From NCBI RefSeq assembly GCF_900188375.1, contig NZ_FZOO01000001.1, positions 248,001-312,000 of the forward strand: a DNA stretch of 64,000 nt, given 5' to 3'. This DNA comes from Geodermatophilus pulveris. Lineage in GTDB: Bacteria > Actinomycetota > Actinomycetes > Mycobacteriales > Geodermatophilaceae. Below are positions 1 through 64,000 of the stretch, piece by piece (positions within the stretch are counted from its first letter, which is position 1; each line of letters starts with the position of its first letter). Made by a program: the position numbers and the translations under genes. A model generated the notes under the pieces. That model was not told where the DNA came from. It searched no databases and saw nothing but the letters and a program-made list of their open reading frames with translations.

Positions 1-1
1 C

Positions 2-838
2 GGCGAGCTGCAGGAGTTCAGCCCCAACGAGGACGCCTCGAACCGCGGCGAGGGCCTGGCCAGCCTGGCCGAGCAGGGCTTCGACCCGGTCATCGCCGTC
101 GGCTTCAACTACGACGAGGTCATCGCCGAGGTCGCCCCGCAGTTCCCCGACACGACCTTCGCCCAGGTCGACGGCTCCAACGCCGACGGCGCCAAGGGCG
201 AGAACGTCACCGGCCTGATCTTCGCCGAGGAGGAGGGCTCCTTCCTCGCCGGCGTCGCGGCCGCCCTGAAGAGCGAGGCCGCCCACATCGGCTTCGTCGG
301 CGGCGTGGAGAGCCCGCTGATCCAGAAGTTCGAGGCCGGCTACGTCGCCGGTGCGCAGGCCGTGGACCCGCAGATCCGCGTCGACCGGCAGTACATCTCG
401 CCGGCCGGTGACTTCTCCGGCTTCAGCGACCCGGCCCGCGGCCAGATCGTGGCCCAGGGCATGTACGACGCCGGCGCCGACATCGTCTACCACGCCGCAG
501 GCGGCTCGGGCATCGGCGTCTTCCAGGCCGCCGCGGCCTCCGGCAACCGGGCGATCGGCGTCGACTCCGACCAGTACCTGACGGTCGACGACCCGGCGCT
601 GCAGGCGGTGATCATGACGTCGATGCTCAAGCGGGTCGACAACGCGGTGGAGCAGTTCATCAACGACTACGCCGAGGGCAACGTCGAGGGCGCCACCGAT
701 GTCCTCAACGACCTGTCCACCGAGGGCATCGACCTGGCCACCAGCGGCGGGTTCATCGACGACATCCAGGGCGAGATCGACGAGTACAAGCAGCAGATCA
801 CCGACGGCACCATCACGGTCCCGACGACGATCGAGTGA
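2..838 (+). CDS. BMP-family nucleoside ABC transporter substrate-binding protein (5' partial)
   Basis: Extracellular solute-binding lipoprotein family (BMP/PnrA-like, PF02608), which captures nucleosides for an ABC importer. About 278 residues are visible; the signal peptide and lipobox lie upstream of the window. Typical BMP stretches are present: an N-proximal VIAVGFNY segment, GLIFAEEEGSFLAGVAAA, HIGFVGG, and DIVYHAAGGSGIGVFQAA in the ligand-binding cleft, then AIGVDSDQY. It is followed by two strong hairpins and then by the ATPase and two permeases of the same system, plus cdd and deoA, which support nucleosides as substrate. The exact ligand cannot be read from sequence. Confidence 0.9.
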   Translation, partial: GELQEFSPNEDASNRGEGLASLAEQGFDPVIAVGFNYDEVIAEVAPQFPDTTFAQVDGSNADGAKGENVTGLIFAEEEGSFLAGVAAALKSEAAHIGFVGGVESPLIQKFEAGYVAGAQAVDPQIRVDRQYISPAGDFSGFSDPARGQIVAQGMYDAGADIVYHAAGGSGIGVFQAAAASGNRAIGVDSDQYLTVDDPALQAVIMTSMLKRVDNAVEQFINDYAEGNVEGATDVLNDLSTEGIDLATSGGFIDDIQGEIDEYKQQITDGTITVPTTIE

Positions 839-840
839 CC

Positions 841-861
841 CGTGCGGGGGCACCCCGCACG
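841..861 (+). terminator. Stem-loop directly after the binding-protein gene
   Basis: CGTGCGGGG and CCCCGCACG form a perfect 9-bp stem with a 3-nt loop, beginning two bases after the TGA of the binding-protein gene. There is no U-tract. It probably acts with the next hairpin as a partial terminator or mRNA 3'-end stabiliser. Confidence 0.7.
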
Positions 862-874
862 ATCCACCCCGCGA

Positions 875-907
875 CGCGGGCCCGGGCGCTCACCGCCCGG
901 GCCCGCG
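875..907 (+). terminator. 14-bp perfect hairpin between binding protein and ABC ATPase genes
   Basis: CGCGGGCCCGGGCG pairs perfectly with CGCCCGGGCCCGCG across a 5-nt loop (CTCAC). It lies about 165 bases before the ATPase start. Placed after a solute-binding-protein gene, it is likely an attenuator that lets the binding protein be made in excess over the membrane complex. That role is inferred. Confidence 0.75.
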
Positions 908-1072
908 CTGCTCCCAGGCCCGCCCCGGCCTCCCTCGGCGCGCCGCGGGTGCGGCACCATACCCACGGCCCCCGGGGGCCGCGGACGACGGCGGCGGACG
1001 ACCCCGCCCGCCGCCGTCCCACCAGTGACCTCCCGCCCACCGGCGGGTCCACGAGCCGAGGAGGTGCCGGCA

Positions 1073-2641
1073 ATGGCCCCAGCAGACCCGCCAGCACACG
1101 ACGCGCCGGTGGCGGGCGAGGCCCCGCTCGCCGTCGAGCTGCGCGGGATCACCAAGCGGTTCCCGGGCGTCGTGGCGAACCGCGACATCGAGCTGCGGGT
1201 GCGCCGCGGCGAGGTGCACGCCGTCGTGGGCGAGAACGGCGCCGGCAAGTCGACGCTCATGAAGACCCTCTACGGCGAGCACCGTCCCGACGAGGGTCAG
1301 ATCCTCGTCGACGGCCGCGAGGTGGTGTTCCGCAGCCCGGCCGACGCGATCGCCGCCGGGATCGGCATGGTGCACCAGCACTTCATGCTGGCCGACAACT
1401 TCACCGTCCTGGAGAACGTCGTCCTGGGCAGCGAGCCCACCCGCGGCGGCCGGCTGGACCTCGCCGAGGCCCGCCGCCGGATCACCGACATCTCCGACCG
1501 CTACTCCCTGGGCCTGCAGCCGGACGCCCTCGTGGAGGACCTCGGGGTCGGCGACCGACAGCGCGTCGAGATCGCCAAGGTGCTCTACCGCGACGCCCGC
1601 ATCCTGATCCTCGACGAGCCGACCGCCGTCCTCGTGCCGCAGGAGGTCGACGAGCTGTTCGCCAACCTCGCCGAGCTCAAGCGGGAGGGGCTGACGGTCG
1701 TGTTCATCTCCCACAAGCTCGACGAGGTGCGCCGGGTCGCCGACGCGATCACCGTCATCCGCCGCGGCACCACCGTCGGCACCGCCGACCCCCGGACGAC
1801 GACGGCCCGCCAGCTGGCCGAGCTGATGGTCGGCGCCGAGCTCCCCACCCCGGAGACTCGCGAGTCCACGGTGCGCGAGACGCCGGTGCTGCAGCTGGTG
1901 GGCGTGACGGTGCGCGACGCCGGGGCCCGCCCGGTCGTGGACGACGTCACGCTCACCGTGCGCGAGGGCGAGGTCGTCGGCATCGCCGGCGTCGAGGGCA
2001 ACGGCCAGGCCGAGCTCGTCGACGCCGTCATGGGGCTGCGCCCGCTGGCCGCGGGCTCCGTGCTCCTCGGCGGGCAGGACGTCACCGCCTGGAGCACCCG
2101 GGTTCGGCGGGAGGCCGGCGTCGGCTTCATCCCCGAGGACCGGCACCGCCAGGGCATGCTGCTCGACGCCCCGCTGTGGGAGAACCGCATCCTGGGCCAC
2201 CAGACCCGCCCGCCGGCGGTCCGGGGCCCGTTCATCGACCGTCGCGGCGCCCGGGCCGACACCGCCCGCATCATGCGCGAGTACGACGTCCGCGCCCCGG
2301 GGCCGGACACCCTCGCCGTCGCGCTGTCCGGCGGCAACCAGCAGAAGCTGATCGTCGGCCGCGAGATGAGCGCCGGCCCCCGGCTGCTGGTGGCCGCCCA
2401 CCCGACCCGGGGGGTCGACGTCGGCGCCCAGGCGGTGATCTGGGAGCTGCTCAAGGACGCCCGCGCCGAGGGGCTGGGCATCGTGCTCGTCTCCGCCGAC
2501 CTCGACGAGCTGATCGGCCTGTCCGACACGCTGCACGTCATGCTGCGCGGGCGGCTGGTGGCCACCCTCGACCCCGGCCAGGTCACCCCCGAGGAGCTCG
2601 GCGGGCACATGACCGGCGCGCGCACCGCGGGCGCGGCGTGA
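1073..2641 (+). CDS. Nucleoside/sugar-type ABC importer ATP-binding protein with two NBDs
   Basis: Energises nucleoside import with the two permeases that follow. The 522-residue protein has two fused ABC domains, as in RbsA/MglA and the BMP-associated ATPases. The first is canonical: Walker A GENGAGKS at about 53-60, a signature-region LGVGDRQRVEI, and Walker B ILILDEPT at about 177-184. The second keeps LSGGNQQ at about 417 but has GVEGNGQ in place of Walker A and AAHPTRGVD in place of Walker B. Degeneration of the second site is usual in this subfamily. ATG 1073 was chosen because GAGGAGG precedes it and upstream in-frame sequence is low-complexity. Its stop overlaps the next gene by 4 bases. 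Confidence 0.92.
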   Translation: MAPADPPAHDAPVAGEAPLAVELRGITKRFPGVVANRDIELRVRRGEVHAVVGENGAGKSTLMKTLYGEHRPDEGQILVDGREVVFRSPADAIAAGIGMVHQHFMLADNFTVLENVVLGSEPTRGGRLDLAEARRRITDISDRYSLGLQPDALVEDLGVGDRQRVEIAKVLYRDARILILDEPTAVLVPQEVDELFANLAELKREGLTVVFISHKLDEVRRVADAITVIRRGTTVGTADPRTTTARQLAELMVGAELPTPETRESTVRETPVLQLVGVTVRDAGARPVVDDVTLTVREGEVVGIAGVEGNGQAELVDAVMGLRPLAAGSVLLGGQDVTAWSTRVRREAGVGFIPEDRHRQGMLLDAPLWENRILGHQTRPPAVRGPFIDRRGARADTARIMREYDVRAPGPDTLAVALSGGNQQKLIVGREMSAGPRLLVAAHPTRGVDVGAQAVIWELLKDARAEGLGIVLVSADLDELIGLSDTLHVMLRGRLVATLDPGQVTPEELGGHMTGARTAGAA

Positions 2642-3843
2642 GCGGCCTGCGCCGGGTGGCGCTGTCGCTGTTCGGCCCGGTGCTCGCCGTCGTCGTCGCG
2701 CTGGTCATCTCCGCGGTGGTCATCGCCCTCATCGGCGAGGACCCGGCCCGCGCGTTCGGCGTCATGACCGACCTGGGCGACAGCCCGTCGCAGCAGGTGC
2801 AGTCGATCGTGGTCATCCTCAACCGGGCGGTGCCGCTGTTCCTGGCCGGGCTGGCCGTGGCCGTCGCGTTCCGGATGGGCCTGTTCAACATCGGCGTGGA
2901 GGGCCAGTACCGCCTGGCGACCATCCTGGCCGCCGCGGTCGGCGCCGCCGTCGCGCTGCCCGGCCCGCTGCACGTGCTGCTCATCGTCGTCGTCGCGATG
3001 GCGATCGGCGCGCTGTGGGCCGGCATCGTCGGCGTGCTCAAGGTGACCCGCGGCGTCAGCGAGGTCATCAGCTCGATCATGCTCAACTTCATCGCGCTGG
3101 GCCTGGCGTCCTTCCTGCTCACCGGCCCGCTGCGCGGCAGCCCGCCGGGCGCCTCGATCATCACCACCAGCGAGATCCCCGAGTCCGGCCGGGTGCCCAG
3201 CCTCAACGGGGTGCTCACCGCGCTGGGCCTCGCCGAGCCGCGCAGCGCCCTGCACGGCTTCCTGCCGGTCGCCGTGGTGGTCGGCGTCGTCGTCGCCGTG
3301 CTGCTGCAGCGCACCCGCTTCGGCTTCGACCTGCGCGCCACCGGCCTGTCGCCGTCGGCGGCCACGGCCAGCGGCGTCGACGCCCGGGGCATGGTGGTCA
3401 AGACGATGCTCATCTCCGGGGCCATCGCCGGGCTGATCGGCCTGCCGGACCTGCTGGGCACCCAGTACGACTACGGCACCGAGTTCACCGCGGGGCTGGG
3501 CTTCCTCGGCATCGCCGTCGCGCTGCTGGGCCGCAGCTCCCCGCTCGGCATCGCGATGGCCGCGCTGCTGTTCGCCTTCCTCGACCGGGCGGCGCTGCCG
3601 CTGCAGTTCGCCGACATCCCGGCCTCGGTGGTCACGATCATCCAGGGCACCATCGTGCTCGCCGTCGTCGTCGCCAACGAGATCGCCCGCCGGCTGGCGC
3701 TGCGCTCCGCCGAGCGGGCCGGCGCCACCGCCGGTCCCGGCCCCGACCCGGGCGCGGACGGCGCGCCCCCGCCCACCGCTCCCGACGGCGGGCAGCGGGC
3801 CCGCGCCGGGGTCCCCGGCACCTCCGAGGACGTGCGGCGATGA
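2638..3843 (+). CDS. ABC transporter permease (BPD_transp_2 family), nucleoside importer
   Basis: Integral membrane subunit of the nucleoside importer, 401 residues, RbsC/LivH-type permease family (PF02653). Many hydrophobic segments are visible. The family-typical MGLFNIGVEGQ motif and the RATGLSPSAATASGVD cytoplasmic coupling loop both occur. GTG 2638 overlaps the TGA of the ATPase gene (GTGA). The C-terminal tail is long, Pro/Gly-rich and probably disordered. The next permease overlaps its stop, so the two likely form the heterodimeric channel. Confidence 0.9.
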   Translation: MSGLRRVALSLFGPVLAVVVALVISAVVIALIGEDPARAFGVMTDLGDSPSQQVQSIVVILNRAVPLFLAGLAVAVAFRMGLFNIGVEGQYRLATILAAAVGAAVALPGPLHVLLIVVVAMAIGALWAGIVGVLKVTRGVSEVISSIMLNFIALGLASFLLTGPLRGSPPGASIITTSEIPESGRVPSLNGVLTALGLAEPRSALHGFLPVAVVVGVVVAVLLQRTRFGFDLRATGLSPSAATASGVDARGMVVKTMLISGAIAGLIGLPDLLGTQYDYGTEFTAGLGFLGIAVALLGRSSPLGIAMAALLFAFLDRAALPLQFADIPASVVTIIQGTIVLAVVVANEIARRLALRSAERAGATAGPGPDPGADGAPPPTAPDGGQRARAGVPGTSEDVRR

Positions 3844-5117
3844 GCACCCAGGCACCCACCCGCAGCGGCCAGCCCAGCCGCGGCCCGCTGACCGACCTGC
3901 TCACCGGCGGCGGCCGGGCCCGGCGGGTCATGTGGCTGCTCGCCGGCCTGTGGCTGCTGTTCTCGCTGGTCCGGGTGGTCTCCGGCGAGCAGGAGCTCAC
4001 CTCCTCCTCGACCCTGTCGGCGGCCCTGCTGCTCGCCGTCCCGATCGGCCTGGCCGCCCTGGGCGGGCTGTGGGCCGAGCGCGCGGGCGTGGTCAACATC
4101 GGCCTCGAGGGGATGATGATCCTCGGCACCTGGGGCGCCGGCTGGGCCGGCTACCAGTGGGGCTGGGCCGGCGCGGTCGTCGGCGGGCTGGCCTTCGGCG
4201 CGGCCGGCGGCCTGCTGCACGCCGTCGCCACGGTCACCTTCGGCGTGGACCACGTGGTCTCCGGCGTGGCGATCAACATCCTCGCCGAGGGCGTCGTCCG
4301 CTTCCTGTCCGAGCTGCTGTTCACCGAGGGCAGCGGCGGCGGCCCGACCCAGTCGCCGTCGCTGTCCAGCGAACCGCCGTCGTTCTCCCTGCCCGTGTTG
4401 TCCTCGGGGCCGGACCTGCTCGGCGACCTGGAGCGCCAGGGCTGGTTCCTCGTCAGCGACCTGGCCGGGCTGCTGCGCGGGCTGACCAGCGGCGTGGGCC
4501 TGCTGACCCTGGCGGCCGTGCTGCTCGTGCCGGTGTCCTACCTGCTGCTGTGGCGCACCGCGTTCGGCCTGCGGCTGCGCGCCTGCGGGGAGAACCCCGC
4601 CGCGGCGGACTCCCTGGGCGTGCCGGTCTACCGGCTGAAGTACCTGGCGGTCATCGTGTCCGGGGCCCTGGCCGGCCTCGGCGGCGTCTTCCTCGTCTTC
4701 GTCGCCGGCATCTACCGCGAGGGACAGACCGGCGGCCGCGGGTTCATCGGCCTGGCCGCGCTGATCTTCGGCAACTGGCGGCCCGGCGGGCTGGCGGCCG
4801 GGGCGGGCCTGTTCGGCTTCGCCGACGCCCTCCAGCTGCGCAGCCAGACCGCGGTCGTCGCGCTGCTGCTGCTCGTCGCCGTGCTGCTCGCCGGGGTGGC
4901 CGCCTACCAGGCGCGCCGCCGCAAGGTGGTGCAGGCCGTCCTCGCCGGCGCCTTCGCGGTGGTCGCGCTGGTCGGCTTCCTCACCGTCGAGCGGCTGCCC
5001 GAGGGCATCGTCTTCTTCACCCCGCACCTCACCACGCTGCTGGTGCTGTCGCTGGCCTCCCAGCGGCTGCGCCCGCCCAAGGCCGACGGCCTGGTCTACC
5101 GGCGGGGAGAGCACTAG
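3840..5117 (+). CDS. ABC transporter permease (BPD_transp_2 family), second subunit
   Basis: Second membrane subunit of the importer, 425 residues, same family as the upstream permease. It contains the matching RAGVVNIGLEGMM motif, the RLRACGENPAAADSLGV coupling-loop sequence and multiple transmembrane stretches, including a long C-terminal hydrophobic block. ATG 3840 overlaps the upstream TGA by 4 bases. The stop TAG shares its last base with the GTG of cytidine deaminase, so transporter and enzyme genes are co-transcribed. Confidence 0.9.
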   Translation: MSTQAPTRSGQPSRGPLTDLLTGGGRARRVMWLLAGLWLLFSLVRVVSGEQELTSSSTLSAALLLAVPIGLAALGGLWAERAGVVNIGLEGMMILGTWGAGWAGYQWGWAGAVVGGLAFGAAGGLLHAVATVTFGVDHVVSGVAINILAEGVVRFLSELLFTEGSGGGPTQSPSLSSEPPSFSLPVLSSGPDLLGDLERQGWFLVSDLAGLLRGLTSGVGLLTLAAVLLVPVSYLLLWRTAFGLRLRACGENPAAADSLGVPVYRLKYLAVIVSGALAGLGGVFLVFVAGIYREGQTGGRGFIGLAALIFGNWRPGGLAAGAGLFGFADALQLRSQTAVVALLLLVAVLLAGVAAYQARRRKVVQAVLAGAFAVVALVGFLTVERLPEGIVFFTPHLTTLLVLSLASQRLRPPKADGLVYRRGEH

Positions 5118-5521
5118 TGGACGTCGAGTGGGCGGCGCTGCGCGGTGCCGCCCGCGAGGCCATGACGCGCGCCTACGTGCCGTACTCGCGGTTCCCCGTG
5201 GGCGCGGCCGGGCTGGTCGACGACGGCCGGGTGGTCACCGGCTGCAACGTGGAGAACGCCTCCTACGGGCTGGCCCTGTGCGCGGAGTGCGGGCTGGTCA
5301 GCGACCTCGTCCGCACCGGCGGCGGGCGGCTGGTCGCGGTGTCCTGTGTCGACGGGGACGGGCGGCCGCTGATGCCGTGCGGCCGCTGCCGGCAGCTGCT
5401 GTGGGAGCACGGCGGCCCGGACATGCTCATCGAGACGGTCTCGCTGGGGATCGTGCCGATGCGCGAGGTGCTGCCGGACGCCTTCGGCCCCGACGACCTG
5501 GAGAGGGCGGCCACGCGGTGA
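5117..5521 (+). CDS. cdd: Cytidine deaminase
   Basis: Hydrolyses (deoxy)cytidine to (deoxy)uridine in the cytosol; 134 residues, normal length for the small tetrameric class. Substrate motif CNVENASYG is followed by the catalytic CAEC, with zinc ligand Cys55 and proton-shuttling Glu57, then PCGRC with zinc ligands Cys88 and Cys91. GTG 5117 overlaps the permease stop by one base and the stop overlaps deoA. Position between the importer and deoA fits a cytidine to uridine to uracil route. Confidence 0.95.
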   Translation: MDVEWAALRGAAREAMTRAYVPYSRFPVGAAGLVDDGRVVTGCNVENASYGLALCAECGLVSDLVRTGGGRLVAVSCVDGDGRPLMPCGRCRQLLWEHGGPDMLIETVSLGIVPMREVLPDAFGPDDLERAATR

Positions 5522-6798
5522 CCCCGGACGCGATCGACGTCATCCGCACCAAGCGGGACGGCGGGCAGCTCAGCGCGGAGCAGATCCGCTGGGTCATCGA
5601 CGCCTACACCCGCGGCGAGGTGCCCGACGAGCAGGTCAGCGCGCTGCTCATGGCGGTGTTCTTCCGCGGCATGACGCCCGGCGAGCTGGCCGTCTGGACC
5701 CAGGCGATGATCGACTCCGGCGAGCGCAAGGACCTCTCCGGGCTGGGCCGCCCGACTGCCGACAAGCACTCCACCGGCGGGGTCGGCGACAAGACCACCC
5801 TGCCGCTCGCCCCGCTGGTCGCCGCGTGCGGGGTGGCGGTGCCGCAGCTGTCCGGCCGCGGGCTGGGCCACACCGGGGGCACGCTGGACAAGCTCGAGGC
5901 CATCCCGGGGTGGCGGGCCGACGTGCACGAGGAGGCCTACCTGGCCCAGCTGCGCGAGGTGGGCGCGGTCATCTGCGCCGCGGGCGCGGACCTCGCGCCG
6001 GCGGACAAGAAGTTGTACGCGCTGCGCGACGTCACCGGCACCGTCGAGTCCATCCCGCTGATCGCCAGCTCCATCATGAGCAAGAAGATCGCCGAGGGCG
6101 CCGACGCCCTCGTGCTGGACGTGAAGACCGGCTCCGGGGCGTTCATGAAGGACGTCGCCTCGTCGGTCGAGCTGGCCCGCACGATGGTCGGCCTGGGCGA
6201 GGCGGCCGGGGTGCGCACGGTGGCGCTGGTGACCGCGATGGACCGGCCGCTGGGCCGCGCCGCGGGCAACGCCGTCGAGGTGGCCGAGTCGGTGGAGGTG
6301 CTCGCCGGCGGCGGCCCGGCCGACCTCGTCGAGCTGACCCTTGCGCTGGCCCGGGAGATGCTGGCCGGCGCCGGGCGCGACGACGTCGACCCGGCCGCGG
6401 CCCTGGCCGACGGGCGGGCCATGGACGTGTGGCGGCGCATGGTCGCCGCGCAGGGCGGGGACCCCGACGCCCCGCTGCCGCAGCCGGCCGAGCGGCACGT
6501 GGTGACCGCCCCCGCCACCGGCACGCTGACCCGGCTGGACGCCTACGCCCTCGGCGTCGCCGCCTGGCGGCTGGGGGCCGGCCGGGCCCGCAAGGAGGAC
6601 CCGGTGTCGGCCGCGGCCGGCGTCACCTGGACGGCGACCGTGGGGGAGCGGGTGACCGAGGGGCAGCCCCTGCTGGAGCTGCACACCGACGAGCCGGCGC
6701 GCATCCCGCGGGCGCTGGAGGCCCTGGCGGGCGCGGTCGGCGTCGACACCGGCGACGTCCCGCTGCCGCTGGTGCTCGACCGCGTCACGGCCTCCTGA
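5518..6798 (+). CDS. deoA: Thymidine (pyrimidine nucleoside) phosphorylase
   Basis: Phosphorolysis of thymidine/deoxyuridine to base plus deoxyribose-1-phosphate. The 426-residue protein has the N-terminal helical domain, the phosphate-binding KHSTGGVGDK at about residue 82, the SGRGLGHTGGTLDKLE signature at about 112-127, and the C-terminal pyrimidine nucleoside phosphorylase domain. GTG 5518 overlaps the cdd stop by 4 bases. It is the last gene of the import-deamination-phosphorolysis operon; a 66-bp palindromic repeat follows the stop. Confidence 0.94.
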   Translation: MTPDAIDVIRTKRDGGQLSAEQIRWVIDAYTRGEVPDEQVSALLMAVFFRGMTPGELAVWTQAMIDSGERKDLSGLGRPTADKHSTGGVGDKTTLPLAPLVAACGVAVPQLSGRGLGHTGGTLDKLEAIPGWRADVHEEAYLAQLREVGAVICAAGADLAPADKKLYALRDVTGTVESIPLIASSIMSKKIAEGADALVLDVKTGSGAFMKDVASSVELARTMVGLGEAAGVRTVALVTAMDRPLGRAAGNAVEVAESVEVLAGGGPADLVELTLALAREMLAGAGRDDVDPAAALADGRAMDVWRRMVAAQGGDPDAPLPQPAERHVVTAPATGTLTRLDAYALGVAAWRLGAGRARKEDPVSAAAGVTWTATVGERVTEGQPLLELHTDEPARIPRALEALAGAVGVDTGDVPLPLVLDRVTAS

Positions 6799-6814
6799 GG
6801 GGCGCCTCCTCCGT

Positions 6815-6880
6815 GGTCATGGCGCTCGGGGAGCGACACGCCGCCGGCTGGCGGAGGGTCGCTCCCCGTCGTCCGTGATC
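6815..6880 (+). repeat. 66-bp palindromic repeat, copy 1
   Basis: A 66-base near-palindrome bounded by GGTCATG on the left and CGTGATC on the right. The inner arms CGGGGAGCGAC and GTCGCTCCCCG pair perfectly. Copies of identical length occur at 38626-38691 and 39675-39740. It sits just after the deoA stop, so it could also work as a terminator. Confidence 0.75.
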
Positions 6881-6922
6881 GGCGCGGGGGAGCCGGCCGG
6901 CCGGGTGGGAGACTCGGCACCC

Positions 6923-7828
6923 GTGACGAGTACGCGCCCAACGGCCCTGGCCGACGGCCGGCCGCGGCCGGGTGACCCGCTGGACCCGGATGCCGCCGTC
7001 TCGGTGCGCGGCATGGTCAAGCGCTACGGCGACCGGGTGGCGGTCGACGGGCTGGACCTGGACATCCGCCGCGGCGAGATCTTCGCCCTGCTGGGGCCCA
7101 ACGGCGCCGGCAAGACCACGACGGTCGAGGTGCTGGAGGGCCACCGCACGCGGGACGCCGGCGAGGTGCGCGTCCTGGGCGTCGACCCGGCCCGGGGCGG
7201 ACGGCGCTGGAAGGCCCAGCTGGGCATCGTGCTGCAGTCCGGCGGCGGGGACAGCCAGCTGTCGGTGCGGGAGCTGCTGCAGGCCCGGGCGGCCTGCTAC
7301 GCCGGGCCGCTGGACCCCGACGAGGTGCTGGAGCTGGTCGGGCTCACCGAGCGGGCCGGGGCCCGCGGGCGCACCCTCTCCGGTGGCCAGCGCCGCCGGC
7401 TGGACGTCGCGCTGGGCATCGTCGGCCGGCCGCGGCTGCTCTTCCTGGACGAGCCGACCACCGGGTTCGACCCCGAGGCGCGGCGGCAGTTCTGGGCGCT
7501 GCTGCGCTCGCTGCGCGACCTGGGCACCACCATGCTGCTCACCACGCACTACCTCGACGAGGCCGAGGCGCTGGCCGACCGGGTCGGCGTCCTCGCCCGC
7601 GGCCGGCTCGCCGAGGTCGCCGTCCCCACGGCGCTCGGCGGGCGGGGCACCGCGCCGGCCGTCGTCAGCTGGACCGAGGACGGCGTGCGGCGCACCGCGG
7701 AGACCGCCACGCCGACCGCGTTCGTGCAGCAGCTGGCGGCCCGCTTCCCCGGCGAGGTGCCCGGGCTGACCGTCGCCCGGCCGACCCTGGAGGACGTCTA
7801 CCTGAAGATGATCGGGGAGCACGCGTGA
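6923..7828 (+). CDS. ABC-2 type exporter ATP-binding protein (DrrA-like)
   Basis: Energises the membrane protein encoded next. The 301-residue protein has one ABC domain: Walker A GPNGAGKT at about 58-65, signature LSGGQRRR at about 152, Walker B LLFLDEPT at about 172-179, and the H-loop TTHYLDEAE. A C-terminal extension ends in PTLEDVYLKM, typical of the DrrA/CcmA exporter group. GTG 6923 was preferred to in-frame GTG 6875 because the latter lies inside the palindromic repeat. The substrate is unknown. The pair separates deoA from add, which may mean it is a later insertion into the nucleoside cluster. Confidence 0.88.
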   Translation: MTSTRPTALADGRPRPGDPLDPDAAVSVRGMVKRYGDRVAVDGLDLDIRRGEIFALLGPNGAGKTTTVEVLEGHRTRDAGEVRVLGVDPARGGRRWKAQLGIVLQSGGGDSQLSVRELLQARAACYAGPLDPDEVLELVGLTERAGARGRTLSGGQRRRLDVALGIVGRPRLLFLDEPTTGFDPEARRQFWALLRSLRDLGTTMLLTTHYLDEAEALADRVGVLARGRLAEVAVPTALGGRGTAPAVVSWTEDGVRRTAETATPTAFVQQLAARFPGEVPGLTVARPTLEDVYLKMIGEHA

Positions 7829-8643
7829 CCACCGCACCGGAGCGCACCGCGCTGCCGCCGCTCGGCCGGGTCTACCTGAGCCGCGCCGGCGTCGAGCTCA
7901 AGGAGTTCTTCCGCCAGCGCGAGTCCGTCGTCTTCACCCTGGTGTTCCCGGTCATCCTGCTGCTCGGGCTGGGCGCCGTCCTCGACTACGACCTCGGTGC
8001 CGGCGTCGACTTCCCGCAGTACTTCATGGCCGGGGTCATCACCGCCGGCATCGTGGGCGCCAGCCTGCAGAACATGGCCATCCACATCGCCGCGGAGCGC
8101 TCGGACGGGACGCTGAAGAGCCTGCGGGGCACGCCGATGCCGGCCAGCGCCTACTTCGCCGGCAAGGTCGTCCAGGTGCTGGCCGTGGCCGTCGCCACGA
8201 TCGCGCTGCTGCTGCTGGTCGGCGTGCTGGTGTACGGCATCGACCTGCCCTCCGGCACCGACTGGCTGACCTTCGCCTGGGTGTCGGTGCTCGGCGCGGC
8301 GGCGTGCACGCTGCTGGGCATCGTGGTCTCCACGCTGGCCCGCAACGGCCGGTCGGCGTCGGCGACGGTCACCCCGATCGCGCTGGTGCTGGAGTTCGTC
8401 TCCGGCGTCTTCATGCCGTTCGACCAGGTGCCCGGCTGGCTGCAGGACGTCGCCGCCGTCTTCCCCGTCAAGTGGCTGGCCCAGGGCCTGCGGTCGGTGT
8501 TCCTGCCCGACGCGCTGGCCGCCCGCGAGCCGGCCGGGTCGTGGGAGCTGGGCACCGTGGCGGTGGTGCTCGGCCTGTGGTGCGTCGCCGGCCTGGTCCT
8601 GTGCGTCCTGACCTTCCGCTGGCAGGACCGGGGGACGAGATAG
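7825..8643 (+). CDS. ABC-2 type transporter permease
   Basis: Membrane partner of the preceding ATPase, 272 residues with about six hydrophobic segments. The N-terminal ELKEFFRQRESVVFTLVFPV and the FVSGVFMPFDQVPGWLQ stretch before the last segments are characteristic of ABC-2 permeases (PF01061/PF12698). GTG 7825 overlaps the ATPase stop by 4 bases. Its own stop codon TAG forms the first three bases of a TAGCGT -10 box for the next gene. Confidence 0.88.
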   Translation: MTTAPERTALPPLGRVYLSRAGVELKEFFRQRESVVFTLVFPVILLLGLGAVLDYDLGAGVDFPQYFMAGVITAGIVGASLQNMAIHIAAERSDGTLKSLRGTPMPASAYFAGKVVQVLAVAVATIALLLLVGVLVYGIDLPSGTDWLTFAWVSVLGAAACTLLGIVVSTLARNGRSASATVTPIALVLEFVSGVFMPFDQVPGWLQDVAAVFPVKWLAQGLRSVFLPDALAAREPAGSWELGTVAVVLGLWCVAGLVLCVLTFRWQDRGTR

Positions 8644-8646
8644 CGT
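8641..8646 (+). promoter_or_regulatory. -10 box TAGCGT for leaderless add
   Basis: TAGCGT lies 6 nt before GTG 8653, so transcription would start at or next to the start codon. The box begins with the stop codon of the upstream permease gene. Confidence 0.6.
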
Positions 8647-8652
8647 CTGCCG

Positions 8653-9729
8653 GTGCCCGCTCCGCTCGACGCCGATGCGATCCGCCGCGCCCCCAAGGTG
8701 CTGCTGCACGACCACCTCGACGGCGGGCTGCGGCCGCAGACCGTGCTCGAGCTCGCCGACGAGGCCGGCTACCGGGACCTCCCCGCCGGCGACGCCGAGG
8801 CCCTGGGCCGCTGGTTCCGGCAGGCCGCCGACTCCGGCTCGTTGGTGCGCTACCTGGAGACCTTCCGGCACACCGTCGCGGTGATGCAGCGGCCCGGGGC
8901 GGTCGCCCGGGTCGCCGCCGAGTGCGCCCTCGACCTCGCCGCCGACGGCGTCGTCTACGCCGAGGTCCGCATGGCACCGGAGCTGCTGACCGCGGGCGGC
9001 ACCCCGATCGAGGAGGCCGTGGAGGCGATCCTCGACGGGTTCGCCAAGGGCAGCGCCGAGGCCGCCGCGCAGGGCACGCCGATCACCGTCGGCACGCTGC
9101 TGTGCGCCATGCGTCAGGAGGACCGCTGGGACGAGGTGGCCGGGCTGGTGGTCCGCCACCGCGACGCCGGGGTGGTCGGCTTCGACCTGGCCGGCCCGGA
9201 GATCGGCTTCCCGCCGGACCGCCACCCGTCGGCCATCGCGCTGCTGGACCGCGCCGGGGCGCACCGCACCGTGCACGCCGGCGAGGCCGCCGGCGTCGAG
9301 AGCATCGTCGCCGCCCTGGACGGCGCCCGCGCGGAACGGCTCGGCCACGGGGTGCGGATCGCCGACGAGGTGGGCGAGGGCGACACCCTGGGCCCGGTGG
9401 CGCGGCGGGTGCTCGACGAGCAGGTGCCGCTGGAGGTCGCCCCGTCGTCCAACGTGCAGACCGGCGCCTACCCGTCGCTGGCCGCGCACCCGGTGGGCCT
9501 GCTGCACCGGCTGGGCTTCGCGGTCACCGTCAACACCGACAACCGGCTGATGAGCGGGGTGTCGGCCACCAGCGAGCTGGCCGACGTGGCGGCCACCGCC
9601 GGCTGGGGCTGGGACGACGTCGCGACGGTCACCGAGCGGGCGCTGGCCGCCGCGTTCGTGGACGCGGGGGAGCGGTCCCGGCTGCTCACCGACGTCCTCC
9701 GGCCGGGGTACGCGGCGCTGCGAGCCTGA
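8653..9729 (+). CDS. add: Adenosine deaminase
   Basis: Deaminates (deoxy)adenosine to (deoxy)inosine, feeding purine nucleoside phosphorylase (27.2-28.0 kb). The 358-residue TIM-barrel metalloenzyme has the HDH zinc motif (His19, His21), HAGEAAG at about residue 207, LGHGVRI, the SSNVQTG stretch and catalytic NTDNRLMSG near 294. It starts at GTG 8653 with a leaderless promoter, so it is expressed independently of the exporter pair just upstream. Confidence 0.95.
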   Translation: MPAPLDADAIRRAPKVLLHDHLDGGLRPQTVLELADEAGYRDLPAGDAEALGRWFRQAADSGSLVRYLETFRHTVAVMQRPGAVARVAAECALDLAADGVVYAEVRMAPELLTAGGTPIEEAVEAILDGFAKGSAEAAAQGTPITVGTLLCAMRQEDRWDEVAGLVVRHRDAGVVGFDLAGPEIGFPPDRHPSAIALLDRAGAHRTVHAGEAAGVESIVAALDGARAERLGHGVRIADEVGEGDTLGPVARRVLDEQVPLEVAPSSNVQTGAYPSLAAHPVGLLHRLGFAVTVNTDNRLMSGVSATSELADVAATAGWGWDDVATVTERALAAAFVDAGERSRLLTDVLRPGYAALRA

Positions 9730-9762
9730 TCACGGCCGGAATGCCGGGGCCGGTCCCGCTGC

Positions 9763-9943
9763 TACGGTGGGTGGACCGGCACACGCCGGTCATCCTCCCG
9801 GACGGTCCGTCCGGGCATGAGCGCATCCGTGCAGATCCGGTCGTCACAGCTGACGCGAGCGGTCGCCAGTGGGGACGCCGGTAGCCGGTGTCCGCGCACT
9901 CACCACGGGACGCGCCCGAGCAGCATCGGAGTCCCACACCCGC
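9763..9943 (+). promoter_or_regulatory. Promoter and structured 5' leader of the DEAD-box helicase gene
   Basis: A TACGGT -10-like box (9763-9768) precedes about 170 nt of untranslated sequence. The leader opens with two perfect hairpins: ACCGGC/GCCGGT around ACAC (9775-9790) and CCCGGAC/GTCCGGG around GGTCC (9797-9815), the second extendable by TCAT/ATGA. Most genes here have no leader at all, so this one probably has a regulatory role such as autoregulation by the helicase. That role is inferred. Confidence 0.5.
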
Positions 9944-11464
9944 ATGACCACGTTCGACACCGTCGACGTCCCGACCGCCCCCGACACCACCCCCGAGGTC
10001 CCCGTCGTCGAGGCCCCCGCCCCGACCGGCCCCACCTTCGCGCAGCTGGGCCTGCCCCAGCAGCTGGTGACCGCGCTGGAGCGGCGCGGCATCCGGCACC
10101 CCTTCGCCATCCAGGCCTCCGCCCTGCCCGACGCCCTCGCCGGGCGCGACGTGCTGGGCAAGGCCGCCACCGGCTCGGGCAAGACGCTGGCCTTCGGCCT
10201 GCCGCTGCTCGCCCGCCTGGGCGAGACCGCCCGCCGGGGCCCGCGCGCCCCGCGCGCGCTGGTGCTCGTGCCGACCCGCGAGCTCGCCCAGCAGGTCTTC
10301 GACAACCTCGCCCCGCTGGGCCAGTCGATCGGCGTCCAGCTGACCACCGTCTACGGCGGTGCCTCGATGTACCGGCAGATCCAGCAGCTGCGCCGCGGCG
10401 TGGACGCCGTCATCGCCACCCCCGGCCGGCTGCAGGACCTCATCGGCCAGGGCGAGGTCACCCTCGACGAGGTCTCCGTGACCGTCGTCGACGAGGCCGA
10501 CTTCATGTCCGACCTGGGCTTCCTGCCGGTCGTGCAGGAGCTGCTCGACCAGACCCGCCCCGACGCCCAGCGGCTGCTGTTCTCGGCCACGCTGGACGGC
10601 GAGGTCGACACGCTGGTCCGCCGCTACCTCAAGGACCCGGCCCGGCACGAGGTCAAGCGCGCCGGCGACGACGCGCCGCCGGCCGAGCACCTGGCCTACA
10701 GCATCGCCTTCCGCGACAAGGTGCCGGTGACCGAGCAGCTGGCCGCCCGCCCGGGCCGCACGCTGGTCTTCGTGCGCACCCAGCTCGGCGCCGACCGGCT
10801 GGCCGGCAACCTGCAGGCCGCGGGCATCAAGGCCGAGGTGATCCACGGCGGGCTGCCGCAGGGCGCCCGCCGCCGCGCGCTGGAGGAGTTCACCGACGCC
10901 CGCAGCCCGGTGCTGGTCGCCACTGACGTCGCCGCCCGCGGCATCCACGTCGACGACGTCTCGCTGGTGCTGCACTACGACCCGCCGGCCGACCACAAGA
11001 CCTACCTGCACCGCTCGGGCCGCACCGCCCGCGCCGGCGCCGGTGGCGTGGTCGTGTCGCTGCTGCTGCCCGACCAGGTGGGCCAGGCCAAGCGCCGGTT
11101 CCGCCAGGCCAAGGTCGAGCCGGAGGTCTCCCGGGTCCGCCCGGGCGACGCCCCGATCGCCGAGCTGGTCGCCAGCGGCGTGCACGTCGAGCCGGTGCAG
11201 CGCCCGGTGCGCGAGTCCCGCCGCCCCGCCGGTGGTCATGCCTCCGGGGGTCACGGCGGCCGGCGTCCGCGCCGGGACGGCGAGCGGCCGCGCCGCCCGC
11301 ACGGCGAGCGCCCGCGCCGGGACGGCGACCGTCCGGCGTACGGCGAGCGGGCCCAGGGCGAGCGTTCCCGCGGGAGCGGCGAGCGCTCCTACGGCGAGCG
11401 GTCCGGTTCGGGTGAGCGCCGGTCCAGCCCGTACCGCGGCCAGGGCCGGCGTCCCGCCGACTGA
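9944..11464 (+). CDS. DEAD-box ATP-dependent RNA helicase
   Basis: RNA unwinding/remodelling enzyme, 506 residues, RhlE/DeaD-type. Motifs in order: F/Q motif, ATGSGKT near residue 75, PTRELAQQ, TPGRLQDL, VDEADFM near 183, SAT near 214, then helicase C with VIHGGLPQGAR, ATDVAARGIHV and HRSGRTARAG near 357. The C-terminal 80 residues are an Arg/Gly-rich tail of GERPRRDG-like repeats, probably RNA-binding. ATG 9944 was chosen over an in-frame GTG at 9869 because the family N-terminus begins after it and the upstream part falls in the hairpin-rich leader. Confidence 0.93.
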   Translation: MTTFDTVDVPTAPDTTPEVPVVEAPAPTGPTFAQLGLPQQLVTALERRGIRHPFAIQASALPDALAGRDVLGKAATGSGKTLAFGLPLLARLGETARRGPRAPRALVLVPTRELAQQVFDNLAPLGQSIGVQLTTVYGGASMYRQIQQLRRGVDAVIATPGRLQDLIGQGEVTLDEVSVTVVDEADFMSDLGFLPVVQELLDQTRPDAQRLLFSATLDGEVDTLVRRYLKDPARHEVKRAGDDAPPAEHLAYSIAFRDKVPVTEQLAARPGRTLVFVRTQLGADRLAGNLQAAGIKAEVIHGGLPQGARRRALEEFTDARSPVLVATDVAARGIHVDDVSLVLHYDPPADHKTYLHRSGRTARAGAGGVVVSLLLPDQVGQAKRRFRQAKVEPEVSRVRPGDAPIAELVASGVHVEPVQRPVRESRRPAGGHASGGHGGRRPRRDGERPRRPHGERPRRDGDRPAYGERAQGERSRGSGERSYGERSGSGERRSSPYRGQGRRPAD

Positions 11465-11478
11465 GCACCCAGCCACAC

Positions 11479-11518
11479 GGCAGCGGCCGGTCCCGGTTCC
11501 CCGGGGCCGGCCGCTGCC
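11479..11518. terminator. Bidirectional terminator hairpin between convergent genes
   Basis: An 18-bp stem with one G-U pair, between GGCAGCGGCCGGTCCCGG and CCGGGGCCGGCCGCTGCC, closed by a TTCC loop. It sits between the helicase gene and the oppositely oriented gene at 11528-12973 and can serve both. Confidence 0.8.
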
Positions 11519-11527
11519 GCGTCTGCG

Positions 11528-12973
11528 CTAGTCGCGGAAGACCAGTGCCCCGCTCACCGCGGTGACGACCTCGTTCCAGGCCGGGCGCAGCGTGGCGGCG
11601 TCCTCGGCGGTCAGCGGCGTGTCCGGGACCCGCTCGCTGCGCGCGACGGCCCGGCCCAGCGGCGCGTCGGAACGCAGCAGCTCGTCGACGCGGATCAGCC
11701 CGGCGTACTCGGCGACGTCGCGCACCCCCTCCACCTGCTGGGCGAGCACCTGGTGGTCGACCAGCCCGGCCGCGCCGCCGCTGACCTCGGCCAGCACCTC
11801 GGTGAGCTCGGTGAGGTCGTAGCGGTCCTGGTCGGCCGGCAGCGGCGGGGTGTCGGTGTCGGCGACCTCCGGCCAGGAGGCGATGTCGGTCAGGTCGTGC
11901 GCCTCCTCGCCGCGGCAGAACCGGGTGAGCTCGGCGGGGGAGGGGAACAGGAAGACCTCGCCGTCCCGGCCGAGGAACCGGGCCCGGTCCTCGACGTAGC
12001 AGCGCAGCGTCACCCCGGCCCCCTCGGGCACCACGATCTCCACCGGCAGGATCCCGACGGCCTCCCAGAACTCCGCGGCCTTGGCGACCTCGCTCTCCGG
12101 GGCGGAGAGCCGGCCCGGGCGGGCGATGGTGCTGACGCCGGCCGCGGCCGCCGTCGCGCCGGCGGCGGGGCGGGCTGCCGGGGCAGCGTCCTCGGCGTCC
12201 TCGTCCTCGTCCTCGTAGTCGTCGTCTGCCTCGCCGGCCGGCGGGTAGTCGGCGAGGCCGACCGTGCCGCCGCCGGTCCAGTCCAGGTGCGCCCCGAGCT
12301 CCTCGATGACGTCCTCCCAGAGGTCGTCGAGCGCGGCGCCGACGCCGGCCCAGGCGTCCTCGCCGGAGCGGCCCAGGAAGGCCTCGACGCCCAGGCCGAG
12401 GGAGCCGATCTCCGGCCGGGCGACCAGCTCGGCGAGCGCGCCGAACTCCCCGTCGCCGGCGGCCCCGCCGGGGCGCCGCTCCAGCTCGATGTCGTCGTCG
12501 TCCCGGGCGTCGTCGGCCCGCTCGTCGTCGGACTCGTCGTCGTCACCGGTGTCTTCGCCGGTGTCGTCGCCGCTGTCGAGGCACTCGGCCAGCCGGGTGA
12601 CGATGTCGATGTCGGCGGCCAGCTCCTCGACCGCCCACCGGTCGGGGTCCTCCGCGGCGATGTCGTAGACGCCGTCGAGGTCGTAGCGGTGGTCGTCGTC
12701 GGGGGTCAGGTCGGCGGCGTCCAGGCCGACCACGACCGGCCACACCGGGTGGTCGGCGAGGTCGTGGTCGGTGCGGGTGCGGCAGAAGGCGGCCAGGGCC
12801 GCCGGCGTCGGGAACAGGTGCACACGGGCGCTGCCCGCCGTGCCGTCGTCATCGGAGGTGCCGAGGAAGGCCTGCCACTCCTCGCCGTCCTCCTCCCACG
12901 GCGGGGCCCACAGGGTGAACCCGGTGCGGTCGTCGACGGTCAGGGCGATGGGGACGATGCTGGGCCGGGCCAC
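11528..12973 (-). CDS. Conserved actinobacterial acidic protein with duplicated module
   Basis: Function unknown; relatives in actinobacteria are often auto-labelled 'primosomal protein', for which I see no supporting domain. The protein (481 residues from GTG 12973) holds two copies of one module. The first contains RVHLFPTPAALAAFCR, then DHDLADHPVWPVV and DDDHRYDLDGVYDIA. The second contains EVFLFPSPAELTRFCR, AHDLTDIASWPEV and DQDRYDLTELTEVLAE. An Asp/Glu-rich low-complexity linker lies between them. GTG 12973 was preferred because CAGGAT stands 7 nt before it; ATG 12982 is the alternative. No signal peptide or membrane segment is visible. Confidence 0.75.
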   Translation of the reverse strand: MARPSIVPIALTVDDRTGFTLWAPPWEEDGEEWQAFLGTSDDDGTAGSARVHLFPTPAALAAFCRTRTDHDLADHPVWPVVVGLDAADLTPDDDHRYDLDGVYDIAAEDPDRWAVEELAADIDIVTRLAECLDSGDDTGEDTGDDDESDDERADDARDDDDIELERRPGGAAGDGEFGALAELVARPEIGSLGLGVEAFLGRSGEDAWAGVGAALDDLWEDVIEELGAHLDWTGGGTVGLADYPPAGEADDDYEDEDEDAEDAAPAARPAAGATAAAAGVSTIARPGRLSAPESEVAKAAEFWEAVGILPVEIVVPEGAGVTLRCYVEDRARFLGRDGEVFLFPSPAELTRFCRGEEAHDLTDIASWPEVADTDTPPLPADQDRYDLTELTEVLAEVSGGAAGLVDHQVLAQQVEGVRDVAEYAGLIRVDELLRSDAPLGRAVARSERVPDTPLTAEDAATLRPAWNEVVTAVSGALVFRD

Positions 12974-13040
12974 GCGCCCCATCCTGCCCGATCGGGACGC
13001 CCGTCCCCGCCACCTCCGGCGGACCGGGGGCGGGGGCCGC

Positions 13041-13907
13041 TCACAGACCCATCGGGTGCCACACGGTCTTCGTCTCCAGGAACGGGGTGAGCCGGCCCAG
13101 GCCCGGGTCGGCCGACCAGTCCGGCTCCTCGGCCGGCGGCCGCACGACCCGCTTGATGCTGCCCGCGGCGAGGCGCTCGAGCTCCATGGCCCGGTCGGCG
13201 GGGGCGCCGGCGAGGTCGACGGCGTCGACGTCGTCGTGCTCGGCCAGCCACGGGCCCAGCTCGCCGGCGTCGCCGGTGAGCAGGTTGACCACGCCGCCGG
13301 GGAGGTCGCTGGTGGCCAGCACCTCGCCGAGGGTCACCGCCGGCAGCGGCCGGGCCCGCGAGGTGACGACGACGGCGGTGTTGCCGCCGGCCAGCACCGG
13401 CGCCAGCACGCTGACCAGGCCGAGCAGCGAGGAGCGCTGCGGCGCGAGGACGGCGACCACCCCGGTGGGCTCGGGCAGCGAGAAGTCGAAGTACGCGCCG
13501 GCGACCGGGTTGGCCCCGCCGAGGACGGCGCCCAGCTTGTCGGTCCACCCCGCGTACCAGACCCACCGGTCGATGGCGGCGTCGACGGCGGCGCGCGCCC
13601 GGGACGAGGACAGCCCCTCCCCGGCGGCCACCTCCTCGCAGAACTGCGCGTGCCGGCCCTCCATCACCTCTGCCACCCGGTAGAGCACCTGGCCGCGGTT
13701 GTAGGCGGTGGCACCGGACCACGTCCCGAACGCGGCGCGGGCGGCGACGACGGCGTCCCGGGCGTCCTTGCGGGAGGCCTGCGCGGCGTTGGCGAGGAAG
13801 CCGCCGCGGGCGTCGGTGACCTCGTAGGTGCGGCCGGACTCCGACCGCGGGAAGGCGCCGTTCAGGTAGAGCTTGTAGGTCTTGCGCACCGCCAGGCGGT
13901 CACTCAC
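13041..13907 (-). CDS. Aldehyde dehydrogenase-family protein lacking the catalytic half
   Basis: Covers only the N-terminal NAD-binding part of the ALDH fold: 288 residues against about 480 for the family. YAGWTDKLGAVLGG, GVVAVLAPQ and GGVVNLLTGDAGELG match ALDH segments. The protein ends before the catalytic Glu and Cys regions and closes with ETKTVWHPMGL. It is intact, overlaps the full-length ALDH gene upstream by 4 bases, and I recall a similar short partner in other actinobacterial deoC clusters. It is therefore probably a conserved non-catalytic partner rather than a decaying gene. Dehydrogenase activity is unlikely. Confidence 0.8.
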   Translation of the reverse strand: MSDRLAVRKTYKLYLNGAFPRSESGRTYEVTDARGGFLANAAQASRKDARDAVVAARAAFGTWSGATAYNRGQVLYRVAEVMEGRHAQFCEEVAAGEGLSSSRARAAVDAAIDRWVWYAGWTDKLGAVLGGANPVAGAYFDFSLPEPTGVVAVLAPQRSSLLGLVSVLAPVLAGGNTAVVVTSRARPLPAVTLGEVLATSDLPGGVVNLLTGDAGELGPWLAEHDDVDAVDLAGAPADRAMELERLAAGSIKRVVRPPAEEPDWSADPGLGRLTPFLETKTVWHPMGL

Positions 13908-15346
13908 TGGGCACCCTCCAGGTACGCGGCGAGCCCCTGCCGGCCGCCCTCGCGGCCGTAGCCGGACTGCTTGTACCCGCCGAACGGCGAGGTCGGGTCG
14001 AACTTGTTGAAGGTGTTGGCCCACACCACGCCGGCGCGCAGCCGGTCGGTGACGGCGAGGATGCGCGAGCCCTTCTCGGTCCACACGCCGGCCGACAGGC
14101 CGTAGGTGGTGTTGTTGGCCTTGGCCACCGCCTCGTCCGGTGTCCGGAAGGTCAGCACCGACAGCACCGGGCCGAAGACCTCGTCGCGGGCGATGCGGTG
14201 CGCCGGGGAGACCTCGGTGAACACCGTCGGCGGGAACCAGAAGCCGCGGTCGGGCAGCTCGCAGGCCGGCTGCCAGCGGTGCGCGCCCTCGGCCTCGCCG
14301 ACGTCTACCAGCTCCCGGATCCGGGCCAGCTGCTCCGCGGAGTTGATGGCGCCGATGTCGGTGTTCTTGTCCAGCGGGTCGCCCAGGCGCAGCGTGCCGA
14401 TCCGCCGCTGCAGCGAGGCGATGACCTCGTCGTGCACGTTCTCCTGCACCAGCAGCCGGCTGCCCGCGCAGCAGACGTGCCCCTGGTTGGAGAAGATGCC
14501 CTGCACGATGCCCTCGACGGCCTGGTCGACGGGGGCGTCGTCGAAGACGATGTTGGCCGCCTTCCCGCCGAGCTCGAGGGTGAGCCGCTTGCGGGTGCCG
14601 GCGACGGCGCGGGCGATGGAGCGGCCCACCTCGGTCGACCCGGTGAAGGCCACCTTGTCGACGTCCGCGTGCTCCACGACGGCCCGCCCGGTCTCGCCGG
14701 CGCCGGTCACGATGTTCACCACGCCCGGCGGCAGGTCGGCCTGCCGGCACACCTCGGCGAACAGCAGCGCGGTCAGCGGCGTGGTCTCGGCGGGCTTGAG
14801 GACGACGGTGTTGCCGGTGGCCAGCGCCGGGGCGACCTTCCACGCCAGCATGAGCAGCGGGAAGTTCCACGGGATCACCTGGCCGGCCACGCCCAGCGGG
14901 CGCGGGCCGGGGCCCAGGCCCGCCCAGTCCAGCTTGTCGGCCCAGCCCGCGTGGTAGAAGAAGTGCGCCGCGGCCAGGGGCACGTCGACGTCGCGGGACT
15001 CCCGGATCGGCTTGCCGTTGTCCAGCGACTCCAGGACGGCGAACTCCCGCGCCCGCTCCTGCAGCAGCCGGGCGATGCGGAACAGGTACTTGCCGCGGTC
15101 GGCCGGGCGCATCGGGCCCCACGTGCGGGTGAACGCGCGGCGGGCGGCCTTCACGGCGCGGTCGACGTCGGCGTCCGAGGCGCAGGCGATCTCGGACAGC
15201 ACCTCCTCGGTGGCCGGGTTCACCGTCTTGAACGGCGTCCCGGTGCCGTCGACGAACTCCCCGTCGACGAACAGGCCGTGCGACGGCGCGACGTCGACGA
15301 TGGACCGCGACTCGGGCGCGGGGGCGTACTGGAACGGGTTGGTCAT
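13904..15346 (-). CDS. Aldehyde dehydrogenase, deoC-linked
   Basis: NAD(P)-dependent oxidation of an aldehyde. Linkage to deoC suggests the acetaldehyde released from deoxyribose-5-phosphate. The full-length 480-residue protein shows VIPWNFPLLM, KPAETTPLTA, FTGSTEVGR, catalytic Glu in LELGGK, nucleophile in GHVCCAGS, EVFGPVLSV and the C-terminal PFGGYKQSGYGRE. ATG 15346 overlaps the deoC stop (TGATG) and its own stop overlaps the half-ALDH gene by 4 bases, giving a tight deoC-ALDH-ALDH' operon. Confidence 0.92.
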   Translation of the reverse strand: MTNPFQYAPAPESRSIVDVAPSHGLFVDGEFVDGTGTPFKTVNPATEEVLSEIACASDADVDRAVKAARRAFTRTWGPMRPADRGKYLFRIARLLQERAREFAVLESLDNGKPIRESRDVDVPLAAAHFFYHAGWADKLDWAGLGPGPRPLGVAGQVIPWNFPLLMLAWKVAPALATGNTVVLKPAETTPLTALLFAEVCRQADLPPGVVNIVTGAGETGRAVVEHADVDKVAFTGSTEVGRSIARAVAGTRKRLTLELGGKAANIVFDDAPVDQAVEGIVQGIFSNQGHVCCAGSRLLVQENVHDEVIASLQRRIGTLRLGDPLDKNTDIGAINSAEQLARIRELVDVGEAEGAHRWQPACELPDRGFWFPPTVFTEVSPAHRIARDEVFGPVLSVLTFRTPDEAVAKANNTTYGLSAGVWTEKGSRILAVTDRLRAGVVWANTFNKFDPTSPFGGYKQSGYGREGGRQGLAAYLEGAQ

Positions 15347-16341
15347 CAGTCCACCGATACGTGGTCGGGGCCGGAGTAGTGGCCGGTGTGCAGCTTCTGC
15401 CGCTGCAGGAGCAGGTCGTTGAGCAGGCTGGACGCGCCGATGCGGAACCAGTCGGGGGTCAGCCAGTCCGGGCCCGCGACCTCGTTGACCAGCACCAGGT
15501 GCCGGATCGCGTCCTTCGTCGTCCGGATGCCGCCGGCCGGCTTGACGCCCACCTGCCGGCCGGTGGCGGCTCGGAAGTCGCGGACGGCCTCCATCATCAC
15601 CAGGCACACCGGCAGGGTGGCCGCGGGGGAGATCTTGCCGGTGGAGGTCTTGATGAAGTCCCCGCCGGCGAGCATCGCCAGCCAGGAGGCGCGGCGCACG
15701 TTGTCGAGGGTGACCAGCTCGCCGGTCTCCAGGATCACCTTGAGGTGGGCGTCCCCGCAGGCTTCCCTGACCGCGACGATCTCGTCGTACACGTCCCGGT
15801 GGCGGCCGGCCAGGAAGGCGCCGCGGTCGATGACCATGTCGATCTCGTCGGCGCCGTTCGCCACGGCGTCCCGGACGTCGGCGAGCTTGACCGCCCGGCT
15901 GGCCCGGCCGCTGGGGAACGCGGTGGCGACGGCGGCGACGTTGATGCCGGTCCCGGACAGCGCCTCCCTCGCCACGCCGGCCAGGTCGCCGTAGACGCAG
16001 ACCGCGGCCACCGGCGGGCATGTCGGGTCGGTGGGGTCGGGACGGCGGGCCTTGGCGGCCAGGCTGCGCACCTTGCCCGGGGTGTCGGCGCCCTCCAGCG
16101 TGGTGAGGTCGATCATCGAGATCGCGGTGTCGATCGCCCACGCCTTGGCGGTGGTCTTGATCGACCGGGTGGCGAGGACGGCGGTGCGCGCCTCGGCGCC
16201 GACCTGGTCGACCCCCGGCAGGCCGTGCAGGAAGGCCCGGAAGGCGGCGTCGGAGCGGGTCACGTCGCGGTAGGGCGCCGGGGGCTCCCGCCGCGGCGGG
16301 ACCGCCGCCGCCGGCGCGCCGGGGTCGAGCACGTGGGTCAT
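15346..16341 (-). CDS. deoC: Deoxyribose-phosphate aldolase
   Basis: Splits 2-deoxyribose-5-phosphate to glyceraldehyde-3-phosphate and acetaldehyde. The 331-residue protein is of the longer actinobacterial type, with a 70-residue N-terminal extension. Motifs include ISMIDLTTLEG, VAAVCVYG, NGADEIDMVID, LKVILETGEL with a catalytic Lys, FIKTSTGK with the Schiff-base Lys, and VGVKPAGGIR. ATG 16341 has GGGGGAG about 10 nt upstream. First gene of the deoC-ALDH-ALDH' operon, preceded by an inverted repeat that may be an operator. Confidence 0.95.
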   Translation of the reverse strand: MTHVLDPGAPAAAVPPRREPPAPYRDVTRSDAAFRAFLHGLPGVDQVGAEARTAVLATRSIKTTAKAWAIDTAISMIDLTTLEGADTPGKVRSLAAKARRPDPTDPTCPPVAAVCVYGDLAGVAREALSGTGINVAAVATAFPSGRASRAVKLADVRDAVANGADEIDMVIDRGAFLAGRHRDVYDEIVAVREACGDAHLKVILETGELVTLDNVRRASWLAMLAGGDFIKTSTGKISPAATLPVCLVMMEAVRDFRAATGRQVGVKPAGGIRTTKDAIRHLVLVNEVAGPDWLTPDWFRIGASSLLNDLLLQRQKLHTGHYSGPDHVSVD

Positions 16342-16365
16342 GAGGGCATTCTCCCCCGCGGGTAC

Positions 16366-16386
16366 GCGAGGGCGGACATCCCTCGC
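16366..16386. promoter_or_regulatory. Inverted repeat GCGAGGG-N7-CCCTCGC upstream of deoC
   Basis: Perfect 7-bp half-sites separated by 7 bases, 25 nt upstream of the deoC start. On the minus strand it falls between a TTGTGC (-35-like) and a GCGTAC (-10-like) hexamer about 17 nt apart. A repressor operator is plausible; the regulator is unknown. Confidence 0.45.
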
Positions 16387-16403
16387 ACAAAGGTCCTTCG
16401 TCA

Positions 16404-16432
16404 GGTGCACGGGTGTTGGATCGACGTGCACC
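16404..16432. promoter_or_regulatory. Inverted repeat GGTGCAC-N15-GTGCACC in the deoC upstream region
   Basis: Two 7-bp inverted half-sites, each containing the self-complementary GTGCAC, spaced by 15 bases. It lies upstream of both deoC (minus) and the low-GC membrane gene (plus). Operator role is inferred only. Confidence 0.35.
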
Positions 16433-16454
16433 CCGGTGGCAAGGAGCAGCGCCA

Positions 16455-17381
16455 GTGGCTACTGCCATGCAACGACCCCCTCCCAGAGCCAGCAAGGCTG
16501 TCTTCGCTGTTCTTCTGTTCTATTTCCTTCCCATTACTTTCAGCGAAGACATGTTGTATGCTGCCGAGCTGACTGTCGAGATGCCGCTTCCTGCTGTGGC
16601 ACTTCCCCTCCTCGATAGCGTTCTGCTTTTCATCTCGTACCTTCTCGTCAAGCTCGTGTGGCGACAGAACATCCGCGTCAGCAGGCGCCATCGGGTCGCC
16701 TGGCGGATTGCCGCTGGCGGAACCGTCGCTCTCGACTCGATTCGGGCATTCGTCGCCGTCCCGATTTTTGGCGGCGCATTCTATCGCATTCCAGCAGGGC
16801 TTGAGCTCGCCACCTCTACCGCCTATGTCGCCTCGATGGCAATGCTCGTATTGGCCACATTTGCGGTGACTCCGCGCGAAGCCATCCGCCGTCGCGGCGA
16901 GGGTTGGGCCGACTTCTCTGCGACCATCCCGCTACTCGTGGGAGCATTCGTCAGCTATATGGCCGCTATCCTGTGGGAAGGTCAAATCGGTATTGCGGCT
17001 GTACGGACCGATTGTGCGGAGGACTGTTCTGGTTCGATCGATCCGGAGTACTTCGCGCAGCTCAGTCAAATCATCTTGCTGCTGTTGATCGGCGTCGGAC
17101 TGGAATCTAGCCATTTCAGGCGAGCGCTGAGGAGCAGTGCTCAACGAGCGGGGCTGGCGGTCATGGTGCTCATCCTCTTCTTAGGCGAGGTGTTGGCCCT
17201 TTCCGCGCTGGTGCGTTCCAATCAGGGTGAGGCGGACGACGTACTCAACGAAGGGCATGAGTATTTCGCCTTCTTGTTTGTGGTGCAGGCGGCCGCCGTC
17301 GGACTGGCTGCGCTCGCTTGGGCCCTGTTGGCCAACAGCAGCGAACTCAGCACCAGCGAGCACGGCGATACTCGGGAATGA
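16455..17381 (+). CDS. Hypothetical multi-pass membrane protein, low GC, probably acquired
   Basis: Not recognised. The 308-residue protein has about eight hydrophobic segments, for example near residues 12-27, 44-64, 175-195 and 255-290. An extracytoplasmic-looking loop carries a Cys pair (DCAEDCSGS). Base use differs from the neighbours: three 60-base lines counted by hand (16621, 16681, 16741) hold 31, 43 and 36 G+C, against 45 in a deoC line (15841). It contains an in-frame TTA codon at 17181, rare in such genomes. GTG 16455 was chosen for the AAGGAG 8 nt before it. It interrupts an otherwise nucleoside-related stretch, which suggests horizontal transfer. Confidence 0.75.
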
Positions 17382-17471
17382 TCAACAGCGATTGGATAGG
17401 CGAACCGCCGGACCGGCCCAGGCCACCGATTGCGCCACCTCGGGCGCGGCGCCGTGCGCCGCGTCGCCCGT

Positions 17472-17477
17472 TACGGT
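17472..17477 (+). promoter_or_regulatory. -10 box TACGGT for leaderless upp
   Basis: TACGGT lies 7 nt before GTG 17485. No Shine-Dalgarno sequence is present between them. Confidence 0.6.
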
Positions 17478-17484
17478 GGCGCGC

Positions 17485-18108
17485 GTGCAGCTCACCGTGG
17501 TCGACCACCCGCTGGCCCGTGCCCGCCTGACCCGCATGCGCGACGAGCGGACCGACAACGCGGCGTTCCGCGCGGCGCTGGCCGAGCTGACCCAGATGCT
17601 GGTCTACGAGGCGACCCGCGACCTGCCGATCACCGAGGAGCCGATCACCACGCCGGTCACCGCGACCACCGGCTACCGGCTGGCCGCGCCGCCGCTGATC
17701 GTGCCGGTGCTGCGCGCCGGGCTCGGCATGGCCGACACCGCGCACGGGATGCTGCCGGAGTCCCAGATGGGCTTCGTCGGCCTGGCGCGCAACGAGCACA
17801 CCTTCCAGCCGGAGGCCTACATGGCCTCGCTGCCGGCGTCCCTGGTCGACCGTCAGGTGTTCGTCCTGGACCCGATGCTGGCCACCGGCGGCTCGCTGGT
17901 GCACTGCTGCGGGCTGCTCACCCAGCGCGGCGCCACCGCGATCACCGTGCTGTGCGCGCTGGCCGCCCCGGAGGGCATCCGCCGGCTCGAAGGGAGCGGG
18001 CTGCCGCTGCGGGTGTTCACCGCCTCGGTCGACGAGGGGCTCAACGACAAGGCCTACATCGTCCCGGGCCTCGGCGACGCCGGCGACCGGCAGTTCGGGG
18101 CGGTCTGA
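17485..18108 (+). CDS. upp: Uracil phosphoribosyltransferase
   Basis: Converts uracil plus PRPP to UMP, recovering the uracil released by pyrimidine nucleoside phosphorylase. The 207-residue protein is standard length, with [13 protein letters not shown], the PRPP-binding [12 protein letters not shown] and the C-terminal uracil-binding [23 protein letters not shown] 17485 follows a TACGGT box by 7 nt. The reading frame is open upstream, but that part has no UPRT similarity and includes the end of the low-GC gene. Confidence 0.95.
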
Positions 18109-18110
18109 CC

Positions 18111-19001
18111 GTGCGGTTCGGCGTGCTGGGCACCGGCCACTGGGCGCGGACCGTCCACGCGGCCGCGCTGGCCGCCCACCCGACCGCCGAGCTGGTCGGC
18201 GTCTGGGGCCGCGACCCGGGCCGGGCCCGGGAGGTCGGCGCGGAGTTCGACGTCCCCGGCTCCGCGGACCTGGCCGGGCTGCTGGACCGGGTGGACGCCG
18301 TGGCGATCGCCGTCCCCCCGTCGGTGCAGGTGGAGCTGGCCGAGCAGGCCGCGGCCGCCGGGAGGCACCTGCTGCTGGAGAAGCCGATCGGGCTCTCGCT
18401 CGGCGAGGCCGACCGGGTGGTCGCCGCGGTGCGCTCGACCGGCGTCGCCTCGGTCGTGTTCTTCACCTTCCGCTTCCAGGCCGGGACGTCGACCTGGCTG
18501 ACCCAGGCCGCCCGCACCCGGCTGGCCGGGGGCGCCGCCTCGTGGCTGAGCGCGCTGGCCGGCAGCCCCTTCGACTCGGCCTGGCGCCGCCAGCACGGCG
18601 CGCTGTGGGACATCGGCCCGCACGCCCTGTCCCTGCTGGTGCCCGCGCTGGGCCCGGTGGTGTCGGTGCAGGCCGGCGCCGGGGCGGGCGACACCGTGCA
18701 CCTGGTGCTGCAGCACGCGACCCCGGGGGTGGCCTCCACGGTGACCCTGTCGCACACCGCGGCGCCGCTGTCGACGGGCATCGAGTTCTCCGTGCACGGG
18801 GACGCCGGCCGGCTGGTGCTCCTGCCGGACACCGAGAGCCCGGTCGAGTCGTTCGCCGTCGCGGTCGACGAGCTGGCCGCCGCCGCGGTGACCGGCGGGA
18901 CGCACCCGTGCGACGTCGGCTTCGCCCGCGACGTCGTGGCGGTGCTGGACACCGCGGTCCGCGCGCTGCGCTCCGGCTGCCGGGAGCCGGTCGGCGGCTG
19001 A
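18111..19001 (+). CDS. Gfo/Idh/MocA-family oxidoreductase
   Basis: Predicted NAD(P)-dependent sugar/polyol-type dehydrogenase, substrate unknown. The 296-residue protein begins with a Rossmann motif FGVLGTGHWA, then DAVAIAVPPSVQVELAEQA and the family-typical EKPIGLSLGEAD carrying the catalytic-region Lys. A WDIGPHALSLL stretch follows in the C-terminal domain. GTG 18111 is two bases after the upp stop, so it is likely co-transcribed with upp, without an obvious metabolic link. Confidence 0.85.
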   Translation: MRFGVLGTGHWARTVHAAALAAHPTAELVGVWGRDPGRAREVGAEFDVPGSADLAGLLDRVDAVAIAVPPSVQVELAEQAAAAGRHLLLEKPIGLSLGEADRVVAAVRSTGVASVVFFTFRFQAGTSTWLTQAARTRLAGGAASWLSALAGSPFDSAWRRQHGALWDIGPHALSLLVPALGPVVSVQAGAGAGDTVHLVLQHATPGVASTVTLSHTAAPLSTGIEFSVHGDAGRLVLLPDTESPVESFAVAVDELAAAAVTGGTHPCDVGFARDVVAVLDTAVRALRSGCREPVGG

Positions 19002-19028
19002 GCCGGCCCCGGACGACAGGGAGACGAC

Positions 19029-19427
19029 GTGGACGCCGGACGCTGGTACCTGCCCCGGGGCCGGATGCGGCGGCGGGTCTTCTGGCTGCGCTACTTCCTG
19101 CCGATCCTCGCCGTCCAGGTGGCCGCCGGCACCCTCGACGTGCTCCTCGGCCTGGCCGGCACCGCGCCGGCCACGGGGGAGGGGTTCGTCTTCTCCAGCA
19201 CGGCCGGGCCGATCGGCATGGCCGCCTCGCTGGCCACCCTGGTGCCGACAGTCGCGTCCACGGTGACCCGCCTGCACGACCGCGGGCACTCGGCCTGGTG
19301 GCTGCTCCTGCTGCTCGTGCCCCTCGTCGGCGTGCTGGTGCTGGTCGTGCAGACCTGGTTCCTGCGCGGGCAGGACACGCCGAACCGCCACGGCCCGCCG
19401 CCGCACCGGTCGGTGCCCGCGTCCTGA
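19029..19427 (+). CDS. DUF805 family small membrane protein
   Basis: Function unknown. The 132-residue protein has the DUF805 pattern: an N-terminal RRVFWLRYFLP segment, a second and third hydrophobic stretch, TVTRLHDRGHSAWWLLLLLVPLVG (RLHDxG motif), and a cytoplasmic tail with NRHGPPP. About four transmembrane segments. GTG 19029 has GGGAG a few bases upstream. It probably closes the upp-oxidoreductase group. Confidence 0.85.
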   Translation: MDAGRWYLPRGRMRRRVFWLRYFLPILAVQVAAGTLDVLLGLAGTAPATGEGFVFSSTAGPIGMAASLATLVPTVASTVTRLHDRGHSAWWLLLLLVPLVGVLVLVVQTWFLRGQDTPNRHGPPPHRSVPAS

Positions 19428-19467
19428 CCGCCCGACGGCGGGGGCAGGACGCCCCGGCAGCGGTGTC

Positions 19468-19473
19468 TACGGT
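19468..19473 (+). promoter_or_regulatory. -10 box TACGGT for the tartrate dehydratase gene
   Basis: TACGGT lies 7 nt before GTG 19481, the same leaderless arrangement as upp. Confidence 0.55.
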
Positions 19474-19480
19474 GACGGGC

Positions 19481-20656
19481 GTGCGCATCGTCGACGTCCG
19501 TGAGCAGACCGTCCCCATCGAGGCGGACATGTCCAACGCCTTCATCAACTTCTCGAAGATGACCGTCAGCGTGCTGGCGATCGTCACCGACGAGGTGCGC
19601 GACGGGCAGCCGGTGGTCGGGTACGGCTTCAACTCCAACGGCCGGTACGCCCAGGGTGGCCTGCTCCGCGAGCGGATCGTCCCCCGGGTGCTGGAGGCGG
19701 CGCCGGAGAGCCTGGTCGGCGAGCACGGCGACCTGGACCCGGAGCTGATCTGGCGGGCGGCCATGCGCGACGAGAAGCCCGGCGGGCACGGCGACCGCGC
19801 CGTCGCGATGGGCATCTTGGACATGGCCTCCTGGGACCTCGCCGCCAAGCTGGCCGGCGTCCCGCTGTACCGCCTGCTCAGCGACCGCGCCCGGGACCCC
19901 CGCACGCCGGCCGAGCCCCTGGAGCGGGTCTGGGTGTACGCCGCCGGCGGCTACTACTACCCGGACCGCGGGATCGAGGCCCTGCAGGACGAGATGCGCT
20001 CCTACCTGGACCTGGGCTACCGCACGGTGAAGATGAAGATCGGCGGGGCGCCGCTGGAGCAGGACGTGCGGCGCATCGAGGCCGTCCTCGCCGTCCTGCC
20101 CGAGGGCTGCGACCTCGCCGTCGACGCCAACGGGCGCTTCTCCCTCGAGCAGGCCCTGGCCTACGCCGACGCGCTGTCGGCCTACCCGCTGCGCTGGTAC
20201 GAGGAGGCCGGTGACCCCCTGGACTTCGAGGAGCTGCGGGCGCTGGCCGAGCGGTACGAGGGCCCGCTGGCCACGGGGGAGAACCTGCTGTCCTTCCCCG
20301 AGGCCCGCAACCTGATCCGCTACGGGGGCCTGCGCGCCGACCGGGACGTGCTGCAGATGGACCCGGCGCTCAGCTACGGGCTGACGGAGTTCCGCCGCAC
20401 CGTCGGCATGCTGTTCGACGCCGGCTGGGACCCGAACCGGTGCGTCCCGCACGGCGGCCACCAGTTCAACCTGTCCATCGCCGCGGCCTTCCACCTGTAC
20501 GGCTGCGAGTCCTACCCGGGCATCTTCGCGCCCTTCGGCGGCTTCGCCGACGGGTACCCGATCGAGGACGGCCACGTGCGCCTGCCCGACGCGCCGGGCA
20601 TCGGGCTGGAGCTCAAGGCCGGGCTCGCCCCCGTGCTGGCGGCCGTCCGGGGCTGA
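19481..20656 (+). CDS. tarD: D(-)-tartrate dehydratase, enolase superfamily
   Basis: Predicted to dehydrate D-tartrate to oxaloacetate in the mandelate-racemase branch of the enolase superfamily. The 391 residues follow Bradyrhizobium TarD as I recall it from N- to C-terminus: VGYGFNSNGRYAQGGL, NEKPGGHG-like DEKPGGHG, YAAGGYYYP, catalytic KMK (Lys184/Lys186), metal ligands in AVDANGR, YEEAGDP and ATGENL, and His324 in PHGGHQ. The first conserved residue cluster begins right after GTG 19481. A TctCBA transporter lies convergent next door and could import tartrate. The exact substrate stereochemistry is inferred from family resemblance. Confidence 0.82.
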   Translation: MRIVDVREQTVPIEADMSNAFINFSKMTVSVLAIVTDEVRDGQPVVGYGFNSNGRYAQGGLLRERIVPRVLEAAPESLVGEHGDLDPELIWRAAMRDEKPGGHGDRAVAMGILDMASWDLAAKLAGVPLYRLLSDRARDPRTPAEPLERVWVYAAGGYYYPDRGIEALQDEMRSYLDLGYRTVKMKIGGAPLEQDVRRIEAVLAVLPEGCDLAVDANGRFSLEQALAYADALSAYPLRWYEEAGDPLDFEELRALAERYEGPLATGENLLSFPEARNLIRYGGLRADRDVLQMDPALSYGLTEFRRTVGMLFDAGWDPNRCVPHGGHQFNLSIAAAFHLYGCESYPGIFAPFGGFADGYPIEDGHVRLPDAPGIGLELKAGLAPVLAAVRG

Positions 20657-20682
20657 CCGGCCCGCCCTCGACCGCCGGCCGG

Positions 20683-22248
20683 TCAGCGGCGCGCGGCGCC
20701 GTCCCCGGTCCCGGCCTGCGCCGGCTGGGGCGGGCGGGAGCCGTCGTCCTCCTCGACGAACACGACCTCGCGCTTGCGGCGCACCGTGGGCAGCACGGCG
20801 ACGACGAAGGCGACCACCGCCAGGACCAGCAGGGTCAGCGACAGCGGCCGGGTCACGAACACCGTGGCGTCGCCCTGCGAGATGGTCAGCGCGCGGCGGA
20901 CGTACTCCTCGAGCAGCGGTCCCAGGACGAAGCCCAGCAGCAGCGGTGCCGGCTCGCAGCCCAGCTTGATGAGCCCGTAGCCGAGGACGGCGAAGAAGGC
21001 GATGGCGTAGACGTCGAAGGCGTTGAGGTTGATCGAGAACGTGCCGATGGCCGCGAACCCGATGATCGCCGGGAACAGCCAGCGGTACGGGATGGCGAGC
21101 ATCTTCACCCACAGCCCGATCAGCGGCAGGTTGAGCAGCACCAGGAACAGGTTGCCGATCCAGAAGGAGACGATCAGGCCCCAGAAGAGCCCGGGCTCCT
21201 CGTTGATCACGTTGGGGCCCGGGACGATGCCCTGGATGAGCAGCGCCCCGATGAGCAGCGCCATGACCGCGTTCGCCGGCAGGCCGAGGGTGAGCAGCGG
21301 GATGAAGGAGGTCTGCGCGGCGGCGTTGTTCGCCGACTCCGGGCCGGCGACGCCCTGGATGGCGCCCCGGCCGAACTCCTGCGGGTCCTTGGCGGCGCGC
21401 TTCTCGGTGGAGTAGGAGATGAACGACGCGAGCACGTGCCCCGCGCCGGGGAGGACGCCGAGCGCGGAGCCCAGGGCGGTGCCGCGCAGCACCGGCATCC
21501 GGATGCGGCGGAAGTCCTCCCGGGTGAGCCAGAGGTCCTGGACCTTCTTGACCACGACCGACCGCACCATCGAGCCCTCGAGGTTGCGGAGGATCTCGGC
21601 CACGCCGAACAGGCCGACCGCGAGCGAGACGAAGTCCAGGCCGTCGAACAGCTCCCGCTGGCCGAAGGTGAACCGCGGCGTGCCCGAGCCGATGTCCTGC
21701 CCGACGGTGCCCAGCAGCAGGCCGAGCACGATCATGGCCAGCGCCTTGAGCGTCGACCCGCTGGCCAGCGTGATCGAGGCGATGAGGCCGAGCAGGATCA
21801 GCGAGGCGAGCTCGGCCGGCCCGAAGTCCAGCGCGAGCCGGGACAGCGGGGTGGCCAGCAGCGCCACGAGGAGCGTGGCCACGCTACCGGCGAAGAAGGA
21901 GCCCAGCGCCGCGGTGGCCAGGGCCTTGCCGGCGCGGCCCTGCTTGGCCATCTGGTGGCCGTCGATGGCCGTCACGGCAGCCGACGACTCACCGGGCAGG
22001 TTGATCAGGATGGCCGTCGTCGACCCGCCGTACTGGGCGCCGTAGTAGATGCCGGCCAGCATGATCAGCGAGGTGGCCGGGTCGAAGCCGAAGGTGATCG
22101 GCAGCAGCAGGGCCATGGTGGCGGTCGGCCCGATGCCGGGCAGCACCCCGACCGCGGTGCCGAGGGTGACGCCGATGAGGCAGAAGAGCAGGTTGACCGG
22201 CGTGAACGCCGTCTCGAACCCGAGGGCGAGGCTGTCGAGGATGCCCAC
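20683..22248 (-). CDS. tctA: Tripartite tricarboxylate transporter, large membrane subunit TctA
   Basis: Twelve-TM-class transport subunit of a TTT-family (TctCBA) uptake system, 521 residues. Typical motifs: TAVGVLPGIGPTATMALLLP, GIYYGAQYGGSTTAIL, NLPGESSAAVTAIDG, and a second GALPGAG-type motif as GVLPGAGHVLASF. The C-terminal cytoplasmic tail is short and charged. Last gene of the minus-strand tctC-tctB-tctA operon, convergent with the tartrate dehydratase gene only 26 bases away. Substrate probably a small di/tricarboxylate such as tartrate. Confidence 0.92.
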   Translation of the reverse strand: MGILDSLALGFETAFTPVNLLFCLIGVTLGTAVGVLPGIGPTATMALLLPITFGFDPATSLIMLAGIYYGAQYGGSTTAILINLPGESSAAVTAIDGHQMAKQGRAGKALATAALGSFFAGSVATLLVALLATPLSRLALDFGPAELASLILLGLIASITLASGSTLKALAMIVLGLLLGTVGQDIGSGTPRFTFGQRELFDGLDFVSLAVGLFGVAEILRNLEGSMVRSVVVKKVQDLWLTREDFRRIRMPVLRGTALGSALGVLPGAGHVLASFISYSTEKRAAKDPQEFGRGAIQGVAGPESANNAAAQTSFIPLLTLGLPANAVMALLIGALLIQGIVPGPNVINEEPGLFWGLIVSFWIGNLFLVLLNLPLIGLWVKMLAIPYRWLFPAIIGFAAIGTFSINLNAFDVYAIAFFAVLGYGLIKLGCEPAPLLLGFVLGPLLEEYVRRALTISQGDATVFVTRPLSLTLLVLAVVAFVVAVLPTVRRKREVVFVEEDDGSRPPQPAQAGTGDGAARR

Positions 22249-22255
22249 GGCCCGG

Positions 22256-22717
22256 TCAGCCCCCGAGCCAGGGGCCGACGAGCGACAACCGCAGCTGCAG
22301 CGCGACCACGAAGATCAGCACGCTGAGCGCGGTCAGGCTCGCAGCGATGACCACGGCCGGGACGACGCGGACGCCGCGGCCGGCCAGGGCGGCCAGCAGC
22401 ACCGACACGAACAGCGCGGGCACCAGGCCCAGGTCACGGACCGTGGCGCCGAAGAACAGGATGGCGGCGATGAGCAGGACGAGGGACCGCCACGGCACCG
22501 TGCCCAGGTCGCCGCCCTCGCCGGCGACGAAGCCCTTGACGGCGATCGAGATGCCCAGCAGGACCAGGATCGCGCCGAGGACCAGCGGGAAGAACCCCGG
22601 TCCCATGCGCAGCGCGGTGCCGATGTCGTAGGTCGAGGCGGTGACGGCGAAGGCCAGGCCGAAGCCGGTGAACACCGCGCCCGCCAGGAGGTCCTTGCGT
22701 GCGTCCTGCAGTTTCAT
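22256..22717 (-). CDS. tctB: Tripartite tricarboxylate transporter, small membrane subunit TctB
   Basis: Four-TM small subunit of the TTT transporter, 153 residues, with KDLLAGAVFTGFGLAFAV at the first segment and the usual RMGPGFFPLVLGAILVLLG loop before the second. ATG 22717 was chosen for GAGGA about 6 nt upstream; further upstream in-frame sequence is poor. Separated from tctC by a 20-bp perfect hairpin, and from tctA by 7 bases. Confidence 0.9.
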   Translation of the reverse strand: MKLQDARKDLLAGAVFTGFGLAFAVTASTYDIGTALRMGPGFFPLVLGAILVLLGISIAVKGFVAGEGGDLGTVPWRSLVLLIAAILFFGATVRDLGLVPALFVSVLLAALAGRGVRVVPAVVIAASLTALSVLIFVVALQLRLSLVGPWLGG

Positions 22718-22740
22718 GCGTGTCCTCAGGTCTCGGGGAC

Positions 22741-22783
22741 GGCGGTGGGGCGGTGCGTCCCCAGGACGCACCGCCCCACCGCC
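22741..22783 (-). terminator. 20-bp perfect hairpin between tctC and tctB
   Basis: Two 20-base arms, perfectly complementary, flank a 3-base loop (plus-strand left arm 22741-22760, right arm 22764-22783). The hairpin starts 7 bases after the tctC stop in the direction of transcription and ends about 24 bases before tctB. Likely a partial terminator or mRNA stabiliser giving excess binding protein. Confidence 0.8.
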
Positions 22784-22790
22784 ACGGGCA

Positions 22791-23825
22791 TCAGTCCGCG
22801 GAGACGCCGGCCTCTTCGATGATGGGCTGCCAGAGGTCGATCTGGCTGGACAGCTGCTCGGTGTGCGCCTCGGGCGTGGCGTCCTCCTCGGGGACCGGGG
22901 TGGCGCCCAGCTCGGCCAGCTGGTCGATCACGTTCTGGTCGGTCAGCGCGACCTGGAGCGCGGCGGTGAGCTCCTCGACGATCGCGTCCGGGGTCTCGGT
23001 CGGCACGTAGAGGCCGTGCCACACGCCGACCTGCAGGTCAGGCAGGCCCGCCTCCTCGGTGGTCGGCAGGTCGGGCAGGCTCTCCACCCGCTCCGGCGTG
23101 GTCACCGCGTAGCCCTTGATCTCACCGGACTGGATCTGCCCGGTGGTGTTCGTGGTCTGGTCGCACATGATGTCGACCTGCCCGCCGACCAGGTCGGTCA
23201 GGGCCGGGCCGGTCCCCTCGTAGGCCACCTCGGTGAGGGTCGTGTCCGTCGCCTGCTGGAAGAGCAGGCCGCACAGCTGGGAGGCCGCGCCGATGCCGGC
23301 GTTGGCGATCGTGACGGTGTCCTGGTTCTCCTGGACGTAGGCCACCAGCTCCTCGAGCGTCGTCGGCTCGAGGTCGTTGCGGGCGACGATCGTCATCGGG
23401 ACCTCGGTGACCAGCCCGACCGTCTTGAAGTCCTCCAGCGGCGCGTAGGGCAGGTCGCTGTACAGCGACGGGGCCGTCGACATGCCGATGTGGTGCATCA
23501 GCACCGTGTAGCCGTCCGGCTCGGCCGAGGCGACCTGACCGGCCGCGATGGTGCCGCCGGCGCCCTCGACGTTCTGGACGACGACCGGCTGGCCGAGCTC
23601 CGCGCTCATCGGCTCCGCGATCAGCCGGGTGACCGTGTCGGTCGGCCCACCCGCCGAGAAGGGCACCACGAAGGTGATGTCGCCGTCCGGGTAGGACGCC
23701 GCGGCGTCCTCCCCGCCACCACCGCCACCGCCGCACGCGGCGAGCGTCAGCGTGGCGGCGGCCAGGCCGATCACCGAGCGGGAGCGGCGCGGGCGCGCGA
23801 TGTCGTACCGGGGGCCTCGTGGCAT
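22791..23825 (-). CDS. tctC: Tripartite tricarboxylate transporter substrate-binding lipoprotein TctC
   Basis: Periplasm-type binding receptor of the TTT system, here a membrane-anchored lipoprotein. The 344-residue protein has a basic N-terminus, hydrophobic VIGLAAATLTLAAC with lipobox Cys, then a Gly-rich linker. TTT receptor motifs include ITFVVPFSAGGPTDTVTRL, VVVQNVEGAGGTIAAGQVA, PDGYTVL and the C-terminal LPDLPTTEEAGLPDLQV. ATG 23825 has AAGGA 8 nt upstream. First gene of tctCBA. Confidence 0.92.
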   Translation of the reverse strand: MPRGPRYDIARPRRSRSVIGLAAATLTLAACGGGGGGGEDAAASYPDGDITFVVPFSAGGPTDTVTRLIAEPMSAELGQPVVVQNVEGAGGTIAAGQVASAEPDGYTVLMHHIGMSTAPSLYSDLPYAPLEDFKTVGLVTEVPMTIVARNDLEPTTLEELVAYVQENQDTVTIANAGIGAASQLCGLLFQQATDTTLTEVAYEGTGPALTDLVGGQVDIMCDQTTNTTGQIQSGEIKGYAVTTPERVESLPDLPTTEEAGLPDLQVGVWHGLYVPTETPDAIVEELTAALQVALTDQNVIDQLAELGATPVPEEDATPEAHTEQLSSQIDLWQPIIEEAGVSAD

Positions 23826-23869
23826 TGAGTGGTGTCCTTCTGAGTCGTGTACCGGCCAGGAGCGGCGGA

Positions 23870-23894
23870 ACGCTATCACCGGGCGTGACGCCCG
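23870..23894 (-). promoter_or_regulatory. tctC promoter with overlapping 15-bp palindrome
   Basis: On the minus strand a TAGCGT -10 box (23875-23870) is followed by a leader of about 38 nt and the AAGGA site of tctC. Immediately upstream of the box is a perfect palindrome, CGGGCGT-G-ACGCCCG (23880-23894), placed to block or recruit RNA polymerase. Regulator unknown. Confidence 0.5.
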
Positions 23895-23937
23895 CCACGC
23901 CGCGTGACCGTCTCGTGTCCTGCGACCCGGCGGCGGG

Positions 23938-24630
23938 TCAGGCGCCGAGGCGGTCGGCCAGCTCCTCGACGGAGTCCACCGACCAGTCGGCGTCCGGGTC
24001 GGCGGACGGCGGCACCACCCGCCCGCCGAACTCCGCGGGCCGGTGCACGTAGGCGGTCCGCAGCCCCCGCGCCCGCGCCGCCGCGAGGTCGTCGACGTGC
24101 GCGGCCACCATGACCACCGACGACGGCGGCACGGCCAGCAGCTGCGCCGCGGAGTCGTAGACCTCGGGGTCGGGCTTGTAGTGCCGCACGACCTCCGCGC
24201 CCAGCACGCAGTCCCAGGGCAGCCCCGACCGCCGGGCGAGGTCCACCTGCAGGGCGACGTTCCCGTTGGACAGCGGCGCCAGCACGAAGGACCGCCGCAG
24301 CCGGGTCAGGCCCGGCAGCACGTCGGGCCACGCGTCCAGCCGGTGCCAGGCGAGCACCAGCTCCTCCCGGACGTCGGGGCCCACGTCCGCCCGCCCCGCG
24401 TCGGCCAGCACGTCGTCCAGCGAGGCACGGTGCAGGGCGTCCAGCGGCGTCCACGGCAGGTCACCGGAGCGCACCCGCTGCATCGACGGCACGTACCGCC
24501 CGCGCCAGTCGTCGGCCAGCGCTTCGGCGTCCACCGCGGGCCCGAGCAGCCGGCGGACCTCCCGGGCCACGCCGCCGCGCCAGTCCACCACGGTGCCGAA
24601 GACGTCGAAGACCAGCGCGCGGACGTCCAC
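23938..24630 (-). CDS. HAD hydrolase, 2-haloacid dehalogenase-like
   Basis: Haloacid dehalogenase type II subfamily, 230 residues. The motif I nucleophile lies in ALVFDVFGTVVDWRGG, motif II in LAPLSNGN, the motif III Lys in HYKPDPEVY, and acidic motif IV in MVAAHVDDLAAARA. Real substrate uncertain: the subfamily includes dehalogenases and phosphatases, and the neighbourhood does not suggest haloacids. GTG 24630 shares one base with the stop of the sugar mutase gene, so it is the last gene of that operon. Confidence 0.85.
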   Translation of the reverse strand: MDVRALVFDVFGTVVDWRGGVAREVRRLLGPAVDAEALADDWRGRYVPSMQRVRSGDLPWTPLDALHRASLDDVLADAGRADVGPDVREELVLAWHRLDAWPDVLPGLTRLRRSFVLAPLSNGNVALQVDLARRSGLPWDCVLGAEVVRHYKPDPEVYDSAAQLLAVPPSSVVMVAAHVDDLAAARARGLRTAYVHRPAEFGGRVVPPSADPDADWSVDSVEELADRLGA

Positions 24631-26249
24631 TACAGCCCCAGTGCCGCCGACATCTCGTCGCGGAGCCGGTCGAGCTCGTCGGCCCCGCGGCCCCGGGCGG
24701 CGATGATCCCGGCGTCCTCGTGCACGGGGACGACGGTCTCCAGGTAGGCCTTGAGCTTGGGCTCGGTGCCGCTGGGCCGCACGACCACCCGGACGCCGTC
24801 GCCGAGCAACCGGACGGCGTCCACGGCGGGGGTCTCCGCCAGCAGGTCGGAGGCGACCACCGGGCGCCCCAGCAGCCGGGTGGGCGGCGCGGACCGCAGC
24901 CGCGCCGTCATCGCGCCGATCCGGGACAGGTCCTCGACCCGCACCGACAGCTGCCCGGTCGCGAACAGCCCGTGCTCGAGGGCCAGCTCGTCGAGGCGGT
25001 CGGTGAGCGTGCGGCCGGAGGCCGCGAGCTCGGCGGCCAGCAGCGCGACGGCGAGCGCGGCGGAGATGCCGTCCTTGTCCTTCACCACGTGCGGCGCCAC
25101 GGCGTAGCCCAGCGCCTCCTCGTAGCCGAAGACCAGCGGGTCGGCATCCGTGCCGGCGCGGACGATCCACTTGAACCCGGTCGGCGTCTCGGCGAACCGC
25201 ACGCCGTGCGCGCCGGCCAGCGCGTGCAGCAGCGAGCCGCTCACCAGCGACGCCGCGTAGGTGCCGCGCACCCCCCGGCGCAGCAGCCAGTCGGCGAGCA
25301 GTCCGCCCACCTCGTCGCCGGTCAGCCGGCGCCCGCCGCAGACCACCGAACAGCGGTCGGCGTCGGGGTCCTGGGCGATCGCCACGTCGGCGCCCGCCCG
25401 CGCGGCCAGCGCGGTCAGCAGGTCCACCGCCCCCGGCTCCTCGGGGTTGGGGAAGGCGACGGTCGGGAACGCCGGGTCGGGCTCCTCCTGCTCGGGCACG
25501 CCCACCGGCGGCGCGAGCCCCGCGGCGGCGAACACCGCGCGGGTGGTCTCCGCCCCCACGCCGTGCATCGCCGTGTAGGCGACGACGAGCCGGTCGCGGC
25601 CGGGCACCCGGTCGGGCTCCAGCGCCCCGACGACCGCGGCGACGTAGTCGGCGGCGACGTCGTCCCCGAGGCTGGTCCAGGCCTCCGACGTCGGCACCGC
25701 GCGGGCCGGCCCGACGGCGGCGATGGCCGCCTCGATCTCCCGGTCGGCCGGCGGCACGAGCTGCGCGCCGTCGCCGAGGTAGACCTTGTAGCCGTTGTCG
25801 TCGGGTGGGTTGTGGCTGGCGGTGACCATCACCCCGGCCACGCAGCCCAGGTGCCGGACGGCGAAGGCGAGCACCGGCGTCGGCAGCGGCCGGGGCAGCA
25901 CCCGGACGGCGAACCCCTGCGCCGCGAGCACCGCGGCCGAGACCCGGGCGAACTCGTCGGACCGGCGGCGGGCGTCGAAGCCGACGACCACGCCGCCGCC
26001 CGCGTGCCCGGCGCCGGCCAGCCAGCGGCCCAGGCCCGCGGCCGCGCGGGTGACCACGGCGGCGTTCATCCCGGCCGGCCCGGCCCGCAGCGGGCCGCGC
26101 AGCCCGGCGGTGCCGAAGGTGAGCGGCCCGGCGAAGCGGCGGGCCAGCTCCGCGGTGTCACCGGCCGCGACCAGCGCCTCGATCTCCGCGCGGTCGCCGT
26201 CGTGCGGGTCGGCGCCGGCCCACTCCCGGGCCCGGTCCAGCAGGGTCAC
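24630..26249 (-). CDS. Phospho-sugar mutase (phosphopentomutase/phosphomannomutase type)
   Basis: Alpha-D-phosphohexomutase superfamily, 539 residues, in the PGM2-like class that includes phosphopentomutases. Motifs in order: LTFGTAGLRGPL, phosphoserine loop TASHNPPDDNGYK, metal-binding DPDADR, sugar-binding GYEEALGYAV, and phosphate-binding RPSGTEPKLKAY. Linkage to purine nucleoside phosphorylase and the deo genes suggests it converts (deoxy)ribose-1-phosphate to the 5-phosphate, filling the DeoB step. That assignment is inferred. GTG 26249 overlaps the upstream epimerase stop by 4 bases. Confidence 0.88.
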   Translation of the reverse strand: MTLLDRAREWAGADPHDGDRAEIEALVAAGDTAELARRFAGPLTFGTAGLRGPLRAGPAGMNAAVVTRAAAGLGRWLAGAGHAGGGVVVGFDARRRSDEFARVSAAVLAAQGFAVRVLPRPLPTPVLAFAVRHLGCVAGVMVTASHNPPDDNGYKVYLGDGAQLVPPADREIEAAIAAVGPARAVPTSEAWTSLGDDVAADYVAAVVGALEPDRVPGRDRLVVAYTAMHGVGAETTRAVFAAAGLAPPVGVPEQEEPDPAFPTVAFPNPEEPGAVDLLTALAARAGADVAIAQDPDADRCSVVCGGRRLTGDEVGGLLADWLLRRGVRGTYAASLVSGSLLHALAGAHGVRFAETPTGFKWIVRAGTDADPLVFGYEEALGYAVAPHVVKDKDGISAALAVALLAAELAASGRTLTDRLDELALEHGLFATGQLSVRVEDLSRIGAMTARLRSAPPTRLLGRPVVASDLLAETPAVDAVRLLGDGVRVVVRPSGTEPKLKAYLETVVPVHEDAGIIAARGRGADELDRLRDEMSAALGL

Positions 26250-27109
26250 GGCTCCGCCCCACTCCCGGGCGCGATGTCCCCGCGGGGCAGGGGCGGCCCG
26301 AGGTGCTCGGCGTCGAAGTCCCGGGTGGTGAACTCGCCGCCCACCCGCGCGTGCACCGGGTCGGCCGGGTCCGGCTCGCCGTCCACCTCGACCAGGGCCG
26401 CGGCGAAGACCTCGGCGTCGTCCTGCGGCTCGTAGCCCAGCGCCCGCGCGGCGGTGAGGTCCCACCAGGCGCGGGTGTTGGCCGAGATGCCCCACACGAC
26501 CGCGAAGCCGGGGGCCGGCGCGCGCAGCGCCGCGTCGACCAGGCCCACCTGGTCGCCGGGGGACAGCCAGGTGGACAGGTGCCGCGTCGTCGTCGGCTCG
26601 GGGGCGGCGGTGCCGATGCGCAGGCAGACCACGTCCATGCCGTACCGGTCGGCGTACAGCGCGCCGAGCGCCTCGGTCGCCACCTTGGTGACCCCGTAGA
26701 AGGTGTCCGGCCGCGGCGGGGCGTCCGCCTCGCGCAGCAGCCCGGAGCCGGGGCGCGGGGTGAATCCGGTGGCGTGGTTGCTCGACGCCAGCACCACCCG
26801 GGGGACGCCGGCCCGCCGCGCCGCCTCCAGCACGGACCAGGTGCCCTCGATGTTGGCGTGCGAGACCGCCGCCCACGTCGACTCCCCGGAGACGCCGGCC
26901 AGGTGGACGACGGCGTCGGCGCCCTGCGCGGCGTCCAGCACCGCGGCCGGGTCGGTGACGTCGGCGACGAGGTGCTCCTCGCCGGGCCGGGTGTCGGTCA
27001 GCGGGACGACGTCCAGCGAGCGCAGCGCCCAGCCGCGCTCGGGCAGCCCGCCGCGCAGCACCGTGCCGATCCGCCCCGCAGCCCCGGTGAGCAGCACCGG
27101 ACCGCTCAC
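26246..27109 (-). CDS. NAD-dependent uronate dehydrogenase-like SDR
   Basis: Extended short-chain dehydrogenase of 287 residues, closest in pattern to uronate dehydrogenase (oxidation of galacturonate/glucuronate to the aldarate lactone). Shared features: N-terminal VLLTGAAGRIG, VVHLAGVSGE, VLASSNHATGF, catalytic YGVTK, the CLRIGTAAPEPTTTRHLSTWLS stretch (shown here in part), and WGISANTRAWWDL. GTG 27109 follows a repeat-containing 76-bp gap after PNP. Its role in a nucleoside operon is unclear; sugar-acid catabolism with the tartrate genes nearby is an alternative context. Confidence 0.75.
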   Translation of the reverse strand: MSGPVLLTGAAGRIGTVLRGGLPERGWALRSLDVVPLTDTRPGEEHLVADVTDPAAVLDAAQGADAVVHLAGVSGESTWAAVSHANIEGTWSVLEAARRAGVPRVVLASSNHATGFTPRPGSGLLREADAPPRPDTFYGVTKVATEALGALYADRYGMDVVCLRIGTAAPEPTTTRHLSTWLSPGDQVGLVDAALRAPAPGFAVVWGISANTRAWWDLTAARALGYEPQDDAEVFAAALVEVDGEPDPADPVHARVGGEFTTRDFDAEHLGPPLPRGDIAPGSGAEP

Positions 27110-27135
27110 GATGACACCGGATCGCTCACGCGGGG

Positions 27136-27173
27136 CGCTCCGCTCCTCGCTCGTCCCCCGCTGTGATGCTCAC
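27136..27173 (-). repeat. GAGCGAGGAGCGGAGCG-type repeat with GTGAGCATCACAGC
   Basis: Read on the minus strand, GTGAGCATCACAGC (27173-27160) is followed by CGAGCGAGGAGCGGAGCG (27153-27136). The 18-mer is identical to 36446-36463 and the 14-mer differs by one base from 36345-36358. It fills the gap between PNP and the uronate dehydrogenase-like gene. Confidence 0.7.
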
Positions 27174-27185
27174 GCCCCTGCCCGC

Positions 27186-27995
27186 TCACGGCAACCGCCC
27201 GACGAACCCGACCAGGAACTCGCCCAGCCGGCCGGCGGCGGCCCGGCCCGCCGCGAGCACCTCCTGGTGGTCCAGCGCCTCCCCGGTGATGCCGGCCGCG
27301 GCGTTGGTGACCATCGACAGCCCGAGCACCTCCAGGCCGGCGGCCCGCGCGGCGATCGCCTCCAGCGCGGTCGACATGCCGACCAGGTCCGCGCCCAGGG
27401 TGCGCAGCATCCGGATCTCCGCCGGCGTCTCGTAGTGCGGCCCGGGCAGCGCCGCGTAGACACCCTCGGTCAGCGACGGGTCCAGCTCGCGGGCCAGCGA
27501 CCGCAGCCGGGCGGCGTACAGGTCGGTGAGGTCGACGAAGGTGGCGCCGACCAGCGGCGAGCGGGCCGTGAGGTTGAGGTGGTCGCTGATCAGGACCGCC
27601 TGGCCGACCCGGTGGTCGGGCGCCAGCCCGCCGGCGGCGTTGGTCAGCACCACGGTGCGCACGCCCGCGGCGGCCGCCGTCCGGACGCCGTGCACCACCG
27701 GCTCCACCCCGCGGCCCTCGTAGAGGTGGGTGCGGCCGAGGAAGAGCAGCACCCGGCGCTCGCCGACCCGCACCGAGCGCACCTCCCCGCCGTGGCCGAC
27801 CGCCGTCGGGGCGGCGAAGCCGGGCAGCTCCCCGATGGCCACGGTGTCCGCGACGGCACCGAAGGCGTCGGCGGCCGGCGCCCAGCCCGAGCCCATGACG
27901 ACGGCCACCTCGTGGCCGCCGCCGAGCGCGCGGGTCAGCTCGTCGGCCGCCCGTCCGGCCAGGGTCGCGGCGTCGGTCGTGGGGGGTGCGCTCAC
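27186..27995 (-). CDS. Purine nucleoside phosphorylase
   Basis: Phosphorolysis of inosine/guanosine-type nucleosides to base plus (deoxy)ribose-1-phosphate. The 269-residue trimeric class (PNP/MTAP family) shows [48 protein letters not shown] with the substrate-binding Glu, [12 protein letters not shown] and [13 protein letters not shown] 27995 has a TAGCGT box 7 nt upstream. It leads the PNP-dehydrogenase-mutase-HAD group and takes inosine produced by adenosine deaminase. Confidence 0.94.
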
Positions 27996-28002
27996 GGGGG
28001 CG

Positions 28003-28008
28003 ACGCTA
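28003..28008 (-). promoter_or_regulatory. -10 box TAGCGT for leaderless PNP gene
   Basis: TAGCGT (28008 to 28003) lies 7 nt before GTG 27995. Confidence 0.6.
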
Positions 28009-28119
28009 TCGCCAGCGCGCGGACCCCGGCACGGGGACCGCGGCGGCACACGGACCCCACCCGTCCCGCCGCGGGCGTGTCCGCTGGAGGCCGGCGCGCG
28101 GGGTGCCGACTGTGGCGGC

Positions 28120-29652
28120 GTGCAGCGCATCGACATCGACGGCGTCCCCGTCTTCACCGCCGACGGCCCGGCGCGGACCACCGCCGCCCTCGTCTTCGGC
28201 GTCGGGCTGCGCGACGAGACGTTCGCGACGATCGAGGTCACGCACCTCGTCGAGCACCTGGCCATGGCCGCGCTGCCCCGCACCCACCTGCGCTGCAGCG
28301 CGGTCACCGACGTCGACACCACCACCTTCAGCGCCACGGGCCGGCCCGATGCGGTCGGCGCGTTCCTCGAGGGCGTCTGCCGGGCGCTGTCGGACCTGCC
28401 CACCGAGCGGATGGGCGTCGAGGTCGGCGTCCTGCAGGCGGAGAGCTGCAGCACGCCGGACTCCACGGCCGCCGGGTTGTGGGCCGCGCGCTTCGGGCTG
28501 GCCGGCCCCGGCCTGGTCGTGGCCGCCGGGCCCGGCCCCGAGTACCTCACCGAGCAGACCGTGCGGGCGCACGCCCGCCGCTGGTTCGTCCGCGGCAACG
28601 CCGCGCTGTGGGTCAGCGGCCCGTTGCCCCCCGGCCTGCGGCTGCCCCTCCCGCCCGGCCCGCGTCCCGGGCGGCCCGTCCCGGCCGCCCGGCCGCAGAC
28701 CGGGCCGGTGTGGACCCGCGCCGGCCGCTCCGGCGTCGGCCTGCTGCTCACCGCCGGCGGCGCGGCCGACCCGGCGCTCACCCTCGGCGTCGAGGTGCTC
28801 AAGGAGCGGCTGCGCGACACCGCCCGCCTGGCCCGGGGCCTGAGCTACTCCGTGGACTCCCTGGCCCTGGACCTGTCCGCCGACCGCCGGGAGGTCGCCG
28901 TCGTCGTCGACGCCCGCCCCGGCCAGGAGGGCGAGGTGGCCAGGCTGCTCTGGGCGGCCTACGCGGAGCTCGGCGAGGCCGGCCCCACCGCCGCCGAGCT
29001 GGCGCACGCGGTCGGCGGCTTCGCCGAGGAGCTGGACGACGAGCGCGCGGTGGTCGAGTCCGAGCTGGCCGACGCCGCGTACTGCGCGGTCGGCGGCCTG
29101 CCGTTCCGCCCCGTGCAGGACGTGCTCGCCGCCTGGCGGGCGACCGGCCCGGGGCAGGTCGCGGCCGCGCTGCGCGCCACCGTGCCGACGGCCGTGCTCG
29201 CGGTGCCCGAGGACACCGACCACTACGACGGGCCCGGGCACCCGGTCGAGCGCCGCTACGTCTGCGCGGTGCAGGACCGGCTGCCGCCCGGCCGCACCTC
29301 CCGGCCGCCGCTGCTGGCCCGGCTGTTCTCCCCGGCGCAGCGCGTCGCGCTCGTCGTGGGGGAGCGGGAGCTGGCCTGGCGCGACCCGGACGGCGACGTG
29401 CACGCCGTCCCCTGGGACCGGGTCGCCGCCGCCCTGCCCACCCCGGACGGCCGCGCGGTCCTCGTGGTCGGCCGGGACCTGTGCAGCACGCTGGTGGACG
29501 ACGACCGGTACGGCCGGGGCACCGTCGCGGCCGTGCGCGACCGCGTGCCCGCCGACCGCTGGCTGCCGCGGCCGGCCCCCGTGGCGGGGACGCCGGCCGC
29601 CGGGCTCGTGGCCGCGGCTCTCCCGGGCGCCGGGGCGGCCGCTTCTCCCTAG
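28120..29652 (+). CDS. M16 (pitrilysin-like) zinc peptidase-fold protein
   Basis: Only the first part resembles M16 peptidases: residues about 35-55 carry the inverted zinc motif HLVEH inside [11 protein letters not shown], followed by a [11 protein letters not shown] stretch like the family's second strand. The remaining 510-residue protein has weak family character and no signal peptide, so it is probably cytosolic. GTG 28120 is preceded by GACTGT 6 nt upstream and starts the family-like region. Divergent from PNP. Whether it cleaves peptides or is a non-peptidase relative cannot be decided. Confidence 0.65.
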
Positions 29653-29655
29653 ACT
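29650..29655 (+). promoter_or_regulatory. -10 box TAGACT for the GCS2-type ligase gene
   Basis: TAGACT lies 6 nt before GTG 29662, and its first three bases are the stop codon of the M16-like gene. Confidence 0.6.
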
Positions 29656-29661
29656 CAGGGA

Positions 29662-30876
29662 GTGGAGATCCCGTTCCGGTCGTCCGAGCGCGCCAGCCTC
29701 GGCGTGGAGTGGGAGCTGCAGCTCGTCGACCTGCGGACCCGCCAGCTGACCGCGGGCGCCGTCGAGATCCTCGAGGAGCTCCGCCCCGAGGGCGCCGAGG
29801 AGCACCCCCGGGCCAAGCACGAGCTGCTGCAGTCGACGATCGAGGTCATCACCGGGGTCTGCAGCACCGTCGCCGAGGCCAAGGCCGACCTGGCCGGCAC
29901 GGTCGCCGAGGTGCGGACGGCCGCCGCGCGCCGCGGGCTGGGCCTGATGTGCGCCGGCACCCACCCGATCACCGACTGGCAGACCCAGCAGATCTCGCCC
30001 AAGGAGCGCTACCAGCAGCTCGTCGAGCGCATGCAGTGGCTGGCCCGCCGGCTGCAGATCTTCGGGGTGCACGTGCACGTGGGCGTCCGCGCGCCGGAGA
30101 AGGCCATCCCGATCGTCAACGCGCTCACCCAGTACGTCCCGCACTTCCTCGCGCTGTCGGCGTCCTCCCCGTTCTGGGTCGGCTGCGACACCGGCCTGGC
30201 CTCGGCCCGCTCCAAGGTGTTCGAGGGGATGCCGACCGCCGGCCTGCCCTACCAGCTGTCGGGGTGGGAGCGGTTCGAGGAGTACATGGAGACGCTGATC
30301 TCCACGCACACCATCGAGAGCGTCCGCGAGGTGTGGTGGGACATCCGCCCGCACCCGGACTTCGGCACCGTCGAGCTGCGCATCTGCGACGGGTTGCCCA
30401 CCCTGGACGAGGTGGGGGCCATCGCGGCGCTGTCCCAGTGCCTGGTCGAGCAGTTCGACAGCCAGCTCGACCGCGGCTACACGCTGCCCGTCCCGGCGTC
30501 GTGGGTGCTGCGGGAGAACAAGTGGCGGGCGGCCCGCTACGGGCTGGACGCCGACATCGTCGTCGACGAGAAGGGCACCGTGCTGCCGGTGCGCCAGGCC
30601 ATCGCCGACCTGGTCGAGGACCTCGAGCCCACCGCCCGCCGGCTGAACTGCGAGACCGAGCTGGCCGACGTGCACCGCATCCTGGCCGTCGGCGCGTCCT
30701 ACCAGCGCCAGCGCGCGATCGCGGCGGCGACCGGCGGCGACCTGACCGCCGTCGTCGACGGCCTGCTGGCCGAGCTGCGTGACGGCCTGCCCACCCAGCC
30801 GCTGCCGGGCAGCGGGCCCACCGGCACCCCGCCGGTGCCCGGCCCGGCCCGGTGCGCCGGCGGTCACGCGGCATGA
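29662..30876 (+). CDS. Glutamate--cysteine ligase family (YbdK-type) carboxylate-amine ligase
   Basis: ATP-dependent ligase of the GCS2 family (PF04107), which joins Glu-like gamma-carboxylates to amines. The 404-residue protein has SLGVEWELQLVD at the N-terminus, KHELLQSTIEVITGVC, FGVHVHVGV, SASSPFWVG and DIRPHPDFGTVELRICDG. The true product is unsettled for YbdK relatives: weak gamma-glutamylcysteine synthesis is reported for the family. The C-terminal 25 residues are Pro/Gly-rich. Leaderless start; the M20 amidohydrolase gene follows 13 bases downstream. Confidence 0.85.
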   Translation: MEIPFRSSERASLGVEWELQLVDLRTRQLTAGAVEILEELRPEGAEEHPRAKHELLQSTIEVITGVCSTVAEAKADLAGTVAEVRTAAARRGLGLMCAGTHPITDWQTQQISPKERYQQLVERMQWLARRLQIFGVHVHVGVRAPEKAIPIVNALTQYVPHFLALSASSPFWVGCDTGLASARSKVFEGMPTAGLPYQLSGWERFEEYMETLISTHTIESVREVWWDIRPHPDFGTVELRICDGLPTLDEVGAIAALSQCLVEQFDSQLDRGYTLPVPASWVLRENKWRAARYGLDADIVVDEKGTVLPVRQAIADLVEDLEPTARRLNCETELADVHRILAVGASYQRQRAIAAATGGDLTAVVDGLLAELRDGLPTQPLPGSGPTGTPPVPGPARCAGGHAA

Positions 30877-30889
30877 GGGACGCCGCCGC

Positions 30890-32134
30890 ATGACCGACCA
30901 GGAGAAGCTCGGCACGGCCGTCGACGAGTGGACCGCCGCGCACCACGCCCAGCTGGTCGCCGTCCGCCGCCACCTGCACGCCCACCCCGAGCTGTCCTTC
31001 GCGGAGTTCGAGACGACGTCCCACCTGGAGCAGCGGCTGCGCGAGGCCGGCCTGGCGCCCCGGCGGCTGCCCAGCGGCACCGGGCTGGTCGTCGAGGTCG
31101 GCTCGGGGGAGCCGGTCGTGGTGCTGCGCGCCGACATCGACGCGCTGCCGCTGGCCGACCTCAAGGACGTCCCCTACGCCTCCCGCCGCGAGGACACCTG
31201 CCACGCCTGCGGGCACGACGTGCACACCACCGTCCTGCTCGGCGTGGCGCTGGCGCTGGCCGAGCAGGACGCCCTGCCCGGCACGGTGCGCTGCGTCTTC
31301 CAGCCGGCCGAGGAGACCGTGCCCGGCGGCGCGACCGGGGTGGTCGCCGCCGGCGTCCTGGAGGGGGCCTCCCGGGCCCTGGCGCTGCACTGCGACCCCT
31401 CCCTCCCCGTCGGCACCGTCGGCCTGCGCACCGGTGCGATCACCGCGGCCTGCGACCGGATGGACGTCACGCTCACCGGCCCCGGGGGGCACACCGCCCG
31501 GCCGCAGCTGACCGTCGACCTGGTCGACGCCCTCGGCCGGCTGATCACCGACCTGCCGGCGCTGATGTCCCGGCAGGTCGACCCGCGGGCCGGCATGTCG
31601 CTGGTGTGGGGGGCCGTCGACGCCGGGGTCGCGGCCAACGCCATCCCGCAGCGCGGCCACCTCCGGGGCACGGTGCGGGTGCTGGACCGCGACACCTGGA
31701 AGGACGCCGAGGCGCTGCTGCGCTCGCTGGTGGAGAAGGTCGCGGCCACCACCGGCGCGCAGGTGCAGGTCGACTACACCCGCGGCGTACCCCCGGTGGT
31801 CAACGACCCGCGCTCGGTCGCGCTGCTGCGCTCCGCCGCGCTGGAGACCGTCGGCGGGGACGGCCTGCGCGCCTCGCCGCAGAGCATGGGCGGGGAGGAC
31901 TTCGGCTGGTTCGCCGACGTGCTGCCCATCGCGCTGGCCCGCCTGGGCACGCACGGCGGCGGGCCCCCGCTGGACCTGCACCGGGGCACCTTCGACGTCG
32001 ACGAGCGGGCCATCGGCGTCGGCGTCCGGCTGCTCGCCCGCGCCGCCCTGCACGCCCTGGCCGCCGATGCCGGCAGCACGCCGTCCGGCCCCACCCCCCG
32101 GCCGGGACGTCCCGGCCAGGGTCACCGCCGGTAG
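30890..32134 (+). CDS. M20D-family amidohydrolase
   Basis: Metal-dependent amide hydrolase of the HipO/IAA-amino-acid hydrolase group, 414 residues. Features: [25 protein letters not shown], metal-binding [15 protein letters not shown], catalytic [22 protein letters not shown], dimerisation region GPGGHTARP, and the C-terminal [11 protein letters not shown] ligand. ATG 30890 has GAGGGA 9 nt upstream. Probably co-transcribed with the upstream ligase, giving an amide-forming and an amide-cleaving enzyme side by side; the shared substrate, if any, is unknown. Confidence 0.88.
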
Positions 32135-32163
32135 AGACCGACCCCGACCACCCGGGAGCGCCG

Positions 32164-34125
32164 ATGAGTGCCAGCGACCAGCAGACCGCCGCGCCGGACG
32201 CGGAGGTCCCCGCCGAGCACGAGGTCCCCGACGACCTCAGCCTCGCCGCCGGCTTCCCGCCGGCCACCCGCGAGCGCTGGCGGGAGATGGTGGCGGCGGT
32301 GCTGCGCAAGGCCGGCCGGGAGGACCTGCCCGACCCGGTCGAGGACGCGCTGCGGGTGCCGGTGGCCACCGGCGTCAGCGTGGCCCCGCTCTACACCGCC
32401 GAGGACGCCGGGGACCTGCCCGCCGCGGTCGGCGTCCCGGGCCTGGCCCCCTTCGTCCGCGGCGCCCGCCCGGCGGTCGGCCCGGCCGGCTCGGCCGCCG
32501 TCTCCGCCGCCGGGGGCGCGGCCGGCGGGGCCTCGGCCAGCTGGGACATCCGGCAGCGGCACGCCCACCCCGACGTGGCGCTGACGCGGGAGGCGATCGC
32601 CGCGGACCTGGAGAACGGCGTCACCTCGCTGTGGCTGGAGGTCGGGGACGGCGCGGTCCCGGCCGACGCCCTGGGCGAGGTGCTCTCCGGCGTCTACCTC
32701 GACCTGGCGCCGGTCGCGGTCTCCGGCGGGCTGCCGGCCGCCGAGGCGCTGCTCGCCCTGGTCGACGGGCGCGCCGACCTGGCGCCCGGCGGGTCGCTGG
32801 GCCTGGACCCGCTCGGCGTGCACGCGGCCTCCGGGCAGGCGCAGGACCTCACCGGGCTGGCCGGGGTCGCCCGCCGCGCGCCGGCCGGGTGGCGCACCGT
32901 CGTCGTCGACGGCACCGTCTTCCACGACGCCGGCGCCTCCGCGGTGGAGGAGCTCGGCTGCTCGCTGGCCGCCGGGGTGGCCTACCTGCGGGCGCTCACC
33001 GACGGCGGCCTGTCCGTGGACGAGGCGTTCGCCCAGCTGGAGTTCCGCTACGCGGCCGGCGCCGACCAGTTCACGACCATCGCCGGGCTGCGCGCCGCGC
33101 GCCGGCTGTGGGACCGGGTCGGGGAGGTCAGCGGCGCCTCGCCCGAGGCCCGCGGCCAGCGGCAGCACGCGGTCACCTCGTCGGTGATGACCACCCGGCG
33201 CGACCCGTGGGTCAACATGCTGCGGACGACGGTCGCCTGCTTCGCCGCGGGCGTCGGCGGCGCCGAGGTGGTCACCGTGCAGCCGTTCGACGCCGCGGCC
33301 GGCCTGCCGGACGCGTTCTCCCGCCGCATCGCCCGGAACACCCAGAACCTGCTGGTCGAGGAGGCCCACCTGGCCCGCGTGCTCGACCCGGGCGGCGGCT
33401 CCTGGTACGTCGAGTCGCTCACCGACGCCCTGTCCGGGGCCGCGTGGGACTGGTTCCGCGAGATCGAGCGGGCCGGCGGGCTGGCCGCCGCGCTGGACTC
33501 CGGCCTGGTGGGCGACCGCATCGCCGCCGCCTGGGACGCCCGCACCGAGCGGCTGGCGCACCGCACCGACGCGATCACCGGCGTCAGCGAGTTCCCCAAC
33601 CTGGCCGAGAAGCTGCCCGAGCGGCAGCCCGCCGCGGACCTCCGCCCGACCGGCGGGCTGCCGCGGGTGCGGGCGGCGCAGGCCTTCGAGGAGCTGCGCG
33701 ACCGCGCCGACGCCGTGGGGCGGGCGGGGGACGCACAGCGGCCGCAGGTGTACCTGGCGACCGTCGGGTCCGTCGCCCGGCACACCGCGCGGGCGGGCTT
33801 CGCCGGCAACCTGTTCCAGGCCGGCGGCCTGGCGACGCCGTCCGGGGACGGGGCCTCCGGCCTCGCCGACGCCGGCACCACGGTCGCCTGCATCTGCGGT
33901 ACCGACAAGGACTACGCGGAGTCCGCGGCCGCCCTCGCCGCGGAGCTGCGCGCCGCCGGCGCCACCTCCGTGTGGCTGGCCGGCAAGCCGTCGCTGCAGG
34001 TCGACGGCGTCGACGGGTACGTGTACGCCGGGTGCGACGCACTCGGCGTGCTGAGGACAGTGCACGAGCAGCTCGGCATCGGCCGTCCGCACGCGGACGG
34101 CGGCCCCAAGGAGGTCCTGGCATGA
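32164..34125 (+). CDS. mutA: Methylmalonyl-CoA mutase small (beta) subunit
   Basis: Partner subunit of the heterodimeric B12-dependent mutase that interconverts methylmalonyl-CoA and succinyl-CoA. 653 residues: an N-terminal segment, TIM-barrel domain with [32 protein letters not shown] and [13 protein letters not shown], then a C-terminal B12-like domain that lacks the DxHxxG cobalamin motif, as expected for the small subunit. ATG 32164 has GGGAG upstream. The stop overlaps mutB by 4 bases. Confidence 0.95.
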
Positions 34126-36332
34126 GCGGCATCCCCGACTTCGGCTCCGTCGACCTGGGCCGGCCCGCGGCCGGCTCGTCGGCCGACGACTGGGCCAAGG
34201 CGTTCAAGGAGACCAGCGGCCGCGGCGTGGAGGAGGCGACCTGGGAGACCCCGGAGGGCATCGCCGTCCCGCCGCTGTTCACCCCGGCGGACCTGCGGGG
34301 GCTGGACTTCCTGGAGACCTACCCGGGCGCCCCGCCGTACCTGCGCGGGCCCTACCCGACGATGTACACCACCCAGCCGTGGACGGTCCGCCAGTACGCG
34401 GGCTTCTCCACCGCCACGGAGTCCAACGCCTTCTACCGGCGCAACCTCGCCGCCGGGCAGAAGGGCCTGTCGGTGGCCTTCGACCTGCCCACCCACCGCG
34501 GCTACGACTCCGACCACCCGCGGGTGGTGGGCGACGTCGGCATGGCCGGGGTGGCCATCGACTCGATCCTGGACATGCGGCAGCTGTTCGACGGCATCCC
34601 GCTGGACCGGATGAGCGTCTCGATGACCATGAACGGCGCGGTGCTGCCCGTGCTCGCGCTCTACGTGCTGGCCGCGGAGGAGCAGGGGGTGGCGCCGGAG
34701 CAGCTCACCGGGACCATCCAGAACGACATCCTCAAGGAGTTCATGGTCCGCAACACCTACATCTACCCGCCCAAGCCGTCGATGCAGATCATCAGCGACA
34801 TCTTCGCGTTCACCTCCCAGCAGATGCCGCGGTTCAACTCGATCTCCATCTCCGGCTACCACATCCAGGAGGCCGGGGCGACGGCCGACCTGGAGCTGGC
34901 GTACACGCTGGCCGACGGCGTGGAGTACCTGGCGGCGGGCAAGGACGCCGGGATCGACGTCGACGGGTTCGCGCCGCGGTTGAGCTTCTTCTGGGCGATC
35001 GGCATGAACTTCTTCATGGAGGTCGCCAAGCTGCGCGCCGGGCGGCTGCTGTGGGCCCGGCTCGTGCAGGAGGCCGGCGGGCGGAACCCCAAGTCGCTGG
35101 CGCTGCGCACCCACTCGCAGACCTCGGGCTGGTCGCTGACCGCGCAGGACGTCTACAACAACGTCGTCCGCACCTGCCTGGAGGCCATGGCCGCCACCCA
35201 GGGGCACACCCAGTCGCTGCACACCAACGCCCTCGACGAGGCGCTGGCGCTGCCCACCGACTTCTCCGCCCGGATCGCCCGCAACACCCAGCTGCTGCTG
35301 CAGCAGGAGTCCGGGACGACGCGGGTCATCGACCCGTGGGGCGGCTCGGCCTACGTGGAGCGGCTGACCTACGACCTGGCCCGGCGCGCCTGGGCGCACA
35401 TCGAGGAGGTCGCCGAGCACGGCGGCATGGCGCAGGCCATCGACGACGGCATCCCGAAGCTGCGCATCGAGGAGGCCGCCGCCCGCACCCAGGCGCGCAT
35501 CGACTCCGGCCGCCAGCCGGTGATCGGCGTCAACAAGTACCGGGTGGAGGCCGACGAGGCGATCGAGGTGCTGCGGGTCGACAACGCCGACGTGCTCGCC
35601 CAGCAGAAGGCCAAGCTGGCCGAGCTGCGGTCCTCCCGGGACGCCGCCGCCGTGCAGGAGGCGCTGCGCCGGCTCACCGACGCCGCCCGCGCGGCCGCCG
35701 AGGGACGCCGCGGCGGCGAGCTGGACGCCAACCTGCTCAAGCTGGCCGTCGACGCGGCGCGGGCCCGGGCGACCGTCGGGGAGATCTCCGACGCGCTGGA
35801 GGAGGTCTACGGGCGGCACGCCGGGCAGGTGCGCACCATCTCCGGGGTGTACCGCGAGGAGGCGGGGGCGTCCGGCCCGATGGAGGAGTCCCGGCGGATG
35901 GCCGAGGCGTTCGCCGAGGCCGAGGGACGCCGGCCGCGCATCCTGGTCGCCAAGATGGGCCAGGACGGCCACGACCGCGGGCAGAAGGTCATCGCGACCG
36001 CCTTCGCCGACCTCGGCTTCGACGTCGACGTGGGGCCGCTGTTCCAGACGCCGGAGGAGGTCGCCCGGCAGGCGGTGGAGGCCGACGTGCACGTCGTCGG
36101 CGTCTCCTCGCTGGCCGCCGGGCACCTGACGCTGGTGCCCGCGCTGAAGCAGGCGCTGGCCGACCTGGGGGCCGACGACGTGCTCATCGTGGTCGGCGGG
36201 GTGATCCCGCCCGACGACGTCCCGACGCTGCGCGAGATGGGTGCCGCCGCGGTCTTCCCGCCCGGCACGGTCATCGCCGAGGCGGCGCAGGAGCTGCTGC
36301 GCACGCTGTCGGCCCAGCTCGGGCACGGCTGA
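34122..36332 (+). CDS. mutB: Methylmalonyl-CoA mutase large (alpha) subunit
   Basis: Catalytic, adenosylcobalamin-binding subunit, 736 residues. The barrel has [37 protein letters not shown] and [15 protein letters not shown]. The C-terminal B12 domain has DGHDRG (DxHxxG, near residue 615) with [11 protein letters not shown] and [13 protein letters not shown] 34122 overlaps mutA. Normally followed closely by meaB; here a 150-bp repeat-rich spacer intervenes. Confidence 0.97.
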
Positions 36333-36344
36333 GCGGACAGGCGT

Positions 36345-36482
36345 GTGAGCATCGCAGCGAGGTGCCCGGAGCCGACAGGGAGCGAGCATCGCAGCGAGCG
36401 CCAGCGAGCGAGGAGCGGAGTGACCGCGGAGGCGACGGATGGCGTCGAGCGAGGAGCGGAGCGCGCCGCGGGAGCGAAGGAG
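36345..36482 (+). repeat. GAGCGAGGAGCGGAG repeat cluster between mutB and meaB
   Basis: The spacer contains GTGAGCATCGCAGC (36345-36358), a second GAGCATCGCAGCGAG at about 36384, GCGAGCGAGGAGCGGAG (36404-36420) and CGAGCGAGGAGCGGAGCG (36446-36463). The last 18-mer matches 27136-27153 exactly in reverse complement. The final repeat-like stretch GGAGCGAAGGAG supplies the only Shine-Dalgarno-like sequence before meaB. Confidence 0.75.
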
Positions 36483-36484
36483 TA

Positions 36485-37480
36485 GTGGCCCGAGCGGTCG
36501 ACGTCCCGGCTCTGACGGAGGGGGTGCTCGGGGGAGACCGGCGGGCGGTGGCGCGCGCCATCACGCTGGTCGAGTCCCACCGCCCCGAGCACCGGGAGCA
36601 GGCGCAGGAGCTGCTGGTCGAGCTGCTGCCGCACATCGGCGGGGCCCGGCGGGTGGGGATCAGCGGCGTGCCCGGGGTGGGCAAGTCCACCTTCATCGAC
36701 CAGCTCGGGGTGACCCTGACCGCGGCCGGGTCGCGGGTCGCCGTCCTCGCCGTCGACCCGTCGTCGGCCCGCTCCGGCGGGTCGATCCTCGGGGACAAGA
36801 CCCGCATGGCGCGGCTGGCCGTCGACCCCGCGGCGTTCGTCCGGCCCTCCCCGACGTCGGGCACGCTCGGCGGGGTCGCGCAGGCCACCCGAGAGTCGAT
36901 GGTCGTCGTCGAGGCGGCCGGCTACGACGTCGTCCTGGTGGAGACCGTCGGCGTCGGGCAGTCGGAGATCACCGTCGCGGAGATGGTCGACTCCTTCCTG
37001 TTCCTGACGCTGGCCCGCACCGGTGACCAGCTGCAGGGCATCAAGCGCGGCATCCTGGAGATCGCCGACGTGATCGCGGTCAACAAGGCCGACGGGGACC
37101 AGGCGATGCCCGCCCGCAAGGCCGCCCGCGAGCTGGCCGGGGCGATCCGGATGCTGCGCGGCGCGGGGGAGGACTGGGACGTCCCGGTGCTCACCTGCGC
37201 CGGGCTCACCGGCGAGGGGCTCGACGAGGTGTGGACCAAGCTGGTCGAGCACCAGGAGCGGGCGCGCGCGTCCGGGGCCTTCGAGCAGCGGCGGCGGTCG
37301 CAGCAGGTCCGCTGGACCCGCCAGCTGGTGCGCGACGGGCTGGAGCACCGGCTGCGCGCGCACCCCGGCGTCCGCGCCGCCGCACCGGAGCTGGAGGAGG
37401 CGGTGCTGGCCGGCGAGCTCACCCCCGCGCTGGCCGCCCGCCAGCTCCTGGAGACCTTCCTCGCCACGCCGGAGGTGTGA
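36485..37480 (+). CDS. meaB: Methylmalonyl-CoA mutase-associated GTPase
   Basis: G3E-family GTPase that protects and reloads the mutase with cofactor. The 331-residue protein has Walker A GVPGVGKST at about 61-69, AVDPSSARSGGSILGDKTRM, VETVGVGQSE (G3 region), and NKADGD (G4). A C-terminal helical dimerisation arm follows. GTG 36485 is a compromise: AAGGAG ends only 2 bases before it, an unusually short spacing, but the conserved N-terminus (LTEGVLGGDRRAVARAI) starts just after. Confidence 0.93.
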   Translation: MARAVDVPALTEGVLGGDRRAVARAITLVESHRPEHREQAQELLVELLPHIGGARRVGISGVPGVGKSTFIDQLGVTLTAAGSRVAVLAVDPSSARSGGSILGDKTRMARLAVDPAAFVRPSPTSGTLGGVAQATRESMVVVEAAGYDVVLVETVGVGQSEITVAEMVDSFLFLTLARTGDQLQGIKRGILEIADVIAVNKADGDQAMPARKAARELAGAIRMLRGAGEDWDVPVLTCAGLTGEGLDEVWTKLVEHQERARASGAFEQRRRSQQVRWTRQLVRDGLEHRLRAHPGVRAAAPELEEAVLAGELTPALAARQLLETFLATPEV

Positions 37481-37497
37481 GGGCCGTCACCGGTCGC

Positions 37498-37503
37498 TAG
37501 CGT
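37498..37503 (+). promoter_or_regulatory. -10 box TAGCGT for the MetX-like gene
   Basis: TAGCGT lies 7 nt before GTG 37511, with no Shine-Dalgarno between. Confidence 0.6.
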
Positions 37504-37510
37504 CCGACCC

Positions 37511-38566
37511 GTGCCGATCGACAACCCGTACTACTCCGCCGCCGTCCACGGTGACTACCAGGTCGCCGACATCGGCGACCTCGCGCTCGAGGAGGGGGCC
37601 ACCCTCCGCGGCTGCCAGCTGGCCTACCAGACGCTGGGCACGCTGAACGCCGCCAAGGACAACGCGGTGCTGGTCACCAGCTGGTACTCCGGCAACCACT
37701 CGATCATGCGGGACACCTACGTCGGCGCGGGCCGGGCGATCGACCCCGCCGAGCACTTCGTCGTCCTGGTCAACCAGCTCGGCAGCGGGCTGGGCACCTC
37801 GCCGCACAACACGGCCGGGCCCTACGGGCGGGCCCGCTTCCCGCGGGTGCGCATCGGGGACGACGTGGTGGCCCAGGAGCGGCTGCTGCGCGAGGTGCTC
37901 GGCGTGGAGGAGCTGGCGCTGGTCTTCGGCGGGTCGATGGGCGCCCAGCAGACCTACGAGTGGGCCGTGCGGTTCCCCGACCGGGTCAAGCGGGCCGCCC
38001 CGCTCGCCGGGACCGCGCGCAGCTACCAGCACTGCATCCTGTTCAGCCAGACGCTGGTCGACGCCCTCACCTCCGACCCCGGCTACGCCGGGGGCTGGTA
38101 CCGCGACAGCGAGGACGTCCGCGGCGGGCTGCAGCGGCACGCCGGCCTGTTCGCGCTGTACGTGCTGTCCAACGACTTCTGGACCGGGGAGCACTGGCGG
38201 GCGCTGGGGTTCAGCTCGCCGGAGGACTTCGTCACCGGCTTCCTGGAGGCCTACTTCCAGCCGATGGACGCCGGCGACCTGCTCACCCAGGCCTGGAAGT
38301 GGCAGCGCGGCGACGTGAGCCGGCACACCGGCGGGGACCTCGCCGCGGCGCTGGGCCGGATCACCGCGAAGACGGTGGTCATGCCCATCAGCACCGACCG
38401 GTTCTTCCCGCCGGAGGACTGCGCCGCCGAGCAGGCACTGGTCCCGGGCAGCGAGCTGCGGGTCATCGAGGACGTGCACGGCCACGCCTCGCTGTTCGGG
38501 CTGACCCCGGCCTACCTGGAGCAGGTGGACGACGCGCTGCGGAGCCTGCTCGCGACCGACACCTGA
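37511..38566 (+). CDS. Homoserine O-acetyltransferase-like alpha/beta hydrolase
   Basis: Alpha/beta-hydrolase fold of the MetX family, 351 residues. Nucleophile elbow GGSMGAQQTYEW, preceded by NQLGSGLGTSP; acid in STDRFFPPED; His in DVHGHASLFG. Genuine MetX proteins carry GGSMGGMQ at the elbow; the Ala-Gln-Gln variant here is common among uncharacterised relatives, so homoserine acetylation is not assured. Leaderless start. A 66-bp palindromic repeat follows about 60 bases after the stop. Confidence 0.75.
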   Translation: MPIDNPYYSAAVHGDYQVADIGDLALEEGATLRGCQLAYQTLGTLNAAKDNAVLVTSWYSGNHSIMRDTYVGAGRAIDPAEHFVVLVNQLGSGLGTSPHNTAGPYGRARFPRVRIGDDVVAQERLLREVLGVEELALVFGGSMGAQQTYEWAVRFPDRVKRAAPLAGTARSYQHCILFSQTLVDALTSDPGYAGGWYRDSEDVRGGLQRHAGLFALYVLSNDFWTGEHWRALGFSSPEDFVTGFLEAYFQPMDAGDLLTQAWKWQRGDVSRHTGGDLAAALGRITAKTVVMPISTDRFFPPEDCAAEQALVPGSELRVIEDVHGHASLFGLTPAYLEQVDDALRSLLATDT

Positions 38567-38625
38567 CCGCCGGTCTCCGCTGCCTGCCCTCTCTGCCGCC
38601 CCCTCTCCTCGCGACCTCTCCTCGC

Positions 38626-38691
38626 GATCATGGGCTCAAGGAAGCGACACGCGGCGCCGAGGCGGTGTGTCGCTTCCCGGAGGCCGTGATC
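38626..38691 (+). repeat. 66-bp palindromic repeat, copy 2
   Basis: GATCATG to CGTGATC ends, with arms GGAAGCGACAC and GTGTCGCTTCC pairing perfectly around a GC-rich centre. By hand about 50 of 66 positions match copy 3 in the same orientation. A tandem pair of the 13-mer CCTCTCCTCGCGA (38602-38627) abuts its left end. It lies just before the frameshifted AbiEi-like gene. Confidence 0.8.
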
Positions 38692-38765
38692 GTCGGGCGT
38701 CCACAGGACGGCGGTGATCCACAGAAGCCGCTGGCGACGTCCGCTCCACCGCGCGGGGTCCGACG

Positions 38766-39682
38766 GTGCCGGGCATGGACTTCGCCCTCTACCGCCTCAT
38801 CGCCGCCCAGGGCGGGGTGTTCACGACCTCCCAGGCTCTCGACCACTGCGGTGACACCGGGCTCCGCGCGCTCGTCCGCAGCGGCCGGTGGCGCCGTAGC
38901 CGGTACCGCGGGGTCCTGGTCGGCGGCGAGGTCCCGGACACGCCCGCCCTGCTGGTGCGTGCCGCGGCGCTCGCGGTCGGCGGCGACCTGGTCGCGTGCC
39001 ACTCGACGGCGGCCGCCCTGTGGGGCTTCGACGTCCTCGGCCCCGGGACGCTGCACTTCCTCGGCCCGCCGGAGGTGGGCAACCGCCGCCGGCCGGGCAT
39101 CCAGGTCCACCCGTCGTCCCTCGGGACGGAGGACGCGGTCCTGGTCGACGGCGTCTGGTGCACCCCGGCGGCCCGGACCGCGTGCGACGTGGTGCGGCTG
39201 ACGCCGGCCATCGACGGGCTGGCCACGCTGGACGCCGCACTGCGCTCCGGCTCCTGCACCCGGGAGCAGCTGGCCGGCGCGGCGGAGGCCCAGGCCGGGC
39301 TGCGGCAGGTGGCCGGCTGCGGCGCCTGGTGCCGCACGCCGACCCACGCATCGACTCCCCGATGGAGTCCCGGATGCGCTGGCGGTTCCTCGACGCCGGG
39401 TTCCCGGCGCCGGACCTGCAGGTCGAGGTGGCGGCGGGTGGCCGTGCCCGGTGGCTGGACCTCGGCTGGCGTGCGGAGCGGGTCGGCGCGGAGTTCGACG
39501 GTCAGGAGTCGCACATGACGCCGCAGCAGCTGCGCGACGACCGGCACCGGCACAACTGGCTGACCGAGCACCGCTGGACGCTGCTGCACTTCACCGGTGC
39601 CGACGTCTACCGCGGCCACCGGCAGATGCTCGCCGTCACCGCCCGGGCACTCGGCCTGCGGCCCGGCAGCTGGCGATCATGA
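38766..39682 (+). pseudogene. Frameshifted AbiEi N-terminal/DUF559-like gene
   Basis: One protein split over two frames. Residues from GTG 38766 (ATG 38775 is alternative) show an AbiEi-type winged helix, QGGVFTTSQALDHCGDTGLRALVRSGRWRRSRYRGV, given here in outline, then CHSTAAALWGFDVLG. Near 39314 the frame must gain one base: in the next frame the sequence continues RRLVPHADPRIDSPMESRMR, then a nuclease-like LDLGWRAERVGAEFDG. Restoring one C (GTGGCC-CGG) gives a family-like protein of about 305 residues. Relatives are antitoxin-like or of unknown function. The stop TGA (39680-39682) lies inside repeat copy 3. A sequencing error cannot be excluded. Confidence 0.7.
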
Positions 39683-39740
39683 GGTCCGGGAAGCGACACC
39701 CCGCGCCTGACCGGCGCGTCGCATTCCGGAGTCCATGATC
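39675..39740 (+). repeat. 66-bp palindromic repeat, copy 3
   Basis: GATCATG to CATGATC ends with GGGAAGCGAC on the left and GTCGCATTCC on the right; exactly 66 bases like the other copies and in the same orientation as copy 2. It overlaps the end of the frameshifted gene and supplies its stop codon. Confidence 0.8.
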
Positions 39741-39775
39741 GCGGCGGAGGGGGGAACGGGCAGCGGGGGCGGGGG

Positions 39776-40246
39776 TCAGACGCCGGTGGAGCGGCACTCC
39801 CGGGCGCGGAGGTCGGCGAGGTAGTCGTCCGGGGCGCCGGCGGCCTCGGCGGCGTCCGCCAGCGCCCCCAGGTACCGCGCCGAGGGGAGCCCGCCCTCGA
39901 AGGCGTCCAGCACGTAGACGTAGGCCACCCGGTCGCCGGTGAGCGTGTGCACCCGCAGGTTGAGCTTCCGGTACAGCCCCAGGTCGGCCCCCTCCCAGGC
40001 GTCGAGCGCCGCCTCGTCGGCCTCGGTCAGGTCGTAGAGGGCGACGAAGACGCCGGGGGACGGCGACCGGCCCGCGGCGTCGTCCGGGACGACGGTGGCC
40101 AGCGCACCCTCCCAGCCGAACTCCTCGCCGCCGAAGGTCAGCCGCCAGCCGGTGATCCAGCCGGTCCCGGCGTGCGGGGAGGAGGGGCAGCGCCGGAGCA
40201 TCTGGGCGGGGTCCATGTTCGACCCGTAGGCGGCGTAGAGGCCCAT
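39776..40246 (-). CDS. Gamma-glutamylcyclotransferase-fold protein
   Basis: GGCT-like fold (PF13772/PF06094 type), which releases 5-oxoproline from gamma-glutamyl compounds in characterised members. The 156-residue protein begins with the diagnostic YAAYGSNMDPAQM, followed by GWEGALATVVPDD, GVFVALYDLTEADEAALDAWEG with the catalytic Glu region, YRKLNLRV and AYVYVLDAFEGGLPSARYL. ATG 40246 has a TAGGCT box 8 nt upstream (minus strand) and a clean family N-terminus. Divergent from lpdA. Confidence 0.85.
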   Translation of the reverse strand: MGLYAAYGSNMDPAQMLRRCPSSPHAGTGWITGWRLTFGGEEFGWEGALATVVPDDAAGRSPSPGVFVALYDLTEADEAALDAWEGADLGLYRKLNLRVHTLTGDRVAYVYVLDAFEGGLPSARYLGALADAAEAAGAPDDYLADLRARECRSTGV

Positions 40247-40254
40247 CACCGGCC

Positions 40255-40260
40255 AGCCTA
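40255..40260 (-). promoter_or_regulatory. -10 box TAGGCT for the gamma-glutamylcyclotransferase gene
   Basis: TAGGCT (40260 to 40255) lies 8 nt before ATG 40246; leaderless arrangement. Confidence 0.55.
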
Positions 40261-40362
40261 CGGCGGTGTGGTGAGACCCTCGCTGCGAGTTCGACCACGC
40301 CGTCGTCCGCAACGGGGACAATGACCGGCAGGACGTGTCCGCAGCGCACCCGAAGGACTCCC

Positions 40363-41766
40363 ATGACGCGCATCGTGATCATCGGCGGCGGACCGGCCGG
40401 CTACGAGGCCGCGCTGGTCGCCGCATCCCTCGGTGCGCAGGTCACCGTGGTGGAGCGCGACGGCGTCGGCGGGGCGAGTGTGCTCACCGACTGCGTGCCC
40501 TCCAAGACCTTCATCGCCTCGGCCGGCGTGATGAGCAGCGTCCGCGACTCGACCGCCCTCGGCGTGCGCGGCTCGGAGCTCGGCGCCGTGGGCATCGACC
40601 TGGTCGCGGTGAACCAGCGGGTCAAGGGCCTGGCCGTGGCGCAGTCCGCCGACATCCGGGCCCGGCTGGTCGGCGAGGGCGTGCGCGTCCTCGCCGGGCA
40701 GGGCCGGCTGTCCGACGAGCGCCGCGGCCTGGTCGAGCACCGGGTCGAGGTGCTGGACGGCGACGGCTCGGTCACCGAGACGCTGGAGTGCGACGTCGTG
40801 CTCCTCGCCACCGGGGCCGACCCGCGCGTGCTGCCCGGCGCCGAGCCCGACCACGAGCGGATCCTCGACTGGCGCGACGTCTACGACATCCAGGAGATGC
40901 CCGAGCACCTGGTCGTCGTCGGCTCCGGCGTCACCGGCGCGGAGTTCGCCTCCGGCTACCTGGAGGCCGGCGTCCCGGTCACTCTGGTGTCCTCCCGCGA
41001 CCGGGTGCTGCCCGGCGAGGACTCCGACGCCGCCGAGGTGCTGGAGACCGTCTTCCAGTCCCGCGGCGGACGGCTGGAGCGCGGGCGCGCCGCCGCCGTC
41101 CGGCGCACCGAGAAGGGCGTCGTCGTCGAGCTGACCGACGGGCGCACCGTCGAGGGCTCGCACGCGCTGATGACCGTCGGGACCATGCCCAACACCGCCG
41201 GGCTGAACCTGGAGGGCACGGGCGTGGAGCTGGCGCCGTCCGGGCACGTCGTCGTCGACCGCGTCTCGCGCACCAGCGTGCCCGGCGTGTACGCCGCCGG
41301 CGACGTGACCGGGGTGTTCCAGCTGGCGTCGGTGGCGGCGATGCAGGGCCGGATCGCGATGTGGCACGCGCTCGGCGAGGCCGTCACGCCGATCCGGCTC
41401 AAGACGGTGTCGGCCAACGTCTTCACCCACCCGGAGATCGCCACCGTCGGCGTCCAGGAGAAGTCGATGCCCGAGGGCGCCGACATCGAGGTCGTCCGGC
41501 TGCCGCTGGCCACCAACGCGCGGGCCAAGATGGCCGACCTGCGCGACGGGTTCGTGAAGCTCTTCGCCCGCAAGGCGACCGGCGTGGTCGTCGGCGGCGT
41601 GGTGGTCGCCCCGGGGGCCTCCGAGCTGGTCCTGCCGATCGCGCTGGCGGTGACCAAGGGGCTGACGGTCAGCGACCTGGCGCAGACCTTCGCCATCTAC
41701 CCGTCGCTGTCCGGGTCCATCACCGAGGCCGGCCGGCGGCTGATGCGGGCCGACGCGCTGGCCTGA
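40363..41766 (+). CDS. lpdA: NAD(P)H-quinone dehydrogenase, LpdA-type flavoprotein
   Basis: Pyridine nucleotide-disulfide oxidoreductase fold, 467 residues, very similar in pattern to Mycobacterium LpdA (Rv3303c), an NAD(P)H:quinone reductase. FAD motif VIIGGGPAGYEAAL; NAD motif VVGSGVTGAEFASGYLEAG; YAAGDVTG; C-terminal IYPSLSGSITEAGRRLM. The redox-active pair is incomplete: in GGASVLTDCVPSK only Cys44 remains and Ser39 replaces the first Cys, which rules out lipoamide dehydrogenase chemistry. ATG 40363 starts directly at the flavin motif. Confidence 0.92.
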   Translation: MTRIVIIGGGPAGYEAALVAASLGAQVTVVERDGVGGASVLTDCVPSKTFIASAGVMSSVRDSTALGVRGSELGAVGIDLVAVNQRVKGLAVAQSADIRARLVGEGVRVLAGQGRLSDERRGLVEHRVEVLDGDGSVTETLECDVVLLATGADPRVLPGAEPDHERILDWRDVYDIQEMPEHLVVVGSGVTGAEFASGYLEAGVPVTLVSSRDRVLPGEDSDAAEVLETVFQSRGGRLERGRAAAVRRTEKGVVVELTDGRTVEGSHALMTVGTMPNTAGLNLEGTGVELAPSGHVVVDRVSRTSVPGVYAAGDVTGVFQLASVAAMQGRIAMWHALGEAVTPIRLKTVSANVFTHPEIATVGVQEKSMPEGADIEVVRLPLATNARAKMADLRDGFVKLFARKATGVVVGGVVVAPGASELVLPIALAVTKGLTVSDLAQTFAIYPSLSGSITEAGRRLMRADALA

Positions 41767-41836
41767 GCCGGGTGGGACGGCCGGGGAGCGTGGGACGCGC
41801 CTGACGGGACGGCTGCGGCACCCGGGGGTCGCGGGA

Positions 41837-41851
41837 CCGGTGTGACACCGG
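41837..41851. promoter_or_regulatory. 15-bp palindrome CCGGTGT-G-ACACCGG upstream of the metalloprotease gene
   Basis: Perfect palindrome 62 bases before the protease start and 70 after the lpdA stop. Could be an operator or a short terminator stem. Confidence 0.35.
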
Positions 41852-41912
41852 GTTCGACTGGATCCCCGGCCGCCGGTGCCGATGCGCGCGCGGGCCGCCG
41901 AGGACAGGGGGG

Positions 41913-43643
41913 ATGCGCCCCGACCCGAACGCCCCCGCCCCCCGCCCGCTGCGCGCGCTGGCCGGTGCCGCCACCGTGCTCGCCCTGTCCCTCGGGCTGC
42001 CGGCGACGGCCGCCCGGGCCGGGGACGCCGCGCTCCCAGCCGCGCCGGACACCGTCGTCGGCGAGGTCGTGCAGGCGTGGCCGGAGGCCGGCCGCGCCGC
42101 CCCGGCGGCCGGGGAGGAGCACGCCGAACAGCCGCTGACCTGGGTGCAGAGCACGTCGGGCGAGGCCGTCCGCGTGCCCACCGACGCGGTCGCGGGCCTC
42201 CCGGTCGGCTCCACCGTCGAGGTCACGGTGGGCGACCCGGTCGCCGACGACGCCGGCGACGAGGGCCTGGAGCCCGCCCGCGACGTGCTGGCCAGCACGC
42301 TGCTCCGGGAGGCGCCGGCGGCCGGCGCCGTCCGGGCCGCCGGGCTCACCAACGAGGTCACCGTGGCCATGGCCGTCCCGGCCGGCGGCACGGCGGACGG
42401 CGTGCCGCTGGACGCGGTGGTCGCCGCCGTCGACGGGCCGGTCGCGCAGTTCTGGGCCGAGGAGACCGGCGGTGCCGTCCGGCTGGGCGTGACCGCCGCC
42501 CACGACTGGGTGCGGACGACGGCCGGCTGTGCGGACCCGACCGCGCTGTGGGACGAGGTCGCCCGGCGCACCGGCTTCCAGCCGGGCCCCGGCCGCCACC
42601 TGGTGGTCTACGTGAGCAGCCTGCCGCGGGACCTCGCCGGCTGCTCCTACGCGCTGGCCCAGGTGGGCACCGGGATCGCGTCCGGCGGGCGGGTCTACGT
42701 CCGCGACGTGCTGCCCTCGCTGATCGCCCACGAGCTGGGCCACAACTTCGGGCTCGGGCACTCCTCGGCGCACCAGTGCGACGGCACGGTGGAGACCGGC
42801 ACCTGCCGCACCGCCCCCTACCGCGACTACTACGACGTCATGGGCGCCTCGTGGGGCTCCGTCGGGTCGCTCAGCGCCCCCCAGGCGGCCCAGCTGGGCG
42901 TGCTGCCCGCGGCCGCGCAGCTGCCCGTCGCGGCGGGCCGGCCGGCGACGTCGGTCACCCTCGCCCCGCTCTCGGCGCGCTCGGGCACCCGTGCGGTGCG
43001 GCTGACCGACGCGGCGGGCGGCACCTACTGGCTGGAGCTGCGCACGGCCGCCGGCCGGGACGCCTGGCTCGGCTCGGCCGGCAACCGCTTCGACCTCGAC
43101 GCCGGCGTGCTCCTGCGCCGCACCGGCGCGATGCCGGACACCGCGCTGCTGCTCGACGGCACCCCGTCGCCGGCCGCCCGGTGGGACGACGACCTGCAGT
43201 CCGCGCTCCCGGTCGGCGTGCCGGTGCCCGTCGGCGGCGGCTTCACCGTCACCGTGGACGCCGTGACGCCGGCCGCGGCGACGCTCACCGTCGCACCCGC
43301 CGCCGGTGCCGCCGTCCCGGTCGTCCCGCTGCCCGGGGACGCCCCCGTGCCGCAGGTGCTCCCCGCCGCCCCGGCGACGGGCGCCCCCACCCCGGTGGCC
43401 GCGGCGGCGCCGGCCGCGCCGGCCGCGGGGACCGTCGCCGCGGCACCGCAGCCCGCCGCCCCGGCGGCGCCCGCGCCGGCGGCCACCGGCGACGTGCAGG
43501 TGACCCGTCCGGCGCCGGCCGCCGTCAGCACCGTGCCGGACGCCGGCGTCCCGCCCGCCGCGGTGGCCGGGGGACTGGGCGGGCTGCTGGTGCTCACCGG
43601 CTGGGCGGTCGCCCGCCGCCGCGGGGCCCGCGCCCGGGGCTGA
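41913..43643 (+). CDS. Secreted, membrane-anchored zinc metalloprotease (metzincin)
   Basis: 576 residues. N-terminal signal peptide (hydrophobic LAGAATVLALSLGLPATAARA), a pro-like region, then a metzincin catalytic domain with HELGHNFGLGH (HExxHxxGxxH, about 273-283) and a Met-turn DVMGAS near 308, as in gametolysin-like M11 or reprolysin-like enzymes. The C-terminal 150 residues are Ala/Pro-rich and end in a hydrophobic segment GGLGGLLVLTGWAV plus RRRGARARG, a simple membrane anchor without LPXTG. ATG 41913 has AGGACAGGGGGG just upstream. Substrate unknown. Confidence 0.85.
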   Translation: MRPDPNAPAPRPLRALAGAATVLALSLGLPATAARAGDAALPAAPDTVVGEVVQAWPEAGRAAPAAGEEHAEQPLTWVQSTSGEAVRVPTDAVAGLPVGSTVEVTVGDPVADDAGDEGLEPARDVLASTLLREAPAAGAVRAAGLTNEVTVAMAVPAGGTADGVPLDAVVAAVDGPVAQFWAEETGGAVRLGVTAAHDWVRTTAGCADPTALWDEVARRTGFQPGPGRHLVVYVSSLPRDLAGCSYALAQVGTGIASGGRVYVRDVLPSLIAHELGHNFGLGHSSAHQCDGTVETGTCRTAPYRDYYDVMGASWGSVGSLSAPQAAQLGVLPAAAQLPVAAGRPATSVTLAPLSARSGTRAVRLTDAAGGTYWLELRTAAGRDAWLGSAGNRFDLDAGVLLRRTGAMPDTALLLDGTPSPAARWDDDLQSALPVGVPVPVGGGFTVTVDAVTPAAATLTVAPAAGAAVPVVPLPGDAPVPQVLPAAPATGAPTPVAAAAPAAPAAGTVAAAPQPAAPAAPAPAATGDVQVTRPAPAAVSTVPDAGVPPAAVAGGLGGLLVLTGWAVARRRGARARG

Positions 43644-45404
43644 CTAGTCGGCGATGGTGCAGAGGACGGCGCCGCTGCTCACCGTGGCCCCGACCTCCGC
43701 GGACAGGCCACTGACCGTGCCGGCCCTGTGCGCGGTGATCGACTGTTCCATCTTCATCGCCTCGAGGACGACGACCAGGTCGCCCTCGGCCACGGTGTCC
43801 CCGTCGGAGACGGCGACCTTGACGATCGTCCCCTGCATCGGGCTGGTCAGGGAGTCACCGGACGCCGCCGACCCGCCGTGCCCGCCACCGCGCCGGCGCG
43901 GCTTGGCGCCGCCGCCCGCGGCCACCGGGGCGCCCGCCCCGCCGGCAGCGAGCCCCGCGGGGAGCGACACCTCCAGCCGGCGTCCGCCGACCTCGACGAC
44001 GACCGTCTGCCGCTCCTCGGGCTCCTCGCCCCCGGCCGGGGCGGCGGTGTACGGCGGGACCTGGTTGTCCCACTCGGTCTCGATCCAACGGGTGTGCACC
44101 CGGAACGGCTCGCTGGTGAACGCCTCGTCGCGGACGACGGCCCGGTGGAACGGGACCACCGTCGGCATGCCCTCCACGACGAGCTCGTCGAGCGCCCGGC
44201 GGGCCCGCTGCAGCGCCTCGGTGCGCGTGGCCCCGGTGACGACCAGCTTGGCGAGCATCGAGTCGAAGGCGCCGGCGACCTCGCCGCCGGCCTCGACGCC
44301 GGAGTCCCAGCGCACGCCGGGGCCCTGGGGGATCTCCAGCCGGGTCACCGGGCCGGGGGCGGGCATGAAGCCGCGCCCGGCGTCCTCGGCGTTGATCCGG
44401 AACTCGATGCTGTGCCCGCGCGGGGCCGGGTCCTCCGTCACCTCCAGCGGCAGGCCCTCGGCGATCCGGAACTGCTGGCGCACCAGGTCCAGGCCGGAGG
44501 TCTCCTCGCTGACCGGGTGCTCCACCTGCAGCCGGGTGTTGACCTCCAGGAAGGAGATCGAGCCGTCCGCCCCGACGAGGTACTCCACGGTGCCGGCGCC
44601 GGAGTAGCCGGCCTCGGCGCAGATGGCCTTGGCCGAGGAGTGGATGCGCTCGCGCTGCTCGTCGGTGAGGAAGGGCGCCGGGGCCTCCTCGACCAGCTTC
44701 TGGTTGCGCCGCTGCAGCGAGCAGTCGCGGGTGCCGACGACGACCACGGTGCCGTGCGTGTCGGCGAGCACCTGCGCCTCGACGTGCCGCGGCTCGTCCA
44801 GGAACCGCTCGACGAAGCACTCGCCGCGGCCGAAGGCGGCCACGGCCTCGCGGACGGCGGAGTCGAACAGCTCCGGGATCTCCTCCAGGGTGCGGGCCAC
44901 CTTCAGGCCGCGGCCACCCCCGCCGAACGCCGCCTTGATGGCCACCGGCAGGCCGTGCTGTTCGGCGAAGGCGACCACCTCGTCGGCGCCGCCGACCGGG
45001 TCGGTGGTGCCGGGCACCAGCGGCGCCCCGACCCGCGTGGCGATGTGCCGCGCCTGCACCTTGTCGCCGAGGGCGACGATCGCCTCGGGGGAGGGGCCGA
45101 TCCAGGTCAGCCCGGCGTCGATGACCGCCCGGGCGAAGTCGGCGTTCTCCGACAGGAAGCCGTAGCCGGGGTGCACCGCGTCGGCGCCGGCCTGGCGCGC
45201 GGCGGCGAGCACCTTGTCGATCACCAGGTAGGAGTCGCCCGGCGTCGTCCCCCCGAGGGCGTACGCCTCGTCGGCCGCGCGGACGTGCAGCGCGTCGCGG
45301 TCGGGCTCGGCGTAGACCGCCACGCTGGTCAACCCGGCGTCCCTGCACGCACGGGCGACCCGGACCGCGATCTCCCCGCGGTTGGCGATCAGGACCTTCT
45401 GCAC
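43644..45404 (-). CDS. accA3: Acyl-CoA carboxylase alpha subunit (biotin carboxylase + BCCP)
   Basis: Carboxylates its own biotin for transfer by AccD subunits to acetyl- or propionyl-CoA. 586 residues: biotin carboxylase N-domain [20 protein letters not shown]-grasp with [13 protein letters not shown] and [15 protein letters not shown], then a C-terminal biotinyl domain with VLEAMKMEQ near residue 548. GTG 45404 has GAGGGAG about 7 nt upstream. The stop abuts that of the convergent protease gene. AccD5, the epsilon subunit and BirA lie 3-6 kb away. Confidence 0.94.
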
Positions 45405-45434
45405 CGGTGTTCTCCCTCGGGTAGGCCGCACGCG

Positions 45435-45440
45435 AGCCTA
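45435..45440 (-). promoter_or_regulatory. -10 box TAGGCT of the accA3 promoter
   Basis: TAGGCT on the minus strand (45440 to 45435), about 30 nt before GTG 45404, leaves a short leader containing the GAGGGAG ribosome-binding site. Confidence 0.5.
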
Positions 45441-45496
45441 GCCAGTGCGGCCGCGCCCGATCGGGGCAGGTCGAGGCGGACGACGCCGGGGCGCGC

Positions 45497-45970
45497 TCAC
45501 CCGCCGCAGTCCACCTCGAGGTGCACCGAGCCGATCGTCTGCCCGGCCTGCTCCAGGCCGGCGGCGAGGCCGAGGTGGTCGCCCACGACCTCGTACCGGC
45601 CGGTGGTCAGGTCGGCGGTCGCGGACAGGCCGAGGTCGTCCAGCACGAGCCGGGCGCCGTCGGGTCCGACGTCGAGCCGGATGCGGGCGGTGTCGGCCGA
45701 GCCGTCCAGCCGGGTGGTGTCCCCGGTGTGCGAGCACTCGCCGTCGAAGGGGGCCCGCACCTCCCCGACCCCGGTGTAGGAGACGACCGCTGTCCCCGTG
45801 GCCGGGCCGGCCGGCAGTGCGGTCAGTTCCCGCGCCTCCGCGCTGCCGGCCGGTGCAGGCCGTGCCGCGGAGCCGCCGGACGGCGCGGCACCGGCCCCGC
45901 CACCGGCGCCGGTGCAGCCGGCCGCGCCGAGCAGGACGGTGGCCGCGACGAGGACCCGCACCGACCTCAC
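45497..45970 (-). CDS. Small putative lipoprotein
   Basis: Not recognised. 157 residues with a basic start, hydrophobic VLVAATVLLGAAGC (lipobox LGAAGC), a Gly/Ala/Pro linker, and a compact C-terminal domain with only two Cys (DGECSHT, LEVDCGG), likely disulfide-bonded outside the cell. GTG 45970 overlaps the stop of the LGFP hydrolase gene by 4 bases, so the two exported proteins are co-expressed. Confidence 0.75.
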   Translation of the reverse strand: MRSVRVLVAATVLLGAAGCTGAGGGAGAAPSGGSAARPAPAGSAEARELTALPAGPATGTAVVSYTGVGEVRAPFDGECSHTGDTTRLDGSADTARIRLDVGPDGARLVLDDLGLSATADLTTGRYEVVGDHLGLAAGLEQAGQTIGSVHLEVDCGG

Positions 45971-47610
45971 GGCGTCCCTCCCGCGGTCCGGGTCCCGCTG
46001 GTGACCACCCGGCCCGAGGACGTCTCGGTCAGGCTGCCGTGCTCGAAGTCCACGCGGGTGCCGCCGGCCACCGGGCGGGGGTCGCTGGTGGGGTAGCCCA
46101 GCCGGCCGCGTTCGGCGCCGGTGGCCTCCCAGGTGCGGCGGATCGCGCCGGTGACCCAGTGCGCGCCGGTGTCGGGTGACCAGTAGATGGCGCCGCCCTG
46201 GAAGCGGCTGCCGGCGCCGCCGCGCAGGGTGATCTCGTCGCTGGTGGGGTAGCCCAGCCGGCCGCGTTCGGCGCCGGTGGCCTCCCAGGTGCGGCGGATC
46301 GCGCCGGTGACCCAGTGCGCGCCGGTGTCGGGTGACCAGTAGATGGCGCCGCCCTGGAAGCGGCTGCCGGCGCCGCCGCGCAGGGTGATCTCGTCGCTGG
46401 TGGGGTAGCCGAGCCGGCCGCGTTCGGCGCCGGTGGCCTCCCAGGTGCGGCGGATCGCGCCGGTGACCCAGTGCGCGCCAGTGCCCGGCGACCAGTAGAT
46501 GGCGCCGCCCTGGAAGCGGCTGCCGGCGCCGCCGCGCAGGGTGATCTCGTCGCTGGTGGGGTAGCCGAGCCGGCCGCGTTCGGCGCCGGTGGCCTCCCAG
46601 GTGCGGCGGATCGCGCCGGTGACCCAGTGCGCGCCAGTGCCCGGCGACCAGTAGATGGCGCCGCCACGGAAGTGGCTGGTGGCGCCGCCGGGCAGTGCGA
46701 TCTCCTCGCCGACGGGCAGCCCCAGCCGGCTGGTGTGGCCGCCCATCCGGTACCACCGGGTGCCGATCGCGCCCTGGACCCGCGGCACCAGGCCGGCGGG
46801 GAACATCCGCTGGACGATCCGGGTCGAGGACGTCGTGGTGTGCGCCGAGCCGCGGGACCGCTCGTCCCGGGCCAGGACCACGACGACGTAGCGGGCGTCC
46901 TCGCCGACGAGGCCGGTGGTGTGCCGCCAGGTGTAGCCGTCGGCGAAGCAGCACATCCAGCCCTGCTTGATGCCGAGCACCCGCTCGTGGGGCAGGCCGT
47001 CGCGCAGGCCGAACCACTGGTGCACACCGTCGGTGCCGTGCACCGTGGCCCGGCGCAGCTGGTCGACGACGAGGTCGCGGTCGTGGGCGGGCAGCCCGCC
47101 GGCCCCGGACAGCATGCCGGCGTAGAACACCACCAGGTCGTGTGCGGTCACCTGGGTCAGCCCCCAGTAGCGGGGGTTGGCCGGGGGCCGGGTCTCGTGC
47201 AGGCCGTACCGGCGGATGACGTCGTGGACGATGCCGGAGCCGCCGAAGCGGCTCCACAGCCGGCTGGCCGCCGCGTCGTCCGAGGACCGGAGCATCCGCC
47301 CGAGGGCGTCCCGGTCGGCCTGGCCCAGTCCGATCTCGCCGAGGCTCGCGCGGCGCAGCACGCTGTCGGCGATGAACAGCTTCACCAGCGAGGCCGAGCC
47401 GAAGCGCTGGTGCGCCTTCGCCCCGTTGTCGGTGTAGCGGCCGGTGGCGCGGTCGAGGACGGCGATCCCGGCGGTCGTCCCGCGGGCCGCGGCCTCGGCG
47501 GCACCGGCGTCGACCAGCCCGCGGGTGGGGTCGGCACGTGCCACCCCGGCGCCCGAGCAGGTGATCGCGAGCGCCAGGACGACGGCGACGAGAGAGCGGA
47601 CCCAGCGCAT
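45967..47610 (-). CDS. Secreted class A beta-lactamase-fold serine hydrolase with LGFP repeats
   Basis: 547 residues. Signal peptide LVAVVLALAITCSGAGVARA; a beta-lactamase-like domain with SxxK (Ser74-Leu-Val-Lys77 in GSASLVKLF), a SxN-like SSDDAA and a KTG-like GIKQG; then five LGFP repeats of 52 residues (LGYPTSDEITLRGG...YWSP), which bind cell-wall components in related corynebacterial and mycobacterial proteins. Likely a cell-wall-associated hydrolase or penicillin-binding-like protein. ATG 47610 has GGAGG 10 nt upstream inside an inverted repeat. Followed by a 4-bp overlapping lipoprotein gene. Confidence 0.85.
   Translation of the reverse strand: MRWVRSLVAVVLALAITCSGAGVARADPTRGLVDAGAAEAAARGTTAGIAVLDRATGRYTDNGAKAHQRFGSASLVKLFIADSVLRRASLGEIGLGQADRDALGRMLRSSDDAAASRLWSRFGGSGIVHDVIRRYGLHETRPPANPRYWGLTQVTAHDLVVFYAGMLSGAGGLPAHDRDLVVDQLRRATVHGTDGVHQWFGLRDGLPHERVLGIKQGWMCCFADGYTWRHTTGLVGEDARYVVVVLARDERSRGSAHTTTSSTRIVQRMFPAGLVPRVQGAIGTRWYRMGGHTSRLGLPVGEEIALPGGATSHFRGGAIYWSPGTGAHWVTGAIRRTWEATGAERGRLGYPTSDEITLRGGAGSRFQGGAIYWSPGTGAHWVTGAIRRTWEATGAERGRLGYPTSDEITLRGGAGSRFQGGAIYWSPDTGAHWVTGAIRRTWEATGAERGRLGYPTSDEITLRGGAGSRFQGGAIYWSPDTGAHWVTGAIRRTWEATGAERGRLGYPTSDPRPVAGGTRVDFEHGSLTETSSGRVVTSGTRTAGGTP
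46093..46716 (-). repeat. Four near-identical 156-bp tandem repeats (LGFP-coding)
   Basis: Units start at 46093, 46249, 46405 and 46561, exactly 156 bp apart; a diverged fifth begins at 46717. Visible differences are few: CCC/CCG after the start and GTGTCGGGTGACC versus GTGCCCGGCGACC near the end. The first two plus-strand units share one variant and the next two the other. Confidence 0.9.
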
Positions 47611-47616
47611 CGACGT

Positions 47617-47635
47617 GCTCACCTCCGTGGTGAGC
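47617..47635 (-). promoter_or_regulatory. Inverted repeat enclosing the RBS of the LGFP hydrolase gene
   Basis: GCTCACC and GGTGAGC pair perfectly across 5 bases. On the mRNA the loop and the start of the right arm form GGAGG, the ribosome-binding site of ATG 47610. The site would be partly masked when the hairpin forms; a protein operator is the alternative. Confidence 0.5.
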
Positions 47636-47699
47636 GCACCGTCGCACGCCGGCCGGGACGGGGCCGACGACGGCTGTGGTGTCTGTGTCCCCGGGGGCC

Positions 47700-48308
47700 T
47701 CAGCGACGCCAGAGGTCGGTGATCGCCAGGCCGCGCCTGGCCAGCTGCGTGCGCAGCGTGGCCAGCGACAGCCCGACCACGGCCGCGGGGTCGCCGTCCA
47801 CCCGGCGGACGAAGGGCGCGCCCAGCCCGTCGAGGGTGAACGCGCCCGCCACGGCGAGCGGCTCCCCGGTGGCCAGGTAGGACTCGAGCTCCTGCGGCGC
47901 CGGGCTGGCGAAGTGCACGGTGGTGGAGACGACGGCGACGTCCCGGCTGACCACCTGACCGGCCTGGACGTCGAACAGCGCCTGCCCCGTGTGCAGCACG
48001 CCGCTGCGGCCGCCCATCCGGCGCCAGCGGTCCCGGGCGTCGTGCACGTCGGCCGGCTTGCCCAGCGGCTGCCCGCGGAACTCCAGCAGGGAGTCGGCCC
48101 CGACGACGAGCGCGTCGGTCTCCTCCTCCGCCACGGCGCGGGCCTTGGCGGCGGCCAGCAGGGCGACCTGCTCGGCGACCCGCGCGGCCCGCACCGTCGA
48201 CTCGTCCACCCGGCTCACCACGACCTCGGGTGCCAGCCCGGCCTGGCGCATCAGCGCGAGGCGGGCGGGGGACGCCGAGGCCAGCACCAGCCTGCGGTCC
48301 ACGCTCAT
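47700..48308 (-). CDS. maf: Maf-like nucleoside triphosphate pyrophosphatase
   Basis: Hydrolyses non-canonical or modified nucleoside triphosphates; 202 residues. N-terminal LVLASASPARLALMRQAG, DESTV, KARAVAEE, GADSLLEFRGQPLGKP, VHTG-like VLHTGQALF and the C-terminal GDPAAVVGLSL are all family positions. ATG 48308 overlaps the stop of the carboxylase epsilon gene by 4 bases, giving accD-epsilon-maf as one unit, a linkage common in actinobacteria. Confidence 0.93.
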   Translation of the reverse strand: MSVDRRLVLASASPARLALMRQAGLAPEVVVSRVDESTVRAARVAEQVALLAAAKARAVAEEETDALVVGADSLLEFRGQPLGKPADVHDARDRWRRMGGRSGVLHTGQALFDVQAGQVVSRDVAVVSTTVHFASPAPQELESYLATGEPLAVAGAFTLDGLGAPFVRRVDGDPAAVVGLSLATLRTQLARRGLAITDLWRR

Positions 48309-48580
48309 GCGGTCCTCCCCGAGGCGCGCCAGCCGCCGGGCCCCACCTGCAGTGGTCGGCGGTGGGTGTCCGCGGGCGACGCCCAGGCACCGACGGGGGC
48401 CGGCCGGCGCCGCGGGCGCCGCCGCTGCGCGAGCGCGGCGACGACGACGGTGAGTGCGGCGAGCTCCTCCGCGGTCGGCTCGCCCCGGACGACCCGCAGC
48501 CGAAGGACCCCCTGCCCCCCACCACCCGCAGGCTCGCGGCGGGACCCTGCAGGGGGCCGCTCCAGGCCGTCACCTCTCAC
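48305..48580 (-). CDS. Acyl-CoA carboxylase epsilon subunit
   Basis: Small accessory subunit that stabilises the AccA3-AccD complex in actinobacteria. 91 residues; the diagnostic core is [23 protein letters not shown], here given in outline, followed by a basic [10 protein letters not shown] stretch and Trp-containing tail. GTG 48580 overlaps the accD stop by 4 bases and its own stop overlaps maf. Confidence 0.9.
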
Positions 48581-50202
48581 AGCGGGATGTTCCCGTGCTT
48601 CTTCGGGGGCAGCGTCTGGCGCTTGTTGGCGAGCAGCCGCAGGCCCTTGGTGACCTCGATGCGGGTCAGCGACGGGCGGATCACCTGGTCGACGTACCCG
48701 CGGTCGGCGGCGACGTAGGGCGACAGCAGCGCGTCCTCGTACTCGGTGATCAGCTCGGCGCGGCGGGCGTCGGGGTCCCCGGCCTCGGCCAGCTCCCGCC
48801 GGTAGAGGATGTTCACCGCGCCCTGGGCGCCCATGACGGCGATCTGCGCCGTCGGCCAGGCCAGGTTGAGGTCGGCGCCGAGGTGCTTGGAGCCCATGAC
48901 GTCGTAGGCGCCGCCGTAGGCCTTGCGGGTGATCACGGTGATCTTCGGGACGGTGGCCTCGGCGTAGGCGTAGATCAGCTTCGCGCCGCGGCGGATGATC
49001 CCCTCCCACTCCTGGGAGGTGCCCGGCAGGAACCCGGGGACGTCGACGAAGGTCAGCACCGGGACGTTGAACGCGTCGCAGGTGCGCACGAAGCGCGCCG
49101 CCTTCTCGCTGGCGTCGATGTCCAGCGTGCCGGCGAACTGGGTCGGCTGGTTGGCCACGACGCCGACCGGCCGGCCCTCGACCCGGCCGAAGCCGACGAC
49201 GATGTTCGGGGCGAACAGCGGCTGCACCTCGAGGAAGTCGCCGTCGTCGAGCACGTGCTCGATGACGGTGTGCATGTCGTAGGGCGTGTTGGCGGAGTCC
49301 GGGACGAACGTGTCCAGCTCGCGGTCGGTGTCGGTGACGCCGTCCGCCGTGGTGTCGACCGGGGGCACCTCGACGACCGGCAGCGGGTCGAGGTTGTTGC
49401 TCGGCAGGTGGGACAGCAGCGCCTTGACGTAGTCCAGGGCGTCGTCCTCGTCCTCGGCCAGGTAGTGCGCCACCCCGGAGCGGGTGTTGTGCGTGCGGGC
49501 GCCGCCGAGGTCCTCGAGGGTGACGTCCTCGCCGGTGACGGTCTTCACCACGTCCGGGCCGGTGATGAACATCTGGCTGGTGCCGTCGACCATCACGACG
49601 AAGTCGGTGAGCGCGGGGGAGTAGACGTGCCCGCCGGCGGCGGCGCCCATCACCAGCGAGATCTGCGGGACGACGCCGGAGGCGTGCACGTTGCGCCGGA
49701 AGATCTCCGCGTACAGGCCGAGGGAGACCACGCCCTCCTGGATGCGCGCCCCGCCGCCCTCGTTGATGCCGACGACCGGGCAGCCGGTCCGCATCGCGAG
49801 GTCCAGCACCTTGACGATCTTCTCGCCGTAGACCTCGCCGAGGCTGCCGCCGAAGACGGTGACGTCCTGGGAGAACACGCACACCGGGCGGCCGTCGACG
49901 GTGCCGTAGCCGGTGACGACGCCGTCGCCGAGGGGACGGCGGGCCTCCATGCCGAAGCTGGTGGAGCGGTGGCGGGCGAACTCGTCGAGCTCGGTGAACG
50001 ACCCCGGGTCCAGCAGCGTCTCGATCCGCTCCCGGGCGGTCATCTTGCCCGCGGCGTGCTGCTTGTCCACGGCCCGCTCGGAGCCGGCGTGGGCGGCCTC
50101 CTCGATGCGGCGCTCGAGGTCGGCCAGCTTGCCCGCCGTCGTGTGGATGTCGATGCCGCCGGGGACGTCGTCCCCGGCGCCTGCCCGTTCAGCCGCCGTC
50201 AC
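48577..50202 (-). CDS. accD5: Acyl-CoA (propionyl-CoA) carboxylase beta subunit
   Basis: Carboxyltransferase subunit that moves CO2 from biotin to acyl-CoA, 541 residues, AccD5/PccB pattern. [32 protein letters not shown] (oxyanion loop), [55 protein letters not shown] and C-terminal [17 protein letters not shown] 50202 diverges from birA with only 20 bases between the two start codons. Methylmalonyl-CoA made here would feed mutAB. Confidence 0.94.
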
Positions 50203-50210
50203 AGGTTCCG

Positions 50211-50217
50211 TAGCGTA
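50211..50217. promoter_or_regulatory. Overlapping divergent -10 boxes for birA and accD5
   Basis: Plus-strand TAGCGT (50211-50216) lies 6 nt before birA GTG 50223. Minus-strand TACGCT (50217 to 50212) lies 9 nt before accD5 GTG 50202. Five base pairs are shared, so polymerase cannot occupy both at once. Confidence 0.6.
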
Positions 50218-50222
50218 GGGGA

Positions 50223-51062
50223 GTGGCCGAAGCCTCGTCGTCCGCCTCCTCCGACCCCTCCCGGGCCCCGCTCGACGCGACGGCGCTGGGCGCCGCGCTG
50301 ACCTCCGGCAGCGACCTGTGGCGGTCGCTGGAGGTGGTGCCCGAGATCGGCTCCACCAACGCCGCGCTGCTCGACGCGGCGGCCGGCGGCGCCCCGGAGG
50401 GCACCGTGCTGGTGGCCGAGCACCAGGTCACCGGCCGGGGGCGGCTGGACCGCACCTGGACCTCCCCGCCGGGTGCGGGGCTCACCGTGTCGGTCCTGCT
50501 GCGCCCCGACGTCCCCGCCGCCCGCCGCGGCTGGCTGCCGCTGCTGACCGGCGTCGCGCTGGCCGAGGCCGTCGGGGAGGTGCCCGGCGTGCGCGCCTCG
50601 CTCAAGTGGCCCAACGACCTGCTCGCCGCGGACGGCGCCAAGCTGGCCGGCGTCCTCGCCGAGGTGGGCGGCGGCGCGGTGGTGGTCGGCGTGGGCCTCA
50701 ACGTCTCCACCCGCCCCGAGGAACTGCCGCCGACCGGCACGTCGCTGGCGCTGGCCGCGGGGGGTCCGGTCGACCGCCCGGCGGTGCTGCTGCGGTTCCT
50801 GCGCGGATTCGAGCGCCGCTACCGCGCGTGGACGGCGGCCCTCGGCGACCCGGTCGCCGCCGGCCTGGCGCGGGACTACCTGGCGTGGTGCTCGACGGTG
50901 GGCGCGCAGGTCGTCGTCACGCTGCCCGACGCGTCGACCCTCGAGGGAGCCGCGGAGGCCGTGGACTGGGACGGCCGGCTCGTCGTCCGGACGGCGGCCG
51001 GGGCCGTCGAGCTGGCCAGCGGGGACGTGCGACACGTCCGCACACCGGCGCGGGAGCCGTGA
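50223..51062 (+). CDS. birA: Biotin--[acetyl-CoA-carboxylase] ligase
   Basis: Attaches biotin to the BCCP domain of AccA3. The 279-residue protein has the catalytic domain ([17 protein letters not shown] near 71-79, KWPNDLL near 128, GVGLNVST) and the C-terminal SH3-like domain. It lacks the N-terminal helix-turn-helix of E. coli BirA, so it should not be a DNA-binding repressor. Leaderless start at GTG 50223. Confidence 0.94.
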
Positions 51063-51093
51063 TCGGCCGGTCACCTGCCGTCATCCTGTCCGC

Positions 51094-51690
51094 GTGCCCT
51101 ACCCGGACAAGCTGCTCGCCGACGACGAAGAGGTCGTCCGGCACCTGCACCCGCACTGGTTGACCCTGGCCCGGCCGGTGCTGGTCCTGCTGCTCGTGGT
51201 CGGCGGCGGCTCCTACGCCGCTGCGATGGTGCCGGCCGGCCCCTCGCAGGGCACCGCCCGGGCGGTCGTCGCGGCCTGCGCGCTGGCCGTGCTGACCGCG
51301 TCCGTGCTGCGGCCGGTGCTGCGCTGGCGCACCACGCACCACGTGGTGACCACCCACCGCCTGCTGCTGCGCGAGGGGCTGCTCGCCCGCCGCGGCCGGG
51401 ACCTGGCGCTGTCCCGGATCGCCGACGTCTCCTTCCGGCAGACCCTGGGCCAGCGGCTGGTCGGCTCCGGCACGCTGACCATCGAGTCCCTCGGCGACGG
51501 CGGCACCGTCGTGCTCGAGCGGGTGCCCGACGCCGAGGGCGTCGCGCAGCTGCTCGTGGCGCTGGCCGACGAGGACGCCGACCGGCGGGCGGCTCCGGGC
51601 GTCCCCCGGCCGCGGGACGGCTGGGCGGACGACGACGGCTGGACCCCGGCCGGCTGGACGACCGGGCCGCAGCGCACCACCCGCCTCTGA
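51094..51690 (+). CDS. Bacterial PH-domain membrane protein
   Basis: 198 residues: a short soluble start (YPDKLLADDEEVVRHLHPHW), two hydrophobic segments (about 27-45 and 58-75), then a bPH2-type domain with VVTTHRLLLREGLLARRGRDLALSRIADV, given in outline, and an acidic/Trp-rich tail. Role unknown; such proteins are membrane-associated. GTG 51094 has CATCCT 6 nt upstream. The gene follows birA by 31 bases. Confidence 0.8.
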   Translation: MPYPDKLLADDEEVVRHLHPHWLTLARPVLVLLLVVGGGSYAAAMVPAGPSQGTARAVVAACALAVLTASVLRPVLRWRTTHHVVTTHRLLLREGLLARRGRDLALSRIADVSFRQTLGQRLVGSGTLTIESLGDGGTVVLERVPDAEGVAQLLVALADEDADRRAAPGVPRPRDGWADDDGWTPAGWTTGPQRTTRL

Positions 51691-51745
51691 CCCGGGGGGC
51701 CGGGCCGTCCCGGCGCGGCGGTCCGGTTCCGTCAGCACCCCGACC

Positions 51746-51751
51746 TACCCT
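51746..51751 (+). promoter_or_regulatory. -10 box TACCCT for leaderless sbcD
   Basis: TACCCT lies 8 nt before ATG 51760. Confidence 0.5.
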
Positions 51752-51759
51752 CCGCGCCC

Positions 51760-52926
51760 ATGCGGCTGCTGCACACCTCCGACTGGCACGTCGGCCGCTC
51801 CCTGCACGGCGCGGAGCTGCTGCGCGAGCAGGAGGCGGTGCTGTCCGGGCTGGCCGACGTCGTCGCCGCCGAGTCGGTGGACGCGGTGGTCGTCGCCGGG
51901 GACGTCTACGACCGGGCGGTGCCCTCGGCCGACGCCACCGGCGTGCTCGACCGCGTGCTGACCCGGCTGCGCGACGCGGGCGCCGCGGTGGTCCTCACCC
52001 CCGGCAACCACGACTCGGCGCGCCGGCTGGCCTTCGGCGCGGGGCTGATGGCCCGCTCCGGGGTGCACGTGCGCGCGGCGACGGGTGCGCTCGACGAGCC
52101 GGTCGTGCTGCGCGACGGGCACGGGGAGGTCGCCGTCTACGGGCTCCCCTACCTCGAGCCGGAGCTGGCGCGGCACGAGCTGGGCCTGGGTGGGCGGGCA
52201 GGCGGCACAGCCCGGACGCACGAGGCGGTGCTCACCGCGGCCATGGACCGGGTGCGCGCCGACCTCGCCCGCCGCCCCGGCGTGCGGTCGGTGGTGCTCG
52301 CGCACGCCTTCGTCGGCGGCGGCGTGCCCAGCGACAGCGAGCGCGACATCTGCGTCGGCGGGGTCGACCTGGTGCCGGCGGCGGTGTTCGACGGCGTCGA
52401 CTACGTGGCCCTGGGGCACCTGCACCGGCCGCAGACGCTCACCCCGCGGCTGCGCTACAGCGGCTCCCCGCTGGCGTACTCCTTCGGCGAGGCCGGCCAG
52501 CACAAGCAGGTGTGGCTGGTCGACCTCGACGCCGTCGGGCTGGCCGGCGTCCGCGACCTCGCGCTGCCCACCCCGCGCCCGCTCACCGTGCTCACCGGCA
52601 CCCTGGAGGAGCTGGTCGCCGACCCGGCGCACGCCGGCGCCGAGCAGCACTTCGTCTCCGCCCGGCTCACCGACGCCGTCCGCCCCGCCGACCCGATGCG
52701 GCGGCTGCAGACCCGCTTCCCGCACTGCGTGCACCTGGAGTGGTCCGGCGGCGGGGCCGGCGGGGACGGGCGCAGCTACCGGGAGCGGCTGCGCGGGCGC
52801 AGCGACCTGGAGGTGGCCGGCGAGTTCGTCACCCACGTCCGCAACGGGGTCGCGGCCAGCGACGCCGAGCGGGAGCTGCTGGTCCGGGCGCTGGGCGCGG
52901 CGGCCCGCGAGGAGCTCGCCCGATGA
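51760..52926 (+). CDS. sbcD: SbcCD nuclease subunit D
   Basis: Mre11-type metallophosphatase nuclease of the SbcCD complex, which trims hairpins and blocked DNA ends. 388 residues with HTSDWHVGRSL (residues 5-15), VVAGDVYDRAVPS, LTPGNHDSARRL, HAFVGGG and ALGHLHRPQ. ATG 51760 opens directly on the phosphoesterase motif. Its stop overlaps sbcC by 4 bases. Confidence 0.94.
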   Translation: MRLLHTSDWHVGRSLHGAELLREQEAVLSGLADVVAAESVDAVVVAGDVYDRAVPSADATGVLDRVLTRLRDAGAAVVLTPGNHDSARRLAFGAGLMARSGVHVRAATGALDEPVVLRDGHGEVAVYGLPYLEPELARHELGLGGRAGGTARTHEAVLTAAMDRVRADLARRPGVRSVVLAHAFVGGGVPSDSERDICVGGVDLVPAAVFDGVDYVALGHLHRPQTLTPRLRYSGSPLAYSFGEAGQHKQVWLVDLDAVGLAGVRDLALPTPRPLTVLTGTLEELVADPAHAGAEQHFVSARLTDAVRPADPMRRLQTRFPHCVHLEWSGGGAGGDGRSYRERLRGRSDLEVAGEFVTHVRNGVAASDAERELLVRALGAAAREELAR

Positions 52927-55883
52927 GGCTGCACGCCCTGGGGGTCACCGCCTTCGGCCCCTTCGCCGGCACCGAGACCGTCGACGTCGACACCGTCGCC
53001 CGGGACGGTCTCTTCCTGCTGTGGGGCCCCACCGGCGCGGGCAAGACCACCCTGCTCGACGCGGTCGTGTACGCCCTCTACGGCACCGTCCCCGGCGCGC
53101 GCGGGGAGGAGAAGCGGCTGCGCAGCGACCACGCCGCGGCCGCCACCCGCACCGAGGTCTCCTGCGAGCTCACCCTCGCCGGGGAGCGGCTGCGCGTCGT
53201 CCGCCGGCCCGAGCAGACCCGCCCGAAGAAGCGCGGCACCGGCGAGACCACCGAGCAGGCGAAGCTGACCGTGCAGCGCTGGGACGGCGGCACGTGGGAG
53301 CCGGTGAGCACCCGCATCGACGAGGGCTCGGAGTACCTGCGGGTGCGGCTGGGCCTGTCCGCCGAGCAGTTCTGCCAGGTGGTGCTGCTGCCCCAGGGGG
53401 ACTTCGCCCGCTTCCTGCGCGCCGAGCCGGAGGACCGCGCCCGGCTGCTGCGCACCCTGTTCGACGTGGACCGCTTCGCCCGCGCCGAGGAGTGGCTGGC
53501 CGCCGAGCGGCGCGCCGCCGACGAGGCGCTGCGGGGCGACCGGCACCGGATCAGCACCCTGCTGCACCGGGTGGCCCAGATCGCCGACGTCGAGGTGCCC
53601 GAGGAGCTGGCGCCCGAGCTGGTCGGCGCCCGGCCCGGCGCCTCCGTCGGCGCCTGGGTCACCGCGGTGCGCACCCGGGCCGCCGGTGACCTCACCGCCG
53701 CCGGCGCGGCGGCCGAGGCGGCCGCCGCCCGCAGCACCGACGGGGACCGCGAGCTGTCCGGGGCCCGCGCGCTGGCCGACCGGCACACCCGCCGCGACCG
53801 GGTGCGCCGGGAGCTGGCGGCGCTCACCGCCGAGGAGCAGCGGCTGGGCCCGCTGCGGGCCCGCGCCGACGCGGGACGCCGGGCCGAGGCGCTGCGCGAC
53901 GTCCTCGAGACCGCCGGCGCCACCGCGCTCGCCGCCGAGGCCGCGGCCACCGCGCTGGCCGCGGCGCGGGCCGCGTGGGCCGAGGTCGCCGACGGCCGGG
54001 CGGCCGACGCTCTGCTGGCCCGCGAGCTGCGCGACGACGCCGCCGCCGCGCGGGCGCTGGTGCCCGACGCCGACCGCGCGGCCGGCCTGGCCCGCGAGCT
54101 GGCGGGGCTGGACCGGGAGGTCGGGACGCTCACCGCCCGCTGCGCCGAGGCGGCCCGTGCCGTGGCGGGCTGGCCCGCCCGCGTCGCCGGGGCGCAGGCC
54201 CGGCTGGACGCGGCCACGGCCGCCGCCGCCCGGCTGCCCGGTGCCGCGGCCGCCGCGGACGCCGCGCGCGCCGCCCTGCAGGCGGCCACCCGCGCCGAGC
54301 AGGTGGCCGCCGCCCTGGACGCCGCCCGGGCGGACGCCGCCGCGGGCCGGGCCGCCTGGCTGGAGGCCCGCGAGGCGCTCGTCGAGGTGCGCACCGCCCG
54401 CCTGGACGGCATGGCCGCCGAGCTCGCCGCGGGTCTCACGCCTGGAGCCGACTGCCCCGTCTGCGGCGCGACCGAGCACCCGCGGCCCGCGGCGTCCACC
54501 GGCCCCCGCGTCTCCGCCGACGACGAGGAGAAGGCCCGCGCGGTCGCCGACGTCGCAGAGGAGCGCGCCACCGCCGGCCGCCGCGCCGTCGAGGAGGCCG
54601 AGCGCGAGCTCGCCGTCCTGCGCGAGCGGGCCGGTGGCGCGCCGCCGGCGGAGCTGGCGGAGCGGGACGAGCGGGCGAGCGCCGAGCGCGACGAGGTCGC
54701 CGCCCTGGCCGACGACGTGCCGGCCGCGTGCCGGGAGCTGGCCGACCGGGGGGCCGGCCGGGACGCCGCGGCCGCGGCGCTGGCCGCCGACCGCGAGCAG
54801 CTGCAGCGGCGCACCGCCGAGCGGGACGGCCGCGCGGAGACCCTGGGGGGGCTCACCGCCCGGCTGGACGCCGCCCGCGGGGCCGACGCCGACCTGCCGG
54901 CGCGGGAGCGCCGGCTCACCCGGGCCGCCGAGCGCTGCGAGGCCGTGCTGGCCGCCGAGGCCGAGGAGCTGCGGGCCCGCGCGGCCGCCACCACGGCGCT
55001 CGGCCGGGCGGGGGAGCGCGCCGGCGCGGCCGGCTTCGCCGACCCGGCCGACGCCGCGGACGCGCTGCTGGACGCCGCTGACCTGACCGCGCTGGAGCAG
55101 CGGCTGCGGGAACACGACCGGGCGCTGTCGGTCGCCGCCGCCGCGCTCGCCGACCCCGAGCTGACCGACCTGGCACCGCTGCCGGACGTCACCGCCCTGG
55201 AGCTGCGCTGCGCCGGGCTGACCGGCGAGCGGGAGGAGGCGTTCGCGGCCCTGGACCGGGCCCGACGCTGCGCCGGGGACCTCGACGTGCTGGCCGGCGA
55301 GGTCACCTCCGCGGAGGTCGAGCTCGCCGAGCGGCACGCCCGGGCCGCCCGGGTCACCGGCCTGGCCGACCTGGTCACCGGCCGCGGCGCGAACACGCTG
55401 CGGATGCGGCTGCAGTCCTTCGTGCTGGCCGCCCGGCTGGAGCAGGTCGCCGAGGTCGCCAGCCGGCGGCTGCAGGAGATGTCCGGCCGCCGCTACACCT
55501 TCCGGCACAGCGACGCCCAGGCCCGCCACGGCGCCCGCGGCGGGCTGGGTCTGGACGTCTTCGACGAGTACACCGGCACCCGGCGGCCCACCAAGACGCT
55601 GTCCGGCGGGGAGAGCTTCATGGCGTCGCTGGCGCTGGCCCTCGGCCTGGCCGACGTGGTCACCGCGGAGGCCGGCGGCATCCAGGTGGACACGCTGTTC
55701 GTCGACGAGGGGTTCGGCACCCTCGACGCGCTGGCCCTCGACGCGGTGATGGACGTGCTCGACGAGCTGCGCCGCGGCGGCCGGACGGTCGGCGTCATCA
55801 GCCACCTGGAGGAGCTGCGCACCCGCATCCCCACCCGGCTGGAGGTGGTCTCCGGCCGGCACGGGTCCCGCCTCGCCGGCTGA
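52923..55883 (+). CDS. sbcC: SbcCD nuclease subunit C (SMC-like ATPase)
   Basis: Rad50-type ATPase partner of SbcD, 986 residues. Walker A GPTGAGKT (about 35-42), Q-loop region QVVLLPQGDFARFLRA, two long Ala/Arg/Glu-rich coiled coils, the zinc hook CPVC (about 511-514), the ABC signature LSGGES near 894 and Walker B LFVDEGFG near 926. ATG 52923 overlaps sbcD. The coiled-coil region is extremely Ala-rich, which creates long spurious frames on both strands. Confidence 0.95.
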   Translation: MRLHALGVTAFGPFAGTETVDVDTVARDGLFLLWGPTGAGKTTLLDAVVYALYGTVPGARGEEKRLRSDHAAAATRTEVSCELTLAGERLRVVRRPEQTRPKKRGTGETTEQAKLTVQRWDGGTWEPVSTRIDEGSEYLRVRLGLSAEQFCQVVLLPQGDFARFLRAEPEDRARLLRTLFDVDRFARAEEWLAAERRAADEALRGDRHRISTLLHRVAQIADVEVPEELAPELVGARPGASVGAWVTAVRTRAAGDLTAAGAAAEAAAARSTDGDRELSGARALADRHTRRDRVRRELAALTAEEQRLGPLRARADAGRRAEALRDVLETAGATALAAEAAATALAAARAAWAEVADGRAADALLARELRDDAAAARALVPDADRAAGLARELAGLDREVGTLTARCAEAARAVAGWPARVAGAQARLDAATAAAARLPGAAAAADAARAALQAATRAEQVAAALDAARADAAAGRAAWLEAREALVEVRTARLDGMAAELAAGLTPGADCPVCGATEHPRPAASTGPRVSADDEEKARAVADVAEERATAGRRAVEEAERELAVLRERAGGAPPAELAERDERASAERDEVAALADDVPAACRELADRGAGRDAAAAALAADREQLQRRTAERDGRAETLGGLTARLDAARGADADLPARERRLTRAAERCEAVLAAEAEELRARAAATTALGRAGERAGAAGFADPADAADALLDAADLTALEQRLREHDRALSVAAAALADPELTDLAPLPDVTALELRCAGLTGEREEAFAALDRARRCAGDLDVLAGEVTSAEVELAERHARAARVTGLADLVTGRGANTLRMRLQSFVLAARLEQVAEVASRRLQEMSGRRYTFRHSDAQARHGARGGLGLDVFDEYTGTRRPTKTLSGGESFMASLALALGLADVVTAEAGGIQVDTLFVDEGFGTLDALALDAVMDVLDELRRGGRTVGVISHLEELRTRIPTRLEVVSGRHGSRLAG

Positions 55884-55912
55884 GCGACGGGCCCCGTGCG
55901 GGAGGGACCGGG

Positions 55913-56368
55913 TCAGCGGGCGGCGTCGGCCACGGGGAAGACGTAGCGCCGGTACATCAGGTACCGCACGACGGTGCCGATCGCGATGGAGACCAGGTTG
56001 GCGCCCTGCAGGGCCCAGGCGCTGGTCAGGTCCATGCCGTACCGCGCGAAGCCGACGATGGCCAGGCCCAGCAGCAGGGTCAGCCCGTTGATCGCCAGGA
56101 ACATCGGGTACTCGCGCTTGAACCCGGTGCGGGCCCGGTGGGCGAACGACCAGTGGCGGTGCCCGAAGAAGGCGACGGTCATCGCCACCACGGTCGCCGC
56201 CGCCTTGGCGACGACCGCGCCCGTGCCCAGGTGCCCGTAGAGCAGCTGGAACAGCCCGACCTCGATGGCGAAGCCGACCGCGCCGACGACCCCGAACGCG
56301 CCGAGGTGGCGGACGATGAACCAGGGGGAGCGGCTGCGGCGCTGCGCAGGAGCGGAGACGGCAGTCAC
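55913..56368 (-). CDS. GtrA-family membrane protein
   Basis: GtrA/DPMS-type small membrane protein (PF04138), thought to help move lipid-linked sugars across the membrane. The 151-residue protein has four hydrophobic segments: FGVVGAVGFAIEVGLFQLLY, TVVAMTVAFFGHRHWSF, LAINGLTLLLGLAIVGF and ANLVSIAIGTVVRYLMYRRYVF (last given in outline). GTG 56368 has a TACCGT box 8 nt upstream on the minus strand; upstream in-frame sequence is not family-like. Confidence 0.88.
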   Translation of the reverse strand: MTAVSAPAQRRSRSPWFIVRHLGAFGVVGAVGFAIEVGLFQLLYGHLGTGAVVAKAAATVVAMTVAFFGHRHWSFAHRARTGFKREYPMFLAINGLTLLLGLAIVGFARYGMDLTSAWALQGANLVSIAIGTVVRYLMYRRYVFPVADAAR

Positions 56369-56376
56369 GGGTGGCC

Positions 56377-56382
56377 ACGGTA
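56377..56382 (-). promoter_or_regulatory. -10 box TACCGT for the GtrA gene
   Basis: TACCGT (56382 to 56377) lies 8 nt before GTG 56368. Confidence 0.5.
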
Positions 56383-56611
56383 CGCGTCCCGGCGGTGTGC
56401 CACCCGCCGGCACCGATCCGGACGACGGCCCGCCGTCGCCCGCGTGGTGGCCGTCACGACGCGCCGCACGCCGTGTCGGTCGGCAGGAGTTGCCCAACGG
56501 ACCGGGCGACTCTGTGGAGTCGTCGCCTGAAGACGGCCCGCCATCCTCGTTACGTTTCGGTCACTGCGCATGAACGCTGCGTCATTGAAGCGCCGAACGA
56601 GGAGAACCGCC

Positions 56612-57985
56612 GTGTCCACACCAGCCCGGGCCATCCGGCCGCGCGGCGAGTCGCCGAGTGGCACGGGGCCGGCCGCGACCGGGGAGATCCGGTCGCTCAC
56701 CGGGCTGCGGGCGGTCGCTGCGACCTGGGTGGTGCTGTACCACTTCAGCTTCACCCCCGGGGTCGGCTACGACGGCTACTGGGAGCCGCTGCGGCCGGTC
56801 ATCCGGGCCGGCGCGACCGGGGTGGACCTCTTCTTCGTGCTCAGCGGCTTCGTCATCACGCTGACCTACCTGGAGCGGGTCGGCCGCACGCCGTCGGTCC
56901 GCCAGGCCGGCACCTTCCTGTGGGCGCGGATCTGCCGCATCTGGCCGGTCTACGCCGTCGTCACCGCCGTCTACGGCGCCTGGCTGGTGGCCAAGGCCAC
57001 CCAGGTCACCGACGGCAACGTCGCCTACCAGACGGTGCAGCCGGTCCTCGACGTCGGGAACTTCCTGCTGCAGTTCACGCTGGTCCAGCTGTGGTGGCAC
57101 CCCGCCTCCGGCGGTGAGTCCTGGATGGGCTCGGCCTGGTCGATCAGCGCCGAGTGGCTGGCCTACGTCGCCTTCCCGCTGGTCGCCCTGCTGCTGTGGC
57201 GCATCCGCAACGCCCCGCTGGTGCTGCTCGGCGCGACCGCCGTCGCGGTCATGGTGCCGCTGGGCTACACCACCTACGTGCACGGCGGCCCGGTCATCGC
57301 CTGGTCCTGGCTGCTGCGCATCGGCGCGGCCTTCGTGGCCGGCGCGCTGACCTGCCTGGTGGTCCGCCGGATCCGCCGGACGCCGCGGGTCGAGCAGGCC
57401 GCGGCCTCCTGCGCGCTGGCCGCGACCGGCGCCGTCGCGGTCGGCCTGTGGTGGGGTGACTGGCGGGGCATCGACAACGACCACTCCGCGTTCGGCGGCA
57501 TCGTCGTCGTCTTCTTCCCCGTCCTCGTCGGGGCGCTCGCCCTCTCCCGCACCGGCCTCAGCGGCCTGCTGTCCCGCGACGCCCTGGTGCACGGCGGCCG
57601 GATCTCCTTCGGCCTCTACCTGGTGCACATCCCGGTGTTCGAGGTCTTCTGGACCCTCATGGGCTGGTGGCCGAAGATCGCCGTCGGCACCTCCCTGTGG
57701 GCGCTGCTCCTGGTCCCGGTGCTGCTGTCGACCTTCGTCCTCGCCCACCTCGCGCACGTGTTCGTCGAGGAGCCGGCCCGCCTGCGCCTGCGCCGGCTGT
57801 GGCCGCAGCAGCAGCGCCCCGCAGTCGTCCCCGTGCGCGCCGCGGCGACGCTCGCCGGCCCTCGGCTCCCCGGCCCCCGCGTCGACACCCCGCTGGCCGT
57901 CGCCTCCGCCCAGGGGCGGGCCGCGCGCAGCGCCGACGCCACGGCCCCCGTCCCGGACCGGCGGGCGGGGTGGCTGAGCGCCTGA
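56612..57985 (+). CDS. Acyltransferase 3 family membrane protein (OafA-like)
   Basis: Integral membrane O-acyltransferase for surface polysaccharides or lipids, 457 residues. EIRSLTGLRAVAATWVVLYHF (outline) holds the catalytic-type His; GATGVDLFFVLSGFVITL and FLWARICRIWPVY are family signatures; about ten transmembrane segments; Arg/Pro-rich cytoplasmic tail. GTG 56612 was chosen for CGAGGAG 7 nt upstream; ATG 56570 is an in-frame alternative. It overlaps the SGNH lipoprotein gene by 16 bases, matching two-part OafA-type systems in which the SGNH domain is a separate protein. Confidence 0.88.
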   Translation: MSTPARAIRPRGESPSGTGPAATGEIRSLTGLRAVAATWVVLYHFSFTPGVGYDGYWEPLRPVIRAGATGVDLFFVLSGFVITLTYLERVGRTPSVRQAGTFLWARICRIWPVYAVVTAVYGAWLVAKATQVTDGNVAYQTVQPVLDVGNFLLQFTLVQLWWHPASGGESWMGSAWSISAEWLAYVAFPLVALLLWRIRNAPLVLLGATAVAVMVPLGYTTYVHGGPVIAWSWLLRIGAAFVAGALTCLVVRRIRRTPRVEQAAASCALAATGAVAVGLWWGDWRGIDNDHSAFGGIVVVFFPVLVGALALSRTGLSGLLSRDALVHGGRISFGLYLVHIPVFEVFWTLMGWWPKIAVGTSLWALLLVPVLLSTFVLAHLAHVFVEEPARLRLRRLWPQQQRPAVVPVRAAATLAGPRLPGPRVDTPLAVASAQGRAARSADATAPVPDRRAGWLSA

Positions 57986-58683
57986 CGCCCGCCCGGCGGG
58001 TCCTCGCGCGGACGGCGGCGGCCGTCGTCCTGCTCACCCCGGTGGCCGGCTGCGGCCCCGAGGCGGACGCGGCGCGGCCGGCGCCGCCGGCGGCCCCGAC
58101 GGCCGCGCCGGTCGCCACGACCGCCGCACCGGAGCCGGAGGCCGCGCCGTCCCGCTTCGCCGTCGTCGGGGACTCGATCACCGCCGGCGGCGCGGTGATC
58201 TCCGGCGCGCGGGCCGACGGGCCGGCGTCGTGGGTGCCCGCGGCGGCCGAGGCGGCCGGCCTCGCCTTCACCGGCGGCTGGGCGGTGCCGGGCGCCACGA
58301 CGGAGGACGCGCTGGCCGCCGTCGTGCCCGCCGACGCGGACCTGCTGGTGGTCATGCTCGGCACCAACGACGTGCTCCGGGACCGCCCGTGGGAGGAGTC
58401 CGCCGCGGACCTCACCGCGATCGCGGCCGCGGCCGGGGAGCGGCCGGTCGCGGTGGTCACCATCGCGCCGAGCGACCCGCGGCCGGACGCCCGGCGGGCG
58501 TACAACGCCGCGCTCGCCACGCTGGCGCTCGAACGCGGCTGGGTGCTCGTCGACCCGTGGGGCGACGTCGCGTCCGGCGACCGCTTCGTCCCCGGGACGA
58601 CGACCGACGGCACCCACCTGACCGACGCGGCCGCCCAGCTGGTCGGCGCCCGCCTGGGCGAGCGGCTCGCCGTCCTGGGCTGA
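57970..58683 (+). CDS. SGNH/GDSL-hydrolase lipoprotein
   Basis: 237 residues. Lipoprotein signal with lipobox Cys28 (LTPVAGC), an Ala/Pro linker, then an SGNH fold: block I VVGDSITAGG with Ser69, block III GTNDVL, and block V DGTHLTD near residue 213. Predicted to act outside the membrane on acyl esters. GTG 57970 lies inside the end of the acyltransferase gene, so the two products probably act as one acylation unit. Confidence 0.85.
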   Translation: MAERLTPARRVLARTAAAVVLLTPVAGCGPEADAARPAPPAAPTAAPVATTAAPEPEAAPSRFAVVGDSITAGGAVISGARADGPASWVPAAAEAAGLAFTGGWAVPGATTEDALAAVVPADADLLVVMLGTNDVLRDRPWEESAADLTAIAAAAGERPVAVVTIAPSDPRPDARRAYNAALATLALERGWVLVDPWGDVASGDRFVPGTTTDGTHLTDAAAQLVGARLGERLAVLG

Positions 58684-58719
58684 CCCGCCGCTGCGGCGCG
58701 GGGCCGGAGCGGCGCCCCC

Positions 58720-58725
58720 TAGGCT
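58720..58725 (+). promoter_or_regulatory. -10 box TAGGCT for leaderless purK
   Basis: TAGGCT lies 8 nt before GTG 58734. Confidence 0.6.
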
Positions 58726-58733
58726 GGTGCCCC

Positions 58734-59939
58734 GTGGCCCCCCGTGTCGACCCGCGCACCGGGCTGCCCGTCGTCGCCATGGTCGGCGGCGGCCAGCTGG
58801 CCCGGATGACCCACCAGGCGGCGGTCGCGCTCGGCCAGTCGCTGCGGGTGCTGTCCACCGGCCCCGACGAGTCCGCCGCCCTGGTGGCCGCCGACGTCCG
58901 CCTCGGCGACCACCGCGACCTCGACGCCCTCCTCGCCCTCGCCGACGGTGCCACCGTCGTCACCTTCGACCACGAGCACGTGCCCACCGGCCACCTGCAC
59001 GCCCTGCAGGCCGCCGGGCACCGGGTGGCGCCGGGGCCGGACGCGCTGGTGCACGCCCAGGACAAGCTGGTGCTGCGCCGGGCGCTGGCCGCCGCGGGGG
59101 AGCCCCAGCCGGCGTGGGCGGAGGTCGGCTCGGCCGCGGACCTGGCCGCCTTCGGCGACCGGCACGGCTGGCCGGTGGTGGTCAAGACGCCGCGGGGCGG
59201 CTACGACGGACGCGGGGTGTTCGTCGCGGGTACACCGGACGACGTCACGGAGCTCCTCACTCGGTACGACGTCCTGCTGGCCGAGCAGCGGGTCCCGATG
59301 GTGCGGGAGCTGTCGGCGCTGGTCGCCCGCTCACCCTTCGGCCAGGTCGCGGTCTGGCCGGTGGTCGAGACCGTGCAGCGCGACGGCATCAACACCGAGG
59401 TGCTCGCGCCCGCGCCCGGCCTGGACGACGACACCGCGACCGCCGCCCAGGAGCTCGCGGTGCGGGTCGCCGACCGGGTCGGCGTGGTCGGGGTGCTCGC
59501 CGTCGAGCTGTTCCAGACGGCGGACGGCGTCCTGGTCAACGAGCTCGCGATGCGGCCGCACAACTCCGGGCACTGGACCATCGAGGGCTCGCGGACCAGC
59601 CAGTTCGAGCAGCACCTGCGCGCCGTCCTCGACTACCCGCTGGGTGCGACCGCGATGACCGCGCCGGTCGTGGTGATGGCCAACGTGCTCGGTGGCGCCG
59701 CCTCGGCCGAGGGCTGGACCGGGCCGGGCCTCGACGAGCGGGTGCACCACCTGATGGCGCACTGGCCCGACGTGAAGCTGCACTGGTACGGCAAGGGCCA
59801 GCGCCCCGGCCGCAAGCTCGGCCACGTCACGGCGCTGGGCACCGACCTGGCGGCGGTGCGGGCGCGGGCGGCCGCGGCGGCCCGCTACCTGGCCGACGGC
59901 GAGATCGACCCCGCCTTCGCGTTCGACCACGAGCACTGA
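58734..59939 (+). CDS. purK: N5-carboxyaminoimidazole ribonucleotide synthase
   Basis: ATP-dependent carboxylation of AIR in purine synthesis. 401 residues: [17 protein letters not shown] at the N-terminus, TFDHEHV, ATP-grasp [39 protein letters not shown] and the C-terminal [16 protein letters not shown]. Leaderless start GTG 58734. purE follows 25 bases downstream with its own GAGGAG site. Confidence 0.95.
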
Positions 59940-59964
59940 CCCCATCCAGCAGCGAGGAGCCCGC

Positions 59965-60465
59965 GTGGACCCGGTCGTCGGCATCGTCATGGGCAGCGAC
60001 TCCGACTGGCCGGTGATGGAGCCGGCGGCGGCGGCGCTGGCCGAGTTCGGCGTCCCGTACGAGGCGCACGTGCTGTCCGCGCACCGCACGCCGCGCCGGA
60101 TGCTGGAGTACGCCGAGACCGCCGCCGGGCGGGGGCTGCGGGTGGTCGTCGCCGGCGCCGGGGGAGCGGCGCACCTGCCGGGGATGGTCGCGGCGGCCAC
60201 GCCGCTGCCGGTGATCGGCGTCCCGCGGCCGCTGGACCGCCTCGACGGGCTGGACAGCCTGCTGTCGATCGTGCAGATGCCCGCCGGCGTGCCGGTGGCG
60301 ACGGTGTCCATCGGCGGGGGCCGCAACGCCGGGCTGCTCGCCGTCCGCATCCTCGCCGCGTCGGACCCGGCGCTGCGCGCCGCCGTGGAGCGCTTCCAGG
60401 CCGACCTCGCCGACTCGGTCGCCGCGCGCGACCTCACCCTGCAGGAGCGGCTCGCTGGAACCTGA
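59965..60465 (+). CDS. purE: N5-carboxyaminoimidazole ribonucleotide mutase
   Basis: Converts N5-CAIR to CAIR, the step after PurK. 166 residues, class I Pur[49 protein letters not shown] and [16 protein letters not shown] 59965 has GCGAGGAG upstream. Part of the purK-purE operon. Confidence 0.95.
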
Positions 60466-60478
60466 CCCGCGGCGGTCC

Positions 60479-60484
60479 TAGGAT
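60479..60484 (+). promoter_or_regulatory. -10 box TAGGAT for the acyl-CoA dehydrogenase gene
   Basis: TAGGAT lies 6 nt before GTG 60491, immediately after the purE gene. Confidence 0.6.
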
Positions 60485-60490
60485 CTACCC

Positions 60491-61648
60491 GTGGGTAACA
60501 ACGCTGCCGGGCTGTACGCCCTGACCGAGGAGCACGAGGCGATCCGCGAGGCGGTGCGCGACATCGCGGAGCGGGAGATCGCCCCCCACGCCGCCGAGGT
60601 GGACGCCGACGCGCGCTTCCCGGTGGAGGCGCAGAAGGCGCTCACCGCCGCCGGCTTCCACGCCACCCACATCCCCGCGGCCTACGGGGGCGAGGGCGCC
60701 GACGCGATCGCCACCTGCATCGTCATCGAGGAGGTCGCCCGGGTCGACGCCAGCGCGTCGCTGATCCCCGCGGTCAACAAGCTCGGCTCGATGCCCGTCA
60801 TCCTGTCGGCCTCCGAGGACCTCAAGCAGCGGGTGCTCCGGCCGGTCGCCACCGGCGAGGCGATGATCAGCTACGGGCTCTCCGAGCGGGAGGCCGGGTC
60901 CGACGCCGCCGCGATGCGCACCCGCGCCCGGCTCGACGGCGACACCTGGGTGCTCAACGGGACCAAGGCCTGGATCACCAACTCCGGCGTCTCGGAGTGG
61001 TACACGGTCATGGCGGTCACCGACCCGGCGGAGGGCGCCCACGGCATCTCGGCCTTCGCCGTCCACCGGGACGACCCCGGCTTCGCGGTCGGTCCCAAGG
61101 AGCGCAAGATGGGCATCAAGGGGTCGCCCACCTGCGAGCTGTACCTCACCGACTGCACCATCCCGGCCGACCGCATCATCGGCGAGCCCGGCACCGGGTT
61201 CACGACCGCGCTGCGGACCCTCGACTTCACCCGCCCGACCATCGGCGCCCAGGCCGTCGGCATCGCGCAGGGGGCGCTGGACGCCGCCGTCGCCTACGTC
61301 AAGGAGCGTCGGCAGTTCGGCAAGGCGGTCAGCGAGTTCCAGGGCGTGCAGTTCATGCTCGCCGACATGGAGATGCGGATCGAGGCGGCCCGCCACCTGG
61401 TCTACGTCGCCGCCGCCGCGGGGGAGCAGGGCCGCGCGGACGTCGGCCGCCTCTCGGCCTCGGCCAAGGCCTTCGCCTCCGACGTCGCCATGCAGGTCAC
61501 CACGGACGCCGTCCAGCTGTTCGGCGGGGCGGGCTACACGCAGGACTTCCCCGTCGAGCGGATGATGCGCGACGCCAAGATCACCCAGATCTACGAGGGC
61601 ACCAACCAGATCCAGCGGATGGTCATCGCACGCAGCCTCCTGAAGTAG
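60491..61648 (+). CDS. Acyl-CoA dehydrogenase
   Basis: FAD enzyme for alpha-beta desaturation of acyl-CoA, 385 residues, short- or branched-chain type by general pattern. Features: ISYGLSEREAGSDAAAM, LNGTKAWITNS, RKMGIKGSPTCEL, RRQFGKAVSEFQGVQFMLADM (outline), QLFGGAGYTQDFPVERMMRD and the catalytic Glu369 in IYEGTNQIQRMVIAR. The purKE-acyl-CoA dehydrogenase arrangement is common in actinobacteria, though the leaderless promoter lets this gene be expressed alone. Confidence 0.93.
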   Translation: MGNNAAGLYALTEEHEAIREAVRDIAEREIAPHAAEVDADARFPVEAQKALTAAGFHATHIPAAYGGEGADAIATCIVIEEVARVDASASLIPAVNKLGSMPVILSASEDLKQRVLRPVATGEAMISYGLSEREAGSDAAAMRTRARLDGDTWVLNGTKAWITNSGVSEWYTVMAVTDPAEGAHGISAFAVHRDDPGFAVGPKERKMGIKGSPTCELYLTDCTIPADRIIGEPGTGFTTALRTLDFTRPTIGAQAVGIAQGALDAAVAYVKERRQFGKAVSEFQGVQFMLADMEMRIEAARHLVYVAAAAGEQGRADVGRLSASAKAFASDVAMQVTTDAVQLFGGAGYTQDFPVERMMRDAKITQIYEGTNQIQRMVIARSLLK

Positions 61649-61998
61649 GGCGTCGGTCGGCGCTCCCGCAGGGCACCGCCATGACGGGCCGCTGCGGGGA
61701 CGCCGGTCGACGGCGCGGAGGCGGCCACCCGGTCGGCACCTGCCGGTCAGGCTGCCGGGCCTCCGCCAGCAGCCGATCCCCCGCTCGGCTGTGCGGCGGT
61801 CGGGCGCAGTGCGGTCAGGCACGACATCCATCGCGCCCGACGCGCAGATGCGGTCCGGCGACATCGGCCGGTCCCGATCCACGCCGCGTGCCGATGACGG
61901 CGTAGGGGGTCATCCACCGGGTAGACAGGATCCGAGCGGCACCGTGACCACGTCGGCCCTCGTCCCAGCTGGCCCGTAGTGCGGAGAGAGACGGAAGA
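61649..61998. other. 350-bp intergenic region without a gene
   Basis: No convincing reading frame in either direction. Toward the right end GGGTAGACAGGAT (about 61919-61931) and GAGAGAG (61984-61990) precede the regulator gene; the first may hold a promoter and the second is the probable ribosome-binding site. Otherwise featureless to the eye. Confidence 0.5.
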
Positions 61999-62988
61999 TT
62001 GCACGTAGGCAGTTGCACCGAGTTCGACAGCGGTCGGTCGCCGGCTGCCGGCTCCGCGACCCCCGGCTTCCGGCACGACGCCCTGCTGTACGACTCACCC
62101 GAGCAGCTGGCCGCCGTGGCCGGCCCGTTCCTGCTCGAGGGCCTGGCCGCCGGGGATGGCGCGGTCATCGCCGTCAGCCCGGAGGCCACGCCCGTCCTGC
62201 GTGAGGCGGTCGGGCACCACCCGCTGGTCCTGGTGCTCGAGCAACACGCCCTGTACCGCTCCCGGACGCCGACGGCGATCACGACGTTCCGCGGGCTCGG
62301 TGAGCAGGCCGGCCCCGGCCGTCGGGTCCGTGTCGTCGGTGAGGTCGACTTCGGCACCACCGTGGCCGACCGCACCGAGTGGCAGCGGTACGAGGCGGTG
62401 ATCAACCACGCGTTCGCAGCATCGCCGCTGTGGGGACTGTGCGTGTTCGACACCCACCGCCTGTCCGACGCGGTGCTCACCGCCGCCCGCGACACCCATC
62501 CGCACCTGGTCACCGCCTCCGGGCGCGCGGTGAACCCCGACTTCGTCGCCCCGGTGACCTACCTGGCCGGCCTGCCGGTCCCGGATGAGCCGTTGGAGCA
62601 CACCCCGCCGGCGCTGGCCGCCGACGACGTCACCGACTTCATCGCCCTGCGCCGCCGCGTGCGCGCCCACCTGGCCACCGTCGGCAGCCCACCCGACGTC
62701 GTCGAGGACTACCTGCTCGCGCTGGATGAGATGACCTCCAACGCCACCCGGCACGGCGCCCGGCCGGTCGGCCTGCGGCTGTGGACTGCGCCGGGACGGT
62801 TGGTGGCCGTCATCTCCGACGCCGGCCCCGGCCCGACCGACCCGTTCGCCGGGTACGGACCCGCCCACGGTGCGGACCTCTCCGCCGGCGGCATGGGCCT
62901 GTGGCTGGCCCGGCAGCTGTGCGACCACGTGGCCATCCGCCACGACCAGCACGGCGCCAGCGTGCGGCTGTCCACCGCCTGGAGCTGA
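61999..62988 (+). CDS. RsbA-like anti-sigma regulatory protein (MEDS + ATPase domain)
   Basis: 329 residues. An N-terminal MEDS sensor domain (HDALLYDSPEQLAAVAGPFL, then FDTHRL around 150) is followed from about 215 by an RsbW-type GHKL ATPase with LALDEMTSNATRHGARPV (N box), ISDAGPGPTDPF and GGMGLWLARQLCD. Such proteins bind sigma or anti-sigma-antagonist partners in general-stress partner switching. No ATG or GTG start fits; TTG 61999, with GAGAGAG 8 nt upstream, gives the full MEDS domain. Convergent with a SpoIIE-type phosphatase gene. Confidence 0.85.
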   Translation: MHVGSCTEFDSGRSPAAGSATPGFRHDALLYDSPEQLAAVAGPFLLEGLAAGDGAVIAVSPEATPVLREAVGHHPLVLVLEQHALYRSRTPTAITTFRGLGEQAGPGRRVRVVGEVDFGTTVADRTEWQRYEAVINHAFAASPLWGLCVFDTHRLSDAVLTAARDTHPHLVTASGRAVNPDFVAPVTYLAGLPVPDEPLEHTPPALAADDVTDFIALRRRVRAHLATVGSPPDVVEDYLLALDEMTSNATRHGARPVGLRLWTAPGRLVAVISDAGPGPTDPFAGYGPAHGADLSAGGMGLWLARQLCDHVAIRHDQHGASVRLSTAWS

Positions 62989-62992
62989 GCCC

Positions 62993-63019
62993 GACCGCCG
63001 GCCGCTGCGGAGGGCGGTC
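62993..63019. terminator. Weak hairpin between convergent regulator genes
   Basis: GACCGCC and GGCGGTC pair over 7 bp with a 13-base loop, between the RsbA-like gene and the phosphatase gene, overlapping the phosphatase stop codon. Confidence 0.4.
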
Positions 63020-64000
63020 AGCCCGCCGGTGGCACGTTCGGCGGTATCCGGTTCGGGCCGGCCTCGGCCGGGCGCGGCCGGTCCTGCGGGTGCAGCCGCA
63101 CGGCGACGAGGGCGACGTCGTCGTCCGGTGCGTCGGGCAGCATCCGGGCCAGCAGCTCATCGCACAGCTCGTCGAGCCCCCGGCCGGCGAGCTCGGCCAG
63201 CGTGGCCCGCAGCCGGGCGGTGCCGGCGTCGAGGTCGCAGTCGCGGCGCTCGACGAGCCCGTCGGTGTAGAGCACGACGACCGTGCCCCACCCCAGCGTC
63301 ACCTGAGCTTCCCGGCGTGGCGCGGCGGGGTCGACTCCCAGCAGCAGGTCGGCGCGTTCGGCGGCGAGCACGGTGACCGCGCCATCGGAGGTGACCGCCA
63401 TCGGCGGCGGGTGCCCGGCGTTCGACCAGCGCAGCCGGGTCAGCCCGGCGGCCTTCTCCTCCTCGGTCTGCTCCAGCCGCGCCACCACCGTGGTCGCCAG
63501 GATCGCCGACTGCAGGGTCTGCATCACCTGCTCGACCTGGCGCAGCACCGCGGCCGGGCCGTCGTGGTCCAGCGCCCCGACGGTGCGCACGATGCTGCGG
63601 AGTTGCCCCATCGCTGCCGCCGCCGCGACGTCGTGGCCCACGACATCGCCGACCACCAGCAACGTCGCGCCGCCGGGCTGCATGAACGCGTCGTACCAGT
63701 CCCCGCCCACGTGGGCTGCCTGTCCGGCGGGCACGTACCTGACGGCGATCTGCAGGTGGTCGGGCTCGGCCGGTGGGGTGAGCAACGACCGCTGGAAGCC
63801 CTCGGCCAGCGCCCGCTGCTGGCGGAACAGGCGGGCGTTGTCCAGCACCAGCCCGGAGCGGGCGGCGATGTGCCGGGCGGTGACCAGGTCCTCGGGCGTG
63901 AACGCCCCGCGGCCGGCGCCGTTGGCCAGGCTGAGGATGCCCACCGGCCCGTCGCGGCCGGGTAGCGACAGCACGGCGACCGCCTCCGGTGCCAGCGCGC
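63018..64000 (-). CDS. GAF-SpoIIE (PP2C) serine phosphatase, 5' partial
   Basis: The frame runs to the window end without a start, so the N-terminus is missing. The visible 327 residues begin within a GAF domain (VGILSLANGAG, FTPEDLVTARHIA), pass through a linker helix (LFRQQRALAEGFQRSLL) and continue into a SpoIIE/RsbU phosphatase domain with GGDWYDAF, VVGDVVGHDVAAA, LRWSNAGHPPPM, VLYTDGLVERRD and DDDVALVAVR. The metal-binding Asp residues are present. Likely dephosphorylates an anti-sigma antagonist, matching the adjacent RsbA-like gene. Confidence 0.88.
   Translation of the reverse strand, partial: ALAPEAVAVLSLPGRDGPVGILSLANGAGRGAFTPEDLVTARHIAARSGLVLDNARLFRQQRALAEGFQRSLLTPPAEPDHLQIAVRYVPAGQAAHVGGDWYDAFMQPGGATLLVVGDVVGHDVAAAAAMGQLRSIVRTVGALDHDGPAAVLRQVEQVMQTLQSAILATTVVARLEQTEEEKAAGLTRLRWSNAGHPPPMAVTSDGAVTVLAAERADLLLGVDPAAPRREAQVTLGWGTVVVLYTDGLVERRDCDLDAGTARLRATLAELAGRGLDELCDELLARMLPDAPDDDVALVAVRLHPQDRPRPAEAGPNRIPPNVPPAG

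Follow-up and report, generated by a model that had tools for sequence, protein, structure and literature searches.

We suggest that the palindromes described here, together with the nuclease-like gene that some of them bracket, probably form a mobile system similar to REP/RAYT or homing elements and built on an unrelated nuclease, with the palindromes as cognate sites of the encoded protein. The 66-bp type seems to belong to a larger set of palindromes from soil bacteria, in which each kind has a nuclease-like gene of its own. The pairing of gene and palindrome is well supported by sequence comparison, from which the bracketing of the gene, the matching of types, joint travel, polymorphic presence, covariation and active-site-like conservation all emerge. 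No published description of such a system was found in open-access full texts (the best-matching part where there were many; most subscription journals lie outside this set), and we regard its novelty as provisional.

The palindromes and the gene between them

An earlier note on the window (the whole 64-kb stretch of DNA analysed here) had described three intergenic palindromes of 66 bp, and all three are present, in imperfect form, at 6815-6880 (copy 1), 38626-38691 (copy 2) and 39675-39740 (copy 3). They have the GATCATG-like termini ascribed to them, copies 2 and 3 starting with GATCATG and copy 1 with GGTCATG, and end in CCGTGATC (copies 1 and 2) or CCATGATC (copy 3); the common orientation that had been claimed is nominal only, since the copies are palindromes. 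Copy 1 is a solitary palindrome of type 1, located 16 bp past the stop codon of the upstream gene, whose named best matches belong to Geodermatophilus, Blastococcus and other Geodermatophilaceae (best 80 of 585 loci). Copies 2 and 3, also of type 1, lie on the upstream and downstream sides of the nuclease-like gene and, as proposed, delimit a unit; the gene inside it is AbiEi-like and frameshifted, and tblastn recovers it as two pieces in different frames. The AbiEi-like part (38775-39314, plus strand) is 79% identical to residues 1-180 of a 301-aa orthologue. The nuclease part, in the other frame (39317-39682, plus strand), has a tblastn match to residues 182-295 at 39317-39658 (65% identical) and does take its stop codon from copy 3, the TGA at 39680-39682 with which the listed ORF ends. 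At this site, termed location A, the unit is preceded by a plus-strand gene (37511-38566), presumably homoserine O-acetyltransferase-like, and followed by a convergent minus-strand gene (39776-40249) that we take to be gamma-glutamylcyclotransferase-like. The next plus-strand gene (40363-41766), by our assumption lpdA-like, served as the host-locus marker, and its relatives were used in the tree comparison below.

Folded as plus-strand RNA, copies 1, 2 and 3 gave z-scores of -5.4, -8.6 and -5.4 against dinucleotide shuffles, with 0/200 shuffles folding as well in each case, and predicted hairpins of -38 to -50 kcal/mol. No T-run was seen 3' of the three window copies, and the 64-kb window contained neither a match to an Rfam family at the gathering score nor an Rfam intron. 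Elsewhere in the window (22741-22783), a perfect 20-bp inverted repeat with a 3-base loop lies between two minus-strand genes and looks like a terminator hairpin.

A type-1 covariance model (R1), trained on eight copies, all from the genome containing the window (4.38 Mb, 26 contigs), detected 12 distinct copies in that genome at E <= 1.1e-4, all of 66 bp and including the eight training copies, as well as one further weak match (E 0.04); the family is thus not limited to the three copies of the window. R1 matches at E <= 1e-6 were obtained in 37 of 112 Geodermatophilaceae genomes, representing 7 of 12 genera. Eighty stretches fetched around listed R1 matches, plus the window, yielded 96 distinct copies (a weak match in L071 being excluded from all counts), of which 95 are exactly 66 bp long and one (L139) is 65 nt. 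In an alignment of the 95 copies without L139, standard pairs made up 86.7% of paired cells, and 172 cells were double-changed, compared with 86.7±10.5 after shuffling (0/500 shuffles reached 172) and no more than 73 in slid structures, which bears out the compensating arm changes reported for the window. The REP- or MITE-like reading put forward at the time thus stands as far as a real palindromic, nearly fixed-length, covarying family is concerned, but is incomplete, as the bracketed gene would be a cognate partner and not incidental. Outside this bacterial family, two genomes from other families of the order (G029 and G027) gave 22 and 3 weak R1 rows, with best E-values of 2.8e-5 and 7.2e-5.

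All 12 copy pairs spaced 1046-1056 bp apart enclose the same nuclease-like gene; a thirteenth pair, 545 bp apart (L075), has gene remnants between its members, and two wider pairs (L113 and L118) enclose other genes. In L113 (2639-4219), the gene enclosed by two type-1 palindromes beside the nuclease unit is of another kind, encodes 526 aa and is a possible cargo. Among the matches listed for the 112 genomes, the gene subfamily occurs in 34, at one locus each and with 55-100% identity, and general paralogues are set apart at 31-39%. As we read these matches, the gene is full length in 24 of the 34 genomes, broken in six (G000, the window's own genome, G003, G075, G112, G116 and G078), reduced to remnants in three (G012, G015 and G089) and cut by a contig end in one (G066). 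Read by eye, 24 of 30 fetched loci have palindromes on both sides of the gene, the six others being L154, L168 (upstream N-masked), L175, L176 (contig end), L180 and L181. The upstream palindrome is found 79-94 bp ahead of the matched gene start in 25/30 loci, and the downstream one between 7 bp inside and 49 bp past the matched gene end in 29/30. In 13 of 26 subfamily references, the protein ends in residues (RS, or TIM plus two) encoded by the downstream palindrome. Both palindromes are kept beside the broken gene in G000, G003 and G112.

Palindromes detected by R1 or by the corresponding type-2 model (R2, see below) are present in 33/34 gene-bearing genomes compared with 26/78 without the gene (Fisher 4.5e-11, uncorrected for shared descent). 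Many rows can also occur in the absence of the gene, as in G014 (29 R1 rows) and G080 (24 R2 rows). Both G080 and G106 (14 R2 rows) are incomplete genomes (76% and 70%) with no subfamily match, in which the gene may have been lost, left unassembled or diverged.

Judged by eye from the neighbouring genes, the unit sits at location A, which extends between what we take to be meaB-like and lpdA-like genes, in 26 of 30 loci, at location B in three and at location C in one, and it may therefore either move rarely or home to one place. A single palindrome between the meaB-like and lpdA-like genes is what is left at location A in G014 (L079), with the unit gone, as if the flanking copies had recombined. 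The second location, a transporter junction, was compared across genus g21, where the flank was matched in 20 of 23 genomes and the junctions were read by eye. There, G112 and G113 carry palindrome, gene and palindrome (the gene of G112 being broken), G097 has the gene with its upstream side masked, and G114 and G115 (flank ~94% identical) keep a single decayed palindrome; an ordinary hairpin occupies the site in G101 and G117, and the two genes nearly abut in G111 and G108. Most of the remaining genomes do not have the other gene next to the flank and so do not allow a comparison. Presence of the unit is polymorphic in this genus. By eye, no target-site duplication was evident at two junctions examined. 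Insertion into pre-existing hairpins, as judged by outer-flank complementarity, found no significant support (z -1.3, -1.1, -0.9 and -0.3). A search for plasmid or phage carriage of the subfamily returned six plasmid records and one phage record, all weak (<=38% identity) and none covering 80% of the query.

Palindrome types and solitary copies

Palindrome types and unit locations were assigned by eye. Type-2 palindromes flank the gene in seven genomes; they are 56 bp long (55 bp in one case) and have the same GATCATG ends as type 1 with different arms. The model R2 was built on ten such gene-flanking copies from six genomes, and, with both strands counted, it returned 9-36 rows per genome in all seven type-2-gene genomes, where flanking copies account for at most four. 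At thresholds that differ between the models (1e-6 for R1, 1e-4 for R2), R1 rows outnumber R2 rows in 12/12 genomes with a type-1 gene, in 9/12 with a type-1' gene and in 0/7 with a type-2 gene, a comparison covering 31 of the 34 gene-bearing genomes (G015 and G089, with remnants, and G077, of type 3, were left out). The type-1' exceptions, with more R2 than R1 rows, are G065, G066 and G072, and many R2 rows also occur in several type-1 genomes, including the window's own. This last genome has 16 R2 rows, with 56-bp type-2 palindromes away from the type-1 gene (G000:C16:647951, C14:465929 and C13:74786), as if it had once hosted both. Judging from these counts, the palindrome type of the gene largely predicts the dominant solitary type in a genome.

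In a tree of 24 subfamily proteins and two outgroups, the palindrome types (outgroup included) need three changes, which is the minimum; five type-2 proteins form a clade with support of 100/100, type 1 is weakly supported (27/88), and type 1' needs three changes. A tree of the lpdA-like genes from the same loci, with fewer rows (20 loci), needs seven changes for three types where the minimum is two; shuffled types gave a mean of 9.4 changes and as few as seven in 11/200 cases, and the starred branches force four changes for type 2. On these trees, palindrome type tracks the protein better than it tracks the neighbouring gene. Taken together, three changes on the protein tree against seven on the lpdA-like tree suggest joint entry of the gene and its palindromes into the same locus in different hosts.

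The placement of solitary copies was counted for 69 of the 96 type-1 palindromes, the 27 at gene-bracketed loci being left out, and genes in the fetched loci were called by a custom composition script. Almost all solitary copies (67/69) lie downstream of at least one gene, with flanking genes in tandem in 36 cases, convergent in 31 and divergent in two. A stop codon is found within 45 bp of the start or end of the copy in 58/69, and some copies supply the stop themselves. Given the intergenic bases available at the same loci (30657 tandem, 5794 convergent and 12998 divergent), solitary copies are depleted at divergent sites (binomial p 2e-7) and enriched at convergent ones (p 6e-12). These 69 copies come from 15 genomes and represent 51 site groups, of which 15 are common to two or three genomes; an origin of solitary palindromes solely as scars of whole units is possible but less likely, because these 51 groups are set against only three unit locations. 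Non-orthologous copies resemble each other more closely inside one genome (0.784) than across genomes (0.736), a gap reached by 0/2000 label permutations over all pairs.

At the locus of copy 1, reading by eye of the 14 closest relatives listed revealed type-1 copies in two Blastococcus and, in another Blastococcus, a type-2 copy whose left end is worn, the remaining 11 having various hairpins or no clear one. A different palindrome (GAGATCTGCAC...) lies past the gene at the copy-1 position in L196, and a similar one is found downstream of a paralogue in L282.

The protein, its possible action and rival explanations

Pfam matches of the protein, among them MTES_1575 nuclease, AbiEi_1, AbiEi_4 and DUF559, all fall below the curated cut-offs. 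An AlphaFold model was built for the intact G011 orthologue on a 43-row alignment (A4, 43 of 46 references, L276, L176 and L177 being left out) and had a pLDDT of 92.3 and a pTM of 0.87. Its sole Foldseek match below an E-value of 0.001 was the AbiEi antitoxin 6y8q (E 9.8e-5), and the I-Bth0305I catalytic domain (3r3p) was matched with a probability of 0.99 but a weak E-value of 0.12. The model thus predicts an AbiEi-like DNA-binding part followed by a nuclease domain resembling that of I-Bth0305I. Residues E198, D229, E240, H247 and D256, which we take to correspond to the EDxHD site, are invariant in 43/43 proteins. As the protein combines domains of AbiEi and I-Bth0305I type and is bracketed by palindromes of roughly matching size whose type changes with it, it is best read as a nuclease that would act on its own palindromes.

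We propose that every palindrome serves as cognate DNA site for such a two-domain protein, with its AbiEi-type DNA-binding part and its Vsr-like or EDxHD-type nuclease. Two subunits would sit on the two inverted half-sites and the nuclease would cut there; repair of the cut could then copy the palindrome, or the whole palindrome-gene-palindrome unit, to new places, or alternatively replace another type at the same locus in the fashion of a homing element. Solitary palindromes may be non-autonomous copies, or scars of units that have lost the gene; they might persist immediately downstream of genes because they do no harm in that position, and may serve as terminators.

Parts of this scheme have precedents in the cited papers as excerpted. 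Two 23-bp inverted repeats are the binding sites of AbiEi (PMC7319586), and the target on which I-Bth0305I forms a dimer is nearly 60 bp long (PMC3943268), about the size of the palindromes described here. The 10-bp difference between types 1 and 2 (66 and 56 bp) also has a counterpart in two AbiEi-type operators with spacings of 3 and 13 bp (PMC7319586). With REP/RAYT systems, in the excerpted account, the palindromes share dispersed intergenic positions, a gene lying between two copies, repeats that vary with the gene, and abundance of cognate repeats where the gene is present (PMC2817692), with the exceptions noted above. They differ in the enzyme, which is predicted to have AbiEi-like and Vsr/EDxHD-like parts instead of being a Y1 (HUH) tyrosine transposase, in copy number (12 type-1 copies in the window's genome, where REP usually exceed 100 per genome) and in length (66 or 56 bp). 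EDxHD homing endonucleases are alike in the conflict between unit types at one locus and the host-locus tree and in the coexistence of intact, broken and remnant genes, and may be alike in the fold of the nuclease domain, but the DNA-binding part here is AbiEi-like, whole palindromes are present on both sides, solitary cognate copies exist, and the window has no Rfam intron. The type IV toxin-antitoxin antitoxins of the AbiEi group share the predicted fold and include inverted-repeat binders (PMC7319586), whereas our protein has an added predicted nuclease domain, palindromes on both sides and elsewhere, and no evident toxin gene adjoining it (by eye). The GTAG- and CGTC-tagged palindromes are likewise short and dispersed but, as excerpted, measure 20-40 bp and have other end tags (PMC3733652).

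Binding, cutting, copying or movement, and termination are steps that we infer, and four other explanations have to be weighed. The palindromes could be bidirectional transcription terminators kept for that role, with the bracketing of the gene secondary, an account which we consider unlikely. It agrees with the position of 67/69 solitary copies downstream of a gene and of 31 between convergent genes, with their depletion at divergent and enrichment at convergent sites, with the stability of the predicted hairpins and with the unrelated GC-rich hairpins that several relatives have at the copy-1 locus. However, a terminator has no need of conserved arms, near-fixed length or matching to one gene family and its type; furthermore, the three window copies are not followed by a T-run, and 12 copies per 4.38 Mb would serve few gene ends. 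Less probable still is a role as operators of an autorepressor, with the solitary copies as its regulon: although AbiEi proteins bind inverted repeats in their own promoter (PMC7319586, as excerpted), the predicted fold is AbiEi-like and a palindrome precedes the matched gene start by 79-94 bp in 25/30 loci, this explains neither the second palindrome at the gene end in 29/30 loci nor the presence of only 2/69 solitary copies between divergent genes, and an invariant nuclease-like site would be superfluous for a repressor.

The relationship to antitoxins (PMC7319586, as excerpted) and the nuclease-like domain would also suit a gene for defence or of toxin-antitoxin type, with palindromes that label the cell's own DNA or shield it from the nuclease that the gene encodes. 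We find this quite improbable, as no toxin partner was evident by eye among the neighbours (translated starts) of 30 loci and both palindromes persist beside the broken gene in G000, G003 and G112. Finally, classical REP elements with a RAYT-type tyrosine transposase as their mover would account for the architecture, which is as described for RAYTs (PMC2817692, as excerpted), but the REP-associated transposase that the earlier note suggested looking for is absent: the Y1 profile PF01797 matched 0/112 genomes of the family and 5/14 control genomes. Unless a RAYT escaped the profile, we reject it as the mover and regard this explanation as barely credible.

Paralogues and other palindromes

A nuclease acting on private palindromes, as favoured above, could have a much wider distribution. 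PF18741 was unsuitable as a probe for the wider family, its best matches being mostly in open frames >1000 aa, so the A4 profile was used instead; it matches 54/60 sampled genomes of the class, with up to 15 matches each. Genes of this kind are common in actinobacteria and go by the names AbiEi-family antitoxin or DUF559 protein. Whether they represent one large unrecognised group of selfish elements is a question on which we are evenly divided. Each would be an AbiEi-guided Vsr/EDxHD-type nuclease with a private palindrome, propagated both in units that have the palindrome on either side of the gene and through solitary copies seeded at gene 3' ends, and the group would parallel REP/RAYT by convergence. 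If true, this would assign a function to a gene family that is very common (the 54/60 genomes above), account for one class of palindromes dispersed at the ends of genes, and mean that a REP/RAYT lifestyle had evolved anew on a nuclease of unrelated origin; the many gene-palindrome pairs would then amount to a natural code in which DNA-binding domains are matched to long sites, and this can be tested directly.

Among twenty paralogues from the family, a dyad is present in at least one flank of 18 and in both flanks of 11, with arms unlike those of types 1 and 2. An automatic bracket test, requiring a dyad in both flanks and a common 14-mer with at most one mismatch, was passed by 15/30 loci of the subfamily, 11/20 family paralogues, 4/8 in the window's own genome and 9/30 in the class sample, to which that genome contributes one of the 30 loci and one of the nine passing; half of the subfamily loci and 21/30 class loci failed. 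Only 1/373 other genes passed as controls, and that one sits between two real copies. Swapped flanks gave 1/289 for the class and 0/74 for the own genome, against 53/289 for the subfamily and 21/191 for the paralogues, the last two values being high, as expected where members share palindromes. A first version of the test with a stricter dyad was passed by 7/29 subfamily loci, 10/20 paralogues, 2/8 in the own genome, 0/4 in the class and 0/330 controls.

A second palindrome family, famB, was found by its exact core pattern in 12/112 genomes (reversed pattern in 0/112). At 11 of 16 fetched famB loci there is no such gene within their 3 kb, and in nine of these solitary copies the core is 14-37 bp away from a stop codon; two are located between divergent genes. 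Class-wide, the motif GATCATG/CATGATC occurs 46 times in 23.7 kb adjoining the genes compared with 21 times in 89.2 kb elsewhere at the same loci, and adjoins the gene in 9/30 class loci. GATCATG termini are found near only 1/28 family and own-genome paralogues; their absence near the other 27 indicates that the end motif is not universal. At three class loci (L361, L365 and L352), the gene has not one palindrome per side but rows of GATCATG half-sites, which face inward from either flank and resemble multiple terminal inverted repeats.
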